Of a stretch of 64,000 nt of DNA, positions 1-64,000 are shown piece by piece; position 1 is the stretch's first letter; the number at the start of each line of letters is the position of its first letter. The stretch is from Streptomyces sp. Je 1-369 (lineage in GTDB: Bacteria; Actinomycetota; Actinomycetes; Streptomycetales; Streptomycetaceae): assembly GCF_026810505.1 (NCBI RefSeq), contig NZ_CP101750.1, positions 6,932,515 to 6,996,514 on the forward strand. The letters are read 5' to 3'. The notes under the pieces are model-generated. The model was not told where the DNA came from. It did not search any database and saw nothing but the letters and a program-made list of their open reading frames with translations. The position numbers were made by a program, and so were the translations under genes.

Positions 1-39
1 ATCACGGGCGGCATGCTGGCGGGGGCGGTGAAGGCCTGA
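1..39 (+). CDS. C-terminal end of an ABC transporter permease (partial, sugar type)
   Basis: Only the last 12 codons are in the window. They read ITGGMLAGAVKA followed by TGA at 37-39. Tails of the form GlxxGAVKx are typical of MalG-type permeases of carbohydrate ABC transporters. The stop codon overlaps the start codon of the substrate-binding lipoprotein gene (TGATG), so the two genes are probably translationally coupled parts of one importer operon. The assignment rests on this short tail and on the neighbour. Confidence 0.6.
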   Translation: MTGGMLAGAVKA

Positions 40-1379
40 TGCGCAAGGCACCGCGTACGGCGTTCCGCACGGCACCACGTACGGCGTTCCGCACGGCACC
101 CCGCCTGGCCGCCGCCGTCGCCGCCCTCACGCTGCTGCTCGCAGGATGCAGCGGCGACTCCGGGGACGACGACGGGAAGATCACCCTCCAGTTCCAGTCC
201 CTCGCCTGGCAGAAGGAGTCCGTCGACGCCAACAAGGCGCTCGTCGAGGAGTGGAACGCCACCCACCCCGACGTCAAGGTCGAGTACATCCAGGGCAGTT
301 GGGACAGCGTCCACGACCAGCTGCTCACGTCCTTCGAAGGCGGTGAGGCGCCGGACATCATCCACGACGCGTCGGACGACCTCGCCGACTTCGCGTACGG
401 CGGGTATCTCGCCGACATCGGCGACCTCCTGCCCGAGCGCCTCAAGGCGGACATCCCGCAGCGCAGCTGGGAGACGGCGACCTTCGACGGGAAGGTCTAC
501 GGAGTGCCGTTCCTCCAGGAGCCGCGCGTCCTGATCGCCAACGCGAAGTGGCTGAAGAAGTCCGGCGTGCGCATCCCGACGCCCGAGAAGCCGTGGAGCT
601 GGCCGGAGTTCCGGAAGATCACCAAGGAGCTCGGCGACGGCACCGACGGGAAGTACGGCGTCGCCTGGCCGCTGAAGGAGCCGGTCTCCGCCACGCTCAA
701 CCTTTCCCTGTCGACCGGCGGACAGATGTTCCACCGGGGCGCGGACGGCAAGGTCGACGTCCGCTTCGACGCGCCCGACCAGGTCATGCCCCGCACGGTC
801 CACGACCAGGTCAACGTCGACAAGAGCGCGTCCGGTACGACCCTCGGCATGGGCGGCTCCGACACCCTGCCCGGCTTCTTCGGCGGCAAGTACGCGATGG
901 TCCCGCTCGGCTTCTCGTACCGGCAGCAGATCGTCCAGCAGGCCCCGAAGGGCTTCGAATGGCAGGTGCTGCCCGCCCCGGCGGGCGAGGGAGGGCTCGC
1001 GCAGGGCGTCAGTCCGCAGACCCTGTCCGTCTCCGAGGACAGCGCGCACAAGAAGGAGGCGGCCGAATTCATCGACTTCTTCCTCCAGCCCGACAACATG
1101 GTGAAGCTCGCGCGCGGCGACTGGATGCTGCCGACCGGCGAGGAAGCGCTGAAGGACCCGGCCCTGCGCACGGAGAAGAACGGCTGGTCCTCGGGCACGG
1201 CCCTTTCCAAGGAGTTGCGCCCGGCGCCCGCCCAGTCCGTGCGCGGCTACCCCGAGTGGAAGGACAAGGTCGCGACCCCGGCGCTCCAGGAGTACTACAG
1301 CGGGGCGATCGACCTCGACGAACTGGAGAAGCGGCTGGTGAAGGACGGGAACCTGGTGCTGGCGCGGTACCAGCGCTAG
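39..1379 (+). CDS. Carbohydrate ABC transporter substrate-binding lipoprotein
   Basis: This 446-residue protein is an extracellular solute-binding protein of the family 1 (maltose/multiple sugar) type. It would capture a sugar outside the cell and deliver it to the permease encoded just upstream. The N terminus is basic and hydrophobic and ends in a lipobox LLAGC near residues 33-37, so it should be lipid-anchored. The mature part has the usual family length and pattern, including YGVPF near residue 155 and ALQEYYSG near the C terminus. The start codon overlaps the permease stop (TGATG). The first 20 residues are odd: a 24-bp unit at 48-71 is repeated at 72-95, giving duplicated APRTAFRT blocks before the hydrophobic core. 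The sugar cannot be told from sequence. Having the binding protein last in the operon is unusual but known. Confidence 0.93.
   Translation: MRKAPRTAFRTAPRTAFRTAPRLAAAVAALTLLLAGCSGDSGDDDGKITLQFQSLAWQKESVDANKALVEEWNATHPDVKVEYIQGSWDSVHDQLLTSFEGGEAPDIIHDASDDLADFAYGGYLADIGDLLPERLKADIPQRSWETATFDGKVYGVPFLQEPRVLIANAKWLKKSGVRIPTPEKPWSWPEFRKITKELGDGTDGKYGVAWPLKEPVSATLNLSLSTGGQMFHRGADGKVDVRFDAPDQVMPRTVHDQVNVDKSASGTTLGMGGSDTLPGFFGGKYAMVPLGFSYRQQIVQQAPKGFEWQVLPAPAGEGGLAQGVSPQTLSVSEDSAHKKEAAEFIDFFLQPDNMVKLARGDWMLPTGEEALKDPALRTEKNGWSSGTALSKELRPAPAQSVRGYPEWKDKVATPALQEYYSGAIDLDELEKRLVKDGNLVLARYQR
48..100 (+). repeat. 24-bp tandem duplication in the signal peptide of the sugar-binding protein
   Basis: Two near-identical 24-bp units (48-71 and 72-95, one mismatch) are followed by a partial third copy (96-100). 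The unit is a multiple of three, so the frame is kept and the basic n-region of the lipoprotein signal peptide is lengthened. Confidence 0.85.
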
Positions 1380-1426
1380 CGGACGCGAGGGCGCGCGCCG
1401 GGGCAGGCGGGACGTGCGACACAGGC

Positions 1427-2230
1427 CTAGCGCCCCGCGCCCGGCTGCCCTGCCCGTACGAGGCCCGACTCGTACGCCGCGATGACCGCCTGCGCGCGGT
1501 CGCGGACGCCGAGCTTGGCGAAGATGCCGGTGGCGTGGTTCTTCACGGTCTGCACGCCGATGGCCATCTGCTGCGCGATCTCGGCGTTGTCGAGCCCCGC
1601 GGCGATCAGCCGCAGCACCTCCACCTCGCGCGGCGTGAGCCCGGAGATGTCGGCGCCGGGCGGGGCAGGCACCGGGGCCGGGGCGACGAACGTGGCGAGC
1701 AGCCGGGTCAGGAGCCGCGGGGCGACGACGGCCTCGCCGCGGTGGACGGTGCGCAGCGCGGCCACGAGCTCCTCGGGGGAGACGTCCTTGGGCAGGAACC
1801 CCGACGCGCCCGCCCGCAGGGCGCCGACCACGTGCTCGTCCATGTCGAACGTGCTGAGCGCGAGGACCCGGCAGCGGGGCAGCTCGGCGCTCAGGCGCTC
1901 GGTGGCCCGCACCCCGTCGAGCACCGGCATGCGGATGTCCATCAGGACGACGTCCGGGCGGAGTTCGTGGGCCGCCGCGACGGCCTGCTCGCCGTCGTCC
2001 ACCTCGCCGATGACCTCGATGGCGGGGTCGGAGCGCAGAATCAGGGACAGACCGCGGCGTACGAGGGGCTGGTCGTCCGCGATGAGTACGGTGATCCGCG
2101 CGGGCGCGGGCTCGGGCTCGGGCGTGGGCTCGGGCTCGGGCGTGGGCGTGGGCTCGGGCGTGGGCTCGGGCTCGGGCTCGGGCGTGGGCGTGGGCTCGGG
2201 CGTGGGCTCGGGCGGGGTGGCAGAGGTCAT
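1427..2230 (-). CDS. NarL/FixJ-family two-component response regulator
   Basis: This 267-residue DNA-binding response regulator should act with the histidine kinase encoded immediately upstream. The receiver domain starts with ITVLIADDQPLVRRG near residue 47. The phospho-acceptor Asp lies in VLMDIRMPVLDG. A LuxR-type helix-turn-helix at the C terminus reads LTPREVEVLRLIAAG then NAEIAQQ and VKNHATGIFAKLGV. The start at 2230 was chosen because its ATG overlaps the kinase stop (ATGA), which indicates translational coupling. The first roughly 45 residues are an unusual Pro-Glu-Thr tract encoded by 6-bp repeats, which most NarL regulators lack. The targets are unknown. The divergent MMPL exporter gene is the obvious candidate. 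Confidence 0.93.
   Translation of the reverse strand: MTSATPPEPTPEPTPTPEPEPEPTPEPTPTPEPEPTPEPEPAPARITVLIADDQPLVRRGLSLILRSDPAIEVIGEVDDGEQAVAAAHELRPDVVLMDIRMPVLDGVRATERLSAELPRCRVLALSTFDMDEHVVGALRAGASGFLPKDVSPEELVAALRTVHRGEAVVAPRLLTRLLATFVAPAPVPAPPGADISGLTPREVEVLRLIAAGLDNAEIAQQMAIGVQTVKNHATGIFAKLGVRDRAQAVIAAYESGLVRAGQPGAGR
2104..2218. repeat. Hexanucleotide repeat tract encoding the Pro-Glu/Thr N terminus of the response regulator
   Basis: About 19 units of GGGCTC or GGGCGT (plus-strand sense) follow one another without interruption. On the minus strand they encode a run of PE, PT and PEP residues between the start codon and the receiver domain. Unit changes would alter linker length without changing frame. 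Confidence 0.85.
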
Positions 2231-3468
2231 CGGGGCGTCCCGTCCTTCTCGTCTTTCTCGTCTTTCTCGTCTTTCGAGTTCATGTCGTACGTGTCGGCGG
2301 GCAGCGGCACTTCCGCGGTCACCGCGAACCCGCCTTCCGCGCGGTTGCCCACGTGCAGGGAACCGTCGTGCAGGGCGATGCGTTCCCGCATGCCGAGCAG
2401 ACCGTATCCGCCGCCGGTGCGGCTCGTGCCCGGGTCCCCGCCTCCGGCGCCGTCGTCGGTCACCTCGACCGTGACCCGGTCCGGGCGGTAGCCGAGCCGC
2501 ACCGTCGCGCGGGCGGGCCCCGCGTGTTTGCGGGCGTTGGTCAACGCCTCCTGGACGATGCGGTAGAGCGTGAGGCCGACGGTCATCGGCAGGGGCCTCG
2601 GCCGTCCGGTGACGTGGAGTTCGGTCGGCAGGCCCGCCCCGACCGAGTCGGCGACCAGCCGCTCGATGTCGTTCACCCCGGGCTGCGGTTCCGACGGCGT
2701 CTCCTCCGGGGTCTCGGTGCTGCGCAGGACGCCGAGGAGCTGCCGCATCTCGTGCAGGGCCGTGCGGCCCGACTCCTCCAGGGTGACCAGCGCCTCGCGC
2801 GCCGTCTCCGGATCGCGGTCCAGGGTCGACCTGGCCCCGCCGGACATCAGGTACATGGTGGTGATGTGGTGGGCGACGATGTCGTGGAGCTCCCGCGCGA
2901 TGCGGCGCCGTTCCTCGGTCACCGCACGGTCGGCGAGCAGCCGGCGGTTGATGTCCAGCTGCTGCTTCCACTGCCGCACGGCCAGGCCTATGGCGACGAG
3001 GAGGCAGGGCGTGACCAGTACGTCGACGATGCCCACCCCCAGGAAGGCCTGGTCGTTGTTGACGTACCGCATGATCTGCACGGGCGCGGCGGCGACGACG
3101 GAGAGCGCCACGGCGCGCCGGTCGCTGTATCGGGCCACGGTGTAGAGGGCCACCGCCACGGCGGCGCCGTAGCTGTTCGACATCGCCTCGCCGAAGTCCA
3201 CGACGAGGCCCAGGTTGACGGCCAGCTGCACGGCGAGGACCGCGCCGAGCACGGGCACGGGGTGATGGCGCCGGAAGAGCAGCGGGACCACGGAGACGCA
3301 GATCAGCAGGACGCCCACGACGGTGACGCGCGCGCCGGTCCCCTCCTCGCCGGGGGCCAGGTAGGCCAGTACGTCGAGCGTCACCGCGAGGACGGCGACG
3401 ACCACGTCGCCCACGGCCGGGCGCGCGCTCTCCGCGGGCGGTACCGGAGGGAAGAAGTCGCGTCCCAT
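2227..3468 (-). CDS. Two-component sensor histidine kinase (HisKA_3 / NarX-like)
   Basis: This 413-residue membrane kinase has several hydrophobic segments in its first 170 residues (for example VVVAVLAVTLDVLAYLA and ARVTVVGVLLICVSVVPLLF). A dimerisation/phospho-acceptor box follows with His in RRRIARELHDIVAHH. The C-terminal HATPase domain contains IVQEALTNARKHA (N box) and the glycine-rich DDGAGGG and GGGYGLLGMRERI. The start at 3468 is preceded by GGAGG seven bases upstream. The open frame continues further upstream through a 9-bp repeat tract, so a longer product from 3633 is possible but lacks a clear ribosome site. The C terminus ends in a Lys-Asp-Glu repeat encoded by 9-bp units at 2243-2276. 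It overlaps the regulator gene by four bases. Confidence 0.93.
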   Translation of the reverse strand: MGRDFFPPVPPAESARPAVGDVVVAVLAVTLDVLAYLAPGEEGTGARVTVVGVLLICVSVVPLLFRRHHPVPVLGAVLAVQLAVNLGLVVDFGEAMSNSYGAAVAVALYTVARYSDRRAVALSVVAAAPVQIMRYVNNDQAFLGVGIVDVLVTPCLLVAIGLAVRQWKQQLDINRRLLADRAVTEERRRIARELHDIVAHHITTMYLMSGGARSTLDRDPETAREALVTLEESGRTALHEMRQLLGVLRSTETPEETPSEPQPGVNDIERLVADSVGAGLPTELHVTGRPRPLPMTVGLTLYRIVQEALTNARKHAGPARATVRLGYRPDRVTVEVTDDGAGGGDPGTSRTGGGYGLLGMRERIALHDGSLHVGNRAEGGFAVTAEVPLPADTYDMNSKDEKDEKDEKDGTPR

Positions 3469-3493
3469 CCGGGCGCCTCCACTGATGAACTCG

Positions 3494-3573
3494 TCGAACC
3501 GAACGAACCGAACGAACCGAACGAACCGAACGAACCGAACGAACCGAACGAACCGAATGAACCGAATGAACCG
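3494..3573. repeat. 9-bp tandem repeat in the leader of the two-component operon
   Basis: About eight to nine copies of CGAACCGAA lie just upstream of the kinase ribosome binding site, with a few degenerate copies (CGAATGAAC, CGAGCC) at the promoter-distal end. The tract keeps an open reading frame on the minus strand (Phe-Val-Arg repeats), so a change in copy number could alter either the leader or an N-terminally extended kinase. It lies inside the 321-base gap between the divergent kinase and MMPL genes. Confidence 0.9.
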
Positions 3574-3680
3574 AGCCGAGCCGCCTTGAGCCGACCGAAA
3601 CGGCCGGTCCGGGGCATCTCTTTTCCGCTCCATTACATCCCGGCCCGCCGGGCGGTGAATCGGGGCGGGGTCGGTTCTTG

Positions 3681-3728
3681 CACCCAGTACCGGAGTACTG
3701 GGTGGGACGGGACGCCGGACCCGGGTCC
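3681..3728. promoter_or_regulatory. Two perfect palindromes between the kinase and MMPL genes
   Basis: Arms CACCCAGTAC (3681-3690) and GTACTGGGTG (3695-3704) form a perfect inverted repeat with a 4-base centre. Twelve bases downstream is the perfect palindrome GGACCCGGGTCC (3717-3728). Both sit 60-110 bases before the MMPL start in a divergent promoter region. They are good candidates for operators of the adjacent response regulator. A hairpin in a leader RNA is the alternative. No T-rich tail supports a terminator. Confidence 0.5.
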
Positions 3729-3789
3729 CGGGTGCGTACCCTTCCGGCGGCCGACGTCTTCAAGTGGCCCCGCGTGATGACCTTTTGGC

Positions 3790-6033
3790 ATGATCCGGAA
3801 GCTGACCTCTTTCTCCACCCGACATCGATGGATGACGGTCGTCCTATGGACCGTTCTCGGGACGGCGCTCTCGTTCGTGGGCGGCGCGATGATGTACGAC
3901 GTCACCGACTCGCAGGCCGGGGACTTCCTGCCCAAGAAGTACGACTCGGCGGTGGCGCTGCGCATCGCGGAGGAGGATTTCGGCACCAAGCCCGACCCCA
4001 ACGCGCTGACCGTGCTGGTCGCAAGGGACGACGCCGGGAAGCTCACCCCCGCCGACCAGCGGCGGATCGTCGGCACGGCGGCCGATCTGGGGCGGGAGCG
4101 GGTCGTCGGGCCGAAGCCCGAGCCGCTGATGAAGGACCACTCCCAGACACCGCGCGTGTCGCCGGGCGCCATGGCACCGGACAGGAGTTTCCGGCTCCTC
4201 ACGGTGTCCCTCGACGGGAATCCGAATGATCCCGGGCTGCAGTCCGTCTACAAGGAATTCCGCGACCACGCGGAGAACGCTTTCGCGAAGGCGGACCTGC
4301 GCGTCGGATTCACCGGCGGAATCGCCTCGACGGTGGACAACACGGACGCCGAGGAAACCACCGGGAAAGTCGTCTCCGGTCTGACGATGGGCCTCATCGT
4401 CCTCCTGAACGTGCTGGTGTTCCGCAGTGTGGCGGCCGCGATCGTGCCGCTGATCGCGGTGGCGCTGATCGGTGGTGTCGCCTCGGGTGCCGTCGTCGGC
4501 GCGGCGAAGCTCTTCGGCATCGACCTCGACGCGTCCACTCCCTCCCTGATCGGTGTCGTACTCCTCGGAATCGGCATCGACTACTTCCTCTTCCTGCTGT
4601 TCCGGTTCCGGGAGCAGCTGCGGAACCGGCCCGGCCAGGACGCCCGGGAGGCCGCGGCCGAGACGACCGGGCGGGTGGGCGGCGCGATCACGTCCGCGGC
4701 CCTGACGATCGTGGCGGCCTTCGCGACGCTGGGCCTCGCGAGCTTCGGCCAGTTCCGGGTCCTCGGGCCCGCGATCGCGATCTCCGTACTCGTGATGCTC
4801 CTCGCGAGCCTCACCCTCATGCCCGCCCTCCTCGCCCTGTTCGGGCGCCGCATGTTCTGGCCCGCACGCGCCTGGAAGAAGGAGCGCACCGGCGGGATCG
4901 CCGCCCGCCTCGGCATCGCCGTGAGCAGCCGCCCGCTGCGGTACGCCCTCGGCAGCCTGGTGCTGCTCGGCGTGCTCGGTGCCGGGGCGGTCGGCATCAA
5001 GATGAGCTACGACCAGCAGGGACTGCACGAGACCGCAGCCGTGCGGACCGCCGAACAGATCTCCCGCAGCCTCCCCGCCGGAGTCTCCGACCCGCACAGC
5101 GTCTACGTACGCAGCACGAACGGCACCGCCATCGAGGCGCGTTCACTCACCGGCATGACCCGCTCCCTCGCCAAGGCGGAGGGCGTCGGCGAGGTCGGCG
5201 AGCCGGTCCTGAACAAGGACCGCACGGCCGCGCGGGTCGACCTGTTCCTCAGCGTCGAGTCCGACACGCAGAAGGCCCGCGACCTGGTCTCCGGGCCGGT
5301 CAGGGAGACGGCGGCGCGTACGGCTCCCGAGGGCACCGAGGCGTACGTCACGGGGACGGCGGCCGTCTTCTCCGACATCGCGACGGCCGTGGAGAAGGAC
5401 CTGCGCCTGGTGTTCCCGGTCGCGGCCCTGCTGATCGCCGTCATCCTCTTCCTGCTGCTGCGCTCCCTGCTCGCGCCGGTCGTCCTGATGATCGCCGTGG
5501 GACTCGGCTTCGTGGCGACGCTCGGCGCCAGCACGCTGCTCTTCCAGCACGGACTCGACCGGCCCGGGGTCTCGTTCACCCTGCCCCTCGTGCTGTTCCT
5601 CTTCGTCGTCGCCCTCGGCACCGACTACAACATCCTGATCACCGACCGGATCAGGGAGGAAATGGAGAAGCCGGTTCCGGCCCGGCACGCGGTGGCGGAG
5701 GCGGTGCGGCACACCGCGCCCGCCATCGCCACGGCCGGAATCGTGCTCGCCGGGTCCTTCGCCAGCCTCGCCGCGAGCCCCGCCACGCAGGAGATCGGCT
5801 TCGCCACGGGCCTCGGCATCATCCTCTCCTCGCTCGTGCTCTCCCTCGTCCTGGTGCCCGCGCTCGCCGCGGTCCTCGGCCGCGGACTGTGGTGGCCCCG
5901 CAGGTCGCGCCGGACGCCGGAACACGCGCACCAGCCGCAGCACCACCACCCCTACGTAAACCAGCAGCAGTACGCGGCCGCCCCGACGCGTTTCGCCCAG
6001 CAAGCCCAGCAAGCCCAGCAAAGACGCATATGA
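3790..6033 (+). CDS. MMPL-family RND transporter
   Basis: This 747-residue polytopic membrane protein belongs to the MmpL/RND exporter family, which moves lipids, drugs or other hydrophobic molecules. The N terminus (RHRWMTVVLWTVLGTALSF) is the first transmembrane helix. A periplasmic domain follows with the family phrase GDFLPKKYDSAVAL. Two blocks of about five helices each are visible, around residues 195-350 and 535-705, with GIGIDYFLFLLFRFREQL in the first and LGTDYNILITDRIREEM in the second. These are the usual paired proton-relay regions. The C-terminal tail is rich in His, Gln and Ala, and ends in a 9-bp repeat (QQAQQAQQ, 5999-6026). It is divergent from a two-component system that may control it. 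The substrate cannot be inferred. The start has only a weak ribosome site. Confidence 0.93.
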   Translation: MIRKLTSFSTRHRWMTVVLWTVLGTALSFVGGAMMYDVTDSQAGDFLPKKYDSAVALRIAEEDFGTKPDPNALTVLVARDDAGKLTPADQRRIVGTAADLGRERVVGPKPEPLMKDHSQTPRVSPGAMAPDRSFRLLTVSLDGNPNDPGLQSVYKEFRDHAENAFAKADLRVGFTGGIASTVDNTDAEETTGKVVSGLTMGLIVLLNVLVFRSVAAAIVPLIAVALIGGVASGAVVGAAKLFGIDLDASTPSLIGVVLLGIGIDYFLFLLFRFREQLRNRPGQDAREAAAETTGRVGGAITSAALTIVAAFATLGLASFGQFRVLGPAIAISVLVMLLASLTLMPALLALFGRRMFWPARAWKKERTGGIAARLGIAVSSRPLRYALGSLVLLGVLGAGAVGIKMSYDQQGLHETAAVRTAEQISRSLPAGVSDPHSVYVRSTNGTAIEARSLTGMTRSLAKAEGVGEVGEPVLNKDRTAARVDLFLSVESDTQKARDLVSGPVRETAARTAPEGTEAYVTGTAAVFSDIATAVEKDLRLVFPVAALLIAVILFLLLRSLLAPVVLMIAVGLGFVATLGASTLLFQHGLDRPGVSFTLPLVLFLFVVALGTDYNILITDRIREEMEKPVPARHAVAEAVRHTAPAIATAGIVLAGSFASLAASPATQEIGFATGLGIILSSLVLSLVLVPALAAVLGRGLWWPRRSRRTPEHAHQPQHHHPYVNQQQYAAAPTRFAQQAQQAQQRRI

Positions 6034-6213
6034 ACGCCGCACCCCGCGCCGCCCTGTCCGCCGTCGCCGCCACCCTCAACGGACTGGACCGTGCGGCTGG
6101 TGGAAGGCGAAGCCGAGCGAGCCGAGCACCAGGATCTCCAACGCCTGCTGACCGGCGAGCTGCCGCCCGAGGACTACACCTGCCCGCGCGGTCAGCGGCA
6201 GGGCCGCCGTTGA
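6030..6213 (+). pseudogene. Small frameshifted ORF downstream of MMPL
   Basis: An ATG overlaps the MMPL stop codon (ATGA) and opens with MNAAPRAALSAVAATLN. That frame then loses coding character. A different frame, from about 6080 to the TGA at 6211-6213, reads TDWTVRLVEGEAERAEHQDL followed by LLTGELPPEDYTCPRG, which has natural composition and ends two bases before the next convergent gene. Joining the two parts with one frameshift near 6075-6082 gives a small protein of about 60 residues. I do not recognise the family. It may be a decayed gene, or a sequencing error may have broken it. Confidence 0.4.
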
Positions 6214-6214
6214 G

Positions 6215-7276
6215 TCAGACCGCGACCGACTCCTCCATCTCCTCTTCCTGCTCCTCTTCCCGGGCCTCGGCGGCGGCAGGGGTCGCCGCCGGCCGTCGGC
6301 TTCGCTCCCACAGGGCGGCGACGCCGACGGTCAGCAGGCCGAGCACGAGCCATCCGGCCAGCGTCCACACGTGTTGACCAAGGCCGTGGCCGCCGAAGTA
6401 GAGGTGGCTGCGGATGCCCTCGACGAAGCCCGCGCCGTTCCAGAACGCGTGCAGGGAGCCGAAGAAGCCGTTCTGCAGCTCGGGCCTGAAGAGCCCGCCG
6501 GACGTCGTGAAGTTGAGCATCACGAAGAGCACCATCATCGCCAGCGTCGTCCAGCGCTTCAGGAACGTGTGCAGGCCGATGCCGATGAAGAGGATGCCCG
6601 CCGCGTACAGCCAGGCCATGGCCCACACGCCCCACAGGCCCTGGTGCACCAGGTGGAAGATCGGGCCCGCGAGCGCCGCGCCGATCAGACTGACGGCGAA
6701 GGAGACACCCACGACGAGCCCCGCGCGGGCCCGCATCCGCAGGCCCGCGCCCGCCGCGCCGAGAACGGCGACCGACGCGTACGAGCCGATGCTCACGGCG
6801 ACGAGCAGGAAGAAGAGGCCCTGGCCCGTGGGGTCGTCCTCGACGGGCGGTGCCACGTCGGTGACCTTCAGCGGCAGACCCTGCTGCGCGGCGACGGGCG
6901 TGAAGAGCTTCTGGGCCGCCGTGGCGCTCATGTCGGATCCGGCGGTGGCCACGATCAGCTCGGGCGACTTCGCGTCGGGAACGTAGGCGCCTGCGATGTC
7001 GAGGGACTTGAGCGCGTCGACCGCCTGCTCGCGGTCGGCGAACGTGCGTACGTCCAGGGCGTCGCCCGCCTTGTCCCCGATGTGCCGCGCGAGGGCCTGC
7101 GTCTGCTGGCCGGAGCCGACGACGGCGACCGGCATGTCGTTCGGCTCGGGCGTCACGAACGCGCCCATGTACGCCAGGCCCATGCCGAGGCACATCAACA
7201 GGGGCGTGACCAGGTGGAGGAGGACGTGGCGCAGGGCGTCGCGCAGTCGGGGGGCGGGTTCCGCGGTGGCGGACAT
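6215..7276 (-). CDS. Multi-pass membrane protein, DUF3533/ABC-2-permease-like
   Basis: This 353-residue protein has the layout of YhgE/DUF3533-type and ABC-2 permease-like proteins. There is one N-terminal transmembrane helix (HLVTPLLMCLGMGLAYMGAF). An extracytoplasmic domain of about 130 residues follows (MPVAVVGSGQQTQALARHIG and onwards). About five further helices start near residue 147 (GLFFLLVAVSIGSYASVAVLG). The tail is very acidic (REEEQEEEMEE). No ATPase gene is adjacent. It is divergent from a MarR regulator across 103 bases that contain two operator-like inverted repeats, so it is probably under that regulator's control and may act in export or envelope stress. The precise function is unknown. 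Confidence 0.75.
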   Translation of the reverse strand: MSATAEPAPRLRDALRHVLLHLVTPLLMCLGMGLAYMGAFVTPEPNDMPVAVVGSGQQTQALARHIGDKAGDALDVRTFADREQAVDALKSLDIAGAYVPDAKSPELIVATAGSDMSATAAQKLFTPVAAQQGLPLKVTDVAPPVEDDPTGQGLFFLLVAVSIGSYASVAVLGAAGAGLRMRARAGLVVGVSFAVSLIGAALAGPIFHLVHQGLWGVWAMAWLYAAGILFIGIGLHTFLKRWTTLAMMVLFVMLNFTTSGGLFRPELQNGFFGSLHAFWNGAGFVEGIRSHLYFGGHGLGQHVWTLAGWLVLGLLTVGVAALWERSRRPAATPAAAEAREEEQEEEMEESVAV

Positions 7277-7316
7277 GGGAGGGCTCCGGGGGTAGTTGGG
7301 CAGCTGGCGCCGAGTT

Positions 7317-7357
7317 AGTTGGTATATACAACTCTCTACGATGTTGTACTCTACAAC
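7317..7357. promoter_or_regulatory. Paired inverted repeats, probable MarR operators
   Basis: AGTTG (7317-7321) faces CAACT (7329-7333) across an AT-rich centre, and GTTGTA (7343-7348) faces TACAAC (7352-7357) across three bases. The two sites share the GTTG/CAAC half-site and are 25 bases apart centre to centre. They lie just upstream of the marR-type gene and within the divergent promoter of the membrane protein. This is the usual position for autoregulatory MarR operators. Confidence 0.6.
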
Positions 7358-7379
7358 CATTCGTGGAGAGGGAGAAATC

Positions 7380-7832
7380 GTGAGCGATCGAGACGGGGAC
7401 GAGCCCGGAGTCCGGGACGCGTCCATCGAGGTCATCCAGCGGGAGATGACCGCGTTCGCCCGGCGGGCGCGCGCCACCGCCGCACGCATGCACCCCGAAC
7501 TCTCGCTCGTGTCCTTCACGTTGCTGAGCCACCTGGAGCACCAGGGCGGCTGCCGAGCCACGGACCTCGCCGCGTACTACACGCTCGACAAGTCGACCAT
7601 CAGCAGGCAGGTGGGGGCGCTGGAGAAGGCCGGACTCGTCGAGCGGCGGCCCGATCCGGCCGACCAGCGGGTGCACGTGCTGCACCTCACCGAGCAGGGC
7701 GACGAGGTGCTCGCGCAGGTCGGTGAGGCGCGGCGGGTCGCCTTCCGGGGGCGGCTCGCGGGGTGGAGCGGGGCGGATCTGGCGCGGTTCGCCGACTATC
7801 TGCTCCGTTACAACGAGGAAGACCCTGAGTGA
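7380..7832 (+). CDS. MarR-family transcriptional regulator
   Basis: This 150-residue winged helix-turn-helix regulator has the MarR core: helix-turn-helix CRATDLAAYYTLDKSTISRQ, then VGALEKAGLVERR and the wing with DQRVHVLHLTEQG. The GTG start at 7380 was chosen because GGAGAGGGAG precedes it by about seven bases. A longer frame from 7296 runs through the operator region and is unlikely. It probably binds the two inverted repeats at 7317-7357 and controls itself and the divergent membrane protein gene. The ligand is unknown, and phenolics or antibiotics are typical of the family. Confidence 0.92.
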   Translation: MSDRDGDEPGVRDASIEVIQREMTAFARRARATAARMHPELSLVSFTLLSHLEHQGGCRATDLAAYYTLDKSTISRQVGALEKAGLVERRPDPADQRVHVLHLTEQGDEVLAQVGEARRVAFRGRLAGWSGADLARFADYLLRYNEEDPE

Positions 7833-7886
7833 CGAGGGGGCCCCGAACCGCGAGGGAGACCCCGAATGACGAGGAAGTCCCCGGCG

Positions 7887-7919
7887 AAAGGTTGCACGAG
7901 ACGTCTCGTCTCGTTTAAT
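7887..7919 (+). promoter_or_regulatory. Promoter with embedded palindrome upstream of the glycosyltransferase
   Basis: A -35-like TTGCAC (7892-7897) and a -10-like TTTAAT (7914-7919) are separated by 16 bases. The perfect 14-base palindrome ACGAGACGTCTCGT (7896-7909) lies in the spacer, where a bound repressor would block RNA polymerase. The -10 box ends only eight bases before the ATG at 7928, so the transcript is probably leaderless. There is no Shine-Dalgarno sequence, which agrees. Confidence 0.6.
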
Positions 7920-7927
7920 GTTCCGGC

Positions 7928-9139
7928 ATGACCTCATCCCGGCCCGCCCACATCGCCATGTTCTCGATCGCCGCCCACGGGCACGTCAACCCGAGCCTCG
8001 AAGTGATCCGTGAGCTGGTCGCGCGCGGCCACCGCGTCACGTATGCCATTCCGCACGCCTTCGCGGAGAAGGTCGCCGAGACCGGCGCCGAGCCCCGGCC
8101 CTACACCTCGACGCTGCCCTCCCCGGACGCCGACCCCGAGGCATGGGGCACCGAGCTCATCGACAACATCGAACCGTTCCTCGCCGACGCGATCACCGTC
8201 CTGCCCGAGCTGGCCCGCGCCTATGAGGGCGACGAGCCCGACCTCGTCCTGTACGACATCACCTCCTATCCGGCTCGCGTCCTCGCCCGCCGCTGGGGCG
8301 TCCCCGAGATCTCGCTCTCGCCGAACCTCGTCGCCTGGGACGGTTACGAGGAGGAGGTCGCCGAGCCGATGTACGCGGAACTGAAGGAGACCGCGCGGGG
8401 CAAGGCGTACTACGAGCGCTTCCATGCCTGGCTGGCGGAGAACGGCATCGCCCAGGACCCCGACCCCTTCGTCGGACGCCCGCCGCGCTCACTCGTACTG
8501 ATCCCGAAGGCGCTCCAGCCGCACGCCGACCGGGTCGACGAGAGCGTGCACACGTTCGTCGGCGCCTGCCAGGGCGACCGGGCGGCGCAGGGGGAGTGGG
8601 AGCGGCCCGACGGCGCCGAGAAGGTGCTGCTCGTCTCGCTCGGCTCGGCCTTCACCAAGCAGCCCGGCTTCTACCGCGCGTGCGTCGAGGCCTTCGGGGA
8701 CCTGCCCGGGTGGCACGTGGTGCTCCAGGTCGGCCGGCACGTCGACCCGGGCGAGCTCGGTGAGCTGCCCGGGAACGTGGAGGTGCACGCGTGGGTGCCG
8801 CAGCTCGCGATCCTCAAGAAGGCCGACGCTTTCATCACGCACGCCGGGGCGGGCGGCAGCCAGGAAGGCCTCGCCACCGCGACGCCGATGGTGGCCGTGC
8901 CGCAGGCCGTCGACCAGTTCGGCAACGCCGACATGCTCCAGGGGCTCGGCGTCGCCCGGCACCTCCCGATGGAGGAGGCCACCGCCGAGGCGCTGCGCGA
9001 GGCCGTCCTCGCGCTGGTGGAGGACCCCGAGGTGGCCCGTAGGCTCGGGGAGATCCAGGGCGGGATGGCCGCCGAGGGCGGTACGAAGCAGGCGGCGGAC
9101 CTCATCGAGGCGGAACTGCCGAAGAGCCTCCGGTCGTAG
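7928..9139 (+). CDS. mgt: Macrolide-inactivating glycosyltransferase (OleD/OleI/Mgt type)
   Basis: This 403-residue GT1 enzyme should transfer glucose from UDP-glucose to macrolides, inactivating them in the cytoplasm. I recognise very close similarity to OleD of Streptomyces antibioticus and Mgt of S. lividans from memory: for example [20 protein letters not shown] at the N terminus, [20 protein letters not shown], and [17 protein letters not shown]. The catalytic His lies in HGHVNPS (residues 17-23). The C-terminal donor-binding signature reads [20 protein letters not shown] then [13 protein letters not shown] and the terminal DQFGNAD. No macrolide synthase is in the window, so the role is probably self-standing resistance or xenobiotic glycosylation. 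The start has no ribosome site and is likely leaderless. Confidence 0.93.
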
Positions 9140-9187
9140 CCGTGAGTTGCCTCTTCGGGCAGTGAAGGGGCTGTCCACGAGGGCATA

Positions 9188-9314
9188 CGTAACGCTCCGT
9201 GACGCGATTGGGTAACAGAGCGGTCATTGGGTAACGCTCAGGTAACGCGCCACCATGCTGGAAGGGCCATTGACTCACCCTGAAAGGTTGACCGTTACCC
9301 CCGGCCAAAGGTTG
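9188..9314. promoter_or_regulatory. Intergenic motif cluster upstream of the CDP-alcohol transferase
   Basis: The 257-base gap after the glycosyltransferase has repeated short motifs. ATTGGGTAAC occurs at 9207-9216 and 9226-9235. GTAACG occurs at 9189-9194, 9231-9236 and 9242-9247. AAAGGTTG occurs at 9283-9290 and 9307-9314. The last is followed by TAC and resembles the AAAGGTTGCAC at the glycosyltransferase promoter (7887-7897). These look like binding sites or promoter elements. Their factor is unknown. Confidence 0.35.
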
Positions 9315-9396
9315 TACACGTCAGATCTTGTCTCTTACCCGAACCACTTCCTAGCGTGAGATGAACTTTCGCCGAACGCCAGGAAGTTGAACCCCC

Positions 9397-10410
9397 ATGC
9401 GTCGAGACATACCGCCCCTCGCCGAGGTGCGCCGCATCACCGAGAAGAAGCGCGACGCGTGGTGGACCGTGATGCTGGTCGATCCGGTCGCCACGCCGCT
9501 CGTGCGGTTCACCGCGATGCGGACGCGCGTCACGCCCAACCAGATCACCTGGGGGGCGTTCATCCTCGGCCTCGGGTCGGCGGCGTGCTTCGCGTTCGGC
9601 GACTGGAAGTGGCTCGCTCTCGGCGCGGTCATCTACCACTTCAGCTTCATCTTCGACTGCATGGACGGCAAGCTCGCCCGGCTCACCGGGCAGGGCTCCG
9701 TCTTCGGCGCCTGGCTGGACTTCGTCTTCGACCGCATCCGCGTGATGGTCTGCGGTGTGGCGCTCATGTGGGGCCAGTACGACCGCACCGGCGACACCTT
9801 CTACATCTGGCTCGCCCTCGCCGTCGTCGCCCTCGACACCCTGCGCTACATCAACTCGCTGGAGATCTTCAAGATCCGGCACACCATGCGCAAGCAGATC
9901 AAGGCGCGCGTGCGGGCCGCGCGGCGCGCGCAGAACGAGGCGGAGCTCGCCTTCATGGAGGACCTGCTGCGGGAGAACCCCTCGGCGGACATCGAGCAGG
10001 ACCTACAGCGGGCCGCGGGCGAGGCGGTGGGCTACGCGCCGCAGCCGTCGGACGGGACCACTGGTGCCGAGGTGGACGCGGACGCGGACGCGGAGGCGAC
10101 GCCGAAGCCCAAGGCCCAGGTGATCGACCTGCACCAGGAGTTCCGGCAGAAGTTCCCCGCCTATCTGCGGGTGCGCTCCTTCCTGTTGCGCCACCGGATT
10201 CGCGCGCACCTGGTGAGCGGAATCGAATTCCAGATGGGCGTCTTCATGATCGGCCCGCTCTTCGACGCGGTGATGCCGGTGACGATCGTCTCCGGCGCGC
10301 TGCTGCTGGTCTTCGAACTCGCCATCATCTACAAGCTGCTCCTGTCGACGCGTGACTTCACGCGGACCATCGACTCGTTCGAGGAGCAGAAAGTCGTCAC
10401 CGCGGCTTAA
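9397..10410 (+). CDS. CDP-alcohol phosphatidyltransferase family protein
   Basis: This 337-residue membrane enzyme carries the complete CDP-alcohol phosphotransferase signature. Asp87, Asp90-Gly91, Ala94-Arg95, Gly104, Asp108 and Asp112 fit D-x2-D-G-x2-A-R-x8-G-x3-D-x3-D within DCMDGKLARLTGQG and GAWLDFVFD. Several hydrophobic helices flank this motif. The family transfers a phospho-alcohol from a CDP-activated donor to an acceptor alcohol, as in phospholipid or polyol-phosphate synthesis. The stretch from residue 170 to 270 contains a charged, low-complexity insert (a DADADAEA run), so the protein is longer than the usual PgsA-type enzyme. No pathway partners adjoin it, so the acceptor is unknown. 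Confidence 0.88.
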   Translation: MRRDIPPLAEVRRITEKKRDAWWTVMLVDPVATPLVRFTAMRTRVTPNQITWGAFILGLGSAACFAFGDWKWLALGAVIYHFSFIFDCMDGKLARLTGQGSVFGAWLDFVFDRIRVMVCGVALMWGQYDRTGDTFYIWLALAVVALDTLRYINSLEIFKIRHTMRKQIKARVRAARRAQNEAELAFMEDLLRENPSADIEQDLQRAAGEAVGYAPQPSDGTTGAEVDADADAEATPKPKAQVIDLHQEFRQKFPAYLRVRSFLLRHRIRAHLVSGIEFQMGVFMIGPLFDAVMPVTIVSGALLLVFELAIIYKLLLSTRDFTRTIDSFEEQKVVTAA

Positions 10411-10439
10411 TTCTCGACAGCGCGACAGCGCGACAACCG

Positions 10440-10476
10440 ACGCCGGGCGGGCTGGACTCTCCAGCCCGCCCGGCGT
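10440..10476 (+). terminator. Strong intrinsic-type hairpin after the CDP-alcohol transferase
   Basis: Sixteen-base perfect arms (10441-10456 and 10460-10475), extended by one outer A-T pair, enclose a CTC loop. The hairpin begins 30 bases after the stop codon. It has no T tract, as is usual in Streptomyces. Confidence 0.8.
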
Positions 10477-10772
10477 TGCTCATGTGGCGCAAAGTGCCTT
10501 CTGTTACCGCGAGTTGGGGGCATTGTGGACCGGGATGTCCGTTCCGCCGCTACAAAGCCGGTTTGTTATTACAGAACCTTGTTGAACAAGTCACAGCTGT
10601 ATGAAGGTATTGATCTGCGCGCGTCAATCGGACAGTGTTTCGTCCCAACACCCGGAGATCTTCCGGGCCGCAAGGGCTGTCGCAACGAACTTGTTGTCAC
10701 GGCAGTGCCTTGGGCGACAGCTGAATAAAACCCCCCACATCCCCCCACACAGCACTGAGGAGACGCCTCTTC
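10477..10772 (+). promoter_or_regulatory. Leader/promoter region of the secreted subtilase
   Basis: This AT-richer stretch precedes the subtilase gene and holds no credible gene. A perfect inverted repeat, CTTGTT (10578-10583) and AACAAG (10585-10590), is the clearest site. A further CTTGTTG occurs at 10690-10696. The ribosome site GAGGAG (10756-10761) lies about 11 bases before the ATG. I could not place the promoter boxes with confidence. Confidence 0.35.
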
Positions 10773-11981
10773 ATGGCAACTCACAAGCGTGCCCGCACGA
10801 TGAAGCTCACCGCCGCGATAGCCACCGCCGCCACCGCGGTCGGTGTCACCGTCTTCGCGACCTCCTTCGCCGGCGCGGCCACCCCCGCCGAGGGCAAGGT
10901 GTACGGCCTCGACGCCAAGGGCGCCGTCGCCGGCAGCTACATCGTGATGCTCGACGAGAAGGCCGACAAGGGCGCCAAGTCCGACCTCGCCGAGGAGTAC
11001 GGCGGCGAGCTGAAGCGCAACTACTCCTCCGCGATCAACGGCTTCTCCGCCAAGGGCCTGACCGAGACCGAGGCCAAGCGCCTCGCCGCCGACCCGACCG
11101 TCGGCAAGGTCGTCCAGTCGAAGAAGTTCACCATCGACGCCACCCAGGACAACCCGCCGTCGTGGGGCCTGGACCGCATCGACCAGGCGGACACCGCCGC
11201 GGACAAGAAGTACACCTACCCCGACGCCGCAGGTGAGGGCGCGACCGCGTACGTCATCGACACCGGCGTCCGCGTCAGCCACAAGGACTTCGGCGGCCGT
11301 GCCACCTCCGGCTTCGACGCCATCGACAACGACGACAACGCCGACGACGGCAACGGCCACGGCACGCACGTCGCCGGCACCATCGCCGGTGACGCCCACG
11401 GCGTCGCCAAGAAGGCGAAGATCGTCGCCGTCCGCGTCCTGGACGACCAGGGCTCCGGCACCACCGAGCAGGTCGTCGCCGGCATCGACTGGGTCACCAA
11501 GAACCACAAGGGGCCCTCGGTCGCCAACATGAGCCTCGGCGGCGGCGCGGATGAAGCGCTCGACGCGGCCGTCCAGAAGGCGATCGACGCCGGTGTCACG
11601 TTCGCGGTAGCCGCCGGCAACGAGTCGACCGACGCCTCGCAGGGCTCCCCGTCCCGCGTGAAGGACGCCATCACAGTGGCCTCCTCCACCAAGGACGACG
11701 AGCAGTCGGACTTCTCCAACTACGGCTCCGTCGTGGACATCTACGCCCCGGGCTCGGACATCACGTCCGCCTGGAACACCGGTGACGACGCCACCAACAC
11801 GATCTCCGGTACGTCCATGGCCACCCCGCACGTCGTCGGCGCCGCCGCCGTCTACGTCGCCGCCCACCCGGACGCCAAGCCCGCGGACGTCGCCAAGGCA
11901 CTGACCGACGGCGCCACCCCGGACAAGATCTCCAACCCGAGCGAGGGCACGCCCAACAAGCTCCTGAAGGTCGTCGAGTAG
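10773..11981 (+). CDS. Secreted subtilisin-like serine protease (S8) with I9 propeptide
   Basis: This 402-residue extracellular protease has a signal peptide (basic start, hydrophobic core TAAIATAATAVGVTVFATSFA, cleavage likely after AGAA). An inhibitor-I9 propeptide follows (YIVMLDEKADKGA to about residue 115). The S8 domain has the full triad: Asp in YVIDTGVRVSHKDFGG, His in GNGHGTHVAGTIAG and Ser in SGTSMATPHVVGA. The oxyanion Asn lies in AAGNESTDASQ. It resembles the proteinase K/aqualysin group of Streptomyces secreted alkaline proteases. A GGAG ribosome site precedes the ATG. An alternative ATG lies ten codons downstream. It should digest extracellular protein for nutrition. Confidence 0.95.
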   Translation: MATHKRARTMKLTAAIATAATAVGVTVFATSFAGAATPAEGKVYGLDAKGAVAGSYIVMLDEKADKGAKSDLAEEYGGELKRNYSSAINGFSAKGLTETEAKRLAADPTVGKVVQSKKFTIDATQDNPPSWGLDRIDQADTAADKKYTYPDAAGEGATAYVIDTGVRVSHKDFGGRATSGFDAIDNDDNADDGNGHGTHVAGTIAGDAHGVAKKAKIVAVRVLDDQGSGTTEQVVAGIDWVTKNHKGPSVANMSLGGGADEALDAAVQKAIDAGVTFAVAAGNESTDASQGSPSRVKDAITVASSTKDDEQSDFSNYGSVVDIYAPGSDITSAWNTGDDATNTISGTSMATPHVVGAAAVYVAAHPDAKPADVAKALTDGATPDKISNPSEGTPNKLLKVVE

Positions 11982-12002
11982 ATCTCGCCGCCCCGCTGAG
12001 CC

Positions 12003-12041
12003 GCGGCCGTCGTGCCCACCCCCACGGGGCACGGCGGCCGC
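12003..12041 (+). terminator. Hairpin terminator after the subtilase gene
   Basis: Fifteen-base arms (12003-12017 and 12027-12041) pair with one mismatch around an ACCCCCACG loop. The hairpin starts about 22 bases after the stop codon. Confidence 0.75.
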
Positions 12042-12073
12042 TTCACCGTGCACGTTCGGCATATCGTGTGCGC

Positions 12074-12625
12074 ATGGCGACCAGGACCTACGCGGCGCTG
12101 CTGCGCGGCATCAACGTGAGCGGCCACAAGAAGGTGCCGATGGCCGAACTCCGCACGCTCCTCGCAGGGCTCGGACACGGCGGCGTACGGACACACCTGC
12201 AGAGCGGCAACGCGGTCTTCACGGCGGAACACGGCGACGAGGAGTCACTGGCCGCCGCCCTGCGCGCCGCGATCGAGGAGCACTTCGGCTTCGCCGTCGA
12301 CGTCCTCGTCCGCGACCACGCCTACCTGAAGGCGGTGGTGGACGCCTGTCCGTTCCCCGCGGCCGACCTCGAAGCGAAGCAGCTGCACGTCACGTACTTC
12401 TCCGGCCCGGTGGACCCGGACCGTTTCGCTTCCCTCGATCAACCGGCGTACCTGCCGGAGGAGTTCAGGCTCGGCGACCGCGCCCTTTATCTCTACGCCC
12501 CCGACGGCCTCGGCCGCTCCAAGCTCGGAGAGGTGCTTTCGCGGCCCCGCCTGACCAAGGGCCTCATCGCCACCTCCCGCAACTGGAACACGGTCACCCG
12601 CCTGGAGGAGATGACCCGTGCCTGA
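12074..12625 (+). CDS. DUF1697 family protein
   Basis: This 183-residue protein matches the DUF1697 family, whose hallmark N terminus is a variant of YAALLRGINVSGHKKVPMAEL. The family's LQSGNAVF follows near residue 41 and SRNWNTVTRLEEM near the C terminus, both present here. The biochemical function is unknown. The ATG at 12074 is preferred to the in-frame GTG at 12068 because it fits the family N terminus. The stop overlaps the next gene by eight bases, so the two are co-translated. Confidence 0.85.
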   Translation: MATRTYAALLRGINVSGHKKVPMAELRTLLAGLGHGGVRTHLQSGNAVFTAEHGDEESLAAALRAAIEEHFGFAVDVLVRDHAYLKAVVDACPFPAADLEAKQLHVTYFSGPVDPDRFASLDQPAYLPEEFRLGDRALYLYAPDGLGRSKLGEVLSRPRLTKGLIATSRNWNTVTRLEEMTRA

Positions 12626-12995
12626 CTCCGTGTCCGGCCGCACCCCCGCCGTCGAGGCCGCCATCGAGGGCGAACTGCGGCTCCTCGACCCCGATGTGCG
12701 CGTCTCGCCCGAGCTCTTCGGGGCGCTGCTGCACCCGGAGTTCACCGAGTTCGGCGCCTCGGGCACGCGCTGGGACCGTACGTCGATCGTCCGGGTCCTC
12801 ACGGTGGCCAAGGATCCCGGCGCCGCAGCCGTCACGACCTCCCGCATGCGGGGCGTCCAGCTCGCCGACGACCTCGTGCACCTGACCTTCGACACGAACA
12901 GCGGCGGCCGCCGGGCCCACCGCAGCTCCCTGTGGCGGCGCACGGACAGCGGCTGGCAGCTCTGGTTCCACCAGGCCACCCCGTTCAGCGACTGA
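12618..12995 (+). CDS. NTF2-like/DUF4440 domain protein
   Basis: This 125-residue protein has the NTF2/SnoaL-like pattern of DUF4440. There is an N-terminal helix (AIEGELRLLDPDVR), then LLHPEFTEFGASGTRWDR, and the sheet ending WRRTDSGWQLWFHQATPF. Such folds are small enzymes or binding proteins with a conical cavity, and this one's ligand is unknown. It starts at GTG with GGAGGAG 8-14 bases upstream and overlaps the preceding DUF1697 gene, forming a two-gene unit. Confidence 0.8.
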   Translation: MPDSVSGRTPAVEAAIEGELRLLDPDVRVSPELFGALLHPEFTEFGASGTRWDRTSIVRVLTVAKDPGAAAVTTSRMRGVQLADDLVHLTFDTNSGGRRAHRSSLWRRTDSGWQLWFHQATPFSD

Positions 12996-13061
12996 ATGGC
13001 CCGCCCGGGCGGCACGCGAATGGCCCACGAGCGGGGGCCACTGGCTGGATAGTGTCGGGAC

Positions 13062-13682
13062 ATGACGAAGCCCCACGCCCCGAACCGCGTCGACTTCTAC
13101 TTCGACCCTGCCTGCCCGTTCGCCTGGATCACCTCACGCTGGATCCTGGAGGTCGAACGCCACCGCGACCTCGACGTCCGCTTCCACGTGATGAGCCTCT
13201 ACTTCCACAACGAGGGCAACGAACTCCCCGACTGGTACCGCGACCTGGTCGACCGCTCCCTCACCCTCACCCGGATCGCCGCGGCCGCCGCCGAACAGCA
13301 CGGCGAGGAGGTCCTCCGCGACCTCTACACCGCCTTCGGCACCCGGGTCCACCAGGAGAAGAACGAGGACTTCGACGAGGTCGCCGGGCAGGCCCTCGCC
13401 GAGCTTGGGCTCCCGGCCGCCCTCGCGGACGCGGCGCGCGACGCCTCGTACGACGCGGTGCTGCGCCGCAGCCACGACGCCGGCAAGGACCCGGAGGCCG
13501 ACGGCTACGTCGGTACGCCGACGATCCACGTCGACGGCACGGTCTGGTTCGGGCCCGTGCTGCGCGCGATTCCGCGCGGTGAGGAGGCCGCGCGGCTCTT
13601 CGACAGCTTCCGCGTCCTCGCGGGCCACCCGGACCTGTTCGAACTGAAGCGCACCCGCACCGGGGGCCTCGACTTCTCCTGA
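13062..13682 (+). CDS. DsbA-family protein, Rv2466c (mycothiol-dependent nitroreductase)-like
   Basis: This 206-residue thioredoxin-fold protein follows the layout of mycothiol-dependent Rv2466c-type reductases: [18 protein letters not shown] at the N terminus, a helical insertion, then the cis-Pro loop [10 protein letters not shown] and [15 protein letters not shown] near the C terminus. The active-site motif is C18-P-F-A21. Rv2466c is recalled as having a second cysteine in this motif, so this protein is a one-cysteine version and would need an external thiol such as mycothiol to resolve the disulfide. It stands alone between a small operon and a convergent acetyltransferase. The substrate is not predictable. 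Confidence 0.82.
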
Positions 13683-13697
13683 GGGTCGTCGGAAGCC

Positions 13698-14207
13698 TCA
13701 GCCGCGCCGGGAGACGAGGTGCAGGGTGACCCGGCCGTCCTCCTCGGGGATCTCGCGGGCCTGTACGTAGCCGAGGCGGGCGAGGACGGAGAGGGAGGGG
13801 GCGTTTCCGGCGTCGACCGTCGCGTGGACCTCGGCCAGGCCCAGCGTCTCGTGCCCGTACGAGGTGAGGAGCCGGGCCAGTTCCGTGCCGAGTCCGTCGC
13901 CCCAGGCGTCCCTGGCCAGGCCGTAGACGATCTCGGTGCCGTCGAGCCAGGTCTCCGGCGACGGCTTGACCTCGGCGTGGCCGACGTAACGCCCTTCGTA
14001 CCGGACCGCCCAGACGGGGAAACGGTCCTCCGCGTAGATGAGGGTCAGGATCCGGCCGAACAGGGCGTGGTCCTCCGCCGCGCTCTGCACACCGTCCCCG
14101 AACCAGCGCCCCACGGCCTCGTCCTGAAAGAGCGCGACGAAGTCCGCCTCGTCGGTGGCGACGTAGGGGGAGAGGGAGAGCCGTTCGGAGCGCAGTTCGG
14201 GCGTCAT
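13698..14207 (-). CDS. GNAT-family N-acetyltransferase
   Basis: This 169-residue protein of the RimJ/RimL type begins MTPELRSERLSLSPYVATDE. The acetyl-CoA binding region reads YGLARDAWGDGLGTELARLL and is followed by AEVHATVDAGNAPSLSVLARLGY. These are the usual motif A and B features. The start at 14207 fits the family. A longer frame upstream is low-complexity. The substrate is unknown. The gene is convergent with the DsbA-like gene, 15 bases away. Confidence 0.85.
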   Translation of the reverse strand: MTPELRSERLSLSPYVATDEADFVALFQDEAVGRWFGDGVQSAAEDHALFGRILTLIYAEDRFPVWAVRYEGRYVGHAEVKPSPETWLDGTEIVYGLARDAWGDGLGTELARLLTSYGHETLGLAEVHATVDAGNAPSLSVLARLGYVQAREIPEEDGRVTLHLVSRRG

Positions 14208-14295
14208 CCGCGTGAGGTTATGGGCGCCGGTCCGACGCGGCAAGCGAATTCGGGCCCGGCCCGCCACCAGCCGCCCGCGGCGGCCCGGTGGGGCC

Positions 14296-15153
14296 TCAGC
14301 CCGCCACCCGTGGCAGTCCGATCGGGTTCGGGAACGGCAGGACGTCCGAGTCCAGGATGCGGCGGGATGCCGGTTCCAGTGCGGCGAGGAGTGCGTCCGC
14401 CTCGCCCCTCGCCAGGGGGCGGAGCAGACGGGACGCGAGGCGGTCCGTGTCCTCCTCTATCAACTCCCGTTTCGTCACCCCGTGTTCGGTGGCGCGGCCG
14501 GTCGTGTCGAGCAGGCCCAGAACTCGCATCCGGTCCACCGAGACCGCCCACTCCTCCTCCGTCCAGCCCCGGTCCTGCCGGATGCCGGCCGTCTCCACCC
14601 GGTCCGTCGCCGCCGCGAGGACCAGGCTCTCGCGGGCGTCGAGGCCGTGGTCGGCGAGGACCGCGACGTGTGCGTCGCCCCGGAACTCGCGTACGCAGGT
14701 GGCCAGTTGCCAGAGTCGCTCGACCGGATCCGAGCGGTGCGCCAGGTCACGGTTGGCGGCGAACAATGGGCGGGCCAGCGACGGCGCGTCCTCCACCATC
14801 GCCATCAGCGGCTCGTTGACCTTGGCGGCCAAGGCCTCGATGGTCGGCACCAGTTGGCGCAGCGCGGCGGCCGTGACGCGGGCGCGCTCCTCGACGACCC
14901 GGTCCGGCGACGCGTACTCCCACGCCGACGGCAGGGCCCGCGCCACCATGTTCGGCGCGAAGACACCGAGTGCCGCCGTGGCCACCCCGGGGCCGACCCG
15001 CCCCATCGGCGCGGTACGGGCCGCGAAGTACCCCATCCAGAAGCCCTTGAGGCCCACGGCCCTGCCGAGGCCGCGGCAGCGTTCCTCGAAGTAGACCACC
15101 GCGTGCAGGGGTTCGGTGCGCAGCCACAGCGTGTGGGATCGGCTCGGGGTCAT
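14296..15153 (-). CDS. SCO6745-family (SalK-like) protein
   Basis: This 285-residue protein resembles the actinobacterial family annotated as SCO6745/SalK-like, recalled from its arrangement: an N-terminal part with HAVVYFEERCRGLGRAVGL and KGFWMGYFAARTAPMG, then FAPNMVARALPSAWEYASPD, and a C-terminal winged-helix-like region beginning WTEEEWAVSVDRMRVLGLLD. Its function is not established. It may be a regulator. It starts 12 bases after the stop of the chelatase gene and so may be the last member of the sulfur operon or simply follow it. Confidence 0.7.
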   Translation of the reverse strand: MTPSRSHTLWLRTEPLHAVVYFEERCRGLGRAVGLKGFWMGYFAARTAPMGRVGPGVATAALGVFAPNMVARALPSAWEYASPDRVVEERARVTAAALRQLVPTIEALAAKVNEPLMAMVEDAPSLARPLFAANRDLAHRSDPVERLWQLATCVREFRGDAHVAVLADHGLDARESLVLAAATDRVETAGIRQDRGWTEEEWAVSVDRMRVLGLLDTTGRATEHGVTKRELIEEDTDRLASRLLRPLARGEADALLAALEPASRRILDSDVLPFPNPIGLPRVAG

Positions 15154-15164
15154 GAACCCACAAG

Positions 15165-15929
15165 CTAGGCCAGAGCGGGAATCCGCGCCAGGGGAGCAAC
15201 AGGGCACGTGCCGGGCGCATACGCCTCGTCGTAGCGCCGCACCAGCAGACGCGCCACTTCCGGAGCCGGACCGAGGACGTCGGCCAGCACGTCGGCGTCG
15301 GCGGCGCCCCGCGCGATCCGGTCCGGCAGGAAGCCGGGCGCCAGGACGTAGGGCGCGACGGCGACCCGCCGCACCCCCGCCACGTCCCGCAGCGCGCGCA
15401 CGGCGTCCTCCGTGCGCGGCAGGGAGGCGGAGGCGAACGCAGGCCGCACGGCGCACCAACCGGTACGCCGCCACTCCCGCGCGATTTCAGCGATCACTGC
15501 GATCGCCTCCGGGTCGGACGACCCCGCCGAGGCCAGCACGACCCCGGTCGAGGACTTGTCGGCGGGGTCGAGCCCCGCCTCGTACAGCCGCCGCTCCAGA
15601 GCCGAGACGAGCAGCGGCGAAGGGCCGAGAACCGCCGCCTGCCGGATGCGCAGCGCGGCGGGCGCCTCCCGCAGCACCGCCGGGATGTCCGTCTTCGCGT
15701 GGAACGCGCGGGTCAGGAGCAGTGGCTGGGCCACCACGTCCCGCACGCCCTCCGCCGCGAGCCGCTCCAGGACGCCGGAGACGGTCGGGGTGTCGAAGTC
15801 GAGAAAGCCTGTTTCCACCCGCAGCCCCGGGCGCAGCGACCGTACCCGGCGCATCAGCGCGCGCACGGTCGCGGCGTGCCGCGGGTCACGGCTGCCGTGG
15901 GCGACGACGAGAAGGACGGGACGGTGCAC
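15165..15929 (-). CDS. Sirohydrochlorin chelatase (CbiX/SirB-like)
   Basis: This 254-residue protein has two CbiX-type halves. The first begins VLLVVAHGSRDPRHAATVRA, the metal-binding His signature. The second includes VVLASAGSSDPEAIAVI and VRRVAVAPYVLAPGFLPDRI. In this operon it most likely inserts iron into sirohydrochlorin to make siroheme for the sulfite reductase encoded upstream. Cobalt insertion for cobalamin is the alternative in the family. It starts with GTG six bases after the permease gene stop and is probably translated from the same transcript. Confidence 0.85.
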   Translation of the reverse strand: MHRPVLLVVAHGSRDPRHAATVRALMRRVRSLRPGLRVETGFLDFDTPTVSGVLERLAAEGVRDVVAQPLLLTRAFHAKTDIPAVLREAPAALRIRQAAVLGPSPLLVSALERRLYEAGLDPADKSSTGVVLASAGSSDPEAIAVIAEIAREWRRTGWCAVRPAFASASLPRTEDAVRALRDVAGVRRVAVAPYVLAPGFLPDRIARGAADADVLADVLGPAPEVARLLVRRYDEAYAPGTCPVAPLARIPALA

Positions 15930-15935
15930 GGTGGT

Positions 15936-16847
15936 TCAGCTCCTCGCGAGAAGGCCGCGGCTGCGCAGGACGCGCCGCTCCAGCGGGCTGAAGATCAGCA
16001 GGTCGATGGCGATGCCGACGACGAGGATGAGGAAGATGGCGAGGAAGACCATGGACATGGAGCTGGCGTTGCGGCCGTTCTCCAGGAGGACGCCGAGGCC
16101 GACGCCGAGGTCGGGCGAGGACGCGATGATCTCGGCGGCCATCAGCGACCGCCAGGAGAACGCCCAGCCCTGCTTGAGGCCCGCGAGATAGCCGGGAAGG
16201 GCCGCGGGGAGCACGATGTGCCAGGTGTGCCGCAGGCCCGTCGCGCCGAGGGTGCGGCCCGCGCGCAGGAACAGCGGCGGCACCTGGTCGACGCCCGACA
16301 CGAGCCCGTTGGCGATGGACGGCACGGCGCCGAGCAGGATCACCGCGTACATCATCGAGTTGTCGAGGCCCAGCCAGATCACCGCCGGCGGCACCCACGC
16401 CACCGAGGGCAGCGACTGCAGGCCGGACAGGATCGGGCCGATCGCCGCCCGGATGAACCGGACCCGCGCCACGATCAGGCCCAGCGGTGTGCCGATGACC
16501 AGGGCGAACAGGAAGCCGAGCAGACCGCGCGAGACGGACGTCCAGATGTAGTCGAGCAGGGTGCCCTGGAGCCACGCCTCGCGCACCTCGTCCCACACCG
16601 CGGACGGCGGGGGCAGCTTGGTGGGGTCGTCGACGATGTCGAAGGAGACGAGCGCCTGCCACACGAGCAGCACCAGCAGCACCGCGGTGAGCGGCGGCAC
16701 CACCTTCTGCACCAGGACCTGGCGCACGGGCGTGCGGGTGGGGCCCGCGTGCGACTCCAGCGCGTCGAGGCCCGCCTCCAGACCGGCGAGGTCCTGGCTG
16801 TCGCCGGACTCCTTGACCGGGCCGGTCGAAGTGTCAGTGCTGGCCAT
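15936..16847 (-). CDS. ABC transporter permease (SsuC/TauC type)
   Basis: This 303-residue inner-membrane permease has about six helices, beginning VVPPLTAVLLVLLVWQALVS. The EAA-loop region reads ATGLRHTWHIVLPAALPGYL then LKQGWAFSWRSLMAAEII, which is characteristic of nitrate/sulfonate/taurine importers. It pairs with the ATPase gene, which it overlaps by 14 bases, and with the binding lipoprotein further upstream. The first 40 residues are a charged cytoplasmic extension. Location downstream of cysN argues for a sulfur compound such as an alkanesulfonate as the cargo. Confidence 0.9.
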   Translation of the reverse strand: MASTDTSTGPVKESGDSQDLAGLEAGLDALESHAGPTRTPVRQVLVQKVVPPLTAVLLVLLVWQALVSFDIVDDPTKLPPPSAVWDEVREAWLQGTLLDYIWTSVSRGLLGFLFALVIGTPLGLIVARVRFIRAAIGPILSGLQSLPSVAWVPPAVIWLGLDNSMMYAVILLGAVPSIANGLVSGVDQVPPLFLRAGRTLGATGLRHTWHIVLPAALPGYLAGLKQGWAFSWRSLMAAEIIASSPDLGVGLGVLLENGRNASSMSMVFLAIFLILVVGIAIDLLIFSPLERRVLRSRGLLARS

Positions 16848-17625
16848 GGCGGCGGATCTCCCCACGCAGTTGTTCGGTGATCTCGACGGACAGTTCCGCC
16901 ACGGCGGTGTCCTCGATGCGGCGCGGGTGCGGGATGTCGACCCGCCACTCGTGCGCCACCCGGCCGGGGCGCGACGAGAGGAGCACGACACGCTGGGCGA
17001 GGCGCACGGCCTCGCGCACGTTGTGCGTGACGAAGAGGACGGAGACGTTCGTCTCGCGCCAGATGCGGGTCAGCTCGTCGTGCAGGACGTCCCGAGTGAT
17101 CGCGTCGAGCGCCGCGAACGGCTCGTCCATCAGCAGGAGCCTGCTGTCCTGGGCGAGCGCGCGGGCCAGCGCGACGCGCTGGCGCATGCCGCCGGACAGC
17201 TCGTGCACCCGCTTGCCGTACGCGCCCTGCAGCCGGACGAGCCCGAGGAGCTCCTCCGCCTTCGGGCGGCGGTCCGCCTTCGGCACGCCGCGCAGCTTCA
17301 GGGCGAGTTCGATGTTCTTGCCCGCGGTCAGCCACGGGAACAGCGCGTGCTCCTGGAACATCAGGGCGGGGCGGCCGTCCGTCGCGATGGTGCCCGCGGA
17401 CGGCTCGTCGAGCCCGGCGACCAGGTTGAGCAGCGTCGACTTGCCGCAGCCCGAGGCTCCCAGGAGAGTGACGAACTCGCCCGGCGCGACATCGAGCGTG
17501 ATGTCGTCCAGGACCAGCTGGGGTCCGGCGGGGCCGCCGAACGACTTCGAGACGTGCTCGATCCGTGCGGCGTGCTCGGCCGTGGTGCGGGTGTCCTCCG
17601 CGGCCTTGGCGAGGGTCGTGGCCAT
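16834..17625 (-). CDS. ABC transporter ATP-binding protein (SsuB/TauB type)
   Basis: This 263-residue ATPase powers the sulfonate-type importer. The Walker A motif is GASGCGKST, the Q-loop lies in LMFQEHALFPW, the signature is LSGGMRQRVALARAL, and the Walker B is LLLMDEPFAALD with the switch His in FVTHNVREAV. The ATG at 17625 has AGGAGG seven bases upstream. The in-frame GTG at 17634 is too close to that site. It overlaps the permease gene and follows the binding-protein gene by 40 bases. Confidence 0.92.
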   Translation of the reverse strand: MATTLAKAAEDTRTTAEHAARIEHVSKSFGGPAGPQLVLDDITLDVAPGEFVTLLGASGCGKSTLLNLVAGLDEPSAGTIATDGRPALMFQEHALFPWLTAGKNIELALKLRGVPKADRRPKAEELLGLVRLQGAYGKRVHELSGGMRQRVALARALAQDSRLLLMDEPFAALDAITRDVLHDELTRIWRETNVSVLFVTHNVREAVRLAQRVVLLSSRPGRVAHEWRVDIPHPRRIEDTAVAELSVEITEQLRGEIRRHGQH

Positions 17626-17665
17626 GATCGTCACCTCCTGGGAACTGGGAACGTCGTCTGCCGGG

Positions 17666-18769
17666 TTACTTGACGCCGAGCCCGGCGTCGTCGACCGGGG
17701 ACTCGCCCGCGGCCTTGAGGACCTTGTTCAGCGGGCGGAGGTCGTAGATGCCCTTGAGGTCGGGCTTCTCCAGGAGACCGGCCTTGACCGCGTGGTCCGC
17801 CTCGGCTTCGAGGGTCGCGGCCAGCGGGTCGTCGGTCGTCCGGATCGACTTCCACGCCGGGTCGAGCACCTCGGCGGGCAGCGGCTTCCCGGCGTCCGCC
17901 TTGAGCCGCGCGTTCGCGGCGGCCTTGGCCTTCTCCGGGTTCTTCGCGATCCACGCGTTGGTCTTCACGGCACCGCGCAGCACGGCCTCGACGACCTTCG
18001 GGTGCTCCTTGAGGAACTCCTGCCGCACGATGATGTTGGTGATCACGAACTTCTTGTCCGGCCACAGGTCGGACTCGTCGAGCAGCACCTTGCCGCCCTC
18101 GGCGACCAGCTTGGACGCGGTCGGCTCCGGTACCCACGCGCCGTCCAGGGAGCCGGACTTGTAGGCGTCCGGGGTGACCTTGTTGTCACTGCGGACCACC
18201 GAAACGTCGCCCTTGCCGCTCTGCGCGTCGACCTTCCAGCCCTGCTCGGCGATCCAGTTGAGGAAGGCCACGTCCTGGGTGTTGCCGAGCTGCGGCGTCG
18301 CGATCTTCTTGCCCTTGACGTCGTCCAGGGACTTGATCTTCTTCGGGTTCACGACGAGCTTCACGCCGCCGGACGCCGAGCCGCCGATGATGCGCAGGTT
18401 CTTGCCCTGCGACTTGGTGTAGCCGTTGATGGCGGGAGACGGGCCGATCCAGCCGATGTCGATCGAGCCCGCGTTCAGCGCCTCGATCTCCGAGGGGCCC
18501 GCGTTGAACTGCGCGTACTTGGCCTCGGTGCCGCCGAGCTCCTTCTGGAACAGGCCCTCCTGGTTGCCGACCAGGGCGGTGGCGTGGGTGAGGTTCGGGA
18601 AGTACCCGATCTTCACGCTGTCCAGGTCATCGATCTTCTTCGCACCCTCGGCGACCTTCGACTCGCCGCTCTCGTCGGAGGCCTCGGAGCCGTAGCCGCA
18701 GGCGCCGAGCGCCAGGGCGAGGAGGGGCAGCGCCGCGAGGGCGGCGAGTCGGGTACGTGGAGCAGGCAC
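17666..18769 (-). CDS. ABC transporter substrate-binding lipoprotein (sulfonate/nitrate type)
   Basis: This 367-residue lipoprotein has a signal peptide ending in the lipobox LALGAC near residue 24. The binding domain shows KIGYFPNLTHATALVG, SEIEALNAGSIDIGWIGPSP and GSLDGAWVPEPTASKLV, typical of the SsuA/NrtA family. It would capture an organic sulfur compound outside the cell for the adjacent permease and ATPase. It starts with GTG. The gene lies 279 bases downstream of cysN on the same strand. Confidence 0.9.
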   Translation of the reverse strand: MPAPRTRLAALAALPLLALALGACGYGSEASDESGESKVAEGAKKIDDLDSVKIGYFPNLTHATALVGNQEGLFQKELGGTEAKYAQFNAGPSEIEALNAGSIDIGWIGPSPAINGYTKSQGKNLRIIGGSASGGVKLVVNPKKIKSLDDVKGKKIATPQLGNTQDVAFLNWIAEQGWKVDAQSGKGDVSVVRSDNKVTPDAYKSGSLDGAWVPEPTASKLVAEGGKVLLDESDLWPDKKFVITNIIVRQEFLKEHPKVVEAVLRGAVKTNAWIAKNPEKAKAAANARLKADAGKPLPAEVLDPAWKSIRTTDDPLAATLEAEADHAVKAGLLEKPDLKGIYDLRPLNKVLKAAGESPVDDAGLGVK

Positions 18770-19048
18770 GGGAGGTGTTCCCCTCGTCGGCCCGGGCGCA
18801 CGCCGTCAGGTCGTGGCCGGGAGATCGGCAGGTCTTCGTCTGTGGGGTGGCCGCGCACGGAGCGCGGGTGTTGCGGGTGCTGCGGATACGGGGAGGACGG
18901 GGGCGCACACGCGGTGCGCGCGCCCCGTGCCCGCCGGAGGCGTCACGCCGCACATCGCGCGACTCCGCCCTGCCCGCTGCCGAGGGCGCCGCTGCCGATG
19001 CGGCCGCCCTCCTTCGCGAACGTCGCGTATACGTCGACGTAGGTCATG
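18770..19048 (-). other. Gap between cysN and the ABC transporter genes
   Basis: This 279-base stretch separates two coupled parts of the sulfur block. It holds a 34-codon minus-strand frame (19047 to 18943, starting MTYVDVYATF) whose ATG lies just after the cysN stop. Its composition is not convincing, and it lacks a clear ribosome site. No strong hairpin is obvious. A secondary promoter for the transporter may lie here. Confidence 0.3.
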
Positions 19049-20419
19049 TCAGAAGTCCCAGCCCTCTTCGTCCGCGGCGGCACCGGCCTGCGCGGCCTCG
19101 TCGGCGGGCGTGGCGAACGCGTCGCCCGCCATGCCCGCCGCGAGCGTCGTGCCGTCCGACGGGTCGATGAGGAGGAAGGACCCGGTGCGGCGCGAGTCCG
19201 CGTACGAGTCGAGCGCGAGCGGCTCAGCCGTGCGGATCTTGACCCGGCCGATGTCGTTGGCGACGAGGCGGCCGGGCTCCGGGTGCTGGGAGAGGTCGTC
19301 GAGGGTGAGCCGCGACGGGATCTCCTTGACGATCGCCTTGACCGTGCGGGTGGTGTGCTTGAGCAGCACCCGCTGGCCGACCGAGAGCGCGGCGTCCGCG
19401 ACGTGGCAGACGGTCGCCTCGACGTCCTGCGTGGTCGCGGGGGCGTCGCCGCTCGGCACGATCAGATCGCCGCGCGAGATGTCGATGTCGTCCTCGAGGA
19501 GCAGCGTGACGGACTGCGGCGTCCACGCCACGTCCACCGGCTGCCCCAGCAGGTCGATCCCGGTGACCTTCGAGGTCCGCCCGGACGGCAGCACCGTCAC
19601 GGACTCGCCGACCCGGAAGGCACCGGCCGCGATCTGGCCCGCGTAGCCGCGGTAGTCGGGGTGCTCGGCGGTCTGCGGACGGATCACGTACTGCACGGGC
19701 AGCCGCGCGTGGCAGGTGGCGAGGTCGTGGCTGACCGGGACCGTCTCCAGGTGCTCCAGGACGGTGGGGCCGCCGTACCAGTCCATGTTGGAGGACGGTT
19801 CCACGACGTTGTCCCCGGCGAGCGCCGAGATCGGGATGGCGGTGATCTCCGGTACGCCCAGTTCGCCGGCGTACGCGGTGAACTCCTCGGCGATCTTCGC
19901 GAAGACCGTCTCCTCGTACGCGACGAGGTCCATCTTGTTCACGGCGAGGACGACGTGCGGCACGCGGAGCAGCGCGGCCACCGCGGCGTGCCTGCGGGTC
20001 TGCTCGATGACGCCGTTGCGGGCGTCGACGAGGACCACGGCGAGGTCGGCCGTGGAGGCGCCGGTGACCATGTTGCGGGTGTACTGCACGTGGCCGGGGG
20101 TGTCGGCGAGGATGAACCGGCGCCGGGCCGTCGCGAAGTAGCGGTAGGCGACGTCGATGGTGATGCCCTGCTCGCGTTCGGCGCGCAGGCCGTCGGTGAG
20201 CAGCGCCAGGTCGGGGGCGTCGGCGCCGCGGCTGGCCGAGGCGCGCTCGACGGCCTCCAGCTGGTCGGTGAGGACCGACTTGGAGTCGTGGAGGAGGCGG
20301 CCCACCAGGGTGGACTTGCCGTCGTCGACGGAACCGGCGGTGGCGAACCGCAGCAGGGTGGTGGCCGACAACTGCTCGGTGGAGAGCGGCTTGACCGGCT
20401 CGGTGGTGCTGTTGCTCAT
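19049..20419 (-). CDS. cysN: Sulfate adenylyltransferase large subunit CysN
   Basis: This 456-residue GTPase subunit of ATP sulfurylase makes adenosine 5'-phosphosulfate with CysD. It has the elongation-factor-like G1 motif GSVDDGKST, the G2-region phrase EREQGITIDVAYRYF, the G3 motif DTPGHVQYTRNM and the G4 motif NKMDLV, followed by beta-barrel domains. It carries no CysC fusion, and APS kinase is encoded separately upstream. The ATG at 20419 lies two bases after the cysD stop. The C terminus is a short Ala/Asp/Glu-rich tail. Confidence 0.96.
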   Translation of the reverse strand: MSNSTTEPVKPLSTEQLSATTLLRFATAGSVDDGKSTLVGRLLHDSKSVLTDQLEAVERASASRGADAPDLALLTDGLRAEREQGITIDVAYRYFATARRRFILADTPGHVQYTRNMVTGASTADLAVVLVDARNGVIEQTRRHAAVAALLRVPHVVLAVNKMDLVAYEETVFAKIAEEFTAYAGELGVPEITAIPISALAGDNVVEPSSNMDWYGGPTVLEHLETVPVSHDLATCHARLPVQYVIRPQTAEHPDYRGYAGQIAAGAFRVGESVTVLPSGRTSKVTGIDLLGQPVDVAWTPQSVTLLLEDDIDISRGDLIVPSGDAPATTQDVEATVCHVADAALSVGQRVLLKHTTRTVKAIVKEIPSRLTLDDLSQHPEPGRLVANDIGRVKIRTAEPLALDSYADSRRTGSFLLIDPSDGTTLAAGMAGDAFATPADEAAQAGAAADEEGWDF

Positions 20420-20421
20420 GG

Positions 20422-21360
20422 TTAGAAGTACCCCTCGCGCTTGCGGTCTTCCATCGCGGCCTCGGACATCTTGTCGTCGGCGCGGGTCGCGCCGCGCTCG
20501 GTGAGGCGGGACGCGGCGATCTCGGTGATGACGGCGTCCAGCGTGGTCGCGTCGGAGTCGACGGCGCCGGTGCAGGACATGTCGCCGACCGTGCGGTACC
20601 GCACGAGCCGCTTCTCGACCGTCTCGCTCTCCTTGGGGCCGCCCCACTCGCCCGCGGTCAGCCACATCCCCGCCCGCTGGAACACCTCACGCTCGTGCGC
20701 GAAGTAGATCCCGGGCAGTTCGATGTGCTCGCGGGCGATGTACTGCCACACGTCCAGCTCGGTCCAGTTGGAGAGCGGGAACACCCGGACGTGCTCGCCC
20801 GGCGCGTGGCGGCCGTTGTAGAGCTGCCACAGCTCGGGGCGCTGGCGGCGCGGGTCCCACTGCGAGAACTCGTCCCGCAGGGAGAACACGCGCTCCTTCG
20901 CCCGCGCCTTCTCCTCGTCGCGGCGCCCGCCGCCGAAGACCGCGTCGAACCGTTCCTGAGCGATCTTCTCCGTCAGCGGGACCGTCTGGAGCGGGTTACG
21001 CGTCCCGTCAGGACGCTCCTTCAGCACACCGCGGTCGATGTAGTCCTGCACCGAGGCGACGTGCAGGCGCAGGCCGTGCTCGGCGACGACGCGGTCGCGG
21101 TACTCGAGGACCTCCGGGAAATTGTGCCCGGTGTCGACGTGCAGCAGCGAGAAGGGGATCGCCGCGGGGGCGAACGCCTTCAGCGCCAGGTGCAGCATCA
21201 GGATGGAGTCCTTGCCGCCGGAGAACAGGATCACCGGGTTCTCGAACTCGCCCGCCACCTCGCGGAAGATGTGGACGGCCTCGGACTCCAGGGCGTCCAG
21301 GTGGCTGAGCGCGTACGGGCTGTCGGTGCCCTCGTCGGTCACTGTGGCGACGGTCGTCAT
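20422..21360 (-). CDS. cysD: Sulfate adenylyltransferase small subunit CysD
   Basis: This 312-residue catalytic subunit adenylates sulfate with ATP. The PP-loop is seen in VILFSGGKDSILMLHLALKAF. LHVDTGHNFPEVLEYRD, RDEFSQWDPRRQRPELWQLY and FPLSNWTELDVWQYI are classic CysD blocks, and the C terminus ends in DRKREGYF. The start overlaps the cysC stop by four bases (ATGA), and the stop lies two bases before cysN, so cysC, cysD and cysN form a tightly coupled unit. Confidence 0.97.
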   Translation of the reverse strand: MTTVATVTDEGTDSPYALSHLDALESEAVHIFREVAGEFENPVILFSGGKDSILMLHLALKAFAPAAIPFSLLHVDTGHNFPEVLEYRDRVVAEHGLRLHVASVQDYIDRGVLKERPDGTRNPLQTVPLTEKIAQERFDAVFGGGRRDEEKARAKERVFSLRDEFSQWDPRRQRPELWQLYNGRHAPGEHVRVFPLSNWTELDVWQYIAREHIELPGIYFAHEREVFQRAGMWLTAGEWGGPKESETVEKRLVRYRTVGDMSCTGAVDSDATTLDAVITEIAASRLTERGATRADDKMSEAAMEDRKREGYF

Positions 21361-21980
21361 GCGAGACCCCTTTCGCTGAGCAGCGCGTGAACCGCCGCCG
21401 CTGACTCCTGCACGGTCTGGTCCTGCGACTCGATGCGCAGATCGGGCGACTCCGGCGCCTCGTAGGGGTCGTCGACCCCGGTGAGCCCGGAGATCTCGCC
21501 CGCGGCCTGCTTCGCGTACAGGCCCTTCACATCGCGTACGGAGCAGACCTCGACCGGCGTGGCGACGTGCACCTCCAGGTACGCGGTGCCCCCGGCCTGG
21601 TGGCGCTTGCGCACGGCCTCGCGGCTGTCGGCGAACGGCGCGATCACCGGCACCAGGGCCAGCACGCCGTTGCGGGCGAGGAGTTCGGCGACGAAGCCGA
21701 TGCGCTGCACGTTGGTGTGCCGGTCCTCGCGGCTGAAGCCGAGGCCCGCCGAGAGGAACTCGCGGATCTCGTCGCCGTCGAGGACCTCCACGCGGCGGCC
21801 GTCGGCGCGCAGCCGGCCCGCCAGTTCGTACGCGATGGTGGTCTTTCCGGCGCTGGGCAGGCCGGTGAGCCAGACGGTGGCTCCGGTCGTCACGTGGTTC
21901 TCCCGGGTCTGTTGCGTCTGCGTCTGCGTCTGCGACTGTGTCCGCGTCCGCGTCCGCTGCTGCGTCTGCGGCGCGGTCAT
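21357..21980 (-). CDS. cysC: Adenylyl-sulfate kinase CysC
   Basis: This kinase phosphorylates APS to PAPS. The P-loop is GLPSAGKTT, followed by EVLDGDEIREFLSAGLGFSR and KGLYAKQAAGEI, the family signatures. Two starts are possible. The ATG at 21980 overlaps the cysH stop (TGATG) and gives 207 residues. The GTG at 21893 has GGGAG six bases upstream and gives 178 residues, the normal family length. Between them lie 29 residues of Gln, Thr and Arg encoded by short tandem repeats, which no typical APS kinase has. I list the longer form because of the coupling, but the shorter one may be the functional start. Confidence 0.93.
   Translation of the reverse strand: MTAPQTQQRTRTRTQSQTQTQTQQTRENHVTTGATVWLTGLPSAGKTTIAYELAGRLRADGRRVEVLDGDEIREFLSAGLGFSREDRHTNVQRIGFVAELLARNGVLALVPVIAPFADSREAVRKRHQAGGTAYLEVHVATPVEVCSVRDVKGLYAKQAAGEISGLTGVDDPYEAPESPDLRIESQDQTVQESAAAVHALLSERGLA
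21905..21970. repeat. Short tandem repeats in the 5' end of cysC
   Basis: Imperfect 6-bp units related to GTCTGC, CGTCTG and GTCCGC (plus-strand sense) follow one another for about 65 bases. On the minus strand they encode alternating Gln/Thr and Arg/Thr before the conserved APS-kinase start. Confidence 0.75.
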
Positions 21981-22693
21981 CAGTGGATCCCGCACTCGGT
22001 CTTGGCGTTGCCCGCCCAGCGGCCTGCGCGGGCGTCCTCGCCCTCCAGGAGGCGGCGGGTGCAGGGGGCGCAGCCCACCGAGCCGTAGCCGTCCATCAGG
22101 AGCGGGTTGGTGAGGACGCCGTGCTCGGTGACGTACGCGTCGACGTCGTCCTGGGTCCAGCGGGCGATCGGCGAGATCTTGACCTTGCCGCGCTTCTCGT
22201 CCCAGCCGACGACCGGGGTGTTCGCGCGGTTCGGCGCGTCGTCGCGGCGCAGCCCGGTGGCCCACGCGACGTACCCGGCGAGGCCCTCCTCCAGGGGCTG
22301 CACCTTGCGCAGCTTGCAGCACAGGTCGGGGTTGCGGTCGTGGAGCTTCGCGCCGTACACCGAGTCCTGTTCGGCCACGGACTGACGGGGCGTCAAGGTA
22401 ATGACGTTGACGTCCATGACGGCCTCGACGGCGTCGCGGGTGCCGATGGTCTCCGGGAAGTGGTAGCCGGTGTCCAGGAACACCACGTCGACGCCGGGCC
22501 TGGCGCGCGAGGCGAGGTGGGCGACGACCGCGTCCTCCATCGAGGAGGTCACGCAGAAGCGTGCCCCGAAGGTGTCGGCGGCCCACTGGAGGATCTCCAG
22601 GGCGGAGGCGTCCTCCAGGTCGCGCCCGGCCTGCTCGGCGAGTGCCTTCAACTCGTCGTCCGTACGCGCCTTCTGGTCCTGAGCAGTCGTCAT
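21980..22693 (-). CDS. cysH: Phosphoadenylyl/adenylyl-sulfate reductase CysH
   Basis: This 237-residue reductase reduces activated sulfate to sulfite. The PAPS-reductase core includes VFLDTGYHFPETIGTRD and KISPIARWTQDDVDAYV. The presence of the CC pair in NPDLCCKLRKVQPL and of CAPCTRR supports a [4Fe-4S] cluster, which indicates an APS-reducing enzyme. The catalytic Cys is in the C-terminal ECGIH. The ATG at 22693 overlaps the zinc-ribbon gene stop (ATGA) and has GGAGAG upstream. A longer upstream frame is not supported. Confidence 0.95.
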   Translation of the reverse strand: MTTAQDQKARTDDELKALAEQAGRDLEDASALEILQWAADTFGARFCVTSSMEDAVVAHLASRARPGVDVVFLDTGYHFPETIGTRDAVEAVMDVNVITLTPRQSVAEQDSVYGAKLHDRNPDLCCKLRKVQPLEEGLAGYVAWATGLRRDDAPNRANTPVVGWDEKRGKVKISPIARWTQDDVDAYVTEHGVLTNPLLMDGYGSVGCAPCTRRLLEGEDARAGRWAGNAKTECGIH

Positions 22694-22869
22694 ATCTGGT
22701 TCTCTCCACTGCTGGTGTGCTGAACGCCCCGGGCGAGCAGCCCGAGGAACTTCAGCTGAAAGGCCCGGTTGCAGGCTCCGCATTCCCACGCGCCGTGTCC
22801 GGCCTCGTGGGGGCGCAGGTCCTCGTCGCCGCAGTAGGGGCAGTGGAACGGGGCGGCACGCTCGCTCAC
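22690..22869 (-). CDS. Small zinc-ribbon protein of the sulfur operon
   Basis: This 59-residue protein has two CxxC knuckles, FHCPYCGDEDLRPHE and WECGACNRAFQLKFLG, so it should bind zinc or another metal. Its GTG start overlaps the sulfite reductase stop (GTGA), and its own stop overlaps the cysH start (ATGA). The gene is therefore translationally locked between two core reductases. A similar small protein sits in this position in other streptomycetes, as I recall, but no function is established. A role in cluster or cofactor delivery, or in regulation of the reductases, is inference. Confidence 0.85.
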   Translation of the reverse strand: MSERAAPFHCPYCGDEDLRPHEAGHGAWECGACNRAFQLKFLGLLARGVQHTSSGENQI

Positions 22870-24563
22870 TTGAGGGCCTCCTCGGGGGCGCGGGTGGTCC
22901 ACGTGGCGAAGCGCTCGCCGTCCTCGCGCTGCTCCTGGAAGCGCTTGAGGACCCGCTCGATGTAGTCGGGGAGCTCGGTGGCGGTGACCTTCAGGCCGCG
23001 GACCTTGCGGCCGAAGCCGGCGTCGAGCCCGAGGGCGCCGCCCAGGTGCACCTGGTAGCCCTCGACCTGGTTGCCCGCGTCGTCGAGCATGAGCTGGCCC
23101 TTGAGGCCGATGTCGGCGACCTGGATGCGGGCGCAGGCGTTGGGGCAGCCGTTGATGTTGATGGTGATCGGCTCGTCGAACTCCGGGATGCGGCGCTCCA
23201 GTTCGTCGATGAGCGAGGCGCCGCGCGCCTTGGTCTCGACGATGGCGAGCTTGCAGAACTCGATGCCGGTGCAGGCCATCGTGCCGCGCCGGAACGGCGA
23301 GGCGTTGACCCGCAGGTCGAGCGCTTCGAGTGCGGAGACGAGCGAGTCGACCTGGTCCTGCTCGACGTCGAGCACGATCATCTTCTGCTCGGCGGTGGTG
23401 CGCAGCCGGCCCGAACCGTGCGCCTCGGCGACCTCGGCGATCTTCGTGAGGGTGGTGCCGTCGACGCGGCCGACGCGCGGGGCGAAGCCGACGTAGAAGC
23501 GTCCGTCCTGCTGGCGGTGGACGCCGAGGTGGTCGCGCCAGGTTCCGGCGGGCTGCTCGGGGGCGGGCCCGTCGGCCAGCTTCCGCCGCAGGTACTCGTC
23601 CTCCAGGACCTGCCGGAACTTCTCCGGGCCCCAGTCGGCGACGAGGAACTTCAGGCGGGCGCGGTTGCGCAGACGCCGGTAGCCGTAGTCGCGGAAGATG
23701 CCGATGACGCCGCCGAACACGTCCGGCACGTCGTCGAGCGGGACCCAGGCGCCCAGGCGCACGCCGAGCTTGGGGTTGGTGGAGAGGCCGCCGCCGACCC
23801 AGAGGTCGAAGCCGGGGCCGTGCTCGGGGTGGTGCACGCCGACGAAGGCGACGTCGTTGATCTCGTGGGCGACGTCGAGCTGCGGCGATCCGGAGATCGC
23901 CGTCTTGAACTTTCGCGGCAGGTTCGAGAACTCGGGGTTGCCGATGAAGCGGCGCTGGATCTCGTCGATGGCGGGGGAGCCGTCGATGATCTCGTTCTCG
24001 GCGACGCCCGCCACGGGGGAGCCGAGGATGACGCGGGGCGTGTCACCGCACGCCTCGGTGGTCGAGAGGCCGACGGCTTCGAGCCTGCGCCAGATCTCGG
24101 GCACGTCCTCGATGCGGATCCAGTGGTACTGGATGTTCTGGCGGTCGGTGAGGTCGGCGGTGCCGCGGGCGAACTCCTGGGACACCTCGCCGATCACGCG
24201 CAGCTGCTCGGTGGTCAGCCGCCCGCCGTCGACGCGGACGCGGAGCATGAAGTACTCGTCGTCCAGCTCCTCCGGCGCAAGGACCGCGGTCTTGCCGCCG
24301 TCGATCCCGGGCTTGCGCTGGGTGTAAAGGCCCCACCAGCGCATACGGCCGCGGAGGTCGTTCGGGTCGATGGAGTCGAAGCCACGCTTCGAGTAGATCG
24401 TCTCAATACGTGTCCGCACATTGAGACCGTCGTCGTCCTTCTTGAACTGCTCGTTCCCGTTGAGCGGCGTGAAGTGACCGACGGCCCACTGACCCTCGCC
24501 GCGGTGACGGCTCACCTTGCGGCGGGGCGTTGCTGGGGCAGGCTTCTCTGGCGTGGCGGCCAT
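22866..24563 (-). CDS. sir: Ferredoxin-type assimilatory sulfite (nitrite/sulfite) reductase
   Basis: This 565-residue siroheme/[4Fe-4S] enzyme reduces sulfite to sulfide using ferredoxin. The cluster ligands are the C-x5-C in TGIEFC (within MACTGIEFCKLAIVETKAR) and the C-x3-C in ININGCPNACARIQ. The ferrodoxin-like half-domains are seen at DLTDRQNIQYHWIRIEDVP and GRFYVGFAPRVGRVDG. The ATG at 24563 fits the family N terminus (the first 20 residues are a flexible basic lead). Being flanked by cysH and a CbiX-type chelatase points to sulfite rather than nitrite. A cysteine-ending leader peptide lies upstream. Confidence 0.95.
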   Translation of the reverse strand: MAATPEKPAPATPRRKVSRHRGEGQWAVGHFTPLNGNEQFKKDDDGLNVRTRIETIYSKRGFDSIDPNDLRGRMRWWGLYTQRKPGIDGGKTAVLAPEELDDEYFMLRVRVDGGRLTTEQLRVIGEVSQEFARGTADLTDRQNIQYHWIRIEDVPEIWRRLEAVGLSTTEACGDTPRVILGSPVAGVAENEIIDGSPAIDEIQRRFIGNPEFSNLPRKFKTAISGSPQLDVAHEINDVAFVGVHHPEHGPGFDLWVGGGLSTNPKLGVRLGAWVPLDDVPDVFGGVIGIFRDYGYRRLRNRARLKFLVADWGPEKFRQVLEDEYLRRKLADGPAPEQPAGTWRDHLGVHRQQDGRFYVGFAPRVGRVDGTTLTKIAEVAEAHGSGRLRTTAEQKMIVLDVEQDQVDSLVSALEALDLRVNASPFRRGTMACTGIEFCKLAIVETKARGASLIDELERRIPEFDEPITININGCPNACARIQVADIGLKGQLMLDDAGNQVEGYQVHLGGALGLDAGFGRKVRGLKVTATELPDYIERVLKRFQEQREDGERFATWTTRAPEEALK

Positions 24564-24766
24564 GGCGGTACGTCCTTCGGGGCGGCGATTCAGAAGGGGT
24601 CGGCGCGTAGCGCCGTCGTTGAGGGGTGGCGGTCGGGTGACGGGAGGGAGGCTCTGACCTGCGGGTATGGCACACGTCCGCAGATGTTGGGGCACATGCG
24701 GGGACGTGCGCGCGGCGCTGCGCAGGGAGGGGGTTCAGTGGATGGGGAGCGGCTGTGCTGAGGCGA

Positions 24767-24850
24767 TCAGCAAGCCGGACACATGGCGCTGGACATGCGG
24801 CCGAGGTCGACGTGACGTCGACTCACCAAGGCGTTTCCAGTGCGATCCAT
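24767..24850 (-). CDS. Cysteine-type regulatory leader peptide upstream of sir
   Basis: A 27-codon reading frame begins at ATG 24850 with MDRTGNALV. It continues with SRRHVDLGRMSS and ends in MCPAC then TGA. The SRRHVDLxRxSS core followed by terminal cysteines is the hallmark of short actinobacterial leader peptides found upstream of sulfur-assimilation genes. Ribosome stalling at the terminal Cys codons would sense low cysteinyl-tRNA and allow expression of the downstream operon. The stop lies 203 bases before the sir start. The ribosome site is weak, so it may be translated from a near-leaderless RNA. No protein function of its own is expected. Confidence 0.85.
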   Translation of the reverse strand: MDRTGNALVSRRHVDLGRMSSAMCPAC

Positions 24851-24888
24851 GCCGGAAGCGTGTCACGGGACTTTCGGCCCAGTCCAGC

Positions 24889-24894
24889 ATTATC
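24889..24894 (-). promoter_or_regulatory. Probable -10 box of the sulfur operon
   Basis: GATAAT (minus strand, 24894 to 24889) lies 39 bases upstream of the leader-peptide ATG in the only AT-rich stretch of this gap. A clear -35 was not identified. The region immediately upstream is occupied by the hairpin of the preceding gene. Confidence 0.5.
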
Positions 24895-24903
24895 CAAAAT
24901 GCG

Positions 24904-24937
24904 GACACCCTTGTCCCGTATCGTGGACAAGGGTGTC
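24904..24937 (-). terminator. Hairpin between the GNAT gene and the sulfur operon
   Basis: A perfect 13-base inverted repeat (GACACCCTTGTCC at 24904-24916 and its complement at 24925-24937) has an 8-base loop. It lies 26 bases after the stop of the upstream acetyltransferase gene, so it most likely ends that transcript. Its closeness to the sulfur promoter means a repressor-operator role is also possible. Confidence 0.6.
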
Positions 24938-24963
24938 GTCGGTCACAGCGGCCCGCGCTGGAT

Positions 24964-25551
24964 TCAGTCGCGGTCGGCCCCCGGCCACGGCCCCGGCGTC
25001 GGCACGTCCGCCTCGTCCTCGATCTTCGTGTCGAAGAGCCGGAACCCGCGCCGCCGGTAGTTGTCCATGGCGTGCTCCCCGTCCTTGGAGCACGTGTGCA
25101 GCCAGACCCGCTCGGTCGGCGCGAGCCCCGGCCACCGCTCGGCCAGGTCCCAGGCGCGCGCGACGGCGTACGACAGGAGGTGGCCGCCGATGCGGCGCCC
25201 CCGGAAGGCGGGGATCAGCCCGAAGTAGACGATCTCGACGACGCCCTCCGCCGCGTCCCCGTTCTCGCCGCGCGCCGCCAGCTCCACGTACCCGGCCGGC
25301 GTCCCCTTCTCGTACGCGACCCACGTCTCCACACCCGGCCGGTCAAGGAGCTTCTGCCACTCCGCGTACGTGAGGGAGAGCCGGTCGGACCAGCGGATGT
25401 CCCCGCCGACGGACGCGTACAGGAACCGGCTGAACTCGGGCGAGGGAACCTCGGCGCGCACGATCCGGACGTCCCCGTCGGGCGCGGCGGCCGGGCGCAG
25501 GTCGGCCGGCGACGTCTGTTCGAGGGACCAGGTGGTGACAGTGATGCTCAT
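24964..25551 (-). CDS. GNAT-family N-acetyltransferase
   Basis: This 195-residue acetyltransferase shows the GNAT core VVEIVYFGLIPAFRGRRIGG followed by HLLSYAVARAWDLAE, with the acetyl-CoA pyrophosphate loop in RGRRIGG. The later phrase VWLHTCSKDGEHAMDNYRRR leads into GFRLFDT, the usual motif B and C-terminal strand. The substrate is unknown. It is upstream of the sulfur operon on the same strand, separated from it by a hairpin and a fresh promoter, so it is probably independent. Confidence 0.85.
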   Translation of the reverse strand: MSITVTTWSLEQTSPADLRPAAAPDGDVRIVRAEVPSPEFSRFLYASVGGDIRWSDRLSLTYAEWQKLLDRPGVETWVAYEKGTPAGYVELAARGENGDAAEGVVEIVYFGLIPAFRGRRIGGHLLSYAVARAWDLAERWPGLAPTERVWLHTCSKDGEHAMDNYRRRGFRLFDTKIEDEADVPTPGPWPGADRD

Positions 25552-25596
25552 GGGGCTCAGAGAATCATGTGCCGCGTCCGAGGGTCCACGTCGGCC

Positions 25597-26895
25597 TCAG
25601 GGCTCCGTGAGCCGCCGCGCCGCCCGGACCGCGGGCGCCATCGAGTACGGCAGGAGGTCCGCGGGACGCTCCGGCATGATCACGTCGACGTCCACGTCCT
25701 CGTGGAAGCGGTACGGGCGGTGGGCGAGCAGCCCGCCCAGATAGCGCCGCACCCGGGAGAGCTCGGCGCGCACCGTCACCGTGCGCGCCGGATCGCCGAA
25801 CATGTCCTCGGCGAGCCCCGAGGCGGTGCGTCCCGTGCGGTACGTACAGAGGAGGAAGAGGAGCTCGGCGTGGCGCGGGCTCAGGTCGTGCGTCCAGTCG
25901 TGGGCGCCGCCCAGCACCGAAAGCGTCCAGCGGCGCGGACTGCTCACGTCCAGGACGAGGCGGGTCGCGGCGACCGGCCGCGGCACGTCACCCGGGTTCT
26001 CCACCCGCAGCAGCCACCCGCCGGGCAGCGGCTCCACCAGACACGAGCCCAGCGACGGCAGCCAGGCGCGGCCCGCGCCGAAGGACTTGGGGAGCGTGAG
26101 GCGGTCCGCCGGGGGCATGCCCGTCACCGCGGCCGTCCAGCCGTGCACGTCCACCGCGACCGCCCGCCCTTCGAGCCGCGCGAGCACCGGCGCCGCCACC
26201 GCGCGCAGCCGGTCCAGCGACGTCACGTGCCGGTCCCGCAGCCGCGCCTCGCCGAGCTTGGCGACCGCCTCGACCAGGGCGAGCGTCGCCGGATGGAGGG
26301 TCTGCAACGGGCCGCTGACGTCGACCACACCGAGGAGCCTGCCGTCGCGCGGATCGGTCAGCGGGGCGCCCGTACACGTCCACGGGTGGTGGGTCCGCAC
26401 GAAGTGCTCGGCGGAGAACACCTGCACGGGGCGGCGCACCACCAGCGGCGTCCCGATGCCGTTCGTGCCCACGACGCTCTCGCCCCAGTCCGCCCCCGGC
26501 TCGAACCCGAGCGAGTCCGCCTTGCGCAGCACCGCCGCGCTGCCCTCGCGCCACAGCACGCGCCCGTCCGCGTCGCTCACGACCATGATGTGCTGCGCCG
26601 CGTCCGCCACGGAGACCAGCGCGTCGCGCAGCACGGGCAGGATCTCCAGGAGCGGCGAGGCGCGGCGGCGCTCCTCGAGCTCCTCCTCGCTCAGCAGCCG
26701 GGCCCGGACGTCGCGGTCCGGGTCGACCCCGCCGAGCAGCATCCGCCCCCAGGAGTCGCCGATCACCGGACGCGGCAGAATCCTCGGCCGCTGCCCGGAC
26801 AGCGTGGCGTCCCGGACCCCCTTCAGAACGTGCGCGGCGTGCGCGAGGTCCATGGCGGAGATGTGCGCGAGGTCGATCGTCGACGGGGCTTTCAT
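25597..26895 (-). CDS. GAF-domain transcriptional regulator (AcoR-like N terminus)
   Basis: This 432-residue regulator has an N-terminal AcoR-like part (RPVIGDSWGRMLLGGVDPDR). A GAF-type sensor follows, with IMVVSDADGRVLWREGSAAV, GTNGIGTPLVVRRPVQVF and SAEHFVRTHHPWTCTGAPL. Unlike AcoR it lacks a sigma-54 ATPase domain. The C-terminal 120 residues, with LSPRHAELLFLLCTYRTGRT and VRAELSRVRRYLGGLL, form a helix-turn-helix-like output region. Such proteins often control aldehyde or acetoin dehydrogenases, but none adjoins it here. The start is at ATG 26895 or at GTG 26901, and the AAAGGA upstream could serve either. The inverted repeat at 27012-27029 is a possible autoregulatory site. Confidence 0.82.
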   Translation of the reverse strand: MKAPSTIDLAHISAMDLAHAAHVLKGVRDATLSGQRPRILPRPVIGDSWGRMLLGGVDPDRDVRARLLSEEELEERRRASPLLEILPVLRDALVSVADAAQHIMVVSDADGRVLWREGSAAVLRKADSLGFEPGADWGESVVGTNGIGTPLVVRRPVQVFSAEHFVRTHHPWTCTGAPLTDPRDGRLLGVVDVSGPLQTLHPATLALVEAVAKLGEARLRDRHVTSLDRLRAVAAPVLARLEGRAVAVDVHGWTAAVTGMPPADRLTLPKSFGAGRAWLPSLGSCLVEPLPGGWLLRVENPGDVPRPVAATRLVLDVSSPRRWTLSVLGGAHDWTHDLSPRHAELLFLLCTYRTGRTASGLAEDMFGDPARTVTVRAELSRVRRYLGGLLAHRPYRFHEDVDVDVIMPERPADLLPYSMAPAVRAARRLTEP

Positions 26896-27011
26896 GACCA
26901 CTGGGTCCTTTCCGGCCAGACCAGTGCATGCGGAAGCATCCCTTTATCGTGCCCCCTGCGCGGCCTCCCCGGGTGCCGCATCGTCGATGAACCGGGAGGG
27001 CGACTCGTCGA

Positions 27012-27029
27012 GTTGCAACCTCCTGCAAC
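27012..27029. promoter_or_regulatory. Inverted repeat upstream of the GAF regulator
   Basis: GTTGCA (27012-27017) and TGCAAC (27024-27029) form a perfect dyad with a 6-base spacer, about 115 bases before the regulator start. Its position suits an operator. The rest of the 298-base gap (26896-27193) holds the terminator at 27114-27147 and a weak 41-codon plus-strand frame that I rejected. Confidence 0.4.
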
Positions 27030-27113
27030 CCTGGCCAACGGCCGGACGGGGCCCGAATCTGGACAACAACGCCGCCCGTGCGGTGTTCATGCTCCTCAAG
27101 GGGCCTGAGTGAC

Positions 27114-27147
27114 GGGGGTGGTGCCGTGTCGGCGCAGCACCACCCCC
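27114..27147 (-). terminator. Hairpin downstream of the AidB-like gene
   Basis: Perfect 11-base arms, GGGGGTGGTGC (27114-27124) and GCACCACCCCC (27137-27147), enclose a 12-base loop. The hairpin lies 47 bases after the stop of the minus-strand acyl-CoA dehydrogenase gene. Confidence 0.75.
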
Positions 27148-27193
27148 GTACCAGCTGAGGACTTCCGGCTCTCCAGATGCCGGGAGTGACCTC

Positions 27194-28828
27194 CTAGACG
27201 CCGGGAGCGGCCCGCTCCACCACCGCCGCCAGATCGAGACTGTGCGGCAGCGTGCCGAACGCCGCGCCCCAGTCCCCGCCGAGCCGCGAGGCGCAGAACG
27301 CGTCGGCGACCTCGGGCGGCGCGTACCGCACCAGCAGCGATCCCTGGAGCACCAGCGCCATCCGCTCCACGAGCCGTCGCCCGCGCCCCTCGATGCCCTC
27401 CAGATCGGCCAGCTCGGTCAGCAGATCCTTGATGGCGGCGTCCAGACGGTGGTCCGCGCCGCGCGCCGTGCCGACCTCCTGGAGGAACGCGTTGAGGGCC
27501 AGCGGCTCGCGCTGCAGCGCCCGCAGCACGTCCAGCGCCTGGACGTTCCCCGACCCCTCCCAGATGGAGTTGAGCGGCGCCTCGCGCAGCAGCCGCGGCA
27601 TGCCGGACTCCTCCACGTAGCCGTTGCCGCCCAGGCATTCGAGGGCCTCGCCCGCCAGCGGCGTGCAGCGCTTGGTCACCCAGTACTTCGCCGCCGGCAC
27701 CGCGAGCCGCAGGAACGCCTGCTCCTGCTCGCTCCCGTCGTCGTAGGCCGCCGCGAGCCGCATGGCCAGCGTCGTGGCCGCCTCCGACTCCAGCGCCAGA
27801 TCGGCCAGTACGTTGCGCATGAGCGGCTTGTCGACGAGCTTGCCGCCGAACGCCTCCCGGTACGTGGCGTGGTGCACCGCCTGCGCGACGGCCTGCCGCA
27901 TCAGCGCCGCGGAGCCGATCACACAGTCGAGGCGCGTCGCCGCCACCATCTCGATGATGGTGCGCACCCCGCGCCCCTCGTCCCCGACCCGCCGCGCCCA
28001 CGTCCCGTCGAACTCGACCTCGCTCGACGCGTTGGACTTGTTGCCCAGCTTGTCCTTGAGCCGCTGGATGGCGAAAACGTTCCGTGCGCCGTCCTCGAGG
28101 ACCCGTGGCACCAGGAAGCACGTCAGTCCCTGCTCGGCCTGCGCGAGCACCAGGAACCCGTCCGACATGGGCGCCGAGCAGAACCATTTGTGCCCCGTGA
28201 GCGTGTACGTCCCGTCCTCGGCGAGGGCCTGCGCGCGCGTCGTGTTGGCCCGTACGTCGCTGCCGCCCTGCTTCTCCGTCATCCCCATCCCGAAGATCGC
28301 ACCGGCCTTCTGGGACGCCGGACGCAGCCCGTGGTCGTACACGGTCGAGGTGAGCCGCGGCTCCCACTCGGCGGCCAGCGCCGGGTCGGCGCGGAGCGCG
28401 GGCACCGCGGCGTGCGTCATCGAGACCGGGCAGCCGTGGCCCCCCTCGACCTGCGTCCACACCAGGAACCCGGCGGCCCGGCGCAGATGCCCGCCCGGCC
28501 GCGTCCAGGCCGCGGTCAGGCCCGAGGAGACCGCCTTGCCGAGCAGCCGGTGCCACGCCGGATGGAACTCCACCTCGTCGACCCGGTGGCCGTACCGGTC
28601 ATGGGTGTGCAGAACCGGAGGATTCGCGTTCGCCTGGTCTCCCCACTTCTGTGCCTGGGCGGAACCCGCGGCCCGGCCGAGCAACGAGAGCTCGTCGCGG
28701 ACGGAATCGAGGAGCGCCGGATCGAGGTGCCGCTCGACGCCCTCCACGAGGGCCCGGTCGGACGTGAACAGGTCATATCCGACCAGGGGCGGAGCCTGGT
28801 TGGTCACTGTGTGGGTGCTGGCTGCCAT
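27194..28828 (-). CDS. AidB-like acyl-CoA dehydrogenase family protein
   Basis: This 544-residue flavoprotein belongs to the AidB branch of the acyl-CoA dehydrogenases. Its blocks are MTEKQGGSDVRANTTRAQAL, GHKWFCSAPMSDGFLVLAQA, NKSNASSEVEFDGTWARRVG, LECLGGNGYVEESGMPRLLR and APLNSIWEGSGNVQALDVLR. E. coli AidB binds DNA and FAD and is induced during adaptation to alkylating agents, and whether this protein does the same is unknown. The ATG at 28828 fits the family. A short upstream extension of the frame is ignored. Its start codon is only 17 bases from the start of the divergent YihY-like gene. Confidence 0.9.
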   Translation of the reverse strand: MAASTHTVTNQAPPLVGYDLFTSDRALVEGVERHLDPALLDSVRDELSLLGRAAGSAQAQKWGDQANANPPVLHTHDRYGHRVDEVEFHPAWHRLLGKAVSSGLTAAWTRPGGHLRRAAGFLVWTQVEGGHGCPVSMTHAAVPALRADPALAAEWEPRLTSTVYDHGLRPASQKAGAIFGMGMTEKQGGSDVRANTTRAQALAEDGTYTLTGHKWFCSAPMSDGFLVLAQAEQGLTCFLVPRVLEDGARNVFAIQRLKDKLGNKSNASSEVEFDGTWARRVGDEGRGVRTIIEMVAATRLDCVIGSAALMRQAVAQAVHHATYREAFGGKLVDKPLMRNVLADLALESEAATTLAMRLAAAYDDGSEQEQAFLRLAVPAAKYWVTKRCTPLAGEALECLGGNGYVEESGMPRLLREAPLNSIWEGSGNVQALDVLRALQREPLALNAFLQEVGTARGADHRLDAAIKDLLTELADLEGIEGRGRRLVERMALVLQGSLLVRYAPPEVADAFCASRLGGDWGAAFGTLPHSLDLAAVVERAAPGV

Positions 28829-28845
28829 GCCGCTACGGTAAGGAG

Positions 28846-30024
28846 GTGCACCAGGCAAAAGAAACACCCGGGCGGCCGTCGGGCCGCTGGAACCGGGCCC
28901 GCGCTCTCTACCGGAACGTCTCCATGCGCAGGACCGCCTGGCTGCTGCTCAAGGACACCGTCAACTCGTGCATCGAGTACCGCATCCTGGGGCTCGCGGC
29001 CGAGGCGGCCTTCTTCACGCTGCTCTCCGTCCCGCCGCTGCTGCTGAGCCTCATCGGCCTGCTCGCGTACGTGGACCGGTGGACCGGCGCGGACACGATC
29101 GCCAGCGTGCAGAACAACATCCTGGAGGCGTCCCGCACGGTCCTCTCCGACCGGGGCGTCCACCAGATCGCGGAACCGATACTGGACGACGTGATGCGGG
29201 TCAGCCGCCCCGACGTCATCTCCATCGGCTTCCTCTTCGCCCTGTGGTCGGGATCGCGCGCCGTGAACGTCTTCATCGACACGATCACGGTGATGTACGG
29301 CCTCGACGGTGCGCGCGGCATCGTCAAGACCCGGATGCTCGCGTTCGGCCTGTTCATCGTGGCGTTGCTCATCGGGTCGGTGGCGCTGCCGCTGATGGTG
29401 GCGGGCCCGGACGCGGTGGTGAAACTGTTGCCGGGCTCGACGACGGTCGTCCAGATCCTCTACTGGCCGGTCGTCGTCATCCTCTCCGTCGTCTTCCTCA
29501 CGACGCTGTATCACGTGTCAGTGCCGGTGCGTTCGCCGTGGGTGGAGGACATGCCGGGCGCGCTGATCGCCCTCGCCATGTGGGTCCTCGGCAGCTTCCT
29601 GCTCCGCATCTACCTCACCAGCACGGTGGAGGGCCCCACCATCTACGGCTCCCTCGCCGCGCCCGTCGCCGTGCTGCTGTGGATCGGCGTCTCGGCGTTC
29701 GCGGTCCTGGTCGGCGCCGCGGTCAACGCGGCGATCGACCGGGTCTGGCCGTCCGTCGCCACGGCCGCGGCACGCGCCGCCAACGACCGCATAAGGGAGG
29801 CGCAGGCCGCCGAGGTCGTGGCGCGGGCGGCCGCGGCGCGGGAGGCGATGACGGACCCCGACGACCCGGACGACCCCGAGATGCCGTCCGAGTTCCCCGA
29901 GCGCTGGTCGCGTTTCCTGCCGCCGGACGACGTGTCGTCGCGGCTGCGGACGCCCGCGAAGCAGCCGAAGCACGCGAAACGGAACGGGACCGGGTCCGAG
30001 GACAACAGCCCCTCCGGCGATTGA
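28846..30024 (+). CDS. YihY/BrkB-family membrane protein
   Basis: This 392-residue protein has six predicted helices of the YihY (virulence factor BrkB) family, including LGLAAEAAFFTLLSVPPLLL, RPDVISIGFLFALWSGSRAV and VPVRSPWVEDMPGALIALAM. The family is often mis-annotated as RNase BN, and its true role, possibly transport or envelope maintenance, is unsettled. The GTG at 28846 follows AGGAGG with no spacing, which is poor. The next in-frame ATG, at 28924, would remove 26 residues and has no good site either. The C-terminal 100 residues are cytoplasmic, acidic, then basic. The gene is divergent from aidB with almost no intergenic DNA. Confidence 0.85.
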   Translation: MHQAKETPGRPSGRWNRARALYRNVSMRRTAWLLLKDTVNSCIEYRILGLAAEAAFFTLLSVPPLLLSLIGLLAYVDRWTGADTIASVQNNILEASRTVLSDRGVHQIAEPILDDVMRVSRPDVISIGFLFALWSGSRAVNVFIDTITVMYGLDGARGIVKTRMLAFGLFIVALLIGSVALPLMVAGPDAVVKLLPGSTTVVQILYWPVVVILSVVFLTTLYHVSVPVRSPWVEDMPGALIALAMWVLGSFLLRIYLTSTVEGPTIYGSLAAPVAVLLWIGVSAFAVLVGAAVNAAIDRVWPSVATAAARAANDRIREAQAAEVVARAAAAREAMTDPDDPDDPEMPSEFPERWSRFLPPDDVSSRLRTPAKQPKHAKRNGTGSEDNSPSGD

Positions 30025-30033
30025 GGAGCGGGG

Positions 30034-30052
30034 CCCGGGGCAGCGCCCCGGG
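30034..30052. terminator. Bidirectional hairpin between convergent genes
   Basis: CCCGGGGC (30034-30041) and GCCCCGGG (30045-30052) form an 8-bp stem with an AGC loop between the YihY-like gene and the convergent NAD(P)-binding gene. Confidence 0.65.
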
Positions 30053-30076
30053 ACTCCCGCCCCGGAGGACGTGAGG

Positions 30077-30895
30077 TCAGCACTTCCAGGTGCCCGCCTC
30101 CGCCTGCTCCCTGGCGAAGTCGGCGAAATCCCTCGGGTCCCGGTCCAGCACCTCCCGCACCCCCTCGGAGAGCCTCGCGTTGCGCCCGTCGAGGTTCGTC
30201 TCGAACAGCTCGACCAGGAACTCCACTTCCTCGGCGGGCACCCCGAACCCGGCGAGCGCCGCCCCGTACTCGCGGGCGGACACCGGTACGTACGTCAGCT
30301 CGCGCCCGGCCGCCGCCGCGACCTCCGCCACCGCCTGCCGGAACGACAGGAGCCGGGGCCCGGTGAGGTCGAGGATGCGGCCCGTGAACCGGTCGCCGCC
30401 GGTCAGCGCGGCCACCACCACGTCCCCGATGTCCCGTGCGTCGATGAACGGTTCGAGCACCTCACCGGCGGGGAACACCAGCTCGCCGCCCCGCAGCCCG
30501 TCGAGCAGCGGGCCCTCGCTGAGGTTCTGCGCGAACCAACTGGCCCGTACGACGGTCCACTCGGCCCCCGAGTCCCGTACCGCCCGCTCGGTCGCGTGCG
30601 CCTGGTCCTCGCCCCGCGCCGACAGCAGCGTCAGCCGCCGTACGCCCGCCGCCACCGCCTCGCGGGCGAACGCGCCGACCGTCTCGGCGGCGCCGGGCGC
30701 GCCCACGTCCGGCAGGTACGCGAGGTGCGCGGCGTCCGCGCCGCGCAGGGCGTCCGCCCACGTCGACCGGTCCGTCCAGTCGAACCGCACCGCGCCGGAC
30801 CGCGAGGCGGCCCGCACGGTGAGCCCGGCGGCTTCGGCGGACTCCACGACCCGGCGCCCCACGCGCCCGGTGGCCCCGGTCACCAGAACCGTCAT
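30077..30895 (-). CDS. NmrA-like NAD(P)-binding oxidoreductase
   Basis: This 272-residue protein has the Rossmann glycine motif at its N terminus (MTVLVTGATGRVGRRVVES). It continues as an atypical SDR of the NmrA/QOR2 type with LTLLSARGEDQAHATERAVR, WTVVRASWFAQNLSEGPLLD and EPFIDARDIGDVVVAALTGG. Members are NAD(P)H sensors or quinone reductases, and the substrate here is unknown. I start it at 30895, the family N terminus. An upstream in-frame ATG at 30958 would add 21 residues of Thr/Asn/Asp repeats. It is divergent from an AraC-type gene, a common arrangement for a regulator and its target. Confidence 0.87.
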   Translation of the reverse strand: MTVLVTGATGRVGRRVVESAEAAGLTVRAASRSGAVRFDWTDRSTWADALRGADAAHLAYLPDVGAPGAAETVGAFAREAVAAGVRRLTLLSARGEDQAHATERAVRDSGAEWTVVRASWFAQNLSEGPLLDGLRGGELVFPAGEVLEPFIDARDIGDVVVAALTGGDRFTGRILDLTGPRLLSFRQAVAEVAAAAGRELTYVPVSAREYGAALAGFGVPAEEVEFLVELFETNLDGRNARLSEGVREVLDRDPRDFADFAREQAEAGTWKC

Positions 30896-30899
30896 GCCC

Positions 30900-30957
30900 G
30901 TGTCCGTCGTGTCCGTCGTGTTCATTGCGTTCGTCGTGTTCGTCGTGTTCGTCGTCA
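30900..30957. repeat. Short tandem repeats upstream of the NmrA-like gene
   Basis: Units of GTGTCCGTC and GTGTTCGTC (9 bp, plus-strand sense) occur about six times. The tract is in frame with the oxidoreductase on the minus strand and encodes Thr-Thr-Asn/Asp runs if translation starts at 30958. Confidence 0.75.
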
Positions 30958-31039
30958 TGCGCATCAGTCAACCGCCGGGCCTGCGGGGGAACCATCGCCG
31001 AGGAGCTCACGGCCATACGCGTACGTCTACGCTTCCGGC

Positions 31040-31978
31040 ATGGACGTACTCGCCGGACTGCTCGAAGGACCGCGCGCCCGAGGGGCCTTCATGATCCGCG
31101 CGCTCTTCGACCCGCCCTGGTCCGTCCGCATCGCGGACGAGGCGCCCCTGTCCGTCATGGTCATGGTGCGCGGCGACGCCTGGATCACCCCCGCGGACGG
31201 CTCGCCCGCACAGCTCATCCGCCCCGGCGACCTCGCGATCGCCCGCGGCCCCGACTACTACACGTGCGCCGGGGAGCCCGCCACCGCGCCGTTCGCCGAG
31301 ATCCAGCCGGGACAGCGCTGCGTACCCCTCGACGGCGCCCCCGTAGCCCGCTACCGCGACCTCGGCCCGCGCGCCTGGGGCGAGCGCCGCGACGGCTCCG
31401 TGGAGATGCTGATCGGCACCTACCAGATGCGGGGCGAGATCACCGGCCGGCTCCTCGACGCGCTGCCGCCGCTGCTCGTGCTGCCCGGCGAGGTGTGGGA
31501 GTGCCCGCTCACCCCGCTCGTCGCGGACGAGATCGGCAAGGACGAGCCGGGCCAGGCGGTCGTCCTCGACCGGCTCCTCGACCTGCTCCTGATCGCCGCC
31601 CTGCGTGCCTGGTTCTCCCGCCCGGAGGCTGCGGCGCCCGCCTGGTACCGCGCGATGGGCGACCCGGTCGTCGGCCGGGCCCTGCGCCTGCTCCAGGACG
31701 ACCCGGCCCACCCCTGGACGATCGCGGATCTCGCGGCGAAGACGGGCGTCTCACGGGCCGCGCTGGCCCGGCGGTTCGCGGAGCTCGTGGGCGAGCCCCC
31801 GATGACGTACCTGACGAACTGGCGCCTCGCGCTCGCCGCGGACCTGCTGCGCGACACGGAGCTGACGATCGGCTCCATAGCCCGCCGCATCGGCTACGGC
31901 AGCGCGTTCGCCCTGTCCGGCGCGTTCAAGCGGGTGTACGGGGTCAGTCCGCAGGAGCACCGGGGGAGCGCGGCGTAA
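31040..31978 (+). CDS. AraC-family transcriptional regulator with cupin domain
   Basis: This 312-residue regulator has an N-terminal cupin-type ligand domain, beginning [20 protein letters not shown]. The C-terminal AraC helix-turn-helix pair includes [40 protein letters not shown] and [20 protein letters not shown]. It is divergent from the NmrA-like oxidoreductase gene, which it probably controls. Regulators of this cupin_6 type are commonly paired with reductases. The ATG at 31040 matches the start of the cupin. The frame upstream is repetitive. Confidence 0.9.
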
Positions 31979-31988
31979 TCTGGGTCCC

Positions 31989-32717
31989 GTGGCCCCAGTA
32001 AACGTGGCGTCCCGCGACTACCGGGAGCGACCGTCCCGGCTGGCCGGTGCGGTCGTCTGGACCCGGGTCGCCTCGGGCGGGGCCGGTGACGCCCGGCCCG
32101 TGCTGCCCGACGGGTGCATGGACCTGCTGTGGACCGAGGGCAGGCTGTTCGTCGCCGGGCCCGACACCCGGGCGTACGTCCCACAGGTCCTGGAAGCCGG
32201 TCGGCGGTTCGTCGGCATTCGCTTCCGTCCCGGGACCGCGCCCGCCTTCTTCGGCGTACCCGCCCACGAACTGCGGGACCAGCGGGAGGAGTTGGCGGGG
32301 CTGTGGGGCGCCGGTGCGGCGCGACGGCTCACCGAGCGGGTGGACGACGCGGCGGATCCGACGGCCGCCCTGGAGGCCGTCGCCATGGAGCGTGCCGCCC
32401 GCGCCGAACCGCCCGATCCACTGCTCGCCCACATCGTCGCCTCCCTGGACGCGGGCCACTCGGTCGCGCGCACCGCGGCGGACGCGGGCGTCAACGCCCG
32501 CCAGCTGCACCGACGTTCCCTGCCCGCCTTCGGCTACGGACCCAAGACGCTGGCCCGGGTGCTTCGGCTGCAACGGGCGCTCGCGCTGGCCCGCGACGGT
32601 ATGGCGTACGCGGACACCGCGGCCGTGGCCGGGTTCGCCGACCAGGCCCATCTGGCGCGTGATGTGCGGGAGTTGACGGGGAAGCCGCTCGGTACGCTAC
32701 TCCGCGGCGGACCCTAG
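31989..32717 (+). CDS. AraC-type helix-turn-helix regulator (DUF6597-like N terminus)
   Basis: This 242-residue regulator follows the previous AraC gene by ten bases and may be co-transcribed. Its N-terminal half carries the phrase [20 protein letters not shown] and then [16 protein letters not shown] and [20 protein letters not shown], typical of DUF6597-type sensors. The C-terminal part ([20 protein letters not shown] and [20 protein letters not shown]) is the AraC DNA-binding region. It starts with GTG. Its last 21 bases overlap the convergent VOC gene. Confidence 0.88.
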
Positions 32718-33137
32718 CGGCGCGAACAGGTCGACACCGTTGCCGTCCGGGTCGAGCACGACGGCGTACCGCTGGCCCCAGGGCGCGTCGAACGGCTTGA
32801 GCTCGCTCCCGTACCCGGCGCCCGTCATGCCCTCGTACACCGCGTCGACCCCGTCCGGCGTCCCGCAGTGGAACGCGAGGCCGATCCGGCCCGCGCCCGC
32901 GGGCGGCTGCCAGTCCGGGTGGAAGGACCGCACCGTCGCCTCCGTGTCGAAGGCGACGCGCAGCCCACCGGGGAGCGCCGCCTCCACGTGCGGCAGGCTC
33001 TCGGCTCCAGCGGGGAACTCCAGGCCGAGACGGCGGTAGAAGGCGAGCGAGGCGGCCAGGTCGGAGACGACGAGGCCGATCAGGTCGAAGCGGGGCGTGG
33101 GTGCTGTCGCAGTGGGTGACTTCGGTGTGCTGGTCAT
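32697..33137 (-). CDS. VOC-superfamily (glyoxalase/bleomycin-resistance-like) protein
   Basis: This 146-residue protein has two beta-alpha-beta-beta-beta units of the VOC fold. It begins with the unit [20 protein letters not shown] and ends with the second unit [20 protein letters not shown], where Glu is replaced by Asp at the usual C-terminal metal position. Members bind drugs or metals, or act as isomerases. The function here is unknown. The start at 33137 gives the normal length. Its C-terminal end overlaps the convergent AraC-type gene. Confidence 0.85.
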
Positions 33138-33259
33138 GTCCGCAGCGTAGGCAGGGGCCGGGCGAGGGGTCTTGAAGGAAACGGACACGGTGCTGCCCTT
33201 CCGCGGTCACTGCCGAGGGGCGTGCGTACGCAGCCAGCCGTTCACCTCAGCCGTCCACC

Positions 33260-37044
<3,785 letters not shown>

Positions 37045-37063
37045 GTCCCGCCCCGCCCCGGCG

Positions 37064-38356
37064 CTACGGACGCAGCTTCGGCGCCTCGCAGCCGTGGGCC
37101 CGTGCCGAGCGCCGGGCGAACTCCTCCAGCGCCGTGCGTTCGTACGCCAGGTCGGCCGCCGACGGCTTCGCGCGGTGCTTGTCGTACGTAGGCGACCTGT
37201 CCTCGCGCCACGCCCCCTCGTCCCGGACCGTGAACAGCGCCGGGCCGCTCCCGTCCCGGCAGACCGCGCTCGCCCAGCGCCCGCCGCCCACCAGCCGTCC
37301 GGCCGCAGCGTCCCCGGGGCCGGGCTTCTCCGAGTACTCCCCGTGGCGTCGCTCGTAGTCGAGGCGTTCGGAGTCCGCGTACGGGCCGTAGGACGCGACG
37401 AGGTGGTAGCGGGGCGCCTCGTCCGACGACCGGGGGCCCGGCAGTTCCGGCCGCTCGCCCGCTACGACGCACACCTCGACGGGGCTGCCGGAGCTCGCGC
37501 TCTCCCAGGCCCGCGAGAGCTGCCCGCCCCGGCCGGGGACGCCTCGGCACGTCCCGGACGCGTCGGCGAGCCGCACGCTTTCGTCGGCGTTCACCGGGAG
37601 CGCGACCGTGCGCGGGGGCTCGCCCAGCCGGGCGTCGCAGCCCCACTTCCCGGACGCCTTCGCCGCCGTCCCCGTGGCAACCCGCGCGAAGGCGGCGCGG
37701 CGGCGCGGGTCGTCCAGCGTGACGTCCTCGTCCTTCGCGTCGACGGTGACGAGGAGACCGCCGCGGTCGCGGGCGCACTCCAGGAGCGTCACCACGGTGG
37801 CGCCGTGGCGGTCGGACCGGTCCGTGTCGCCCTCGGACTCGGCGGTCGTGAACAAGCCGCGCCAGCCACCGCCGAGCCCGGCGGGCGGAAGCTCGGCCGC
37901 GGGGCGCGGATACCGCCGGTCCCTGCCGCCCTCGCGTACGGAGGCGCGGTCCACTCCGAAGTCGGCGTCGCGCCGTCGCGGCACGCTCTGCACGGTGACC
38001 TGGACCTCGGCCTCGTTCGTGTTGTCGCCCGCGACGGGCACGCCGTCGCCGGTCACGGTGCAGGTGACCGTGCGGCCCTCGTCGCGGGCACGGTCCGAGT
38101 CCTCCGCGGCCAGCAGCACGTCCACCCGGCCGGGCCCCTTCTCGAACGGCCCGTCCCCGAGCACGTCCCGCACCTCGCGCGAGGGCAGTACGCCGTCGCA
38201 CGCCTCGTCCAGGACTTGCTGTGCGGCGCGGTGCTCGCGCGGGCCGCCCCACCAGTAGTAGCCCCCCGCGATCAGGGCCAGGGCGACGAGCGCCCCGCAG
38301 GACGACAGGACGGCGCGCCCCGTCCTCGTACGCCACGTCAGTCGCGCTCGCGCCAC
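37064..38356 (-). CDS. Membrane-anchored protein of unknown function, paralogue of its neighbour
   Basis: This 430-residue protein has a basic N terminus and one transmembrane helix (AVLSSCGALVALALIAGGYY), then a large extracytoplasmic region. It contains about seven scattered cysteines (in QVLDEACDG, TVTCTVTG, LLECARD, GKWGCDAR, VEVCVVAG, SAVCRDG and AHGCEAP). The order of cysteines and motifs matches the next gene, so the pair arose by duplication. I do not recognise a family or enzyme motif. The GTG at 38356 overlaps the upstream gene by 19 bases, so the two are probably co-expressed. A role at the cell surface is inference. Confidence 0.75.
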   Translation of the reverse strand: MARARLTWRTRTGRAVLSSCGALVALALIAGGYYWWGGPREHRAAQQVLDEACDGVLPSREVRDVLGDGPFEKGPGRVDVLLAAEDSDRARDEGRTVTCTVTGDGVPVAGDNTNEAEVQVTVQSVPRRRDADFGVDRASVREGGRDRRYPRPAAELPPAGLGGGWRGLFTTAESEGDTDRSDRHGATVVTLLECARDRGGLLVTVDAKDEDVTLDDPRRRAAFARVATGTAAKASGKWGCDARLGEPPRTVALPVNADESVRLADASGTCRGVPGRGGQLSRAWESASSGSPVEVCVVAGERPELPGPRSSDEAPRYHLVASYGPYADSERLDYERRHGEYSEKPGPGDAAAGRLVGGGRWASAVCRDGSGPALFTVRDEGAWREDRSPTYDKHRAKPSAADLAYERTALEEFARRSARAHGCEAPKLRP

Positions 38357-39600
38357 TCCGCCACCTCTCCCACGATCTTCGTCCCGCGGCAGTGCGAACG
38401 CTTGGGCCAGCCGTCGGGCGCCGACAGGTAGCGGTCGAGGACCGTGCGCACGTGCCGCGAGAGGCGCCGCTGGTCCTTCGGTTCGAGGACGACCTTCCCG
38501 TCCTCGACGCCGTAGTCGAAGTCGAACGCGGGAGTCACCGACACGCGGTGGTACGTCGGTCCCGCCACGCACTCGGAGCGGGCCCACAGGGCGAGTTGCG
38601 GGTCATCGCCCAACTGTTCGACCGTGAGGGGCTTGTCGTGCGCCGCCGGGGCCTTGGGGTCGGGCACCTGGAGTTCATCGGCGTAGTCCTCGTACGCGCC
38701 GGCCGCGAGCACGCCCGACCAGCTCTCCGCGCCCGCCGCCTTGACCGTGAGGTGGCTCGGGGAGCCCGCCGTGTCGTCCCACCGGCCGCCGCACGCGCCG
38801 ACCCGCCGGTTGTACACCTTGTCGTTCCCGTCGAAGGTCCAGCCGCCCGGGGTCGACCCGAGCCCCTTCGGGGAGAGCCAGGCGCAGAGCTCGGGCGCCT
38901 TCGCCGGGGCGGCGCCGGGCTCGGTGCGCAACGGCTCGCTGCCGCAGCCCTCCTTGCGCGCCACCCAGTTGCCGACCTTCGCGGCCGTCCGGGCGACGGC
39001 GAGCCGCTCGGCCTCCGGGACGCCGTTCACGTCCGCCCCCTCCGTGTCGGACGGCAGGTCCACCGACACGAGCAGGTCCCGCGCCGCGCGGCCCCGCCCG
39101 CGCAGTCCCTTCGGGCAGTCGAGGAGCAGCGCCGCCTCCGCCACCGCGCCGCCGAACCGTTCCGCGGTGCCCACACCGCCCGTCGCGCCCGGCGGCAGGG
39201 GCAGGCCGAAGTCGCCCGTCACGGAGGCGGGGGACGTGCGGTCGGGGACCGCCTCGGCCCGCACCCGTGCGCGTACGTCCGCTTCCGTGGCTCCGCCGCC
39301 GTCGCCCCAGGCCAGCGTGCAGTTCAGCAGGGCACGGCTCTCCTGCCCGGGCCGCAGCAGCGTCCCGTACGCGTCGAGGACGCCCCGCGTGTCGTCCGGC
39401 ACGGAGGCGTACATCTCCTCGCGGAGCAGGCCCGCGCAGCCGCGCGTCACCAGCTCGCGGTTGGCGTCGAGCCGGTCCTCCCGCTCCTCGGCCCGCGCCA
39501 CGGCGAACCAGGTCACCGACGACGCGGTCAGCAGCGTCGCCGCCAGCGCGGCCACCAGCCAGGTGCGCCGTCGGATACGCGGCGCGCCCTTCTCGGGCAT
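38338..39600 (-). CDS. Membrane-anchored protein of unknown function, paralogue of its neighbour
   Basis: This 420-residue protein starts with a basic stretch and one helix (TWLVAALAATLLTASSVTWF), then a soluble extracytoplasmic domain. Shared with the downstream gene are an early VTRGCAGLLREE segment, then NCTLAWGD, LLDCPKGL, KEGCGSEP, ELCAWLSP, a SGVLAAGAYEDYADEL segment and a last cysteine near the C terminus. The even spacing of cysteines suggests disulfides. GGGGAG precedes the ATG. No known domain was recognised. It heads a two-gene operon. Confidence 0.75.
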   Translation of the reverse strand: MPEKGAPRIRRRTWLVAALAATLLTASSVTWFAVARAEEREDRLDANRELVTRGCAGLLREEMYASVPDDTRGVLDAYGTLLRPGQESRALLNCTLAWGDGGGATEADVRARVRAEAVPDRTSPASVTGDFGLPLPPGATGGVGTAERFGGAVAEAALLLDCPKGLRGRGRAARDLLVSVDLPSDTEGADVNGVPEAERLAVARTAAKVGNWVARKEGCGSEPLRTEPGAAPAKAPELCAWLSPKGLGSTPGGWTFDGNDKVYNRRVGACGGRWDDTAGSPSHLTVKAAGAESWSGVLAAGAYEDYADELQVPDPKAPAAHDKPLTVEQLGDDPQLALWARSECVAGPTYHRVSVTPAFDFDYGVEDGKVVLEPKDQRRLSRHVRTVLDRYLSAPDGWPKRSHCRGTKIVGEVAEWRERD

Positions 39601-39658
39601 GGCGCTCCCCCTCCCCCGTACACGGCACCAAGATCGAGAGGGACGCTATCAACCGGCC

Positions 39659-39716
39659 GGGACACGCAGGGGGCGGGGACCCTCGCGGGCGGGACACGCG
39701 GGGGGCGGGGACCCTT
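39659..39716. repeat. Imperfect 32-bp direct repeat before the polysaccharide lyase gene
   Basis: GGGACACGCAGGGGGCGGGG with ACCCT (from 39659) recurs from 39691 as the same sequence with one A-to-G change. The two copies lie in the gap between the divergent membrane-anchored-protein operon and the lyase gene. They could be regulator sites or a local duplication. Confidence 0.6.
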
Positions 39717-39792
39717 GTCGCCGGTCGGACCGTCTGCTTGACTCCGCACGCCCCCGAACGCACGCCTGCACGCGCCACTGTTGGAGGCTGCC

Positions 39793-42345
39793 ATGGAGAT
39801 CACCCGTAGACGCGCGTTGTCCGTCCTGTCGGCCGCCGGCCTGATGGCGGTGATCCCCACGGGCCCGGCGACCGCCGCCGCGGCCGCGGCAGGGCGTGCC
39901 CGGCTCCTCGCCAATACCGTCGCGGTGTTCGCCGGAACCGCCGAGGCCAACGCACGCCCGGAGAACGCCGCGAAGCTCGCCGCCATGGAGAGGACCGCGC
40001 GGGCCGACCTGAAGGCGATGGACGACGCGCGGGAGGGCGAGCTCTTCGCCGGGCTCGTGCTCGGCACCGACGAGGCCAACCTCAACACCGCCTACCGCAA
40101 GCTGTACGAGATCGCCCTCGCCACCCGCACCCCGGGCCTCCCCGCCGACCTGTACGGCAGTACGCCTGTGCAGCACCGGGTGCTCGACGGCCTCGCCCGG
40201 CTGCACGAGCGCTACTACGGCGACCAGTCCAAGGGGTACTACGGCAACTGGTTCCACTGGGAGATCGGGATCTCCCAGCACGTCAGCAAGACCCTCGTCC
40301 TGCTCGCCGACGCCCTCCCCGCCCACCGCCCCGACCTGCTGCCCGCCTACGTCGCCTCCATGGACGCCTACCTGCGCAACGGCACCGGCGGCGACGTCGA
40401 CCTCGACTCGCGCTTCCACACCGGCGCCAACCTCGCCGACATCACCACCAACCGGATCCTCCAGGGCGCCCTCCTGGGCGAGGCGGGCGAGGCGCGGATC
40501 CGCAAGGCGCTCACCGACCAGCTCACGGTCTTCGCCACCATCGACCCGTACCACCTCAACCACCAGGTCACGGACGGGCATTACGCCGACGGCTCCTTCA
40601 TCCAGCACTCGTCCGTCGCCTACACCGGCTCGTACGGCAAGGGCCTGCTCACCCGCGTCGTACAGACCCTCAAGATCCTCGACGGCACGGGCTTCGCCCA
40701 CGGCGAGGAGCTCGTGCCGACCGTGTACGGGTGGGTGCGGAATGGTTTCGCCCCGCTGATATTCGAGGGCTGGATGATGGAGATCGTCAAGGGCCGCGCC
40801 GTCTCGCGCCCCGACTCCGGCTACACCGACGTGGCCGTGGTCGTCGAAGCCGTCGTCGACCTCTCCTCCCTCGCGTCCGGCGCCGTGGCCACCGCCCTGA
40901 AGAGCTACGTCAAACACGTCAGGGCCACCTCGCGCGCCCCCCTCGACCCGGCCCGCTTCGTGTCGCCCGTCAGCGTCGTGCGGTACGCCGACATCCTCGA
41001 CGACGCCTCCGTGCCACCCGCCGACCTCAACCCCGCCGCGCGGAGCGTCGCGTTCAACGCCATGGACAAGACGGTGCACCGCAGGCCGGGCTACGCCTTC
41101 GCGCTCGCGCGGAGCTCCGAGCGCATCAGCAAGTACGAGTACATGAGCGGCGAGAACCTCATGCCGTGGTTCCAGGGCGACGGCGCGTACTACCTCTACC
41201 TGTCGGGACAGGACCAGAGCCGGGCGTACGGGGTCGACTACTTCACGACGGTCCCGCCGTACGGCCTCGCGGGCGTCACCGCACCGGTCGAACAGCGGCG
41301 CACCGTACCGGAGTCGTACGGCAAGCCGTACTACGACAACCCCGGCCACCCCCTCCGCTTCACGTCGTCCTCCGAGTCGCAGAACAAGTACGTCTACTTC
41401 CCGCGCGGCACCAACCGCTTCTCGGGCGGCGCCGTCCTGGGGCAGTACGGCGCGGCGGGGATGGTGCAGTCCGGCGACGTGGCGTACCGCGACCGTGCGC
41501 TGCTGCCCGACGACTTCGTGGTGTACCGGGCGCCGACGGCCACCAAGTCGTGGTTCCTGCTCGACGACGAGATCGTGGTGCTGGCAGCCGACGTCGGCGA
41601 CGCGGCCGGGCGCGCCGTCACCACGACCGTCGACGCCCGCACCGCCGCAGCCGACGACCGGATCTCCCTCACCGGTGTGCTCCGCGACGGCCGCCCCTGG
41701 ACCGGCCCCGGCACCGCCGACCTGCACTGGCTGCGCTACGCCAACACCACGGAGGGCACCGCCGTCGGCTATGTCTTCCTCGACACGCCGAAGGTGCGCG
41801 TCACCCTGGACGAGGTCACCCGCAGCCGCCGCGTCGTCCGCACCGCCAACCCCGACACTCAGGTGACCCGTTCGGTCCTCGGCGTCACCGTCGACGGGAC
41901 GGCGGGCGCCCGGCCCGCCCGCCTCGCCTACGCGCTGGTGCCGAACGCCGGCGAGGCCCGCCTGCGCGCCCACCGCCACGGGCCGCTCAAGGTCCTCGCC
42001 AACACCCGCCACCTGCAAGCCGTCACGCACGCGGGGCTCGGCCTGACGTCCGCCAACGCCTTCACCGAAGGGCGGCACGAGACCGGTGGCCTGCGCCTGC
42101 ACGGCCCGGCCTCGGTCCTCGTCCAGCGCGGGGACCGCCGTCGCCGCGCCGTCCGCGTCGCGGTGTCCGACCCGACGATGGACCGGGACACCGTGACGCT
42201 CCTGCTCCGCGGCCGACCCCTGCGAAGGACCGGCGGGGACCCGGAGGTGCGGGTGAGCAGGGCGCCCGGTGGCACCCGCATCGAGGTCGACACGTACCAC
42301 GCGTACGGCAGGAGCTTCACGGTCACGTTGACGCCGAGCGAGTGA
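39793..42345 (+). CDS. Secreted polysaccharide lyase family 8 (hyaluronate/chondroitin/xanthan lyase type)
   Basis: This 850-residue enzyme begins with a twin-arginine signal peptide (EITRRRALSVLSAAGLMAVI). The alpha/alpha-toroid domain has the PL8 landmarks GNWFHWEIGISQHVSKTLVL (Asn), TGANLADITTNRILQGALLG, and ADGSFIQHSSVAYTGSYGKG with the catalytic His272 and Tyr281. The C-terminal half is the beta-sandwich region, with NLMPWFQGDGAYYLYLSGQD and SWFLLDDEIVVLAADVG. It cleaves an acidic polysaccharide by beta-elimination outside the cell. Which polymer is not decidable by eye. The ATG at 39793 has GGAGG five bases upstream. No substrate-uptake genes adjoin it. Confidence 0.92.
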   Translation: MEITRRRALSVLSAAGLMAVIPTGPATAAAAAAGRARLLANTVAVFAGTAEANARPENAAKLAAMERTARADLKAMDDAREGELFAGLVLGTDEANLNTAYRKLYEIALATRTPGLPADLYGSTPVQHRVLDGLARLHERYYGDQSKGYYGNWFHWEIGISQHVSKTLVLLADALPAHRPDLLPAYVASMDAYLRNGTGGDVDLDSRFHTGANLADITTNRILQGALLGEAGEARIRKALTDQLTVFATIDPYHLNHQVTDGHYADGSFIQHSSVAYTGSYGKGLLTRVVQTLKILDGTGFAHGEELVPTVYGWVRNGFAPLIFEGWMMEIVKGRAVSRPDSGYTDVAVVVEAVVDLSSLASGAVATALKSYVKHVRATSRAPLDPARFVSPVSVVRYADILDDASVPPADLNPAARSVAFNAMDKTVHRRPGYAFALARSSERISKYEYMSGENLMPWFQGDGAYYLYLSGQDQSRAYGVDYFTTVPPYGLAGVTAPVEQRRTVPESYGKPYYDNPGHPLRFTSSSESQNKYVYFPRGTNRFSGGAVLGQYGAAGMVQSGDVAYRDRALLPDDFVVYRAPTATKSWFLLDDEIVVLAADVGDAAGRAVTTTVDARTAAADDRISLTGVLRDGRPWTGPGTADLHWLRYANTTEGTAVGYVFLDTPKVRVTLDEVTRSRRVVRTANPDTQVTRSVLGVTVDGTAGARPARLAYALVPNAGEARLRAHRHGPLKVLANTRHLQAVTHAGLGLTSANAFTEGRHETGGLRLHGPASVLVQRGDRRRRAVRVAVSDPTMDRDTVTLLLRGRPLRRTGGDPEVRVSRAPGGTRIEVDTYHAYGRSFTVTLTPSE

Positions 42346-42378
42346 ACCCCCTCACGCAGTGGAGCAACCGAATGATCA

Positions 42379-42573
42379 TCAGCTCTGTTCCACGCTGATC
42401 GCCTGCACCGGGCACGCCCGCGCGGCCTCCCGCACCAGGGGGTCGCCGCCGCCGTCCGAACGGCCGGGCAGCACTTCGCTGAGGCCGTCGTCGTCCTGGG
42501 TGAAGACGCCCGGCGCGGTGAGCGCGCACATCCCCGCGCCCACGCACCTGTCCTTCTCGACATGGATCGCCAT
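42379..42573 (-). CDS. [3Fe-4S]-type ferredoxin, partner of the P450
   Basis: This 64-residue ferredoxin has ligands Cys10 and Cys16 in DRCVGAGMCALTAPGVF and Cys54 in ARACPVQAISVE. The residue where a fourth ligand would be is not Cys, so the cluster should be [3Fe-4S]. It lies 26 bases downstream of the P450 gene and would pass electrons to it. This is the same arrangement as suaC-suaB in Streptomyces griseolus. Confidence 0.92.
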   Translation of the reverse strand: MAIHVEKDRCVGAGMCALTAPGVFTQDDDGLSEVLPGRSDGGGDPLVREAARACPVQAISVEQS

Positions 42574-42599
42574 GTGTTCCACTCGCGCTTCTCCGCTCC

Positions 42600-43817
42600 T
42601 CACCAGGTGACGGGGAGTTCGAGCATCCCCTGGATCGTGTCGCCCGGCTTGAACGGGATGTCCTGCGGGGGCGCCGCGAGCCGCAGCCCCGGCAGGCGCT
42701 CGAAGAGGGTGCCGAGCGCGATCTCCAGCTCGGCGCGTGCCAGGTTCTGGCCCAGGCACTGGTGGATGCCGAAGCCGAAGGCCAGGTGGTGACGGTCCTG
42801 GCGGTGCCAGTCCAGGTCCTCGGGGCCTTCGAAGACCGTGCCGTCGCGGTTGATGAGGGACGTGGCGAAGACGACGCCGTCGTCGACGCGGATGGTGCCC
42901 GCCGGGGTGTCGATCTCCTCCGTCGCCACCCGCAGCAGCCCGTCCGCGATGGACAGGAAGCGCAGCAGCTCCTCGACGGCGCCCGGCAGCAGCGGCGGGT
43001 CCGCGCGCAGCCCCGCCCGCAGTTCGGCCAGCCGGCCGGGGTGCTGGAGGAGCGTGAACGTACCGAGCGAGATCATGTTCGCGGTGGTCTCGTGCCCGGC
43101 GATCAGCAGGATGCTGGCCAGCCTGACGAGCTCCTCCGGGTCCACCGCGCCCGACGCGAGCTGCTCCGCGATCAGCTCGTCGAGCAGGCCGTCGCCCGGC
43201 TCCTTGCGCTTCTTGTCGATCAGCTCGTAGAAATAGGCGTCCATCGAGTCCCGCGCCGCCTGCGTGTCCGCGGCGGTGGGGCCGCGCAGCAGCCGCCTCG
43301 ACTGCTCCTCGAAGAACTCGTGGTCGCCGTAGGGCACGCCCAGCAGGGCACAGATCACCATCGAGGGCACGGGCAGCGCGAAGGCGCTCACCAGCTCGGC
43401 GGGCGGCCCCTGCTCGGCCATGGCGTCCAGGAGCAGGTCGACCGTCGCCTGGATCTGCGGGCGCAGGGCCGCGATGCGCTTGACGGAGAAGCTGGGGATC
43501 AGCATGCGGCGCTGTGCTTTGTGCTCCGGGTCGTCGACGCCGAGCAGGGCGATGCGGCGGTCACGGAGCCGGGCGAACCGTTCGGTGGGGACGGGGAAGG
43601 CCTCGTTCTCGCGGTCGGCGGAGAGGCGCGGGTCGACGAGCAGCTCACGCGCCGCCGCCCGCCCGGTGACCAGCCACACGGAGCGGCCGTCGAACAGTCT
43701 GACGCGGGAGAAGGGCGGGTCCTCGCGCAGCGGTGCGTACGCGGTGGGCGGGTGGTACGGACACGTGCGGTCCTGCGGGAAGGCGATGGAATCGGTGGGG
43801 TTCGTTGTCTCCGTCAT
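42600..43817 (-). CDS. Cytochrome P450, CYP105-like
   Basis: This 405-residue monooxygenase has the heme-binding loop FGFGIHQCLGQNLARAELEI, the ExxR region VEELLRFLSIADGLLRVATE (a non-standard K-helix, EELLRF), and the oxygen-binding helix ILLIAGHETTANMISLGTFT. The N-terminal part (CPYHPPTAYAPLREDPPFSR and VRLFDGRSVWLVTGRAAARE) is typical of CYP105, the Streptomyces family that oxidises herbicides, drugs and antibiotics. It is soluble and takes electrons from the downstream ferredoxin. The substrate is unknown. Whether this enzyme is inducible is unclear, as no regulator gene adjoins it. Confidence 0.93.
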   Translation of the reverse strand: MTETTNPTDSIAFPQDRTCPYHPPTAYAPLREDPPFSRVRLFDGRSVWLVTGRAAARELLVDPRLSADRENEAFPVPTERFARLRDRRIALLGVDDPEHKAQRRMLIPSFSVKRIAALRPQIQATVDLLLDAMAEQGPPAELVSAFALPVPSMVICALLGVPYGDHEFFEEQSRRLLRGPTAADTQAARDSMDAYFYELIDKKRKEPGDGLLDELIAEQLASGAVDPEELVRLASILLIAGHETTANMISLGTFTLLQHPGRLAELRAGLRADPPLLPGAVEELLRFLSIADGLLRVATEEIDTPAGTIRVDDGVVFATSLINRDGTVFEGPEDLDWHRQDRHHLAFGFGIHQCLGQNLARAELEIALGTLFERLPGLRLAAPPQDIPFKPGDTIQGMLELPVTW

Positions 43818-43826
43818 GGAAGTACC

Positions 43827-43949
43827 TCACAAGCGCAGTTCGTCCCTGATCCACTCCCATTGGATGGCTGAGGCAACTAATTCGTCCACGACAAGACCGG
43901 CCAGATCGCCGGGGTCGGGGAGTTGTCCGGAACAGCACCCTCCGCTCAA
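43827..43949 (-). CDS. Possible small ORF upstream of the P450 gene
   Basis: A minus-strand frame ending at 43827, nine bases before the P450 start, has protein-like composition in its last 31 residues (LPDPGDLAGLVVDELVASAI then QWEWIRDELRL). No ATG or GTG start is available. The only in-frame option is TTG at 43949, which gives 40 residues, beginning SGGCCSGQ. It could be a real small gene coupled to the P450, or the 3' remnant of a lost gene. The rest of this 338-base gap (43818-44155) shows no other feature. Confidence 0.3.
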   Translation of the reverse strand: MSGGCCSGQLPDPGDLAGLVVDELVASAIQWEWIRDELRL

Positions 43950-44155
43950 CCTGCCTGCGTCTGTGGATGCGTGGCGGCTCGGCGGCGGCTTCGCGGTGCT
44001 CGGCGGCGGCCGCACGAGTGCGCGGCGCGGTGCGGCGGGTCGACGGTCACCCCGCGGGTGCCCTCGGGTGGCCGCTGAAGGAAGAATTCCGGCCGAGTAC
44101 GCGTACCGCCGTGCGAGGATCCGGAGCGACCGCGCGGCCACTGTGGAGGACGAGG

Positions 44156-44720
44156 ATGTTCGCGATACCCCTGGGAGACGGCGCCGAACTGCGCCCGCTG
44201 GAACCGTGGCAGGCCGAGGAGTTCCTCGCGCACATGGACCGCGGCCGCGACTACATCGGACGCTACGTCGGACTCCCCGACATCACCGCCGACCTGCCCT
44301 CCGCGCGCCTGGCTCCAGGTCTTCGCCGACAAGGCCGCCGCGGACACCGGCCGGCTGTACGGCATCCGGCTCGAAGGACGACTCGTCGGCGGCGTTCTCC
44401 TGCGGGCCTTCGACGCGGCGTCGGGCACGTGCGAGGCGGGCTGCTGGCTGGAACCGGACGCCTCCGGTCAGGGTCTGGTGACACGTGCGGTACGCGTCGT
44501 CGTCGACTGGGCGATCGAGGTGCGCGGCATGCACCGCGTGGAGTGGCGGGTGGCCCCGGAGAACACGCCGAGCATCAACGTCGCCAAGCGCCTCGGCATG
44601 AGCCGCGAAGGCCGCCTGCGCGAGGACGACCCCTACCGGGGCGTACGGCAGGACACCGAGATCTGGTCGGTGCCGGCGTCGGAGTGGCGCGGTGTTCAGC
44701 CGCGGCCCATGTCGGCGTAG
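44156..44720 (+). pseudogene. GNAT-family N-acetyltransferase with frameshift
   Basis: The gene starts at ATG 44156 after GGAGG and reads MFAIPLGDGAELRPLEPWQA as far as ITADLPSAR. The next frame then supplies the rest, AWLQVFADKAAADTGRLYGI, LVGGVLLRAFD, GQGLVTRAVRVVVDWAIEVR and VAPENTPSINVAKRLGMSR. Together they form a complete RimJ/L-like acetyltransferase of about 188 residues. The break lies in the GC dinucleotide run at 44302-44309 and is consistent with loss of two bases. Either the gene is inactivated or there is a sequencing error. Its last 25 bases overlap the convergent membrane-protein gene. Confidence 0.75.
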
Positions 44721-45241
44721 AGCGCTATCTGGATGCCGAGACCGACGAGCGCGGCGCTCTCGACGACGGAGAGCGTGAGCAGCGGCCACGTCAGATGGCC
44801 GTGGATCCAGAAGACGGTCAGGGCGGCCGCGGGGCTGACGCAGAAGGCCAACAGGTCCACGGCGAGCTGGAGTCTTTTGCGGGTGCCGCGCCGCTGGTCC
44901 CGACGGTGCGCCGCCTCCCAGCCGAACACGCCGGCACCCTCCACCACGGCGGCGAGGCCGGGGGTCAGCTCGGTCCGGATGTACTGCCCGATGGCGGAGA
45001 TCTTCTCGTCGTTGACCAGGTAGGTCCAGCCGAGCAGGACGGAGAGGGGCGGCAGGAGCAGGAGCAGTGCCGTACGGCCGGTGGCCGGGATCGTCGCGGC
45101 GATCACCGCGGCGGTGGCGGCGAGCATGGCGTAGATGAGGTTGTCCCGGAGGGTGATGCGGCTCTTCTGCTCGGCCTTCAGCTGCTCGTACTCCACGAGC
45201 AGCACGCGCCCCAGCGTCACTTCTTCCGGCTCTTCCGTCAT
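44696..45241 (-). CDS. Small multi-pass membrane protein, third gene of the candidate conflict operon
   Basis: This 181-residue protein has an N-terminal amphipathic stretch (LGRVLLVEYEQLKAEQKSRI) followed by two hydrophobic helices near residues 34-52 and 57-75. A charged loop (EAAHRRDQRRGTRKR) and two more helices near 125-172 follow. No known domain was recognised. It is separated by 16 bases from the nucleosidase gene and probably co-translated with it. The layout, with two pairs of helices around a basic loop, resembles small membrane effectors of bacterial immune operons, but that is inference. The ATG at 45241 has GGGAGGG directly upstream. Confidence 0.75.
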   Translation of the reverse strand: MTEEPEEVTLGRVLLVEYEQLKAEQKSRITLRDNLIYAMLAATAAVIAATIPATGRTALLLLLPPLSVLLGWTYLVNDEKISAIGQYIRTELTPGLAAVVEGAGVFGWEAAHRRDQRRGTRKRLQLAVDLLAFCVSPAAALTVFWIHGHLTWPLLTLSVVESAALVGLGIQIALYADMGRG

Positions 45242-45257
45242 CCCTCCCCCCCGTGCT

Positions 45258-46229
45258 TTACGTGAGGTGGGGGAGCAGGGAGACGAACACGACCGCGGCG
45301 TTCCTGGCGGCGATCTCGTGATGGCTGTCGTCCTTGTACGAGTCCGCCGCGTCGGAGATCCCGCGGACGACGAGCCACGCCTGCGCGGCGCCGGAACCGC
45401 CGAGGGACGCGTGGACGGCCGTCGCGAGGCCCGCGCCCTCCGTCTCCACGGCGAGGATCTTCTCGTTGTACTCGCGCAGATAGCGTCGCTCGTCGGCCCG
45501 TACGTCCGCGAGGACGGCCTCCCCGGACCCGATCGGACCGCGCAGCGCACGGTGGCCGGGGGAGTGGGGCAGCGGCCAGGGCTCGCCGTGGGCCGTGAAG
45601 AAACCGTTGACGGCGTGCTGGACGCCCGCCGTCACGGTGTGGCCGCGGCCCCTGCGCAGCACGCCGTCCTGGGTCACCTTGCGCGGCTCGTAGTGGATGA
45701 CCTCCTGCGCGACGACGACATCGCCCAGGCGCGCGTCCGGGTGGATGGAACCGGCGATGCCCACGAGGGCGGTCAGGCGTGGGGCGTACTCCCTGCGCAG
45801 CTCGTCGACCGTGCTGCCGGCGGAGTGCTGGCCGGGGAGCAGGGACTGGGTGACCGCTACGCGCACTGTCGGCCCGGGGTGCTCGCGGGTGAACTCGTGG
45901 AAGACGGTGCCCTGTCGGGTGCGGGCCTCGGCGTGAGAGCCCCACTTCGAGAGCTCGTCGAGTACGGCGCGGGTCTCCACGCTGAGCACGGTGACGATGC
46001 CCACGTCCCAGGCGGGTGCGGCTTGCGAGGTGTCCTGCGGGGTGGCGGTCGCGGGGGTGGGCGCAGGTGCGGGCGAGGCTGTGACGCCGTGCTGCGTCAC
46101 TCTCGTGCCCTTGCCCATGGCGACCGCGCCGTTGACGGTGACGTTCCCGCTGCCGCTGTTCTCGATCCCGTAATTGCTCATGCTCGGACTCGTGCTCGTG
46201 CCCGTGCTCCTGCCCGTTTTGTTGCTCAT
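45258..46229 (-). CDS. MTA/SAH-nucleosidase-like (PNP/UDP phosphorylase superfamily) protein with N-terminal homotypic motif
   Basis: This 323-residue protein has a flexible N terminus, then a nucleosidase domain from about residue 74. The catalytic residues of MTA/SAH nucleosidase are present by alignment from memory: Glu85 (in VLSVETRAV), Glu264 (in AVETEGAGL) and Asp293 (in RGISDAAD), plus ALVGIAGSIHPDARLGDVVV. It should hydrolyse an N-glycosidic bond in a nucleoside. Residues 21-46 contain a short motif (GIENSGSGNV, then AVAMGKGTRV) that is repeated at the C terminus of the upstream membrane protein. This is unlike housekeeping nucleosidases. The start at 46229 has GGGGGG six bases upstream. 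A Ser/Thr repeat follows it. The neighbours suggest signalling or immunity, not methionine salvage. Confidence 0.85.
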   Translation of the reverse strand: MSNKTGRSTGTSTSPSMSNYGIENSGSGNVTVNGAVAMGKGTRVTQHGVTASPAPAPTPATATPQDTSQAAPAWDVGIVTVLSVETRAVLDELSKWGSHAEARTRQGTVFHEFTREHPGPTVRVAVTQSLLPGQHSAGSTVDELRREYAPRLTALVGIAGSIHPDARLGDVVVAQEVIHYEPRKVTQDGVLRRGRGHTVTAGVQHAVNGFFTAHGEPWPLPHSPGHRALRGPIGSGEAVLADVRADERRYLREYNEKILAVETEGAGLATAVHASLGGSGAAQAWLVVRGISDAADSYKDDSHHEIAARNAAVVFVSLLPHLT

Positions 46230-46245
46230 CGGGAACCCCCCGGTG

Positions 46246-47796
46246 TCACTTGGATACGCTCGTGTTCTCGCCCATCGCCGTGTCCCCCAACTCGACATTG
46301 CCGGAGCCGGTGTTGATGACCCCGTTGTTGAGGATGGCGGTGGCCCGCTGCAGGAACTCCGTGGTGTCGACGCCGTGTTCCTTGAGGAACTCCCCGACCG
46401 TGGCGAGCAGTCGACGTTCGATGACCTTCGAGTGCTTGGCGACGTCGAAGGTCTGGAAGTAGCTCTCGTCGGCCTCGATGGACGCCAGCTCGCGTGCGCT
46501 GATCAGGGCCCCGATGTTGTTGCCGCGCTTGAGGCTCGCCGCCGTCGCGTCGGGCGCCGCACCCAGGGAGCCGAGGAGCAGCGAGACGTCGCCCAGCAGC
46601 CGTAAGGGGGCGCGGGCGGCCACGGGAAGGTGCAGCAGGCCGACGAAGGCGGCCCGGACCACCGCCATGCGCCCCGTCCTGCCGACGACGTCGACCGCGT
46701 GGTACTCCAGCCGCGTCGGCGCGAGCCCGCACGTGGTGAACTCGATGTAGAGGGTGCGCCCTTGGAGCGATACGTGGACGAATATGGACGTCACCAGGTC
46801 GCCGCCCCACGACTCGACCCGGCAGGTCAGATAGTGGCGGGCGGTCTCGGAGGGACTGTCGAGCATGTGCCGCACCAGGTCGGCACCCGGAGCTCCTGCC
46901 AACTCGTGTGCGTAGCCCATCGCGTAACGGCCCTCCACGAAGAGGGAGTCGGCCACCATGAGCCCCGGCAGTCTCGTCTCGGGATCGTCCTCCGTGCCCA
47001 ACGCGGTGATGGCCCGGCGCAGTTCCTCCACGAGATCCCAGGTGGGGAACGGCTTCTTCGTGAACTCCACGTCCTTCTCGCCGCCGATCCCCTTCGTCTC
47101 GACGAGCCGCTGGGCGAAGGACCAGGTCCCCAGACGCCGACCGCTGCCGATGAACGGCTCCTTCGCGGTGTAGACGACTATCGGATGCCGCTGCTGACCG
47201 TCGATGACGGAGAGCCGCCGGTTCGTCCGCAGGGGCCGGTCCGCCTCCAGCCCCGCCCGCAACCCGTTCAGGGCGAGCTGGCGCAGGACCGACGCCGTCG
47301 CGAGGATGAGACAGGGGGTCACGGCGATCACGGCGGCCGCCGCGAAACCCCGCGACCCGTCGTTCGCGACCAGGACAGCGAGGGCCACGACGGTGGCAAG
47401 CGCCGCGGCAACGAGTGTGTGTTTCTCACCTGTTGACGGCGGGACACCGGCCCGTCCGGAGGAGCGCGCGGCGAACGAGACGAGGAGCGTGAGGTCGACG
47501 AGCACCGCCGTGGCGAAGAACGCGGCGGCGGGCCGGGCGACGTACGCCGCGCAGAGGACCGCGAGGATCAGCGCGTCCGCGATCGCGGCAAGCCACCAGG
47601 CGCGCCAGGCGTGCGCGAGGACGGGGACGAGGTCGTAGCCGTAGGAGGGTGCGACGCGGCGTTTGCGCGCGTTGTAGACCTGCTGGATGACGGCGGTGCG
47701 GTACGGGGCGTCCAGGTACACGCCTGCGCACATGCGCCGCGTAGCGGCTCGGTCCTGCTTACCCAATGCCCCCACGGGCGTCTCGGGTATGGCCAT
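46246..47796 (-). CDS. Four-helix membrane protein with C-terminal homotypic motif
   Basis: This 516-residue protein begins with a soluble N-terminal segment (RRMCAGVYLDAPYRTAVIQQ then NARKRRVAPSYGYDLVPVLA), then about four helices at residues 66-170. A cytoplasmic region of over 300 residues follows. The last 25 residues carry GVINTGSGNV then DTAMGENTSV, the same motif as in the N terminus of the next protein. No enzymatic motif was recognised. It is the first gene of a three-gene operon and could be a membrane sensor that recruits the nucleosidase through the shared motif. The ATG at 47796 follows GGGGGAAAG. Function unknown. Confidence 0.78.
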   Translation of the reverse strand: MAIPETPVGALGKQDRAATRRMCAGVYLDAPYRTAVIQQVYNARKRRVAPSYGYDLVPVLAHAWRAWWLAAIADALILAVLCAAYVARPAAAFFATAVLVDLTLLVSFAARSSGRAGVPPSTGEKHTLVAAALATVVALAVLVANDGSRGFAAAAVIAVTPCLILATASVLRQLALNGLRAGLEADRPLRTNRRLSVIDGQQRHPIVVYTAKEPFIGSGRRLGTWSFAQRLVETKGIGGEKDVEFTKKPFPTWDLVEELRRAITALGTEDDPETRLPGLMVADSLFVEGRYAMGYAHELAGAPGADLVRHMLDSPSETARHYLTCRVESWGGDLVTSIFVHVSLQGRTLYIEFTTCGLAPTRLEYHAVDVVGRTGRMAVVRAAFVGLLHLPVAARAPLRLLGDVSLLLGSLGAAPDATAASLKRGNNIGALISARELASIEADESYFQTFDVAKHSKVIERRLLATVGEFLKEHGVDTTEFLQRATAILNNGVINTGSGNVELGDTAMGENTSVSK

Positions 47797-48233
47797 CTTT
47801 CCCCCATTGTGCCCCCGCTGAGCCCCCGGCCGGGAACGTGGCAGGGAGCGTAGCGACGGCGTTTTCGCGGCGACAGCTCATTGCCGGACGAATGGGCGTC
47901 GTACGGGGGAGCGGGCTGTCGGTGTGGGGGGCCTCGGCGGCGGGCCGTGTGGTGCGGGCGGGTTCGGGCGGGTTCGGGCCGGGCGCGGGTGCGCCGGTTC
48001 GGGTTGGTGGGTTCGGTGGGGTGGGTCTGTGCCGGTGGGTGATCTTGGCTCGATATGGGGTGCGGGGTGCGGGAGCGGGGGCGTGCGGGGGCGGGGGAAT
48101 TAATTGGTGGTGGTTCGGTGAGGGTGTGGCTAGGCTCTGGGTGTTCCCAGGCGGTCGTTCGGCCGTCAGGTTCGGCTGAGCAGGATCGCCGAACGGGTCG
48201 CTGAGCAGGATCGAGATCTGGAGGTGTTGACCG
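47797..48233. other. G-rich divergent gap with possible G-quadruplexes
   Basis: This 437-base gap between the membrane-protein operon and the small peptide gene is very poor in C on the plus strand from about 47905 to 48100. Runs of GGG at 47956-47983, spaced by one to three bases, can form a G-quadruplex. A duplicated 14-bp block, GCTGAGCAGGATCG, occurs at 48175-48188 and 48200-48213, just before the peptide gene. No credible protein gene is present here. Promoters for both flanking units must lie in this gap. Confidence 0.55.
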
Positions 48234-48305
48234 ATGGCTGTCGTTGAGATGGGCGCTGCCCGCATCCGGAAGTTCATCAAGTCCACCTCCGTGGTCACCG
48301 GCTGA
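48234..48305 (+). CDS. Small peptide gene upstream of rsgA
   Basis: A 23-codon reading frame begins at ATG 48234, nine bases after a strong GGAGG (48220-48224), and ends with TGA at 48303-48305. It reads MAVVEMGAARIRKF and ends STSVVTG. The composition is amphipathic and basic, with no Cys. It is not in the usual size range of predicted genes and is easily missed. It lies in the transcript leader of the rsgA-type gene, so it may be a regulatory leader peptide, or a free signalling or antimicrobial peptide. I do not recognise it. Confidence 0.6.
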   Translation: MAVVEMGAARIRKFIKSTSVVTG

Positions 48306-48383
48306 TCCGAGATCTCGCTGTGCCGCGCGCCGACCGGCGTGCGCGGGTGCGGGTGCCGGGGCCTCCCCTGTGAAGGGTTTCCC

Positions 48384-48461
48384 TTGTCTTCCTCGTCTTC
48401 CTCGACGTCTTCTCCCTCTTCTTCGTCGTCTTTCTCTTCTCTGTTCTCCTCGGGTACCTCG
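48384..48461. repeat. Serine-codon repeat tract at the start of rsgA
   Basis: Imperfect TCTTCC, TCGTCT and TCTTCT units encode a run of mostly Ser between the start codon and the first conserved residues of RsgA. Confidence 0.75.
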
Positions 48462-49538
48462 TCGCATCCCCTTGCCCCGTACGGCTGGGACGCGGGCTGG
48501 GAAGCCGAGTTCGCGCCCTACGCGGCGCAAGGTCTCGTACCCGGGCGCGTCGTCCGGGTGGACCGCGGGCAGTGCGACGTCATCACCGCCGACGGCAGCG
48601 TGCGCGCCGACACCGAGTTCGTCACCCCGCGCGACCCGCTGAAGGTCGTGTGCACCGGCGACTGGGTCGCCGTGGACGCGGACGGCGCCGACCCCCGCTA
48701 CGTACAGACGTATCTGCCGCGGCGCACCTCCTTCGTGCGGTCCACCTCGTCCAAGCGGTCCGAGGGGCAGATCCTCGCGGCCAACGTCGACCACTCGATC
48801 ATCGCGGTGTCACTCGCCGCGGAGCTCGACCTCGCGCGGATCGAGCGGTTCCTCGCGCTCGGCTGGGAGTCCGGCGGGCAGCCCGTCGTCGTGCTCAGCA
48901 AGGCCGACCTCGTGCCGGACGCCGCGACGCTCGGGCACCTCGTCGAGGACGTGGAGACCGCCGCGCCCGGCGTGCAGGTGCTCGCCGTCAGCGCCACGTC
49001 CGGAGACGGCGTCGACGTCCTCGCCGCGGTCGTCTCCGGCGGTACGTCGGTGCTGCTCGGGCAGTCCGGCGCGGGCAAGTCGACGCTCGCCAACGCGTTG
49101 GCCGGGGCCGACGTCATGGAGGTCCAGGCGATCCGTGACGTCGACGGCAAGGGGCGGCACACGACGACCACGCGCAACCTCATTCCGCTGCCCGGCGGCG
49201 GGGTCCTCATCGACACGCCCGGACTGCGTGGCGTGGGGCTGTGGGACGCCGAGAGCGGCGTCGGGCAGGTGTTCTCCGAGATCGAGGAACTGGCGACGCG
49301 GTGCCGGTTCCACGACTGCGCCCACGATGCGGAGCCGGGGTGCGCCGTGCTCGACGCGGTCGACTCCGGTGGCCTTCCCCAGCGCCGCCTCGACAGCTAC
49401 CGCAAGCTGATCCGCGAGAACCAGCGCATCGTCGCCAAGACGGACGCGCGGGCCCGCGCGGAGATGCGGCGGCAGTGGCGGTTGCGGGGGGCGGAGGGCC
49501 GTGCGGCGCTCGACGTCAAGCGGGGGCGCTTGCGCTGA
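48384..49538 (+). CDS. rsgA: Ribosome small-subunit-dependent GTPase RsgA
   Basis: This circularly permuted GTPase acts late in 30S ribosome assembly. The G motifs occur in the order G4 (VVLSKADLV), G1 (LGQSGAGKSTLANAL) and G3 (LIDTPGLRGVG), with KGRHTTTTR as the G2 region. The C-terminal zinc site is C-x4-C-x-H-x5-C in RCRFHDCAHDAEPGC. An OB-like domain (RVVRVDRGQCDVITADGSVR) precedes the GTPase part. The TTG at 48384 (384 residues) has GAAGGG upstream and is preferred. A GTG at 48339 would add 15 residues. The first 30 residues are a Ser-rich repeat tract that varies between species. The conserved part begins HPLAPYGWDAGWE. Confidence 0.9.
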   Translation: MSSSSSSTSSPSSSSSFSSLFSSGTSSHPLAPYGWDAGWEAEFAPYAAQGLVPGRVVRVDRGQCDVITADGSVRADTEFVTPRDPLKVVCTGDWVAVDADGADPRYVQTYLPRRTSFVRSTSSKRSEGQILAANVDHSIIAVSLAAELDLARIERFLALGWESGGQPVVVLSKADLVPDAATLGHLVEDVETAAPGVQVLAVSATSGDGVDVLAAVVSGGTSVLLGQSGAGKSTLANALAGADVMEVQAIRDVDGKGRHTTTTRNLIPLPGGGVLIDTPGLRGVGLWDAESGVGQVFSEIEELATRCRFHDCAHDAEPGCAVLDAVDSGGLPQRRLDSYRKLIRENQRIVAKTDARARAEMRRQWRLRGAEGRAALDVKRGRLR

Positions 49539-49580
49539 GCTTGGGCGGTGGGTGTGTGTGGGGGCTGGGGTTTGGGGGTC

Positions 49581-49645
49581 GCTGCGGGTTGTTCGTGGCT
49601 GAGCGCGCAGTTCCCCGCGCCCCTGGGGCTCCGCCCCTCGCCCCC
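49581..49645 (+). repeat. Streptomyces dispersed intergenic repeat, copy 1
   Basis: The sequence around GTGGCTGAGCGCGCAGTTCC followed by CCGCGCCCCTGGGGCTCC is a very common extragenic element in Streptomyces chromosomes, as I recall. It begins GCTGCGGGTTGTTCGTGG here and ends in CCGCCCCTCGCCCCC. It lies in the 351-base gap after rsgA. The GC-rich 3' part can form hairpins and may help terminate rsgA. Confidence 0.75.
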
Positions 49646-49681
49646 TGCGCCTCTGGGGATGCGCCTCTGGGTTCGCGGGCG

Positions 49682-49746
49682 GCTGCGGGTTATTCGTGGC
49701 TGAGCGCGCAGTTCCCCGCGCCCCTGGGGCTCCGCCCCTCGCCCCC
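49682..49746 (+). repeat. Streptomyces dispersed intergenic repeat, copy 2
   Basis: This is a near-identical second copy of the element at 49581-49645, starting 101 bases further on. The first copy has GGGTTGTTCG where this one has GGGTTATTCG. Shared blocks of GCCTCTGGGG lie between and after the two copies. Confidence 0.75.
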
Positions 49747-49806
49747 CCCGCGCCTCTGGGGCTGCGCCCCTCGCCCCCGGCCGCCCCCCGCCTCCGGGGA
49801 TCCGTA

Positions 49807-49839
49807 CACCCCCCACCCCCACCCCCACCCCCACCTCCA
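49807..49839 (+). repeat. CCCCCA hexamer repeat upstream of the Ada/AlkA gene
   Basis: About five units of CCCCCA occur in a row. The complementary strand, TGGGGG, could form a G-quadruplex close to the promoter of the repair gene. Confidence 0.7.
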
Positions 49840-49889
49840 CGTCCGAATCCCGCCAGTCGCCACCCTCCCCTCCGGCCCACAATGGAGGT

Positions 49890-51308
49890 GTGATCGATGA
49901 AGAGACCAGGTATGAGGCCGTGCGGAGCCGGGATGCTCGGTTTGACGGTGCGTTCTTCTTCGCCGTTCGGACCACCGGCATCTACTGTCGGCCCAGCTGC
50001 CCCGCCGTCACCCCTAAGCGTCAGAACGTCCGCTTCTACACCACCGCTGCCGCCGCCCAGACCTCCGGCTTCCGTGCCTGTCGGCGGTGCAGGCCGGATG
50101 CTGTTCCCGGGTCCGCCGACTGGAACGTGCGTGCGGACGTCGTAGGGCGGGCCATGCGCATGATCGGTGACGGGGTCGTCGACCGGGAAGGCGTACCGGG
50201 GCTCGCCGTGCGGCTGGGGTACAGCGCCCGGCAGGTGCAGCGGCAGCTCACCGCCGAGCTGGGCGCAGGCCCCGTCGCCCTCGCGCGGGCGCAGCGCGCG
50301 CACACCGCCCGCGTGCTGCTGCAGACCACGGACCTGCCCGTCACCGAGATCGCCTTCGCCGCAGGGTTCGCCAGCGTGCGGCAGTTCAACGACACGATCA
50401 GGACCGTATACGCGCTGACGCCGACCGCCCTGCGCGCCGCGGCCCCCCGTACGGGCGCCGCCCGGGCCACCCCCGCCGCAGGCATCCCGCTCCGCCTCGC
50501 CCACCGCGGGCCCTATCACGCCGACACCGTCTTCGACCTGCTCGCCGAGGAGACCGTCACCGGCATCGAGGAGGTCATCGGCGAACGAGGTGCCCGTACC
50601 TATCGGCGTACGCTCCGGCTGCCCCACGGCACGGGCATCGTCGCCGTCGAGGAGACCCACCACGGCGCCACGAGCGGCCACGGCACCGGCACGGGGTCCG
50701 CCAGTGAGGCCGTGCACCGCGGCGGGTGGCTCGATGCCCGGCTGCACCTCACGGACCTGCGCGACCTCACCACCGCCGTGCAGCGCCTGCGCCGCCTCTT
50801 CGACCTGGACGCCGACCCGTACGCCGTGGACGAGCGGCTCGGCGCCGACCCCCGGCTCGCCCCGCTCGTCGCCGCCAGGCCCGGGCTGCGGTCGCCCGGC
50901 ACCGCCGACCCCGAGGAGTTCGCGGTGCGTGCACTGGTGGGGCGGGAGGGGGCGGGACGCCTCGTGCGGGAGTACGGCGCCGTGCTCGACGCCGCGTGCG
51001 GCGGGCTCACCCACACCTTTCCCGCCCCGGCCGCGCTCGCCGCCGCACCGGGCACACTCGGCGCGCTGGCCACGGCGCTCGCCGACGGCACCCTGCGCCT
51101 GGACGCGGGCGCGGACCGGGACGACGCGGAGGTGGCGCTGACGGCCCTGCCCGGGGTCGACGCGCGGACGGCCGCGGTCATCCGGATGCGGGCGCTCGGC
51201 GACCCGGACGTGGCGCTGCCCGGCGGGCCGGAGCCGGTCCTCGACGCGTGGCGCCCCTGGCGGTCCTACGCCCAGCACCACCTCGACCTCGCCCTCACCG
51301 GCGCCTGA
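49890..51308 (+). CDS. AdaA/AlkA fusion: methyl-responsive regulator with degenerate glycosylase domain
   Basis: This 472-residue protein combines three parts. The Ada N-domain has the zinc/methyl-acceptor cysteines in TTGIYCRPSCPAVTPKR and GFRACRRCRPDA. An AraC-type helix-turn-helix follows (GLAVRLGYSARQVQRQLTAE and EIAFAAGFASVRQFNDTIRT). The AlkA part includes LRLAHRGPYHADTVFDLLAE and the helix-hairpin-helix LPGVDARTAAVIRMRALGDP. AlkA glycosylases need an aspartate just after this hairpin (in LPDDYL in E. coli). Here the sequence is DVALPGGPEPVLDAWRPWRS, with that Asp absent and about 20 residues missing. The regulator part looks intact, but base excision is doubtful. Confidence 0.88.
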   Translation: MIDEETRYEAVRSRDARFDGAFFFAVRTTGIYCRPSCPAVTPKRQNVRFYTTAAAAQTSGFRACRRCRPDAVPGSADWNVRADVVGRAMRMIGDGVVDREGVPGLAVRLGYSARQVQRQLTAELGAGPVALARAQRAHTARVLLQTTDLPVTEIAFAAGFASVRQFNDTIRTVYALTPTALRAAAPRTGAARATPAAGIPLRLAHRGPYHADTVFDLLAEETVTGIEEVIGERGARTYRRTLRLPHGTGIVAVEETHHGATSGHGTGTGSASEAVHRGGWLDARLHLTDLRDLTTAVQRLRRLFDLDADPYAVDERLGADPRLAPLVAARPGLRSPGTADPEEFAVRALVGREGAGRLVREYGAVLDAACGGLTHTFPAPAALAAAPGTLGALATALADGTLRLDAGADRDDAEVALTALPGVDARTAAVIRMRALGDPDVALPGGPEPVLDAWRPWRSYAQHHLDLALTGA

Positions 51309-51325
51309 TGGCCCCTACCACCGCC

Positions 51326-51808
51326 TCACCCCCACATCAGCGCTCCCACCCACGCCCCCAGAACCAGCAGGCAAGCGAACAGTTCCGTCAGCACGCTGCT
51401 TCCGCCCATCCGCATGGCCGTCCGTGTCGCCGTCACCGCCTCGCCGTGGCCGCCGAGTCGCAGGCGTTCCCCGGTGTAGATGCCGGCGACGAAGCCCGGG
51501 ATCGCCCCGATCACCGGCAGGACGCAGAAGCCGAGCAGCGCGCCCGCCCCGGCGAAGACCGCCATCCGGCGCGTCGCTCCGCTCGCCCGCAGCCGTCGCG
51601 GCGGCAGCTGCCAGCGCACGGCCTGTGCCGCGAGAAGTACGACCGTCGCGCCGACGAGGATGCCCCAGGCGAGGCCGTTCGGGTCCTGCAGCGTCCACCA
51701 GAGGACCGCGGCCCACACCAGCCACGCCCCCGGCACGCCGGGCACCAAGACTCCGCACAGGCCGAGCAGCATGACCACGCCGACCAGCAGGAGTTCCCAC
51801 GCTCCCAT
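51326..51808 (-). CDS. DUF456 membrane protein
   Basis: This 160-residue protein has about four to five hydrophobic helices. The family features are LVGVVMLLGLCGVLVPGVPG near the N terminus and GFCVLPVIGAIPGFVAGIYT in the second half. The function of DUF456 is not known. It is convergent with the Ada/AlkA gene and follows the TrmB/LuxR regulator gene by 41 bases on the same strand, so it may share its transcript. Confidence 0.87.
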   Translation of the reverse strand: MGAWELLLVGVVMLLGLCGVLVPGVPGAWLVWAAVLWWTLQDPNGLAWGILVGATVVLLAAQAVRWQLPPRRLRASGATRRMAVFAGAGALLGFCVLPVIGAIPGFVAGIYTGERLRLGGHGEAVTATRTAMRMGGSSVLTELFACLLVLGAWVGALMWG

Positions 51809-51849
51809 CTGCCCAGAGTGCCGCAGATCGGGTGAAACCGCAGGTCAGG

Positions 51850-52902
51850 TTAGTCCTGGTGCGGGCTGCCCGCCGGGTGGTGCGGGCTGTCCTGCCGTGC
51901 GGTGGCGCGGGGCCGCGCATGGCGTGCCACCCAGTTCCGTTCGTACGCGTGCCAGCCCAGCTGGAGTCGCGTCGTCACGCCCGTGAGCTCCATCAGACGC
52001 TTTACCCGGCGCTGGACGGTGCGCAGGCCCAGGTCCAGCTGTTTCGCGACGCTCGCGTCCGTCAGGCCGGCGAGGAGGAGGGAGAGGATCTCCAGGTCCG
52101 TGCCGTCGGGAGCCTCCGGCGCGTCCTCGGTGAGCGTGCCGCTGTCCTCGCCGATGCGCAGCGGCAGCGCCTCCCGCCACACCGCCTCGAAGAGGCCCGT
52201 CAGCGACTCCAGCAGGCCGCTGGCGTGCACGACGAGCGCGGCGGGCTCCGCCGTGCGCGAGGTCAGCGGCACCATCGCGAGCGTGCCGTCGGCGATCACC
52301 AGCTTGGTGGGGACGCGGTCCACCACCCGCACCTGCTCGTCGCGGCCGATCGCCGTCGACAGTTCCACGAGGCCCGTGGGGAGGTCGAGGACCGCGCGCT
52401 CGACCACGACGCGGTAGCGCACCCCCCGGCCCGTCGCCTGCTCCTCGGCGCTGTTCTCCGTGCCGGTGATGGCGACGGGGCTGCCGGTGACCAGGGCGCA
52501 CACCTCGTCGCTCGCGCCGAGCTGGAGCTGGAGGAAGCGCTGGGAGACGGCTGCCGCGCCAGTCACCACCTCGACCAGGTCGTGGACGGTGGTCTCGGTG
52601 GCCTGCGCGCGGTACTCCTCGGCGAGCAGCGTCGCCGCGAGCTCGGCCTTCTCCAGTTCGTGCCGCTGCTGGGTGAGGAGCGCGCCGAGCGCCACGCCGG
52701 GCGGCGCGGCCACCCAGCGGCCCGCCCTGCCGGACGCCTGCGCGGCGAGACCGTGCCGCTCCAGGCGGCGCAGCGTCCGCTCGGTCTCCGGCTCGCCGAG
52801 AGTGAGCCTGCGCGCGAGGTCCGCCACGTCGGCGGCGCCCACCGACACCAGCGCGCGGTACGCCGACTCGTGCGTCTCGTCCAGACCTATCGCAGCCAGC
52901 AT
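51850..52902 (-). CDS. TrmB/LuxR-type transcriptional regulator
   Basis: This 350-residue regulator has an N-terminal TrmB-like winged helix (DETHESAYRALVSVGAADVA then DLARRLTLGEPETERTLRRL), a central sensor-like part and a C-terminal LuxR helix-turn-helix (DLEILSLLLAGLTDASVAKQ then LDLGLRTVQRRVKRLMELTG). It is divergent from a very large subtilase gene. In Streptomyces such regulators are often placed next to S8 peptidase genes, so it probably controls that gene. The ATG at 52902 has GGGAGGG upstream. The ligand is unknown. Confidence 0.88.
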   Translation of the reverse strand: MLAAIGLDETHESAYRALVSVGAADVADLARRLTLGEPETERTLRRLERHGLAAQASGRAGRWVAAPPGVALGALLTQQRHELEKAELAATLLAEEYRAQATETTVHDLVEVVTGAAAVSQRFLQLQLGASDEVCALVTGSPVAITGTENSAEEQATGRGVRYRVVVERAVLDLPTGLVELSTAIGRDEQVRVVDRVPTKLVIADGTLAMVPLTSRTAEPAALVVHASGLLESLTGLFEAVWREALPLRIGEDSGTLTEDAPEAPDGTDLEILSLLLAGLTDASVAKQLDLGLRTVQRRVKRLMELTGVTTRLQLGWHAYERNWVARHARPRATARQDSPHHPAGSPHQD

Positions 52903-53130
52903 GCGGCGACGTCCCTCCCCAGTGCTCCGTACCGGCGGCGTCGTGGCGGGAAACAGCCACGGCGTAAACCCGCCCGAGGACATCATCCCCGCACCGCCCG
53001 CCCCGATGACAAGGTGACGCCACCGCAGCACCAACAGCAGCCGTGTTTGCGGCCTTTGGGCCGCTTCGGTCTTGGTCCTGCACGTCCGCCCGCATGTCCG
53101 CCTGTATGCCCACCAACCTTGGGGAGAGCG

Positions 53131-56100
53131 ATGCGCCCGATATCGCGTACGGCCTTGGGGGCGGCGTCCGCCGTCGCCCTCGCCGTCACCGCGGCCGTCC
53201 CGTCCGTGGCCGAGCCACGCGCGGACACGGCGGACAAGAGGCCACTGGTGGGCAGCGCCCCCCAGCGCGACGGCGGCTCCGTCGTCACCCTCGTCACCGG
53301 CGACCGGATCCTGGTGACGTCCGACGGCAAGGGGAGAGCGGGGGCGACCGCGCTGCCCGGCAAGGACGGTGAGGACGGCACGGCGCCGCTGATCCAGACC
53401 CGGCAGTCCGGCAAGGACCTGTACGTCTATCCCGAAGGCGCCGTCCACGCCATCGCCGACGGCCTCGTCGACGAGGAGCTCTTCAACGTCACCGGGCTCG
53501 TCCGTCAGGGCTACGACGACGCGCACTCCAAGAAGCTGCCGCTCATCGCCGTGTACGACAAGTCCGTCGACGTCGCCCGCACGGTGCCCGCCACCCCGCG
53601 CGGCGCCGAGCGCGGCGCCGTCCTCGAACCCGTCGACGGCGTCGCCCTGAAGGCCGACAAGAAGAAGGCCGGTGCCTTCTGGGCGGAGATCACCAACTCC
53701 AAGTCCCGTGCCGCGGGCGATCTGAAGAAGCTGTGGCTCGACGCCAAGGTCGAAGCCACTCTGGAACGGTCCACCAAGCAGGTGCACGCCCCCGAGGCCT
53801 GGGCCGCCGGATACGACGGCAAGGGCACCAAGGTCGCCGTCCTCGACACCGGCGCCGACGCCGAGCACCCTGACCTCAAGGGCCGCATCGGCGCGACGAA
53901 GAACTTCACCGACTCCCCGGACAACGAGGACCGGCAGGGCCACGGCACCCACACCACCTCCACCGTCGGCGGCTCCGGCGCGGCGAGCGGCGGCAAGAAG
54001 AAGGGCGTCGCGCCCGGCACCGAGCTGCTGCACGGCAAGGTCCTCAACGACAGCGGGTCCGGCGCCACGTCCTGGATCATCGAGGGCATGCAGTGGGCCG
54101 TCGACCAGAAGGCCGACGTCGTCTCGATGAGCCTCGGCAACCCGGCGCGGACCGACTGCACCGACCCGATGAGCACGGCGACCGAGGAGCTCGCGGGGTC
54201 CGCGAAGGACACCCTCTTCGTCATCGCCGCGGGCAACACCGGGCCGTCCCTCAACTCCGTCTCCTCGCCCGGCTGCGTGCCCGGCGTCCTGACTGTCGGC
54301 GCCGTCGACCGCGACGACACCACCGCGCCCTTCTCCAGCCGCGGGCCCGCGTACGGCTCGCACACCCTCAAGCCGGAGATCGCCGCGCCGGGCGTCGGCA
54401 TCTCCGCGGCGGCCGCGGGCGGCAGGGGCGTCCACGCGTACCAGTCCATGAGCGGTACGTCGATGGCGACCCCGCACGTCGCGGGCGCCGCCGCCCTGGT
54501 CAAGCAGCGCCACCCCGACTGGAGCGCCCAGGAGGTCAAGGCGGCCCTCGTGGCGTCCGCCGACAGCCGGGTGCCCGGTGACGCGCGCGAGACCGGCGGT
54601 GGACGGCTCGACGCCAAGGCCGCCATCGACCAGAAGGTGCTCGGCTCGCCCGCCGTGCAGGGCGGCAGCTTCGGCTGGCCGCAGGACTCCTCCGACCGCA
54701 CCACGGTCGACGTGCCCTACACCAACACCACGGACAAAGCAGTCGAGTTGACGCTGTCGGTGGCCCGGGTCACCGGCAACGACGGCTCCTCCGTCCGCTC
54801 CGGCGTCGCCCGGCTCGGCAAGCGCTCCGTGACCGTCCCGGCCGGGGCCACCGCGCAGGTGCCGTTGAAGATCACCCCCGACGCGGACCTGAAGCGCGCC
54901 CAGTACGGCGACGTCACGGGACGCGTCCTCGCCACCGCGAACGGCGGCATCCGCGTCTCCACGCCCTTCTCCCTCCACGTCCAGCCGGAGACCGTCAGCC
55001 TCCGCGTGAAGCTGATCGACCGCCACGGCAAGCCCGCCGCCGGCACGTCGTCCGTGGACCTCATCGGCACCGACACCGCCTCCGGTGAGCGGCGCTTCAA
55101 CGAGGGCGCGAACGACCAGACGTACCAAGTCCGCCCCGGTGCCTACTTCCTGACGGGGTTCATCGACACCCGGGACGCCGCCGACGGCAACGCAGGACTC
55201 ACCGACTCCCTCACCCATCTCGCCCGCCCCCAGGTCGAGGTGAAGAAGGACACCACGATCACGCTCGACGCCCGCAAGGCGCACCGCCTCACCGTCCGGA
55301 CGGACAAGGCGTCCGAAGTGCGCGGCGCCACCCTCGCGTTCGCCCGCACCTGGGGCAAGGACAACTGGCTGCACGCGGGCACCGCCGCGGGACCGCGCAC
55401 CATCCGCTCCTACTACCAGTCCGTCGAGGGCAAGCCGGCCGACGGCACCTTCGAGTCCGGCAGCTACTGGCGCACCGCGGCACCCCAGATCTCCGAACTC
55501 GCCGTCGTGGGCGGCAGGAAGCTGCACCCCCTGACCGCCTCCCTCGGCTCCGCCAACCTCGACGGCACGGGCAGGGCCTCAGTCGTCGACGCGAAGTCCG
55601 GCACCGCGCAGGAGCTCGAAGCCGCGGGAGTCAAGGGCAGGATCGCGCTGGTCGAGGCGCCCGACAGCGGTGACGTGGTGACCGTGGCCGCCGAGGCGAA
55701 GAAGGCCGGCGCGGTCGCCGTCCTCGCCCACCGCGCGGCACCCGGCCGCTGGTACCCGTCCGCCGGGTTCACCGGCTCCCCGCTGCCGGTGCTCGGCATC
55801 GAGCCGGCCGAGGCGGCGTACGTACTGTCCCGACTGGGCGCGGGCACCGCCGAGTTGACGTGGAAGGCCACGGCGAGCAGCCCGTACATCTACAACCTCG
55901 CGTTCCCCGAGACCGGGCAGATCCGCGACGACCGCACCTACCGCGTACGGGACAAGGATCTCGCCGCGAACGAGGCGACGTACCGTGCGATGGGCCAGGC
56001 CACGGACTACGTGGACCTGCCCTCCGCGGTCCGCCCCACCGGCCTGGAGATCTACTTCGGCAACCTCGCGTCGGTCCCCGCCCCCGGCAAGCGCACCGAG

Positions 56101-56901
56101 TACTACTCGGCGGGCACGACCGGCTGGGGCCACCAGGTGTCCAGCAGCTTCCCGTACGGCGAGTTCATGATCGACCCGGTGCGCACGTACGAGAAGGGGG
56201 AGCGGCGCAGGGAGACCTGGTACGACGGTGTCCTCACGCCCGGCGCGCCCCGCGACGCCGCGGGCAGGCCCGCACTCGCCGGTGAGCGTCAGGGAAATCT
56301 GATCGGTGTGGCCCCGGGCTTCTGGGCCGACGCGGAGCACGGCGGGATCCAGGGCAGCTTCGGTGACATCGGGTCCGTACGGCTCAAGCGGGACGGCGAG
56401 GTCGTGGGGGAGTCCGGCTGGCCGTCCGGGGTGTTCACCGTCCCGGCGGAGGACTCCGCGTACGAACTCACCCTCACCACCATGAAGATGGGCTCGCGGG
56501 TGTGGCACCGGTCGACGTCGACGGAGACGACCTGGTCGTTCCGCTCGCACCTCGACGAGAACGCGGCCTCGCAGGGCATCCCGATGCTCTTCCCGCGGTA
56601 CGGGATCGCCGAGGACGGACTCAAAACTCTCCCCGCGAAGGACGGACAGCGGATTGAACTCGGCGTGACGGGGCACGCGGGCTACGAGCCCGGCGCGCTC
56701 ACCACAGCGCGGCTGTCGTACTCGTACGACGAGGGCCGGACGTGGACGGCGGCGACGACCGCCCGACACGGCGGAAAGTGGAGCGCGACCGTGAACCACG
56801 CGGGCGCTTCCGGCAAGCCGGTCCGGCTCAGTACGCAACTGACGGACGCCCATGGCAACTCCGTCTCACAAACCGTGGCTCGCGCCTACGACGTGCGCTA
56901 G
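53131..56901 (+). CDS. Large secreted subtilisin-like protease (S8) with PA-type insert
   Basis: This 1256-residue extracellular protease has a signal peptide (MRPISRTALGAASAVALAVT and cleavage near VPSVAEP), then a prodomain of about 190 residues. The S8 catalytic domain has Asp in VAVLDTGADAEHPDLKGRIG, His in DRQGHGTHTTSTVGGSGAAS and Ser in SGTSMATPHVAGAAALVKQR, with Asn in VIAAGNTGPSLNS. The C-terminal 750 residues are beta-rich, and a stretch around VVTVAAEAKKAGAVAVLAHR may be a PA-like domain. The ATG at 53131 has GGGGAGAG upstream. The regulator encoded divergently is likely to control it. It should digest extracellular protein. Confidence 0.95.
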   Translation: MRPISRTALGAASAVALAVTAAVPSVAEPRADTADKRPLVGSAPQRDGGSVVTLVTGDRILVTSDGKGRAGATALPGKDGEDGTAPLIQTRQSGKDLYVYPEGAVHAIADGLVDEELFNVTGLVRQGYDDAHSKKLPLIAVYDKSVDVARTVPATPRGAERGAVLEPVDGVALKADKKKAGAFWAEITNSKSRAAGDLKKLWLDAKVEATLERSTKQVHAPEAWAAGYDGKGTKVAVLDTGADAEHPDLKGRIGATKNFTDSPDNEDRQGHGTHTTSTVGGSGAASGGKKKGVAPGTELLHGKVLNDSGSGATSWIIEGMQWAVDQKADVVSMSLGNPARTDCTDPMSTATEELAGSAKDTLFVIAAGNTGPSLNSVSSPGCVPGVLTVGAVDRDDTTAPFSSRGPAYGSHTLKPEIAAPGVGISAAAAGGRGVHAYQSMSGTSMATPHVAGAAALVKQRHPDWSAQEVKAALVASADSRVPGDARETGGGRLDAKAAIDQKVLGSPAVQGGSFGWPQDSSDRTTVDVPYTNTTDKAVELTLSVARVTGNDGSSVRSGVARLGKRSVTVPAGATAQVPLKITPDADLKRAQYGDVTGRVLATANGGIRVSTPFSLHVQPETVSLRVKLIDRHGKPAAGTSSVDLIGTDTASGERRFNEGANDQTYQVRPGAYFLTGFIDTRDAADGNAGLTDSLTHLARPQVEVKKDTTITLDARKAHRLTVRTDKASEVRGATLAFARTWGKDNWLHAGTAAGPRTIRSYYQSVEGKPADGTFESGSYWRTAAPQISELAVVGGRKLHPLTASLGSANLDGTGRASVVDAKSGTAQELEAAGVKGRIALVEAPDSGDVVTVAAEAKKAGAVAVLAHRAAPGRWYPSAGFTGSPLPVLGIEPAEAAYVLSRLGAGTAELTWKATASSPYIYNLAFPETGQIRDDRTYRVRDKDLAANEATYRAMGQATDYVDLPSAVRPTGLEIYFGNLASVPAPGKRTEYYSAGTTGWGHQVSSSFPYGEFMIDPVRTYEKGERRRETWYDGVLTPGAPRDAAGRPALAGERQGNLIGVAPGFWADAEHGGIQGSFGDIGSVRLKRDGEVVGESGWPSGVFTVPAEDSAYELTLTTMKMGSRVWHRSTSTETTWSFRSHLDENAASQGIPMLFPRYGIAEDGLKTLPAKDGQRIELGVTGHAGYEPGALTTARLSYSYDEGRTWTAATTARHGGKWSATVNHAGASGKPVRLSTQLTDAHGNSVSQTVARAYDVR

Positions 56902-56912
56902 TCACACCGGTT

Positions 56913-56954
56913 CCGCCGGGCGGTCCTCCTGTGGGGGGTGGGCCCGCCCGGCGG
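56913..56954 (+). terminator. Hairpin after the large subtilase gene
   Basis: Perfect 11-base arms, CCGCCGGGCGG (56913-56923) and CCGCCCGGCGG (56944-56954), enclose a 20-base loop. A TCCCTTGTTGT tail follows. The hairpin starts 12 bases after the stop codon. Confidence 0.75.
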
Positions 56955-57032
56955 TCCCTTGTTGTCGCCGAGATGGCCGGAATTTCCGGAAGCACCGTTT
57001 TCGTACGGCCTCCGCGGTGGAAAATTAGGGGC

Positions 57033-58346
57033 ATGAGCCAGCAGGGGGACAGGCCCAGCGGTCGCGACGACGACTGGTGGGGACAGCTGTACGACGACGC
57101 CGCGCCGGACACGGGCCCCGCTCCCGCGCCGGACACCCTGGACGACAGATACGCCTCGGCATCGAACGCACTCCAGAACCCTCTGCCGCCCCCGCGTGCT
57201 CCCGCGGACCTCTCCGGGGCCGACCCCGGGGCTGCGGGGCCCCGTGCCCCCCGTACCCCTCCCACCTTCACCGCCCCCGCTCCCTGGGCCCCGCCCACCA
57301 CCCCCCATGGGCCCGTGACGTTCCCGGGCGGGGAGGCCCCGCGCAGGGGCTACGGCGTGGGGGACGGGCCCCCTTACGTCGGGGACGGGCCGCCCACCTA
57401 TGAGGCGGAGCCCACCGTGCTGCCCGTCGCGGATCCCGACGACCTCGGGGACCTCGTCGCCGACACCGTGCTGGAGGGTGCCCGGTACGGGGTCAGTACG
57501 GTGCGTGCCGCCTCCGTGCGCGGGGACTCCGCCCGGTACCGGGGCGAGCCGCGCCGCGACGCGCTGCTCACCGCTCGCTTCGGCAGCGGGGAGGACGCTC
57601 TCGTCCTTGTCGCCATGGCCACCGGCGCCCGCGCCACCCCCGGCGCGCACCGTGCCGCCGCCGAGGCGTGCGACTGGATCGGGCGGGCCGTCGGGCGCAG
57701 TCATTCGCGGCTCGCGGAGGACATTCGAGCCGCCCGGCGCGGTGACCTGAAGTCGGGGCTGCACCGCCTCACGGACCGTAGCCTCGGCAAGCTCCGCGCG
57801 CACGCCGTCGACCTGGGGCTGGAGCCCGACGAGTACGCCGCGTCCCTGCGGTGCCTCCTCCTGCCCGCCGACCCCCAATGCCGTACGCGCGTGTTCTTCG
57901 GCGTCGGCGCGGGCGGTCTCTTCCGGCTGCGCGACGGCGCGTGGCAGGACATCGAACCGAGGGTCGCCGACGCCACCGGCGAGGCCGTCGTCGGCTTCGG
58001 ATCGCCGCCCCCGCCCTCGCCCCCGCCGGACGCGACGCAGGAGAGCGATCGGCTCACCATGGCCCTGGGGATCACCACGCCCCCCAGCCCGTACGAACCC
58101 GCCCCCGAGCCGCCCCGCGACCCCTTCCGTTTCCGCGCCTCCATCGCCCGCCCGGGTGACACGCTCGTCCTGTGCAGCGAAGGCCTCGCCGAGCCGCTGC
58201 GCGGCGAACCCGAGCTCGCCGAACACCTCACCCGCAGATGGGAGAAGGGCGGCCCACCGGGGCTCGCCGCGTTCCTGGCCGACATCCAGGTCAGGGTCAA
58301 GGGGTACGCCGACGACCGCACGGCCGCCGCGGTCTGGGAGGCATGA
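57033..58346 (+). CDS. PP2C-like protein, probably lacking catalytic metal ligands
   Basis: This 437-residue protein has a Pro-rich, disordered N-terminal 130 residues, then a PPM/PP2C-type fold. The expected ADG metal motif after the first strands is replaced in LVLVAMATGARATPGAHRAA, and the later SDGL is LVLCSEGLAEPL. The C-terminal DDRTAAAVWEA corresponds to the usual DNxTxV motif. With these Asp residues lost, phosphatase activity is doubtful and it may be a pseudo-phosphatase. The identity as PP2C-like rests on the order of strands and these degenerate motifs. The ATG at 57033 follows AGGGG. It stands alone between two convergent or same-strand genes. Confidence 0.7.
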   Translation: MSQQGDRPSGRDDDWWGQLYDDAAPDTGPAPAPDTLDDRYASASNALQNPLPPPRAPADLSGADPGAAGPRAPRTPPTFTAPAPWAPPTTPHGPVTFPGGEAPRRGYGVGDGPPYVGDGPPTYEAEPTVLPVADPDDLGDLVADTVLEGARYGVSTVRAASVRGDSARYRGEPRRDALLTARFGSGEDALVLVAMATGARATPGAHRAAAEACDWIGRAVGRSHSRLAEDIRAARRGDLKSGLHRLTDRSLGKLRAHAVDLGLEPDEYAASLRCLLLPADPQCRTRVFFGVGAGGLFRLRDGAWQDIEPRVADATGEAVVGFGSPPPPSPPPDATQESDRLTMALGITTPPSPYEPAPEPPRDPFRFRASIARPGDTLVLCSEGLAEPLRGEPELAEHLTRRWEKGGPPGLAAFLADIQVRVKGYADDRTAAAVWEA

Positions 58347-58474
58347 CCGCCGCACCTGTGAATTCATGGACCAGAGGCGATCAGAGGAATGGTCGCGCGT
58401 CGTACGAGTGAAGTCCCGGTCCACGGGTCACACGGGTGAAGCACGGTTCACCAGCGTCGGAAGGTGCGTACAGC

Positions 58475-60217
58475 ATGGCCAAGCAGAACGTCGCCGAGCA
58501 GTTCGTCGACATCCTCGTCCGGGCGGGCGTCAAGCGCCTGTACGGAGTCGTCGGCGACAGCCTCAACCCGGTCGTGGACGCCATCCGACGCACCAAGGAC
58601 ATCGACTGGGTCCAGGTGCGGCACGAGGAGACCGCCGCCTTCGCGGCCGGTGCCGAGGCCCAGATCACCGGGAACCTCGCCGCCTGCGCGGGCTCCTGCG
58701 GCCCCGGCAACCTCCACCTGATCAACGGCCTGTACGACGCGCACCGCTCCATGGCGCCGGTCCTCGCGCTCGCCGCGCAGATCCCGTCGAGCGAGATCGG
58801 GCTCGGGTACTTCCAGGAGACCCATCCGGACCAGCTGTTCCGCGAATGCAGTCACTACAGCGAGCTGATCTCGACGCCGAAGCAGATGCCGCGGCTGCTG
58901 CAGACCGCCATCCAGAACGCCGTCGGGCAAGGTGGTGTGAGTGTGGTGTCCCTGCCCGGGGACATCGCGGCCGAGCCCGCGCCGGAGCAGGGCGCCGAGA
59001 CCGCGCTGGTCACGTCGCGTCCCACCGTGCGGCCCGGTGACACCGAGATCGAGCAGCTCGCCGCGATGATCGACGAAGCCGACAAGATCACCCTGTTCTG
59101 CGGCAGCGGCACCGCGGGCGCGCACGCCGAGGTGATGGAGTTCGCCGAGAAGGTGAAGTCCCCCGTGGGCCACGCCCTGCGCGGCAAGGAGTGGATCCAG
59201 TACGACAACCCGTACGACGTGGGCATGAGCGGCCTGCTGGGCTACGGCGCCGCCTACGAGGCCACGCACGAGTGCGACCTGCTGATCCTGCTCGGCACGG
59301 ACTTCCCGTACAACGCCTTCCTGCCGGACGATGTCAAGATCGTCCAGGTCGATGTCCGTCCCGAGCGCCTCGGGCGCCGCTCGAAGCTGGATCTCGCCGT
59401 CTGGGGCGACGTGCGCGAGACGCTGCGCTGTCTGACCCCGCGCATCTCGCCGAAGTCGAACCGCAAGTTCCTCGACAAGATGCTCAAGAAGCACGCCGAC
59501 GCGTTGGAAGGCGTGGTGAAGGCGTACACGCGCAAGGTCGAGAAGCACGTCCCGATCCATCCCGAGTACGTCGCATCGGTCCTCGACGACCTCGCCGCCG
59601 ACGACGCGGTGTTCACCGTCGACACCGGCATGTGCAACGTGTGGGCGGCCCGCTATCTCACCCCGAACGGCAGGCGCCGCATCATCGGCTCCTTCAGCCA
59701 CGGCTCGATGGCGAACGCCCTGCCGCAGGCGATCGGCGCCCAGTTCGTCGACCGGAAGCGGCAGGTCGTGTCCATGTCGGGCGACGGCGGTTTCTCGATG
59801 CTGATGGGTGATTTCCTCACCCTCGTCCAGCACGACCTGCCCGTGAAGGTCGTGCTGTTCAACAACTCCTCGCTGGGCATGGTGGAGCTGGAGATGCTGG
59901 TGGCCGGACTGCCGAACTACGGCACGGCCAACCACAACCCGGACTTCGCCGCCGTCGCCCGCGCCGCGGGTGCCTACGGCGTACGGGTGGAGAAGCCCAA
60001 GCAGCTCGCCGGCGCCCTCAAGGACGCCTTCGCGCACAAGGGCCCCGCCCTGGTCGACATCGTGACCGACCCGAACGCCCTCTCCATCCCGCCCAAGATC
60101 AGCTCGGACATGGTGACCGGCTTCGCCCTCTCCGCCAGCAAGATCGTCCTGGACGGCGGCGTGGGCCGCATGCTGCAGATGGCCCGCTCCAATCTGCGGA
60201 ACGTGCCGAGGCCGTGA
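58475..60217 (+). CDS. poxB: PoxB-like thiamine-diphosphate-dependent enzyme (pyruvate oxidase/dehydrogenase type)
   Basis: This 580-residue enzyme has the three ThDP-family domains. The N-terminal Pyr domain includes the catalytic Glu in VQVRHEETAAFAAGAEAQIT and SCGPGNLHLINGLYDAHRSM. A central domain follows from ADKITLFCGSGTAGAHAEVM, and the C-terminal PP domain has the GDG-N motif in VSMSGDGGFSMLMGDFLTLV and VVLFNNSSLGMVELEML. E. coli PoxB oxidises pyruvate to acetate and CO2, passing electrons to quinone. The last 40 residues here (ISSDMVTGFALSASKIVLDG) resemble the C-terminal part of that family. GGAAGG precedes the ATG at 58475. Confidence 0.9.
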   Translation: MAKQNVAEQFVDILVRAGVKRLYGVVGDSLNPVVDAIRRTKDIDWVQVRHEETAAFAAGAEAQITGNLAACAGSCGPGNLHLINGLYDAHRSMAPVLALAAQIPSSEIGLGYFQETHPDQLFRECSHYSELISTPKQMPRLLQTAIQNAVGQGGVSVVSLPGDIAAEPAPEQGAETALVTSRPTVRPGDTEIEQLAAMIDEADKITLFCGSGTAGAHAEVMEFAEKVKSPVGHALRGKEWIQYDNPYDVGMSGLLGYGAAYEATHECDLLILLGTDFPYNAFLPDDVKIVQVDVRPERLGRRSKLDLAVWGDVRETLRCLTPRISPKSNRKFLDKMLKKHADALEGVVKAYTRKVEKHVPIHPEYVASVLDDLAADDAVFTVDTGMCNVWAARYLTPNGRRRIIGSFSHGSMANALPQAIGAQFVDRKRQVVSMSGDGGFSMLMGDFLTLVQHDLPVKVVLFNNSSLGMVELEMLVAGLPNYGTANHNPDFAAVARAAGAYGVRVEKPKQLAGALKDAFAHKGPALVDIVTDPNALSIPPKISSDMVTGFALSASKIVLDGGVGRMLQMARSNLRNVPRP

Positions 60218-60241
60218 CCGCGGCCCCGGCACCGGAACCCG

Positions 60242-63200
60242 TCAGGCGGGTCGCAGCCGCAGCGTGACGATCTGGAACGGACGCAGCGCGAGCGCGAGGC
60301 CCGCCTCGCCCGTGCCCGCCTCGTGCAGCGGACGTTCCAGCAGGTCCGTCACCTCCGCCCGGGCCACCGGGAAGGAGGTGCGGAGCGTGGCCGCAGCCCG
60401 GCCGCCGCGCGACTCGTAGAGACGTACGATCACGTCGCCGCTGCGGTCGTCGGCGAGTTTCACCGACTCGACCGTGACCGCCGGGTGGTCGACGTCCACC
60501 AGGGACGGCAGGACGGGGGAGTCCGCCACTCGCAGGGGCAGGTTGAGCGCGAGGCCCTCCGCCACCGCGTCGCCGGTCGCGGCCCCGGGCAGCAGCGCGT
60601 ACGTGAAGCGGTGCCTGCCCTGGTCCGTCTCCGGGTCCGGGCTGTGCGGGGCCCGAAGGAGCGTGAGCCGGACCGTGGTGCCGAGCGCGTCGGCGTGCTC
60701 GGTGCGCGTCACGTCGTGGCCGTACGTCGCGTCGTTGAGCACCGCGACGCCGTACCCCTCCTCCGCCACCCGCAGCCAGCGGTGCGCACAGATCTCGTAA
60801 CGCGCCGCGTCCCAGCCCGTGTTGGCGTGCGTGGGCCGGTGCACATGGCCGAACTGGATCTCGGCGGCAGATCGTTCGGCGTGCACGTCGAGGGGGAACG
60901 CGGCCTTGAGGACCTTCTCCGACTCGCGCCAGTCGACGTCCGTGACGACGTCCAGGCGCCTGCTGCCCGCCGCGAGCCGGATCTCCTGCGTGATCCGCGA
61001 CGCCCCGAAGGTCCGCACGACCCGCACCGCGACCCGCAGCGGCCCGTCCTCGACGAGCTCGACGGAGTCGGCGTCGGTGAGGTCGGTGTGCCGGCGCCGG
61101 TAGTGCTTGTCGAGGTCCCACGCGTCGTAGTGCGTGGGGTGGTCGGGGTGCAGCTGGAGGAGGTTGCCGGGGGCGGCGAGCACCTCGCGGCCCGCGTCCA
61201 GGTCCTTGACGGAGGCGAGCAGCCCGGCGGCGTCGACGGTGACGCTCAGGTGCTCGTTGGTGAGCAGGATCGTGTCACCGGTCGTGTGCGCCACCGCGCC
61301 CGCCCCGGCGTCCCGTGCCGCGTCGACGCTCTGCGTGCCGTGCGCGGGCACGTCGATCCGCACCAGCATGCCGTCACCGGGGTCGACGACCTCACTGCGG
61401 GCGTACGGCGAGGCGTTGAGCACCGCGGGCCCGCCCGCGCCCAGGGAGCGCACGGCCGACGCCGTGATCCCGTCCAGCTCGGCCAGGACCCGTTCGTAGG
61501 TGTCGCGGGCCTCCCGGTGCACCCAGGCGATCGACGAGCCGGGCAGGATGTCGTGGAACTGGTGCAGCAGCACCGTCTTCCACAGCCGGTCGAGCGTGTC
61601 GTACGGATAGACGTACGCGGGATCGCGCACCGCGGCCGCCGTGCACCACAACTCGGCCTCGCGCAGGGCGTGTTCGCTGCGCCGGTTGCCGCGCTTGGTG
61701 GCGGCCTGCGTGGTGTACGTGGCGCGGTGCAGCTCCAGGTACAGCTCACCGGACCAGACGGGGGCCTGTGCGCCGTACTCCTCCTGGGCCGCCGCGAAGA
61801 ACGCCGACGGCTTCTCGATCTCGACGCGCGGCGAGCCCTCCAGGGAGCGCAGGCGCCGTGCCCGCTCCATCATCTCGCGGGTGGGCCCGCCCCCGCCGTC
61901 GCCCCAGCCGAAGGGCACCAGCGAACGGGAGGCGCGCCCCTTGTCGGCGAAGTTCCGCTCGGCGTGCGCGAGTTCGGCTCCGTGGAACTGCGAGTTGTAG
62001 GTGTCCACGGGCGGGAAGTGGGTGAAGACGCGGGTCCCGTCGATGCCCTCCCACCAGAAGGTGTGGTGCGGCATCTTGTTGGACTGGTTCCAGCTCAGCT
62101 TCTGCGTGAGGAACCAGCGGACGCCCGCGAGCTTCGCCAGCTGCGGGAAGGCGGCCGTGTAGCCGAAGGAGTCCGGCAGCCAGATCTCCTCCGTCTCGAC
62201 GCCGAGCTCCTCGCGGAAGAACCGCATGCCGTGCGTGATCTGCCGGGCGAGCGCCTCGCCGCCCGGCATGTTGGCGTCCGACTCGACCCACATCGAACCC
62301 ACCGGTGCCCAGGTGCCGTCCGCGACCGCCTTCTTGATGCGCTCCCAGATGTGCGGCTGGTGCTCCTTGACCCACGCGTACTGCTGGGCCTGCGAGCAGG
62401 CGAAGACCAGCTCCGGGTACTCCTCGGCCAGCGCCGTCACGTTGGCAAAGGTCCGCGAGGCCTTGCGCACCGTCTCGCGCAGGGGCCACAGCCACGCCGA
62501 GTCGATATGCGCGTGCCCGGTTGCCGATACGCGGTGGGCGCTGGCGTGCGCGGGCCGCGCGAGGACATCGGCGAGTTCCGCCCGCGCGGCGGCCGCCGTG
62601 CCCGGTACGTCGTGCAGATCGAGGGCGTCGAGCATGTCCTCCAGGGCGCGCAGGGTCTCGTGCCGACGCGGACGGTCGGCGTCCAGTTCCCGCATGAGCT
62701 CGGAGAGGACCTCGATGTCGAGGATCAGCTGCCATACGTCCTCGTTCAGTACGGCGAGGTCGGCAGACGTGAATCGGTAGATCGGGGTATTGCCTGCGGT
62801 CAGTACGTCGCCCAGGGGTGTCGGCACGAAGTCGTGCAGAACAGCCGGATTGGCCGCCGCTTCGAGAAGTAGGTGCACCGGTTCGCCGCCCTGAGCAGGG
62901 GAGGCCACCGGAATATGCCGATTGCGCGGGTGAACGCCCTTGAGGGGGACGCCCGTCGCGTCGTAGACGAGCCCCTCCGCCTGGAAGCCGGGTCCCTCGC
63001 CGGTGAACCCGGGGTCGATCACGACCTCGACGCGGCGCCCCCGCCACTCGTCAGGCACCTGCCCTTGAATCCGGAACCAACTGGTCGACCAGGGATTTCC
63101 CCACTCCGTGCCGGTCTCGAAGGGCTCGTACTCCGCTTCGAGTGCGGCCCCGACGGGCACCGGTTCGCCCGGCGCGTGCCACACGGAGAGGGTCAGCGGC

Positions 63201-63286
63201 GTGCGCCGTGTGTACTGGGCGGGCCGGATGAACTGGCGCAGCGCCCGCTCCAGGCGGCCTTCCACCAGCAGTCTGTCGTCGTGCAC
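60242..63286 (-). CDS. Glycoside hydrolase family 38 alpha-mannosidase
   Basis: This 1014-residue enzyme shows the GH38 blocks. The zinc and active-site region starts with SATGHAHIDSAWLWPLRETV. The nucleophile Asp is in EEIWLPDSFGYTAAFPQLAK, and ANMPGGEALARQITHGMRFF, GVRWFLTQKLSWNQSNKMPH and the zinc-ligand His region in DTYNSQFHGAE are all present. It should hydrolyse alpha-mannosides in the cytoplasm, as no signal peptide is present. It starts at GTG 63286 with GGAG six bases upstream. No mannoside transporter adjoins it. Confidence 0.93.
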   Translation of the reverse strand: MHDDRLLVEGRLERALRQFIRPAQYTRRTPLTLSVWHAPGEPVPVGAALEAEYEPFETGTEWGNPWSTSWFRIQGQVPDEWRGRRVEVVIDPGFTGEGPGFQAEGLVYDATGVPLKGVHPRNRHIPVASPAQGGEPVHLLLEAAANPAVLHDFVPTPLGDVLTAGNTPIYRFTSADLAVLNEDVWQLILDIEVLSELMRELDADRPRRHETLRALEDMLDALDLHDVPGTAAAARAELADVLARPAHASAHRVSATGHAHIDSAWLWPLRETVRKASRTFANVTALAEEYPELVFACSQAQQYAWVKEHQPHIWERIKKAVADGTWAPVGSMWVESDANMPGGEALARQITHGMRFFREELGVETEEIWLPDSFGYTAAFPQLAKLAGVRWFLTQKLSWNQSNKMPHHTFWWEGIDGTRVFTHFPPVDTYNSQFHGAELAHAERNFADKGRASRSLVPFGWGDGGGGPTREMMERARRLRSLEGSPRVEIEKPSAFFAAAQEEYGAQAPVWSGELYLELHRATYTTQAATKRGNRRSEHALREAELWCTAAAVRDPAYVYPYDTLDRLWKTVLLHQFHDILPGSSIAWVHREARDTYERVLAELDGITASAVRSLGAGGPAVLNASPYARSEVVDPGDGMLVRIDVPAHGTQSVDAARDAGAGAVAHTTGDTILLTNEHLSVTVDAAGLLASVKDLDAGREVLAAPGNLLQLHPDHPTHYDAWDLDKHYRRRHTDLTDADSVELVEDGPLRVAVRVVRTFGASRITQEIRLAAGSRRLDVVTDVDWRESEKVLKAAFPLDVHAERSAAEIQFGHVHRPTHANTGWDAARYEICAHRWLRVAEEGYGVAVLNDATYGHDVTRTEHADALGTTVRLTLLRAPHSPDPETDQGRHRFTYALLPGAATGDAVAEGLALNLPLRVADSPVLPSLVDVDHPAVTVESVKLADDRSGDVIVRLYESRGGRAAATLRTSFPVARAEVTDLLERPLHEAGTGEAGLALALRPFQIVTLRLRPA

Positions 63287-63462
63287 TCGTGCTCCTCGGG
63301 ACGCTCGACGGTGGGGTCCACCGCTTCACTTCCCCCCAACCCGGGGATGCACCCCCCGCTATTGGTTGATGATTCGACAAGCGTGCCGTGACCGGCCCGG
63401 GGCATGCATCCCGTGAGGCTGTTCGAAAGGGAGGCAGAGACATCGCTTTGTGGGCGGGGGTC

Positions 63463-63945
63463 ATGACGAGGCACTCACGAGGGGGCGGTCCCGGCAATCT
63501 CGGGACCTCTTCATCGGATACAGAGGACGAGAGGACCGGTGAAACGCGGGGCGGGCCCGACCGGGGTCAGCTCACGTGGCGGCTGGGGAGAGCGGATCTG
63601 CGCGCGGTGTCCGAGGTCAGGAAGTCCCTGAGGGAGCTTCTGCGGCACTGGGGAAAACCGGGAAAGAGCGAGATAGCCGAACTTCTCACCAGTGAACTGG
63701 TCACGAACGCACTGGTGCACACCGATCACGAGGCGGTCGTCACGGCGACCGTGGGCCCGCACGGCCTGCGCGTGGAGGTGCGGGACTTCGTGGGTCACCG
63801 GCCCGAACCGCGGGTACCGATCGCCGACGACGGTACGAGCGGCAGGGGCCTGATCCTGGTGCAGTCCCTCGCCGACGCCTGGGGAGTACGGGCGCACGGC
63901 GTGGGGAAGGCGGTCTGGTTCGAGCTGGACGGCGGCGGGGCCTGA
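63463..63945 (+). CDS. ATP-binding anti-sigma-factor-like protein (HATPase_c_2)
   Basis: This 160-residue protein has the single-domain GHKL ATPase fold of the RsbW/SpoIIAB-like group so abundant in Streptomyces. The N box is in EIAELLTSELVTNALVHTDH, and the ATP lid region is DDGTSGRGLILVQSLADAWG. Such proteins are anti-sigma factors or kinases of anti-anti-sigma proteins. No partner is next to it in the window. The ATG at 63463 is preferred, with GGGGG upstream. A longer frame begins at 63388. Confidence 0.87.
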   Translation: MTRHSRGGGPGNLGTSSSDTEDERTGETRGGPDRGQLTWRLGRADLRAVSEVRKSLRELLRHWGKPGKSEIAELLTSELVTNALVHTDHEAVVTATVGPHGLRVEVRDFVGHRPEPRVPIADDGTSGRGLILVQSLADAWGVRAHGVGKAVWFELDGGGA

Positions 63946-63971
63946 GCCTGCACCGCCGCCGAACGGCCCGG

Positions 63972-64000
63972 TCAGCCGAACTGCTGCTCCAGGTCCTTCA
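63972..64000 (-). CDS. C-terminal end of a minus-strand gene (partial)
   Basis: The window ends inside a gene on the minus strand. Only the last codons are visible: KDLEQQFG followed by TGA at 63972-63974. The composition fits a protein end. The family cannot be assigned from eight residues. Confidence 0.5.

Follow-up and report, generated by a model that had tools for sequence, protein, structure and literature searches.

Organization of the three-gene cluster

Can a membrane protein and a nucleosidase encoded side by side be joined into one signalling system by a short motif? The question is raised by three minus-strand genes in the window (the whole 64,000-nucleotide stretch of Streptomyces sp. 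Je 1-369 DNA analysed here), for which an earlier note had proposed a receptor-nucleosidase-membrane protein system. The three open reading frames were present and tightly spaced as described there, with intergenic gaps of 16 bases each and a G-rich stretch 5' of the nucleosidase ATG at 46229. The genes and their parts are as follows.

46246..47796, minus strand: receptor-like protein with four transmembrane (TM) helices, 516 aa (open reading frame, hydropathy, homologue alignment)
47284..47592, minus strand: four predicted TM helices of the receptor, residues 69-171 (hydropathy of the protein and the family alignment)
46477..47229, minus strand: conserved receptor domain, residues 190-440, candidate sensor/transducer (family alignment)
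46249..46326, minus strand: receptor tail motif, residues 491-516 (sequence, motif profile)
45258..46229, minus strand: PNP/MTAN-superfamily nucleosidase, 323 aa, predicted effector (open reading frame, profile and PDB matches)
46092..46172, minus strand: motif in the nucleosidase head, residues 20-46, paired with the receptor tail (alignment, profile)
45294..46001, minus strand: catalytic domain of PNP_UDP_1 type, residues 77-312, containing E85, E264 and D293 (Pfam, PDB, homologue alignment)
44696..45241, minus strand: accessory protein of 181 aa with four TM helices, lacking the motif (open reading frame, hydropathy, neighbourhoods)

The receptor-like protein consists of four TM helices (hydropathy peaks at about residues 69-87, 90-108, 126-144 and 153-171), a conserved domain of about 250 aa, a C-terminal stalk and the motif tail. 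The conserved domain contains WSFAQRLV, LPGL and ESWGG..T..VHVSLQGRTLY blocks in the family alignment and is predicted to lie in the cytoplasm. The window receptor had no Pfam match at E ≤ 1, and no Pfam family, the NB-ARC and NACHT domains of NLRs included, was above cut-off in it or in 8 relatives. No solved relative was found by sequence, the best match (E 0.068) covering a short TM stretch and being taken as chance. A scan for related loci with the single receptor protein as query found nothing, and the related loci were found by an alignment-based receptor scan; 139 receptor homologues were obtained at E ≤ 1e-3 among 7996 candidates scored.

The nucleosidase matched PNP_UDP_1 (E 4.3e-13), MTA/SAH nucleosidases in the PDB (E 2.4e-8) and the PADLOC profile 'Effector PN-superfamily' (E 1.1e-22). 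The catalytic residues Glu85, Glu264 and Asp293 had been placed correctly in the earlier note, and all three were invariant across 57 aligned homologues. A housekeeping MTA/SAH nucleosidase was rejected, the protein lying far below the NCBIfam equivalog cut-offs (51.3 versus 169 bits for PRK05584, 27.4 versus 73.8 bits for TIGR01704). With its head motif, it has the form of a PNP_UDP effector carrying a terminal motif.

No PADLOC profile matched at E ≤ 1e-5 other than to enzyme and TPR portions, and three neighbouring genes that were scanned proved ordinary, so the cluster has no defence-island context, which counts against the immune reading. A plasmid search returned 4 records, each below 60% identity and none reaching 80% coverage; spread of the receptor/nucleosidase system on plasmids is therefore unsupported.

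The motif and its pairing across related loci

The last 50 residues of the receptor and the first 80 of the nucleosidase aligned with a score of 62, equalled by 1 of 1000 shuffled tails, and the matching motif is about 26 residues long. Its profile found two places in the 8.82-Mb genome, with E-values of 1.8e-12 and 7.9e-10, and the hit ranking after them came at E 1.15. The short motif that the earlier note described at the end of the first protein and the start of the second is confirmed, and a widespread low-complexity terminus, the outcome that would have told against the earlier proposal, was not what the genome contained.

Before related loci were counted, L001 was dropped because it duplicates L030, as were L002 and L029, whose weak matches were not considered receptors, and L015, L018 and L053, for which no next gene was called. 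L009 and L121, and likewise L027 and L096, are identical over the compared stretches; all were kept among the 105 receptor/next-gene pairs, and one of each was left off the tree. The tail matched the head of the next gene so well that at most 2 of 200 shuffled tails did as well in 99 of the 105 pairs, and none did in 96. A score of 42 was reached by 97 of the 105 pairs; in 24 loci it was reached by 21 of 25 pairs versus 1 of 466 other open frames. The motif is therefore tied to the gene pair, as the earlier note required. Six pairs failed the shuffle test (L014, L017, L020, L020b, L089 and L094). Four of them are from Glycomyces, where the next gene may be the wrong one or the partner may lie upstream; L089 and L094 are plain failures.

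The letters of the motif differ between loci, and tail and head diverge together. In S. alboflavus (L003) one extra residue, and in S. flavofungini (L004) a longer insert, is present in both tail and head. With 25 receptor clusters at 40% identity, the mean score was 68.8 for cognate and 33.3 for non-cognate combinations, a difference reached by 0 of 20,000 permutations, and the test also gave 0 with 37 and 50 clusters. At 30% identity the three remaining clusters made the permutation test uninformative (3304 of 20,000). The best head for a tail was the cognate one in 18 of 25 tails. At the level of sequence, the pairing of tail and head is thus specific to the gene pair, diverges in concert and is kept through exchange of partners.

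A regular expression for nucleosidase heads anchored just 6 of 61 and was replaced by a profile built from receptor tails alone. Of 73 nucleosidase hits, 31 matched this profile in their N-terminal part at E ≤ 1e-3, versus 0 of 730 shuffles, and 32 (two without an N-terminus) stayed unmatched even at E 0.1. It misses most diverged tails elsewhere, and pairs were therefore compared directly.

Partners of the receptor

The nucleosidase is the next gene of the receptor in 43 of the 105 pairs, which makes it the commonest identified partner and bears out the expected synteny in relatives; all three genes stand together in L003 and L004, and in a different order in L122 and L123. Short partners account for 59 of the 105 next genes, with a few miscalls among these. 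The Glycomyces nucleosidases lie upstream of the receptor and, by eye, carry a similar motif at the C-terminus.

Other scanned partners include TIR, bDLD3, EAD1 and DUF5955 proteins. EAD1 partners occur in 4 loci, and an EAD or bDLD was found in partners at L005, L010, L093-L095 and L145; at L010, nucleosidase and bDLD3 domain form a single fused protein. Within one receptor clade of 44 rows, the partner is a nucleosidase in 41, and a nucleosidase with bDLD3, a TIR protein and bDLD3 in one each. As far as the available parts of the sources describe them, TIR, bDLD3 and EAD1 are modules of immune or cell-death type (PMC8195603, PMC7159879), and their presence with matched heads strengthens the reading of the motif as a homotypic adaptor. 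The name DUF5955 was not found in the literature searched, which was mostly without subscription papers.

Comparison with known systems

Bacterial NLR amyloid signalosomes (BASS1-10, Bell-domain effectors) are the closest in design. In the accessible text of PMC7889193 and PMC8086366, they occur in filamentous actinobacteria, their neighbouring genes share a terminal motif of 20-40 residues, and TIR is among the effectors; adjacent genes with a common short terminal motif are likewise what 99 of the 105 pairs show. As far as that text goes, they differ in having an NLR receptor, where the receptor here is a four-TM protein for which the window member and eight relatives gave no Pfam family above cut-off. 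The order is also reversed here, with the motif at the receptor C-terminus and mostly at the effector N-terminus, and the commonest identified partner here is a nucleosidase.

In fungi, PNP_UDP effectors work through PUASM, a motif for which amyloid fibrils have been shown, and the portion of PMC9815663 available describes a PNP_UDP-fold effector, an adjacent receptor gene and a TGSGN-type motif core, all as in the window. The fungal system differs in its NACHT NLR receptor, a domain that the Pfam search did not find in the window receptor, and in the C-terminal position of the effector motif. None of 5000 shuffles aligned to the window tail and head as well as the PUASM peptide printed there, and the profile match was weak, with 435 of 20,000 shuffles as good. 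The common TGSGN-type core could be convergent.

Coupling through EADs or bacterial Death-like domains, in the parts of PMC7159879 and PMC8195603 seen, is also homotypic, joins core and effector from adjacent genes and involves PNPase, TIR, bDLD3 and EAD1 modules. It differs in using a folded domain instead of a motif of about 25 residues; those parts name no such TM receptor, and the Pfam search found no EAD or bDLD domain in the three window proteins. The EACC1 two-gene actinobacterial membrane conflict system ('System 4') resembles the present one in its adjacent membrane and effector genes and exchangeable effectors, and differs in a small single-TM domain and a caspase-type partner (available text of PMC7159879); no EACC1 domain was found in the window proteins by Pfam search.

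PNP-fold effectors are used by the CBASS and Detocs anti-phage systems, and PNP-fold immune effectors are thought to arrest or kill the cell by purine cleavage. The PADLOC match links the window nucleosidase to these effectors, and the systems differ in that no cyclase or phosphorelay gene was noticed among the open frames listed around it.

Proposed mechanism and alternatives

A tail-to-head match that usually persists through motif change and enzyme swap points to a new, NLR-free form of bacterial immune signalling. The window probably encodes a homotypic signalosome of amyloid type, with a membrane sensor that nucleates assembly of a purine nucleosidase as its effector. The four-TM protein would sense a trigger at the membrane through its conserved domain, and its tail of about 26 residues would become exposed or clustered. 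The tail may then template the cognate nucleosidase head through a beta-rich structure, probably of amyloid type, and the membrane-assembled enzyme, with E85, E264 and D293 kept, would cleave a purine nucleoside or nucleotide and so arrest or kill the cell. We infer the receptor role, the cytoplasmic tail, the amyloid state, the substrate, the toxicity and the anti-phage or other immune role.

The pairing data would be equally expected if tail and head docked constitutively, for example as a non-amyloid beta-solenoid, to anchor the enzyme for a task in metabolism or development, with no part in immune signalling, and the kept MTAN-type residues and the PDB match suit this as well. We consider it unlikely, since the same receptor family pairs with the immune or cell-death modules TIR, bDLD3 and EAD1 (as described in part in PMC8195603 and PMC7159879), the motif letters change together in tail and head, unlike those of a fixed interface in metabolism, and the L010 nucleosidase is fused to bDLD3. 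Less probable still is that the partner with the motif acts as an inhibitor, or as a regulator of antitoxin type, and silences a pore-forming membrane toxin through the tail of that toxin. The occurrence of four TM helices within a small cluster of genes and the frequent short partners would fit; the conserved active site in the 57 aligned nucleosidases and the TIR partner point to the partner as the executing component, and the largest conserved part of the receptor lies outside the TM helices.

Recent DNA duplication or conversion between the neighbouring genes is a very improbable source of the likeness. Identical aligned residues do use the same codon in 811 of 1453 cases (0.558 versus 0.476 from codon usage), but this excess is modest, and because more than two-fifths of the identical residues differ in codon, selection at the protein level is more likely to be the chief cause. 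An ordinary MTA/SAH nucleosidase beside unrelated membrane genes, with ends alike by low-complexity coincidence, has next to no standing: public records give relatives the name 5'-methylthioadenosine/S-adenosylhomocysteine nucleosidase, but the equivalog cut-off is missed by far, the genome holds two copies of the motif, 99 of 105 pairs match and 1 of 466 other frames reaches the score.

Extending the signalosome reading from the window to the family, we lean, with somewhat less confidence, towards the view that actinobacteria contain a large class of signalosomes, amyloid-type and NLR-independent, that has not been described before. The tails of their four-TM receptors would serve as templates for interchangeable effectors or adaptors (PNP-fold nucleosidase, TIR, bDLD3, EAD1, DUF5955), matched motif turnover would insulate parallel pathways, and the nucleosidase branch would use a motif like fungal PUASM. 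Among the matches listed, judged partly by title in a search mostly without subscription papers, neither such receptors nor NLR-independent PNP_UDP amyloid signalling in actinobacteria was found. A 2021 review, in its accessible part, treats NLR-independent signalling amyloids in fungi and bacteria as an open question (PMC7889193), to which the receptor family is a candidate positive answer; it is open to immediate testing, and its many natural motif pairs allow specificity to be measured. If the reading is true, actinobacteria gain a membrane-sensor branch of homotypic immune signalling and a bacterial counterpart to the fungal PNP_UDP signalosomes, and a role is suggested for DUF5955 proteins.

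The accessory membrane protein

The accessory protein has hydropathy peaks at about residues 35-53, 58-76, 126-144 and 154-172. The motif is absent from both of its ends (962 and 776 of 1000 shuffles scored as well), so that it joins the receptor and the nucleosidase only; the earlier note was right about this pair in its text and overstated the motif in its title, which extended it to the whole system. The accessory family adjoins nucleosidases in 10 of 17 other loci, and three of these were confirmed to have NB-ARC NLR genes. The best explanation is that the accessory protein is a helper of nucleosidase-based systems. At L104, by eye, a separate motif recurs at the end of the nucleosidase and the beginning of an NB-ARC/TPR protein.

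Motif Shared by the Receptor and the Nucleosidase

Re-reading of the sequence confirmed the coordinates, the four transmembrane (TM) helices, the catalytic residues and the common ends that the earlier note had given for three minus-strand genes, encoding the four-TM receptor P0001 (46246-47796), a PNP/MTAN-superfamily nucleosidase (45258-46229) and a second membrane protein, P0003 (44696-45241). The motif joins the receptor and the nucleosidase as that note proposed; the third protein, included there in the same motif-joined system, does not carry it. The motif occupies the following positions:

46249-46326, minus strand, receptor tail motif
46092-46172, minus strand, nucleosidase head motif

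A 26-position motif profile recognised the tail and the head (E 1.8e-12 and 7.9e-10) and, across the whole 8.82-Mb genome, gave no other match below E 1. Judged by its four helices, the receptor would have both ends inside. The neighbours at 42600-43817, 48339-49538 and 49890-51308 were a cytochrome P450, an RsgA GTPase and an Ada/AlkA-type protein, respectively, and no defence-island context was seen among these three.

The nucleosidase domain matched MTA/SAH nucleosidases in the PDB (E 2.4e-8) and the PADLOC nucleosidase effector profile (1.1e-22), and missed the NCBIfam equivalog cut-offs widely. E85, E264 and D293 were invariant across 57 aligned nucleosidases. T263, found in 48 of the 57, takes the position of an M in MTAN; given the role of that M, the substrate may be a different one.

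Matching and Co-Divergence of Tail and Head

At E<=1e-3, a profile built from receptor tails only recognised 31 of 73 nucleosidase hits within their N-terminal 60 residues, versus 0 of 730 shuffles; at E<=0.1 the figures were 41 of 73 and 2 of 730. The 12 most distant nucleosidases showed no head of this kind. At each fetched receptor locus, the receptor's C-terminal 50 residues were then aligned to the first 80 of the next gene product, the next gene being a rough call from GC3, start codon and distance. Among the first 80 pairs, shuffled tails equalled the score no more than twice in 200 trials for 74 pairs, and never for 71; they never did for any of 25 further pairs. Loci L014, L017, L020, L020b, L089 and L094 failed the shuffle test. 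A score of 42 was reached by 97 of the 105 pairs. To control for specificity, 466 further open frames from 24 loci (>=100 aa, GC3 >=0.75, gene status unchecked) were scored, and one of them reached this value; of the 25 pairs located in those loci, 21 did so.

The letters of the motif vary greatly among loci, with tail and head changing jointly, as in these pairs:

L007, VNNVNGHFANIGGRSQF with NNVTGHFANFGGRQNF
L045, GVFIGSMSGGAVATGSGAQ with GVAVGRFSGGAIATGDGSR
L028, GNMTVGNNNNVTQ with GNVTIGDHNKVTQ

Cognate and non-cognate pairs were compared using a single pair per receptor cluster. With 25 clusters at 40% identity, the mean score was 68.8 for cognate versus 33.3 for non-cognate pairs, and the cognate head was the top-scoring head for 18 of the 25 tails. 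None of 20,000 permutations reached the cognate sum, and likewise none with 37 and 50 clusters; at 30% identity three clusters were left (3304 of 20,000 permutations), where the test has no power. Codons were shared at a fraction of 0.558 of the 1453 identical tail and head residues, versus 0.476 expected. This excess is modest, which makes recent DNA conversion an improbable main source of the likeness.

Exchange of Partners

The next gene encoded a nucleosidase in 43 of the 105 pairs, a short protein in 59 and another product in 3; some of the 59 were probably mis-called (e.g., L014, L020b and L089). Twenty non-nucleosidase partners were scanned against Pfam. Above the cut-off, TIR was found in one (L011, E 1.4e-11), bDLD3 in one (L005, 3.3e-12), DUF5955 in four (L032, L044, L055 and L084), which by analogy may be Bell-like, membrane-acting executors, and EAD1 in four (L093, L094, L095 and L145), linking the TM receptor family to EAD networks. 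The other ten gave no Pfam match above the cut-off, five of them matching DUF5955 weakly. A nucleosidase-bDLD3 fusion was found at L010 (1.7e-25).

In a tree of 103 receptors (FastTree, midpoint root), a branch with an SH-like support of 98 set apart 44 rows, made up of the window, all 41 loci labelled with a downstream nucleosidase, L010, and the TIR and bDLD3 loci (L011 and L005); the branches of these last two are long and their exact places unsure. In Glycomyces the nucleosidase lies upstream, and inspection by eye showed a comparable motif at the enzyme's C-terminus; several loci encode, again by eye, an additional small motif protein downstream.

Among L032, L044, L055, L084 and similar short partners, the DUF5955 proteins are ~115-145 aa long with motif heads, and by eye they terminate in a hydrophobic stretch. 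EAD1 proteins with matched heads follow TM receptors at all four EAD1 loci, the head at L094 being a weak match (10 of 200 shuffles as good).

Relation to Known Systems

As read from the sequences, the pattern is that of an amyloid signalosome, with matching terminal motifs in the products of neighbouring genes, paired turnover and exchangeable effectors. We infer the amyloid state, the trigger and the outcome of the window system. The PUASM peptide of fungal PNP_UDP effectors forms fibrils (PMC9815663), and PUASM is the nearest experimental anchor for the proposed mechanism. The peptide aligned to both the tail and the head in the window with scores above those of 5000 of 5000 shuffles, with a profile likeness that is not convincing. 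The window system would work like a BASS-type signalosome, but its receptor is a TM protein and not an NLR; it is placed outside the NLR-Bell class because the NLR feature was looked for and not found. A 2021 review asks whether NLR-independent signalling amyloids occur in fungi and bacteria (PMC7889193). No description of the TM receptor family was found in the literature searched, which included few subscription papers.

Distribution of the Receptor Family

P0001 had no Pfam match. Among 7996 candidates scored, 139 homologues were found at E<=1e-3. A tail with [IV]LNxG and at least 24 motif residues was present in 112 of 120 proteins (P0001 and its homologues P0005-P0123), the commonest letters being about NGVINTGSGTVNI..SA[VI]G[ED]QASV. 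Wider searches with a 25-sequence alignment found members in 226 of 293 genomes of the order (E<=1e-3), a figure for the broad family because numerous matches are partial or distant. Members were also found in 48 of 345 genomes sampled across the class (25 of them previously seen genomes of the genus Streptomyces), in 75 of 200 genomes of one other family (E<=1e-20) and in 4 of 35 of a second. The window system seems to have few close relatives: in the order-wide search its own genome alone exceeded 400 bits, the next best reaching 330. The GTDB collection yielded 27 named loci, all actinobacterial going by their titles; L029 among them was rejected as a receptor.

Synteny and the Third Protein

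Receptor, nucleosidase and third gene were consecutive in S. alboflavus (L003) and S. flavofungini (L004). By source names, the three proteins had consecutive locus tags in four more strains:

AB0N81_00370/75/80
AB0933_00935/40/45
ABZ953_18445/50/55
ACFVYR_04715/20/25

At L122 and L123, which come from two genomes of another family, a third-gene homologue lay directly upstream of the receptor and the nucleosidase downstream. No third-gene homologue was matched in the remainder of the 110 receptor loci searched, whose flanks were often just 1.5 kb. At L123, the nucleosidase adjoining the receptor seems to occupy two overlapping frames (646-1555).

P0003 had 1410 homologues at E<=1e-3, and a search of 119 genomes of the order located its family in 17, that of the window included. 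Of the 17 P0003-family loci outside the window, 10 had a nucleosidase inside the fetched 1.5-kb flanks, mostly of a more distant subfamily. Three loci held a nucleosidase, an NB-ARC/TPR protein and a third-gene homologue together, the NB-ARC/TPR gene adjoining the nucleosidase in L106 and L113 too:

L104, 4149-7761
L106, 5802-8826
L113, 2459-6200

At L104, the nucleosidase ends with GDHIDFRGGTFHGPVIGKQ, and the NB-ARC/TPR protein, encoded beyond the P0003 homologue, has SDHVDFGDGTFFGQVVGKAEY near its start; by eye they have a DHxDFxxGxFxGxVxGK motif in common. The TPR gene at L110 gave no NB-ARC match. From this co-occurrence, the third protein accompanies nucleosidase effectors under an NLR or a TM receptor, the latter in the window; it could be an accessory protein or a membrane executor.

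A GNAT acetyltransferase reading in the window seems to be split over two frames, 44478-44720 and an overlapping plus-strand frame from ~44157; the second piece matched Acetyltransf_3 (E 1.4e-8), and the frame holding the first had no match. At L109, an intact-looking GNAT (6462-7202, E 2.6e-21) adjoins the homologue of the third gene.
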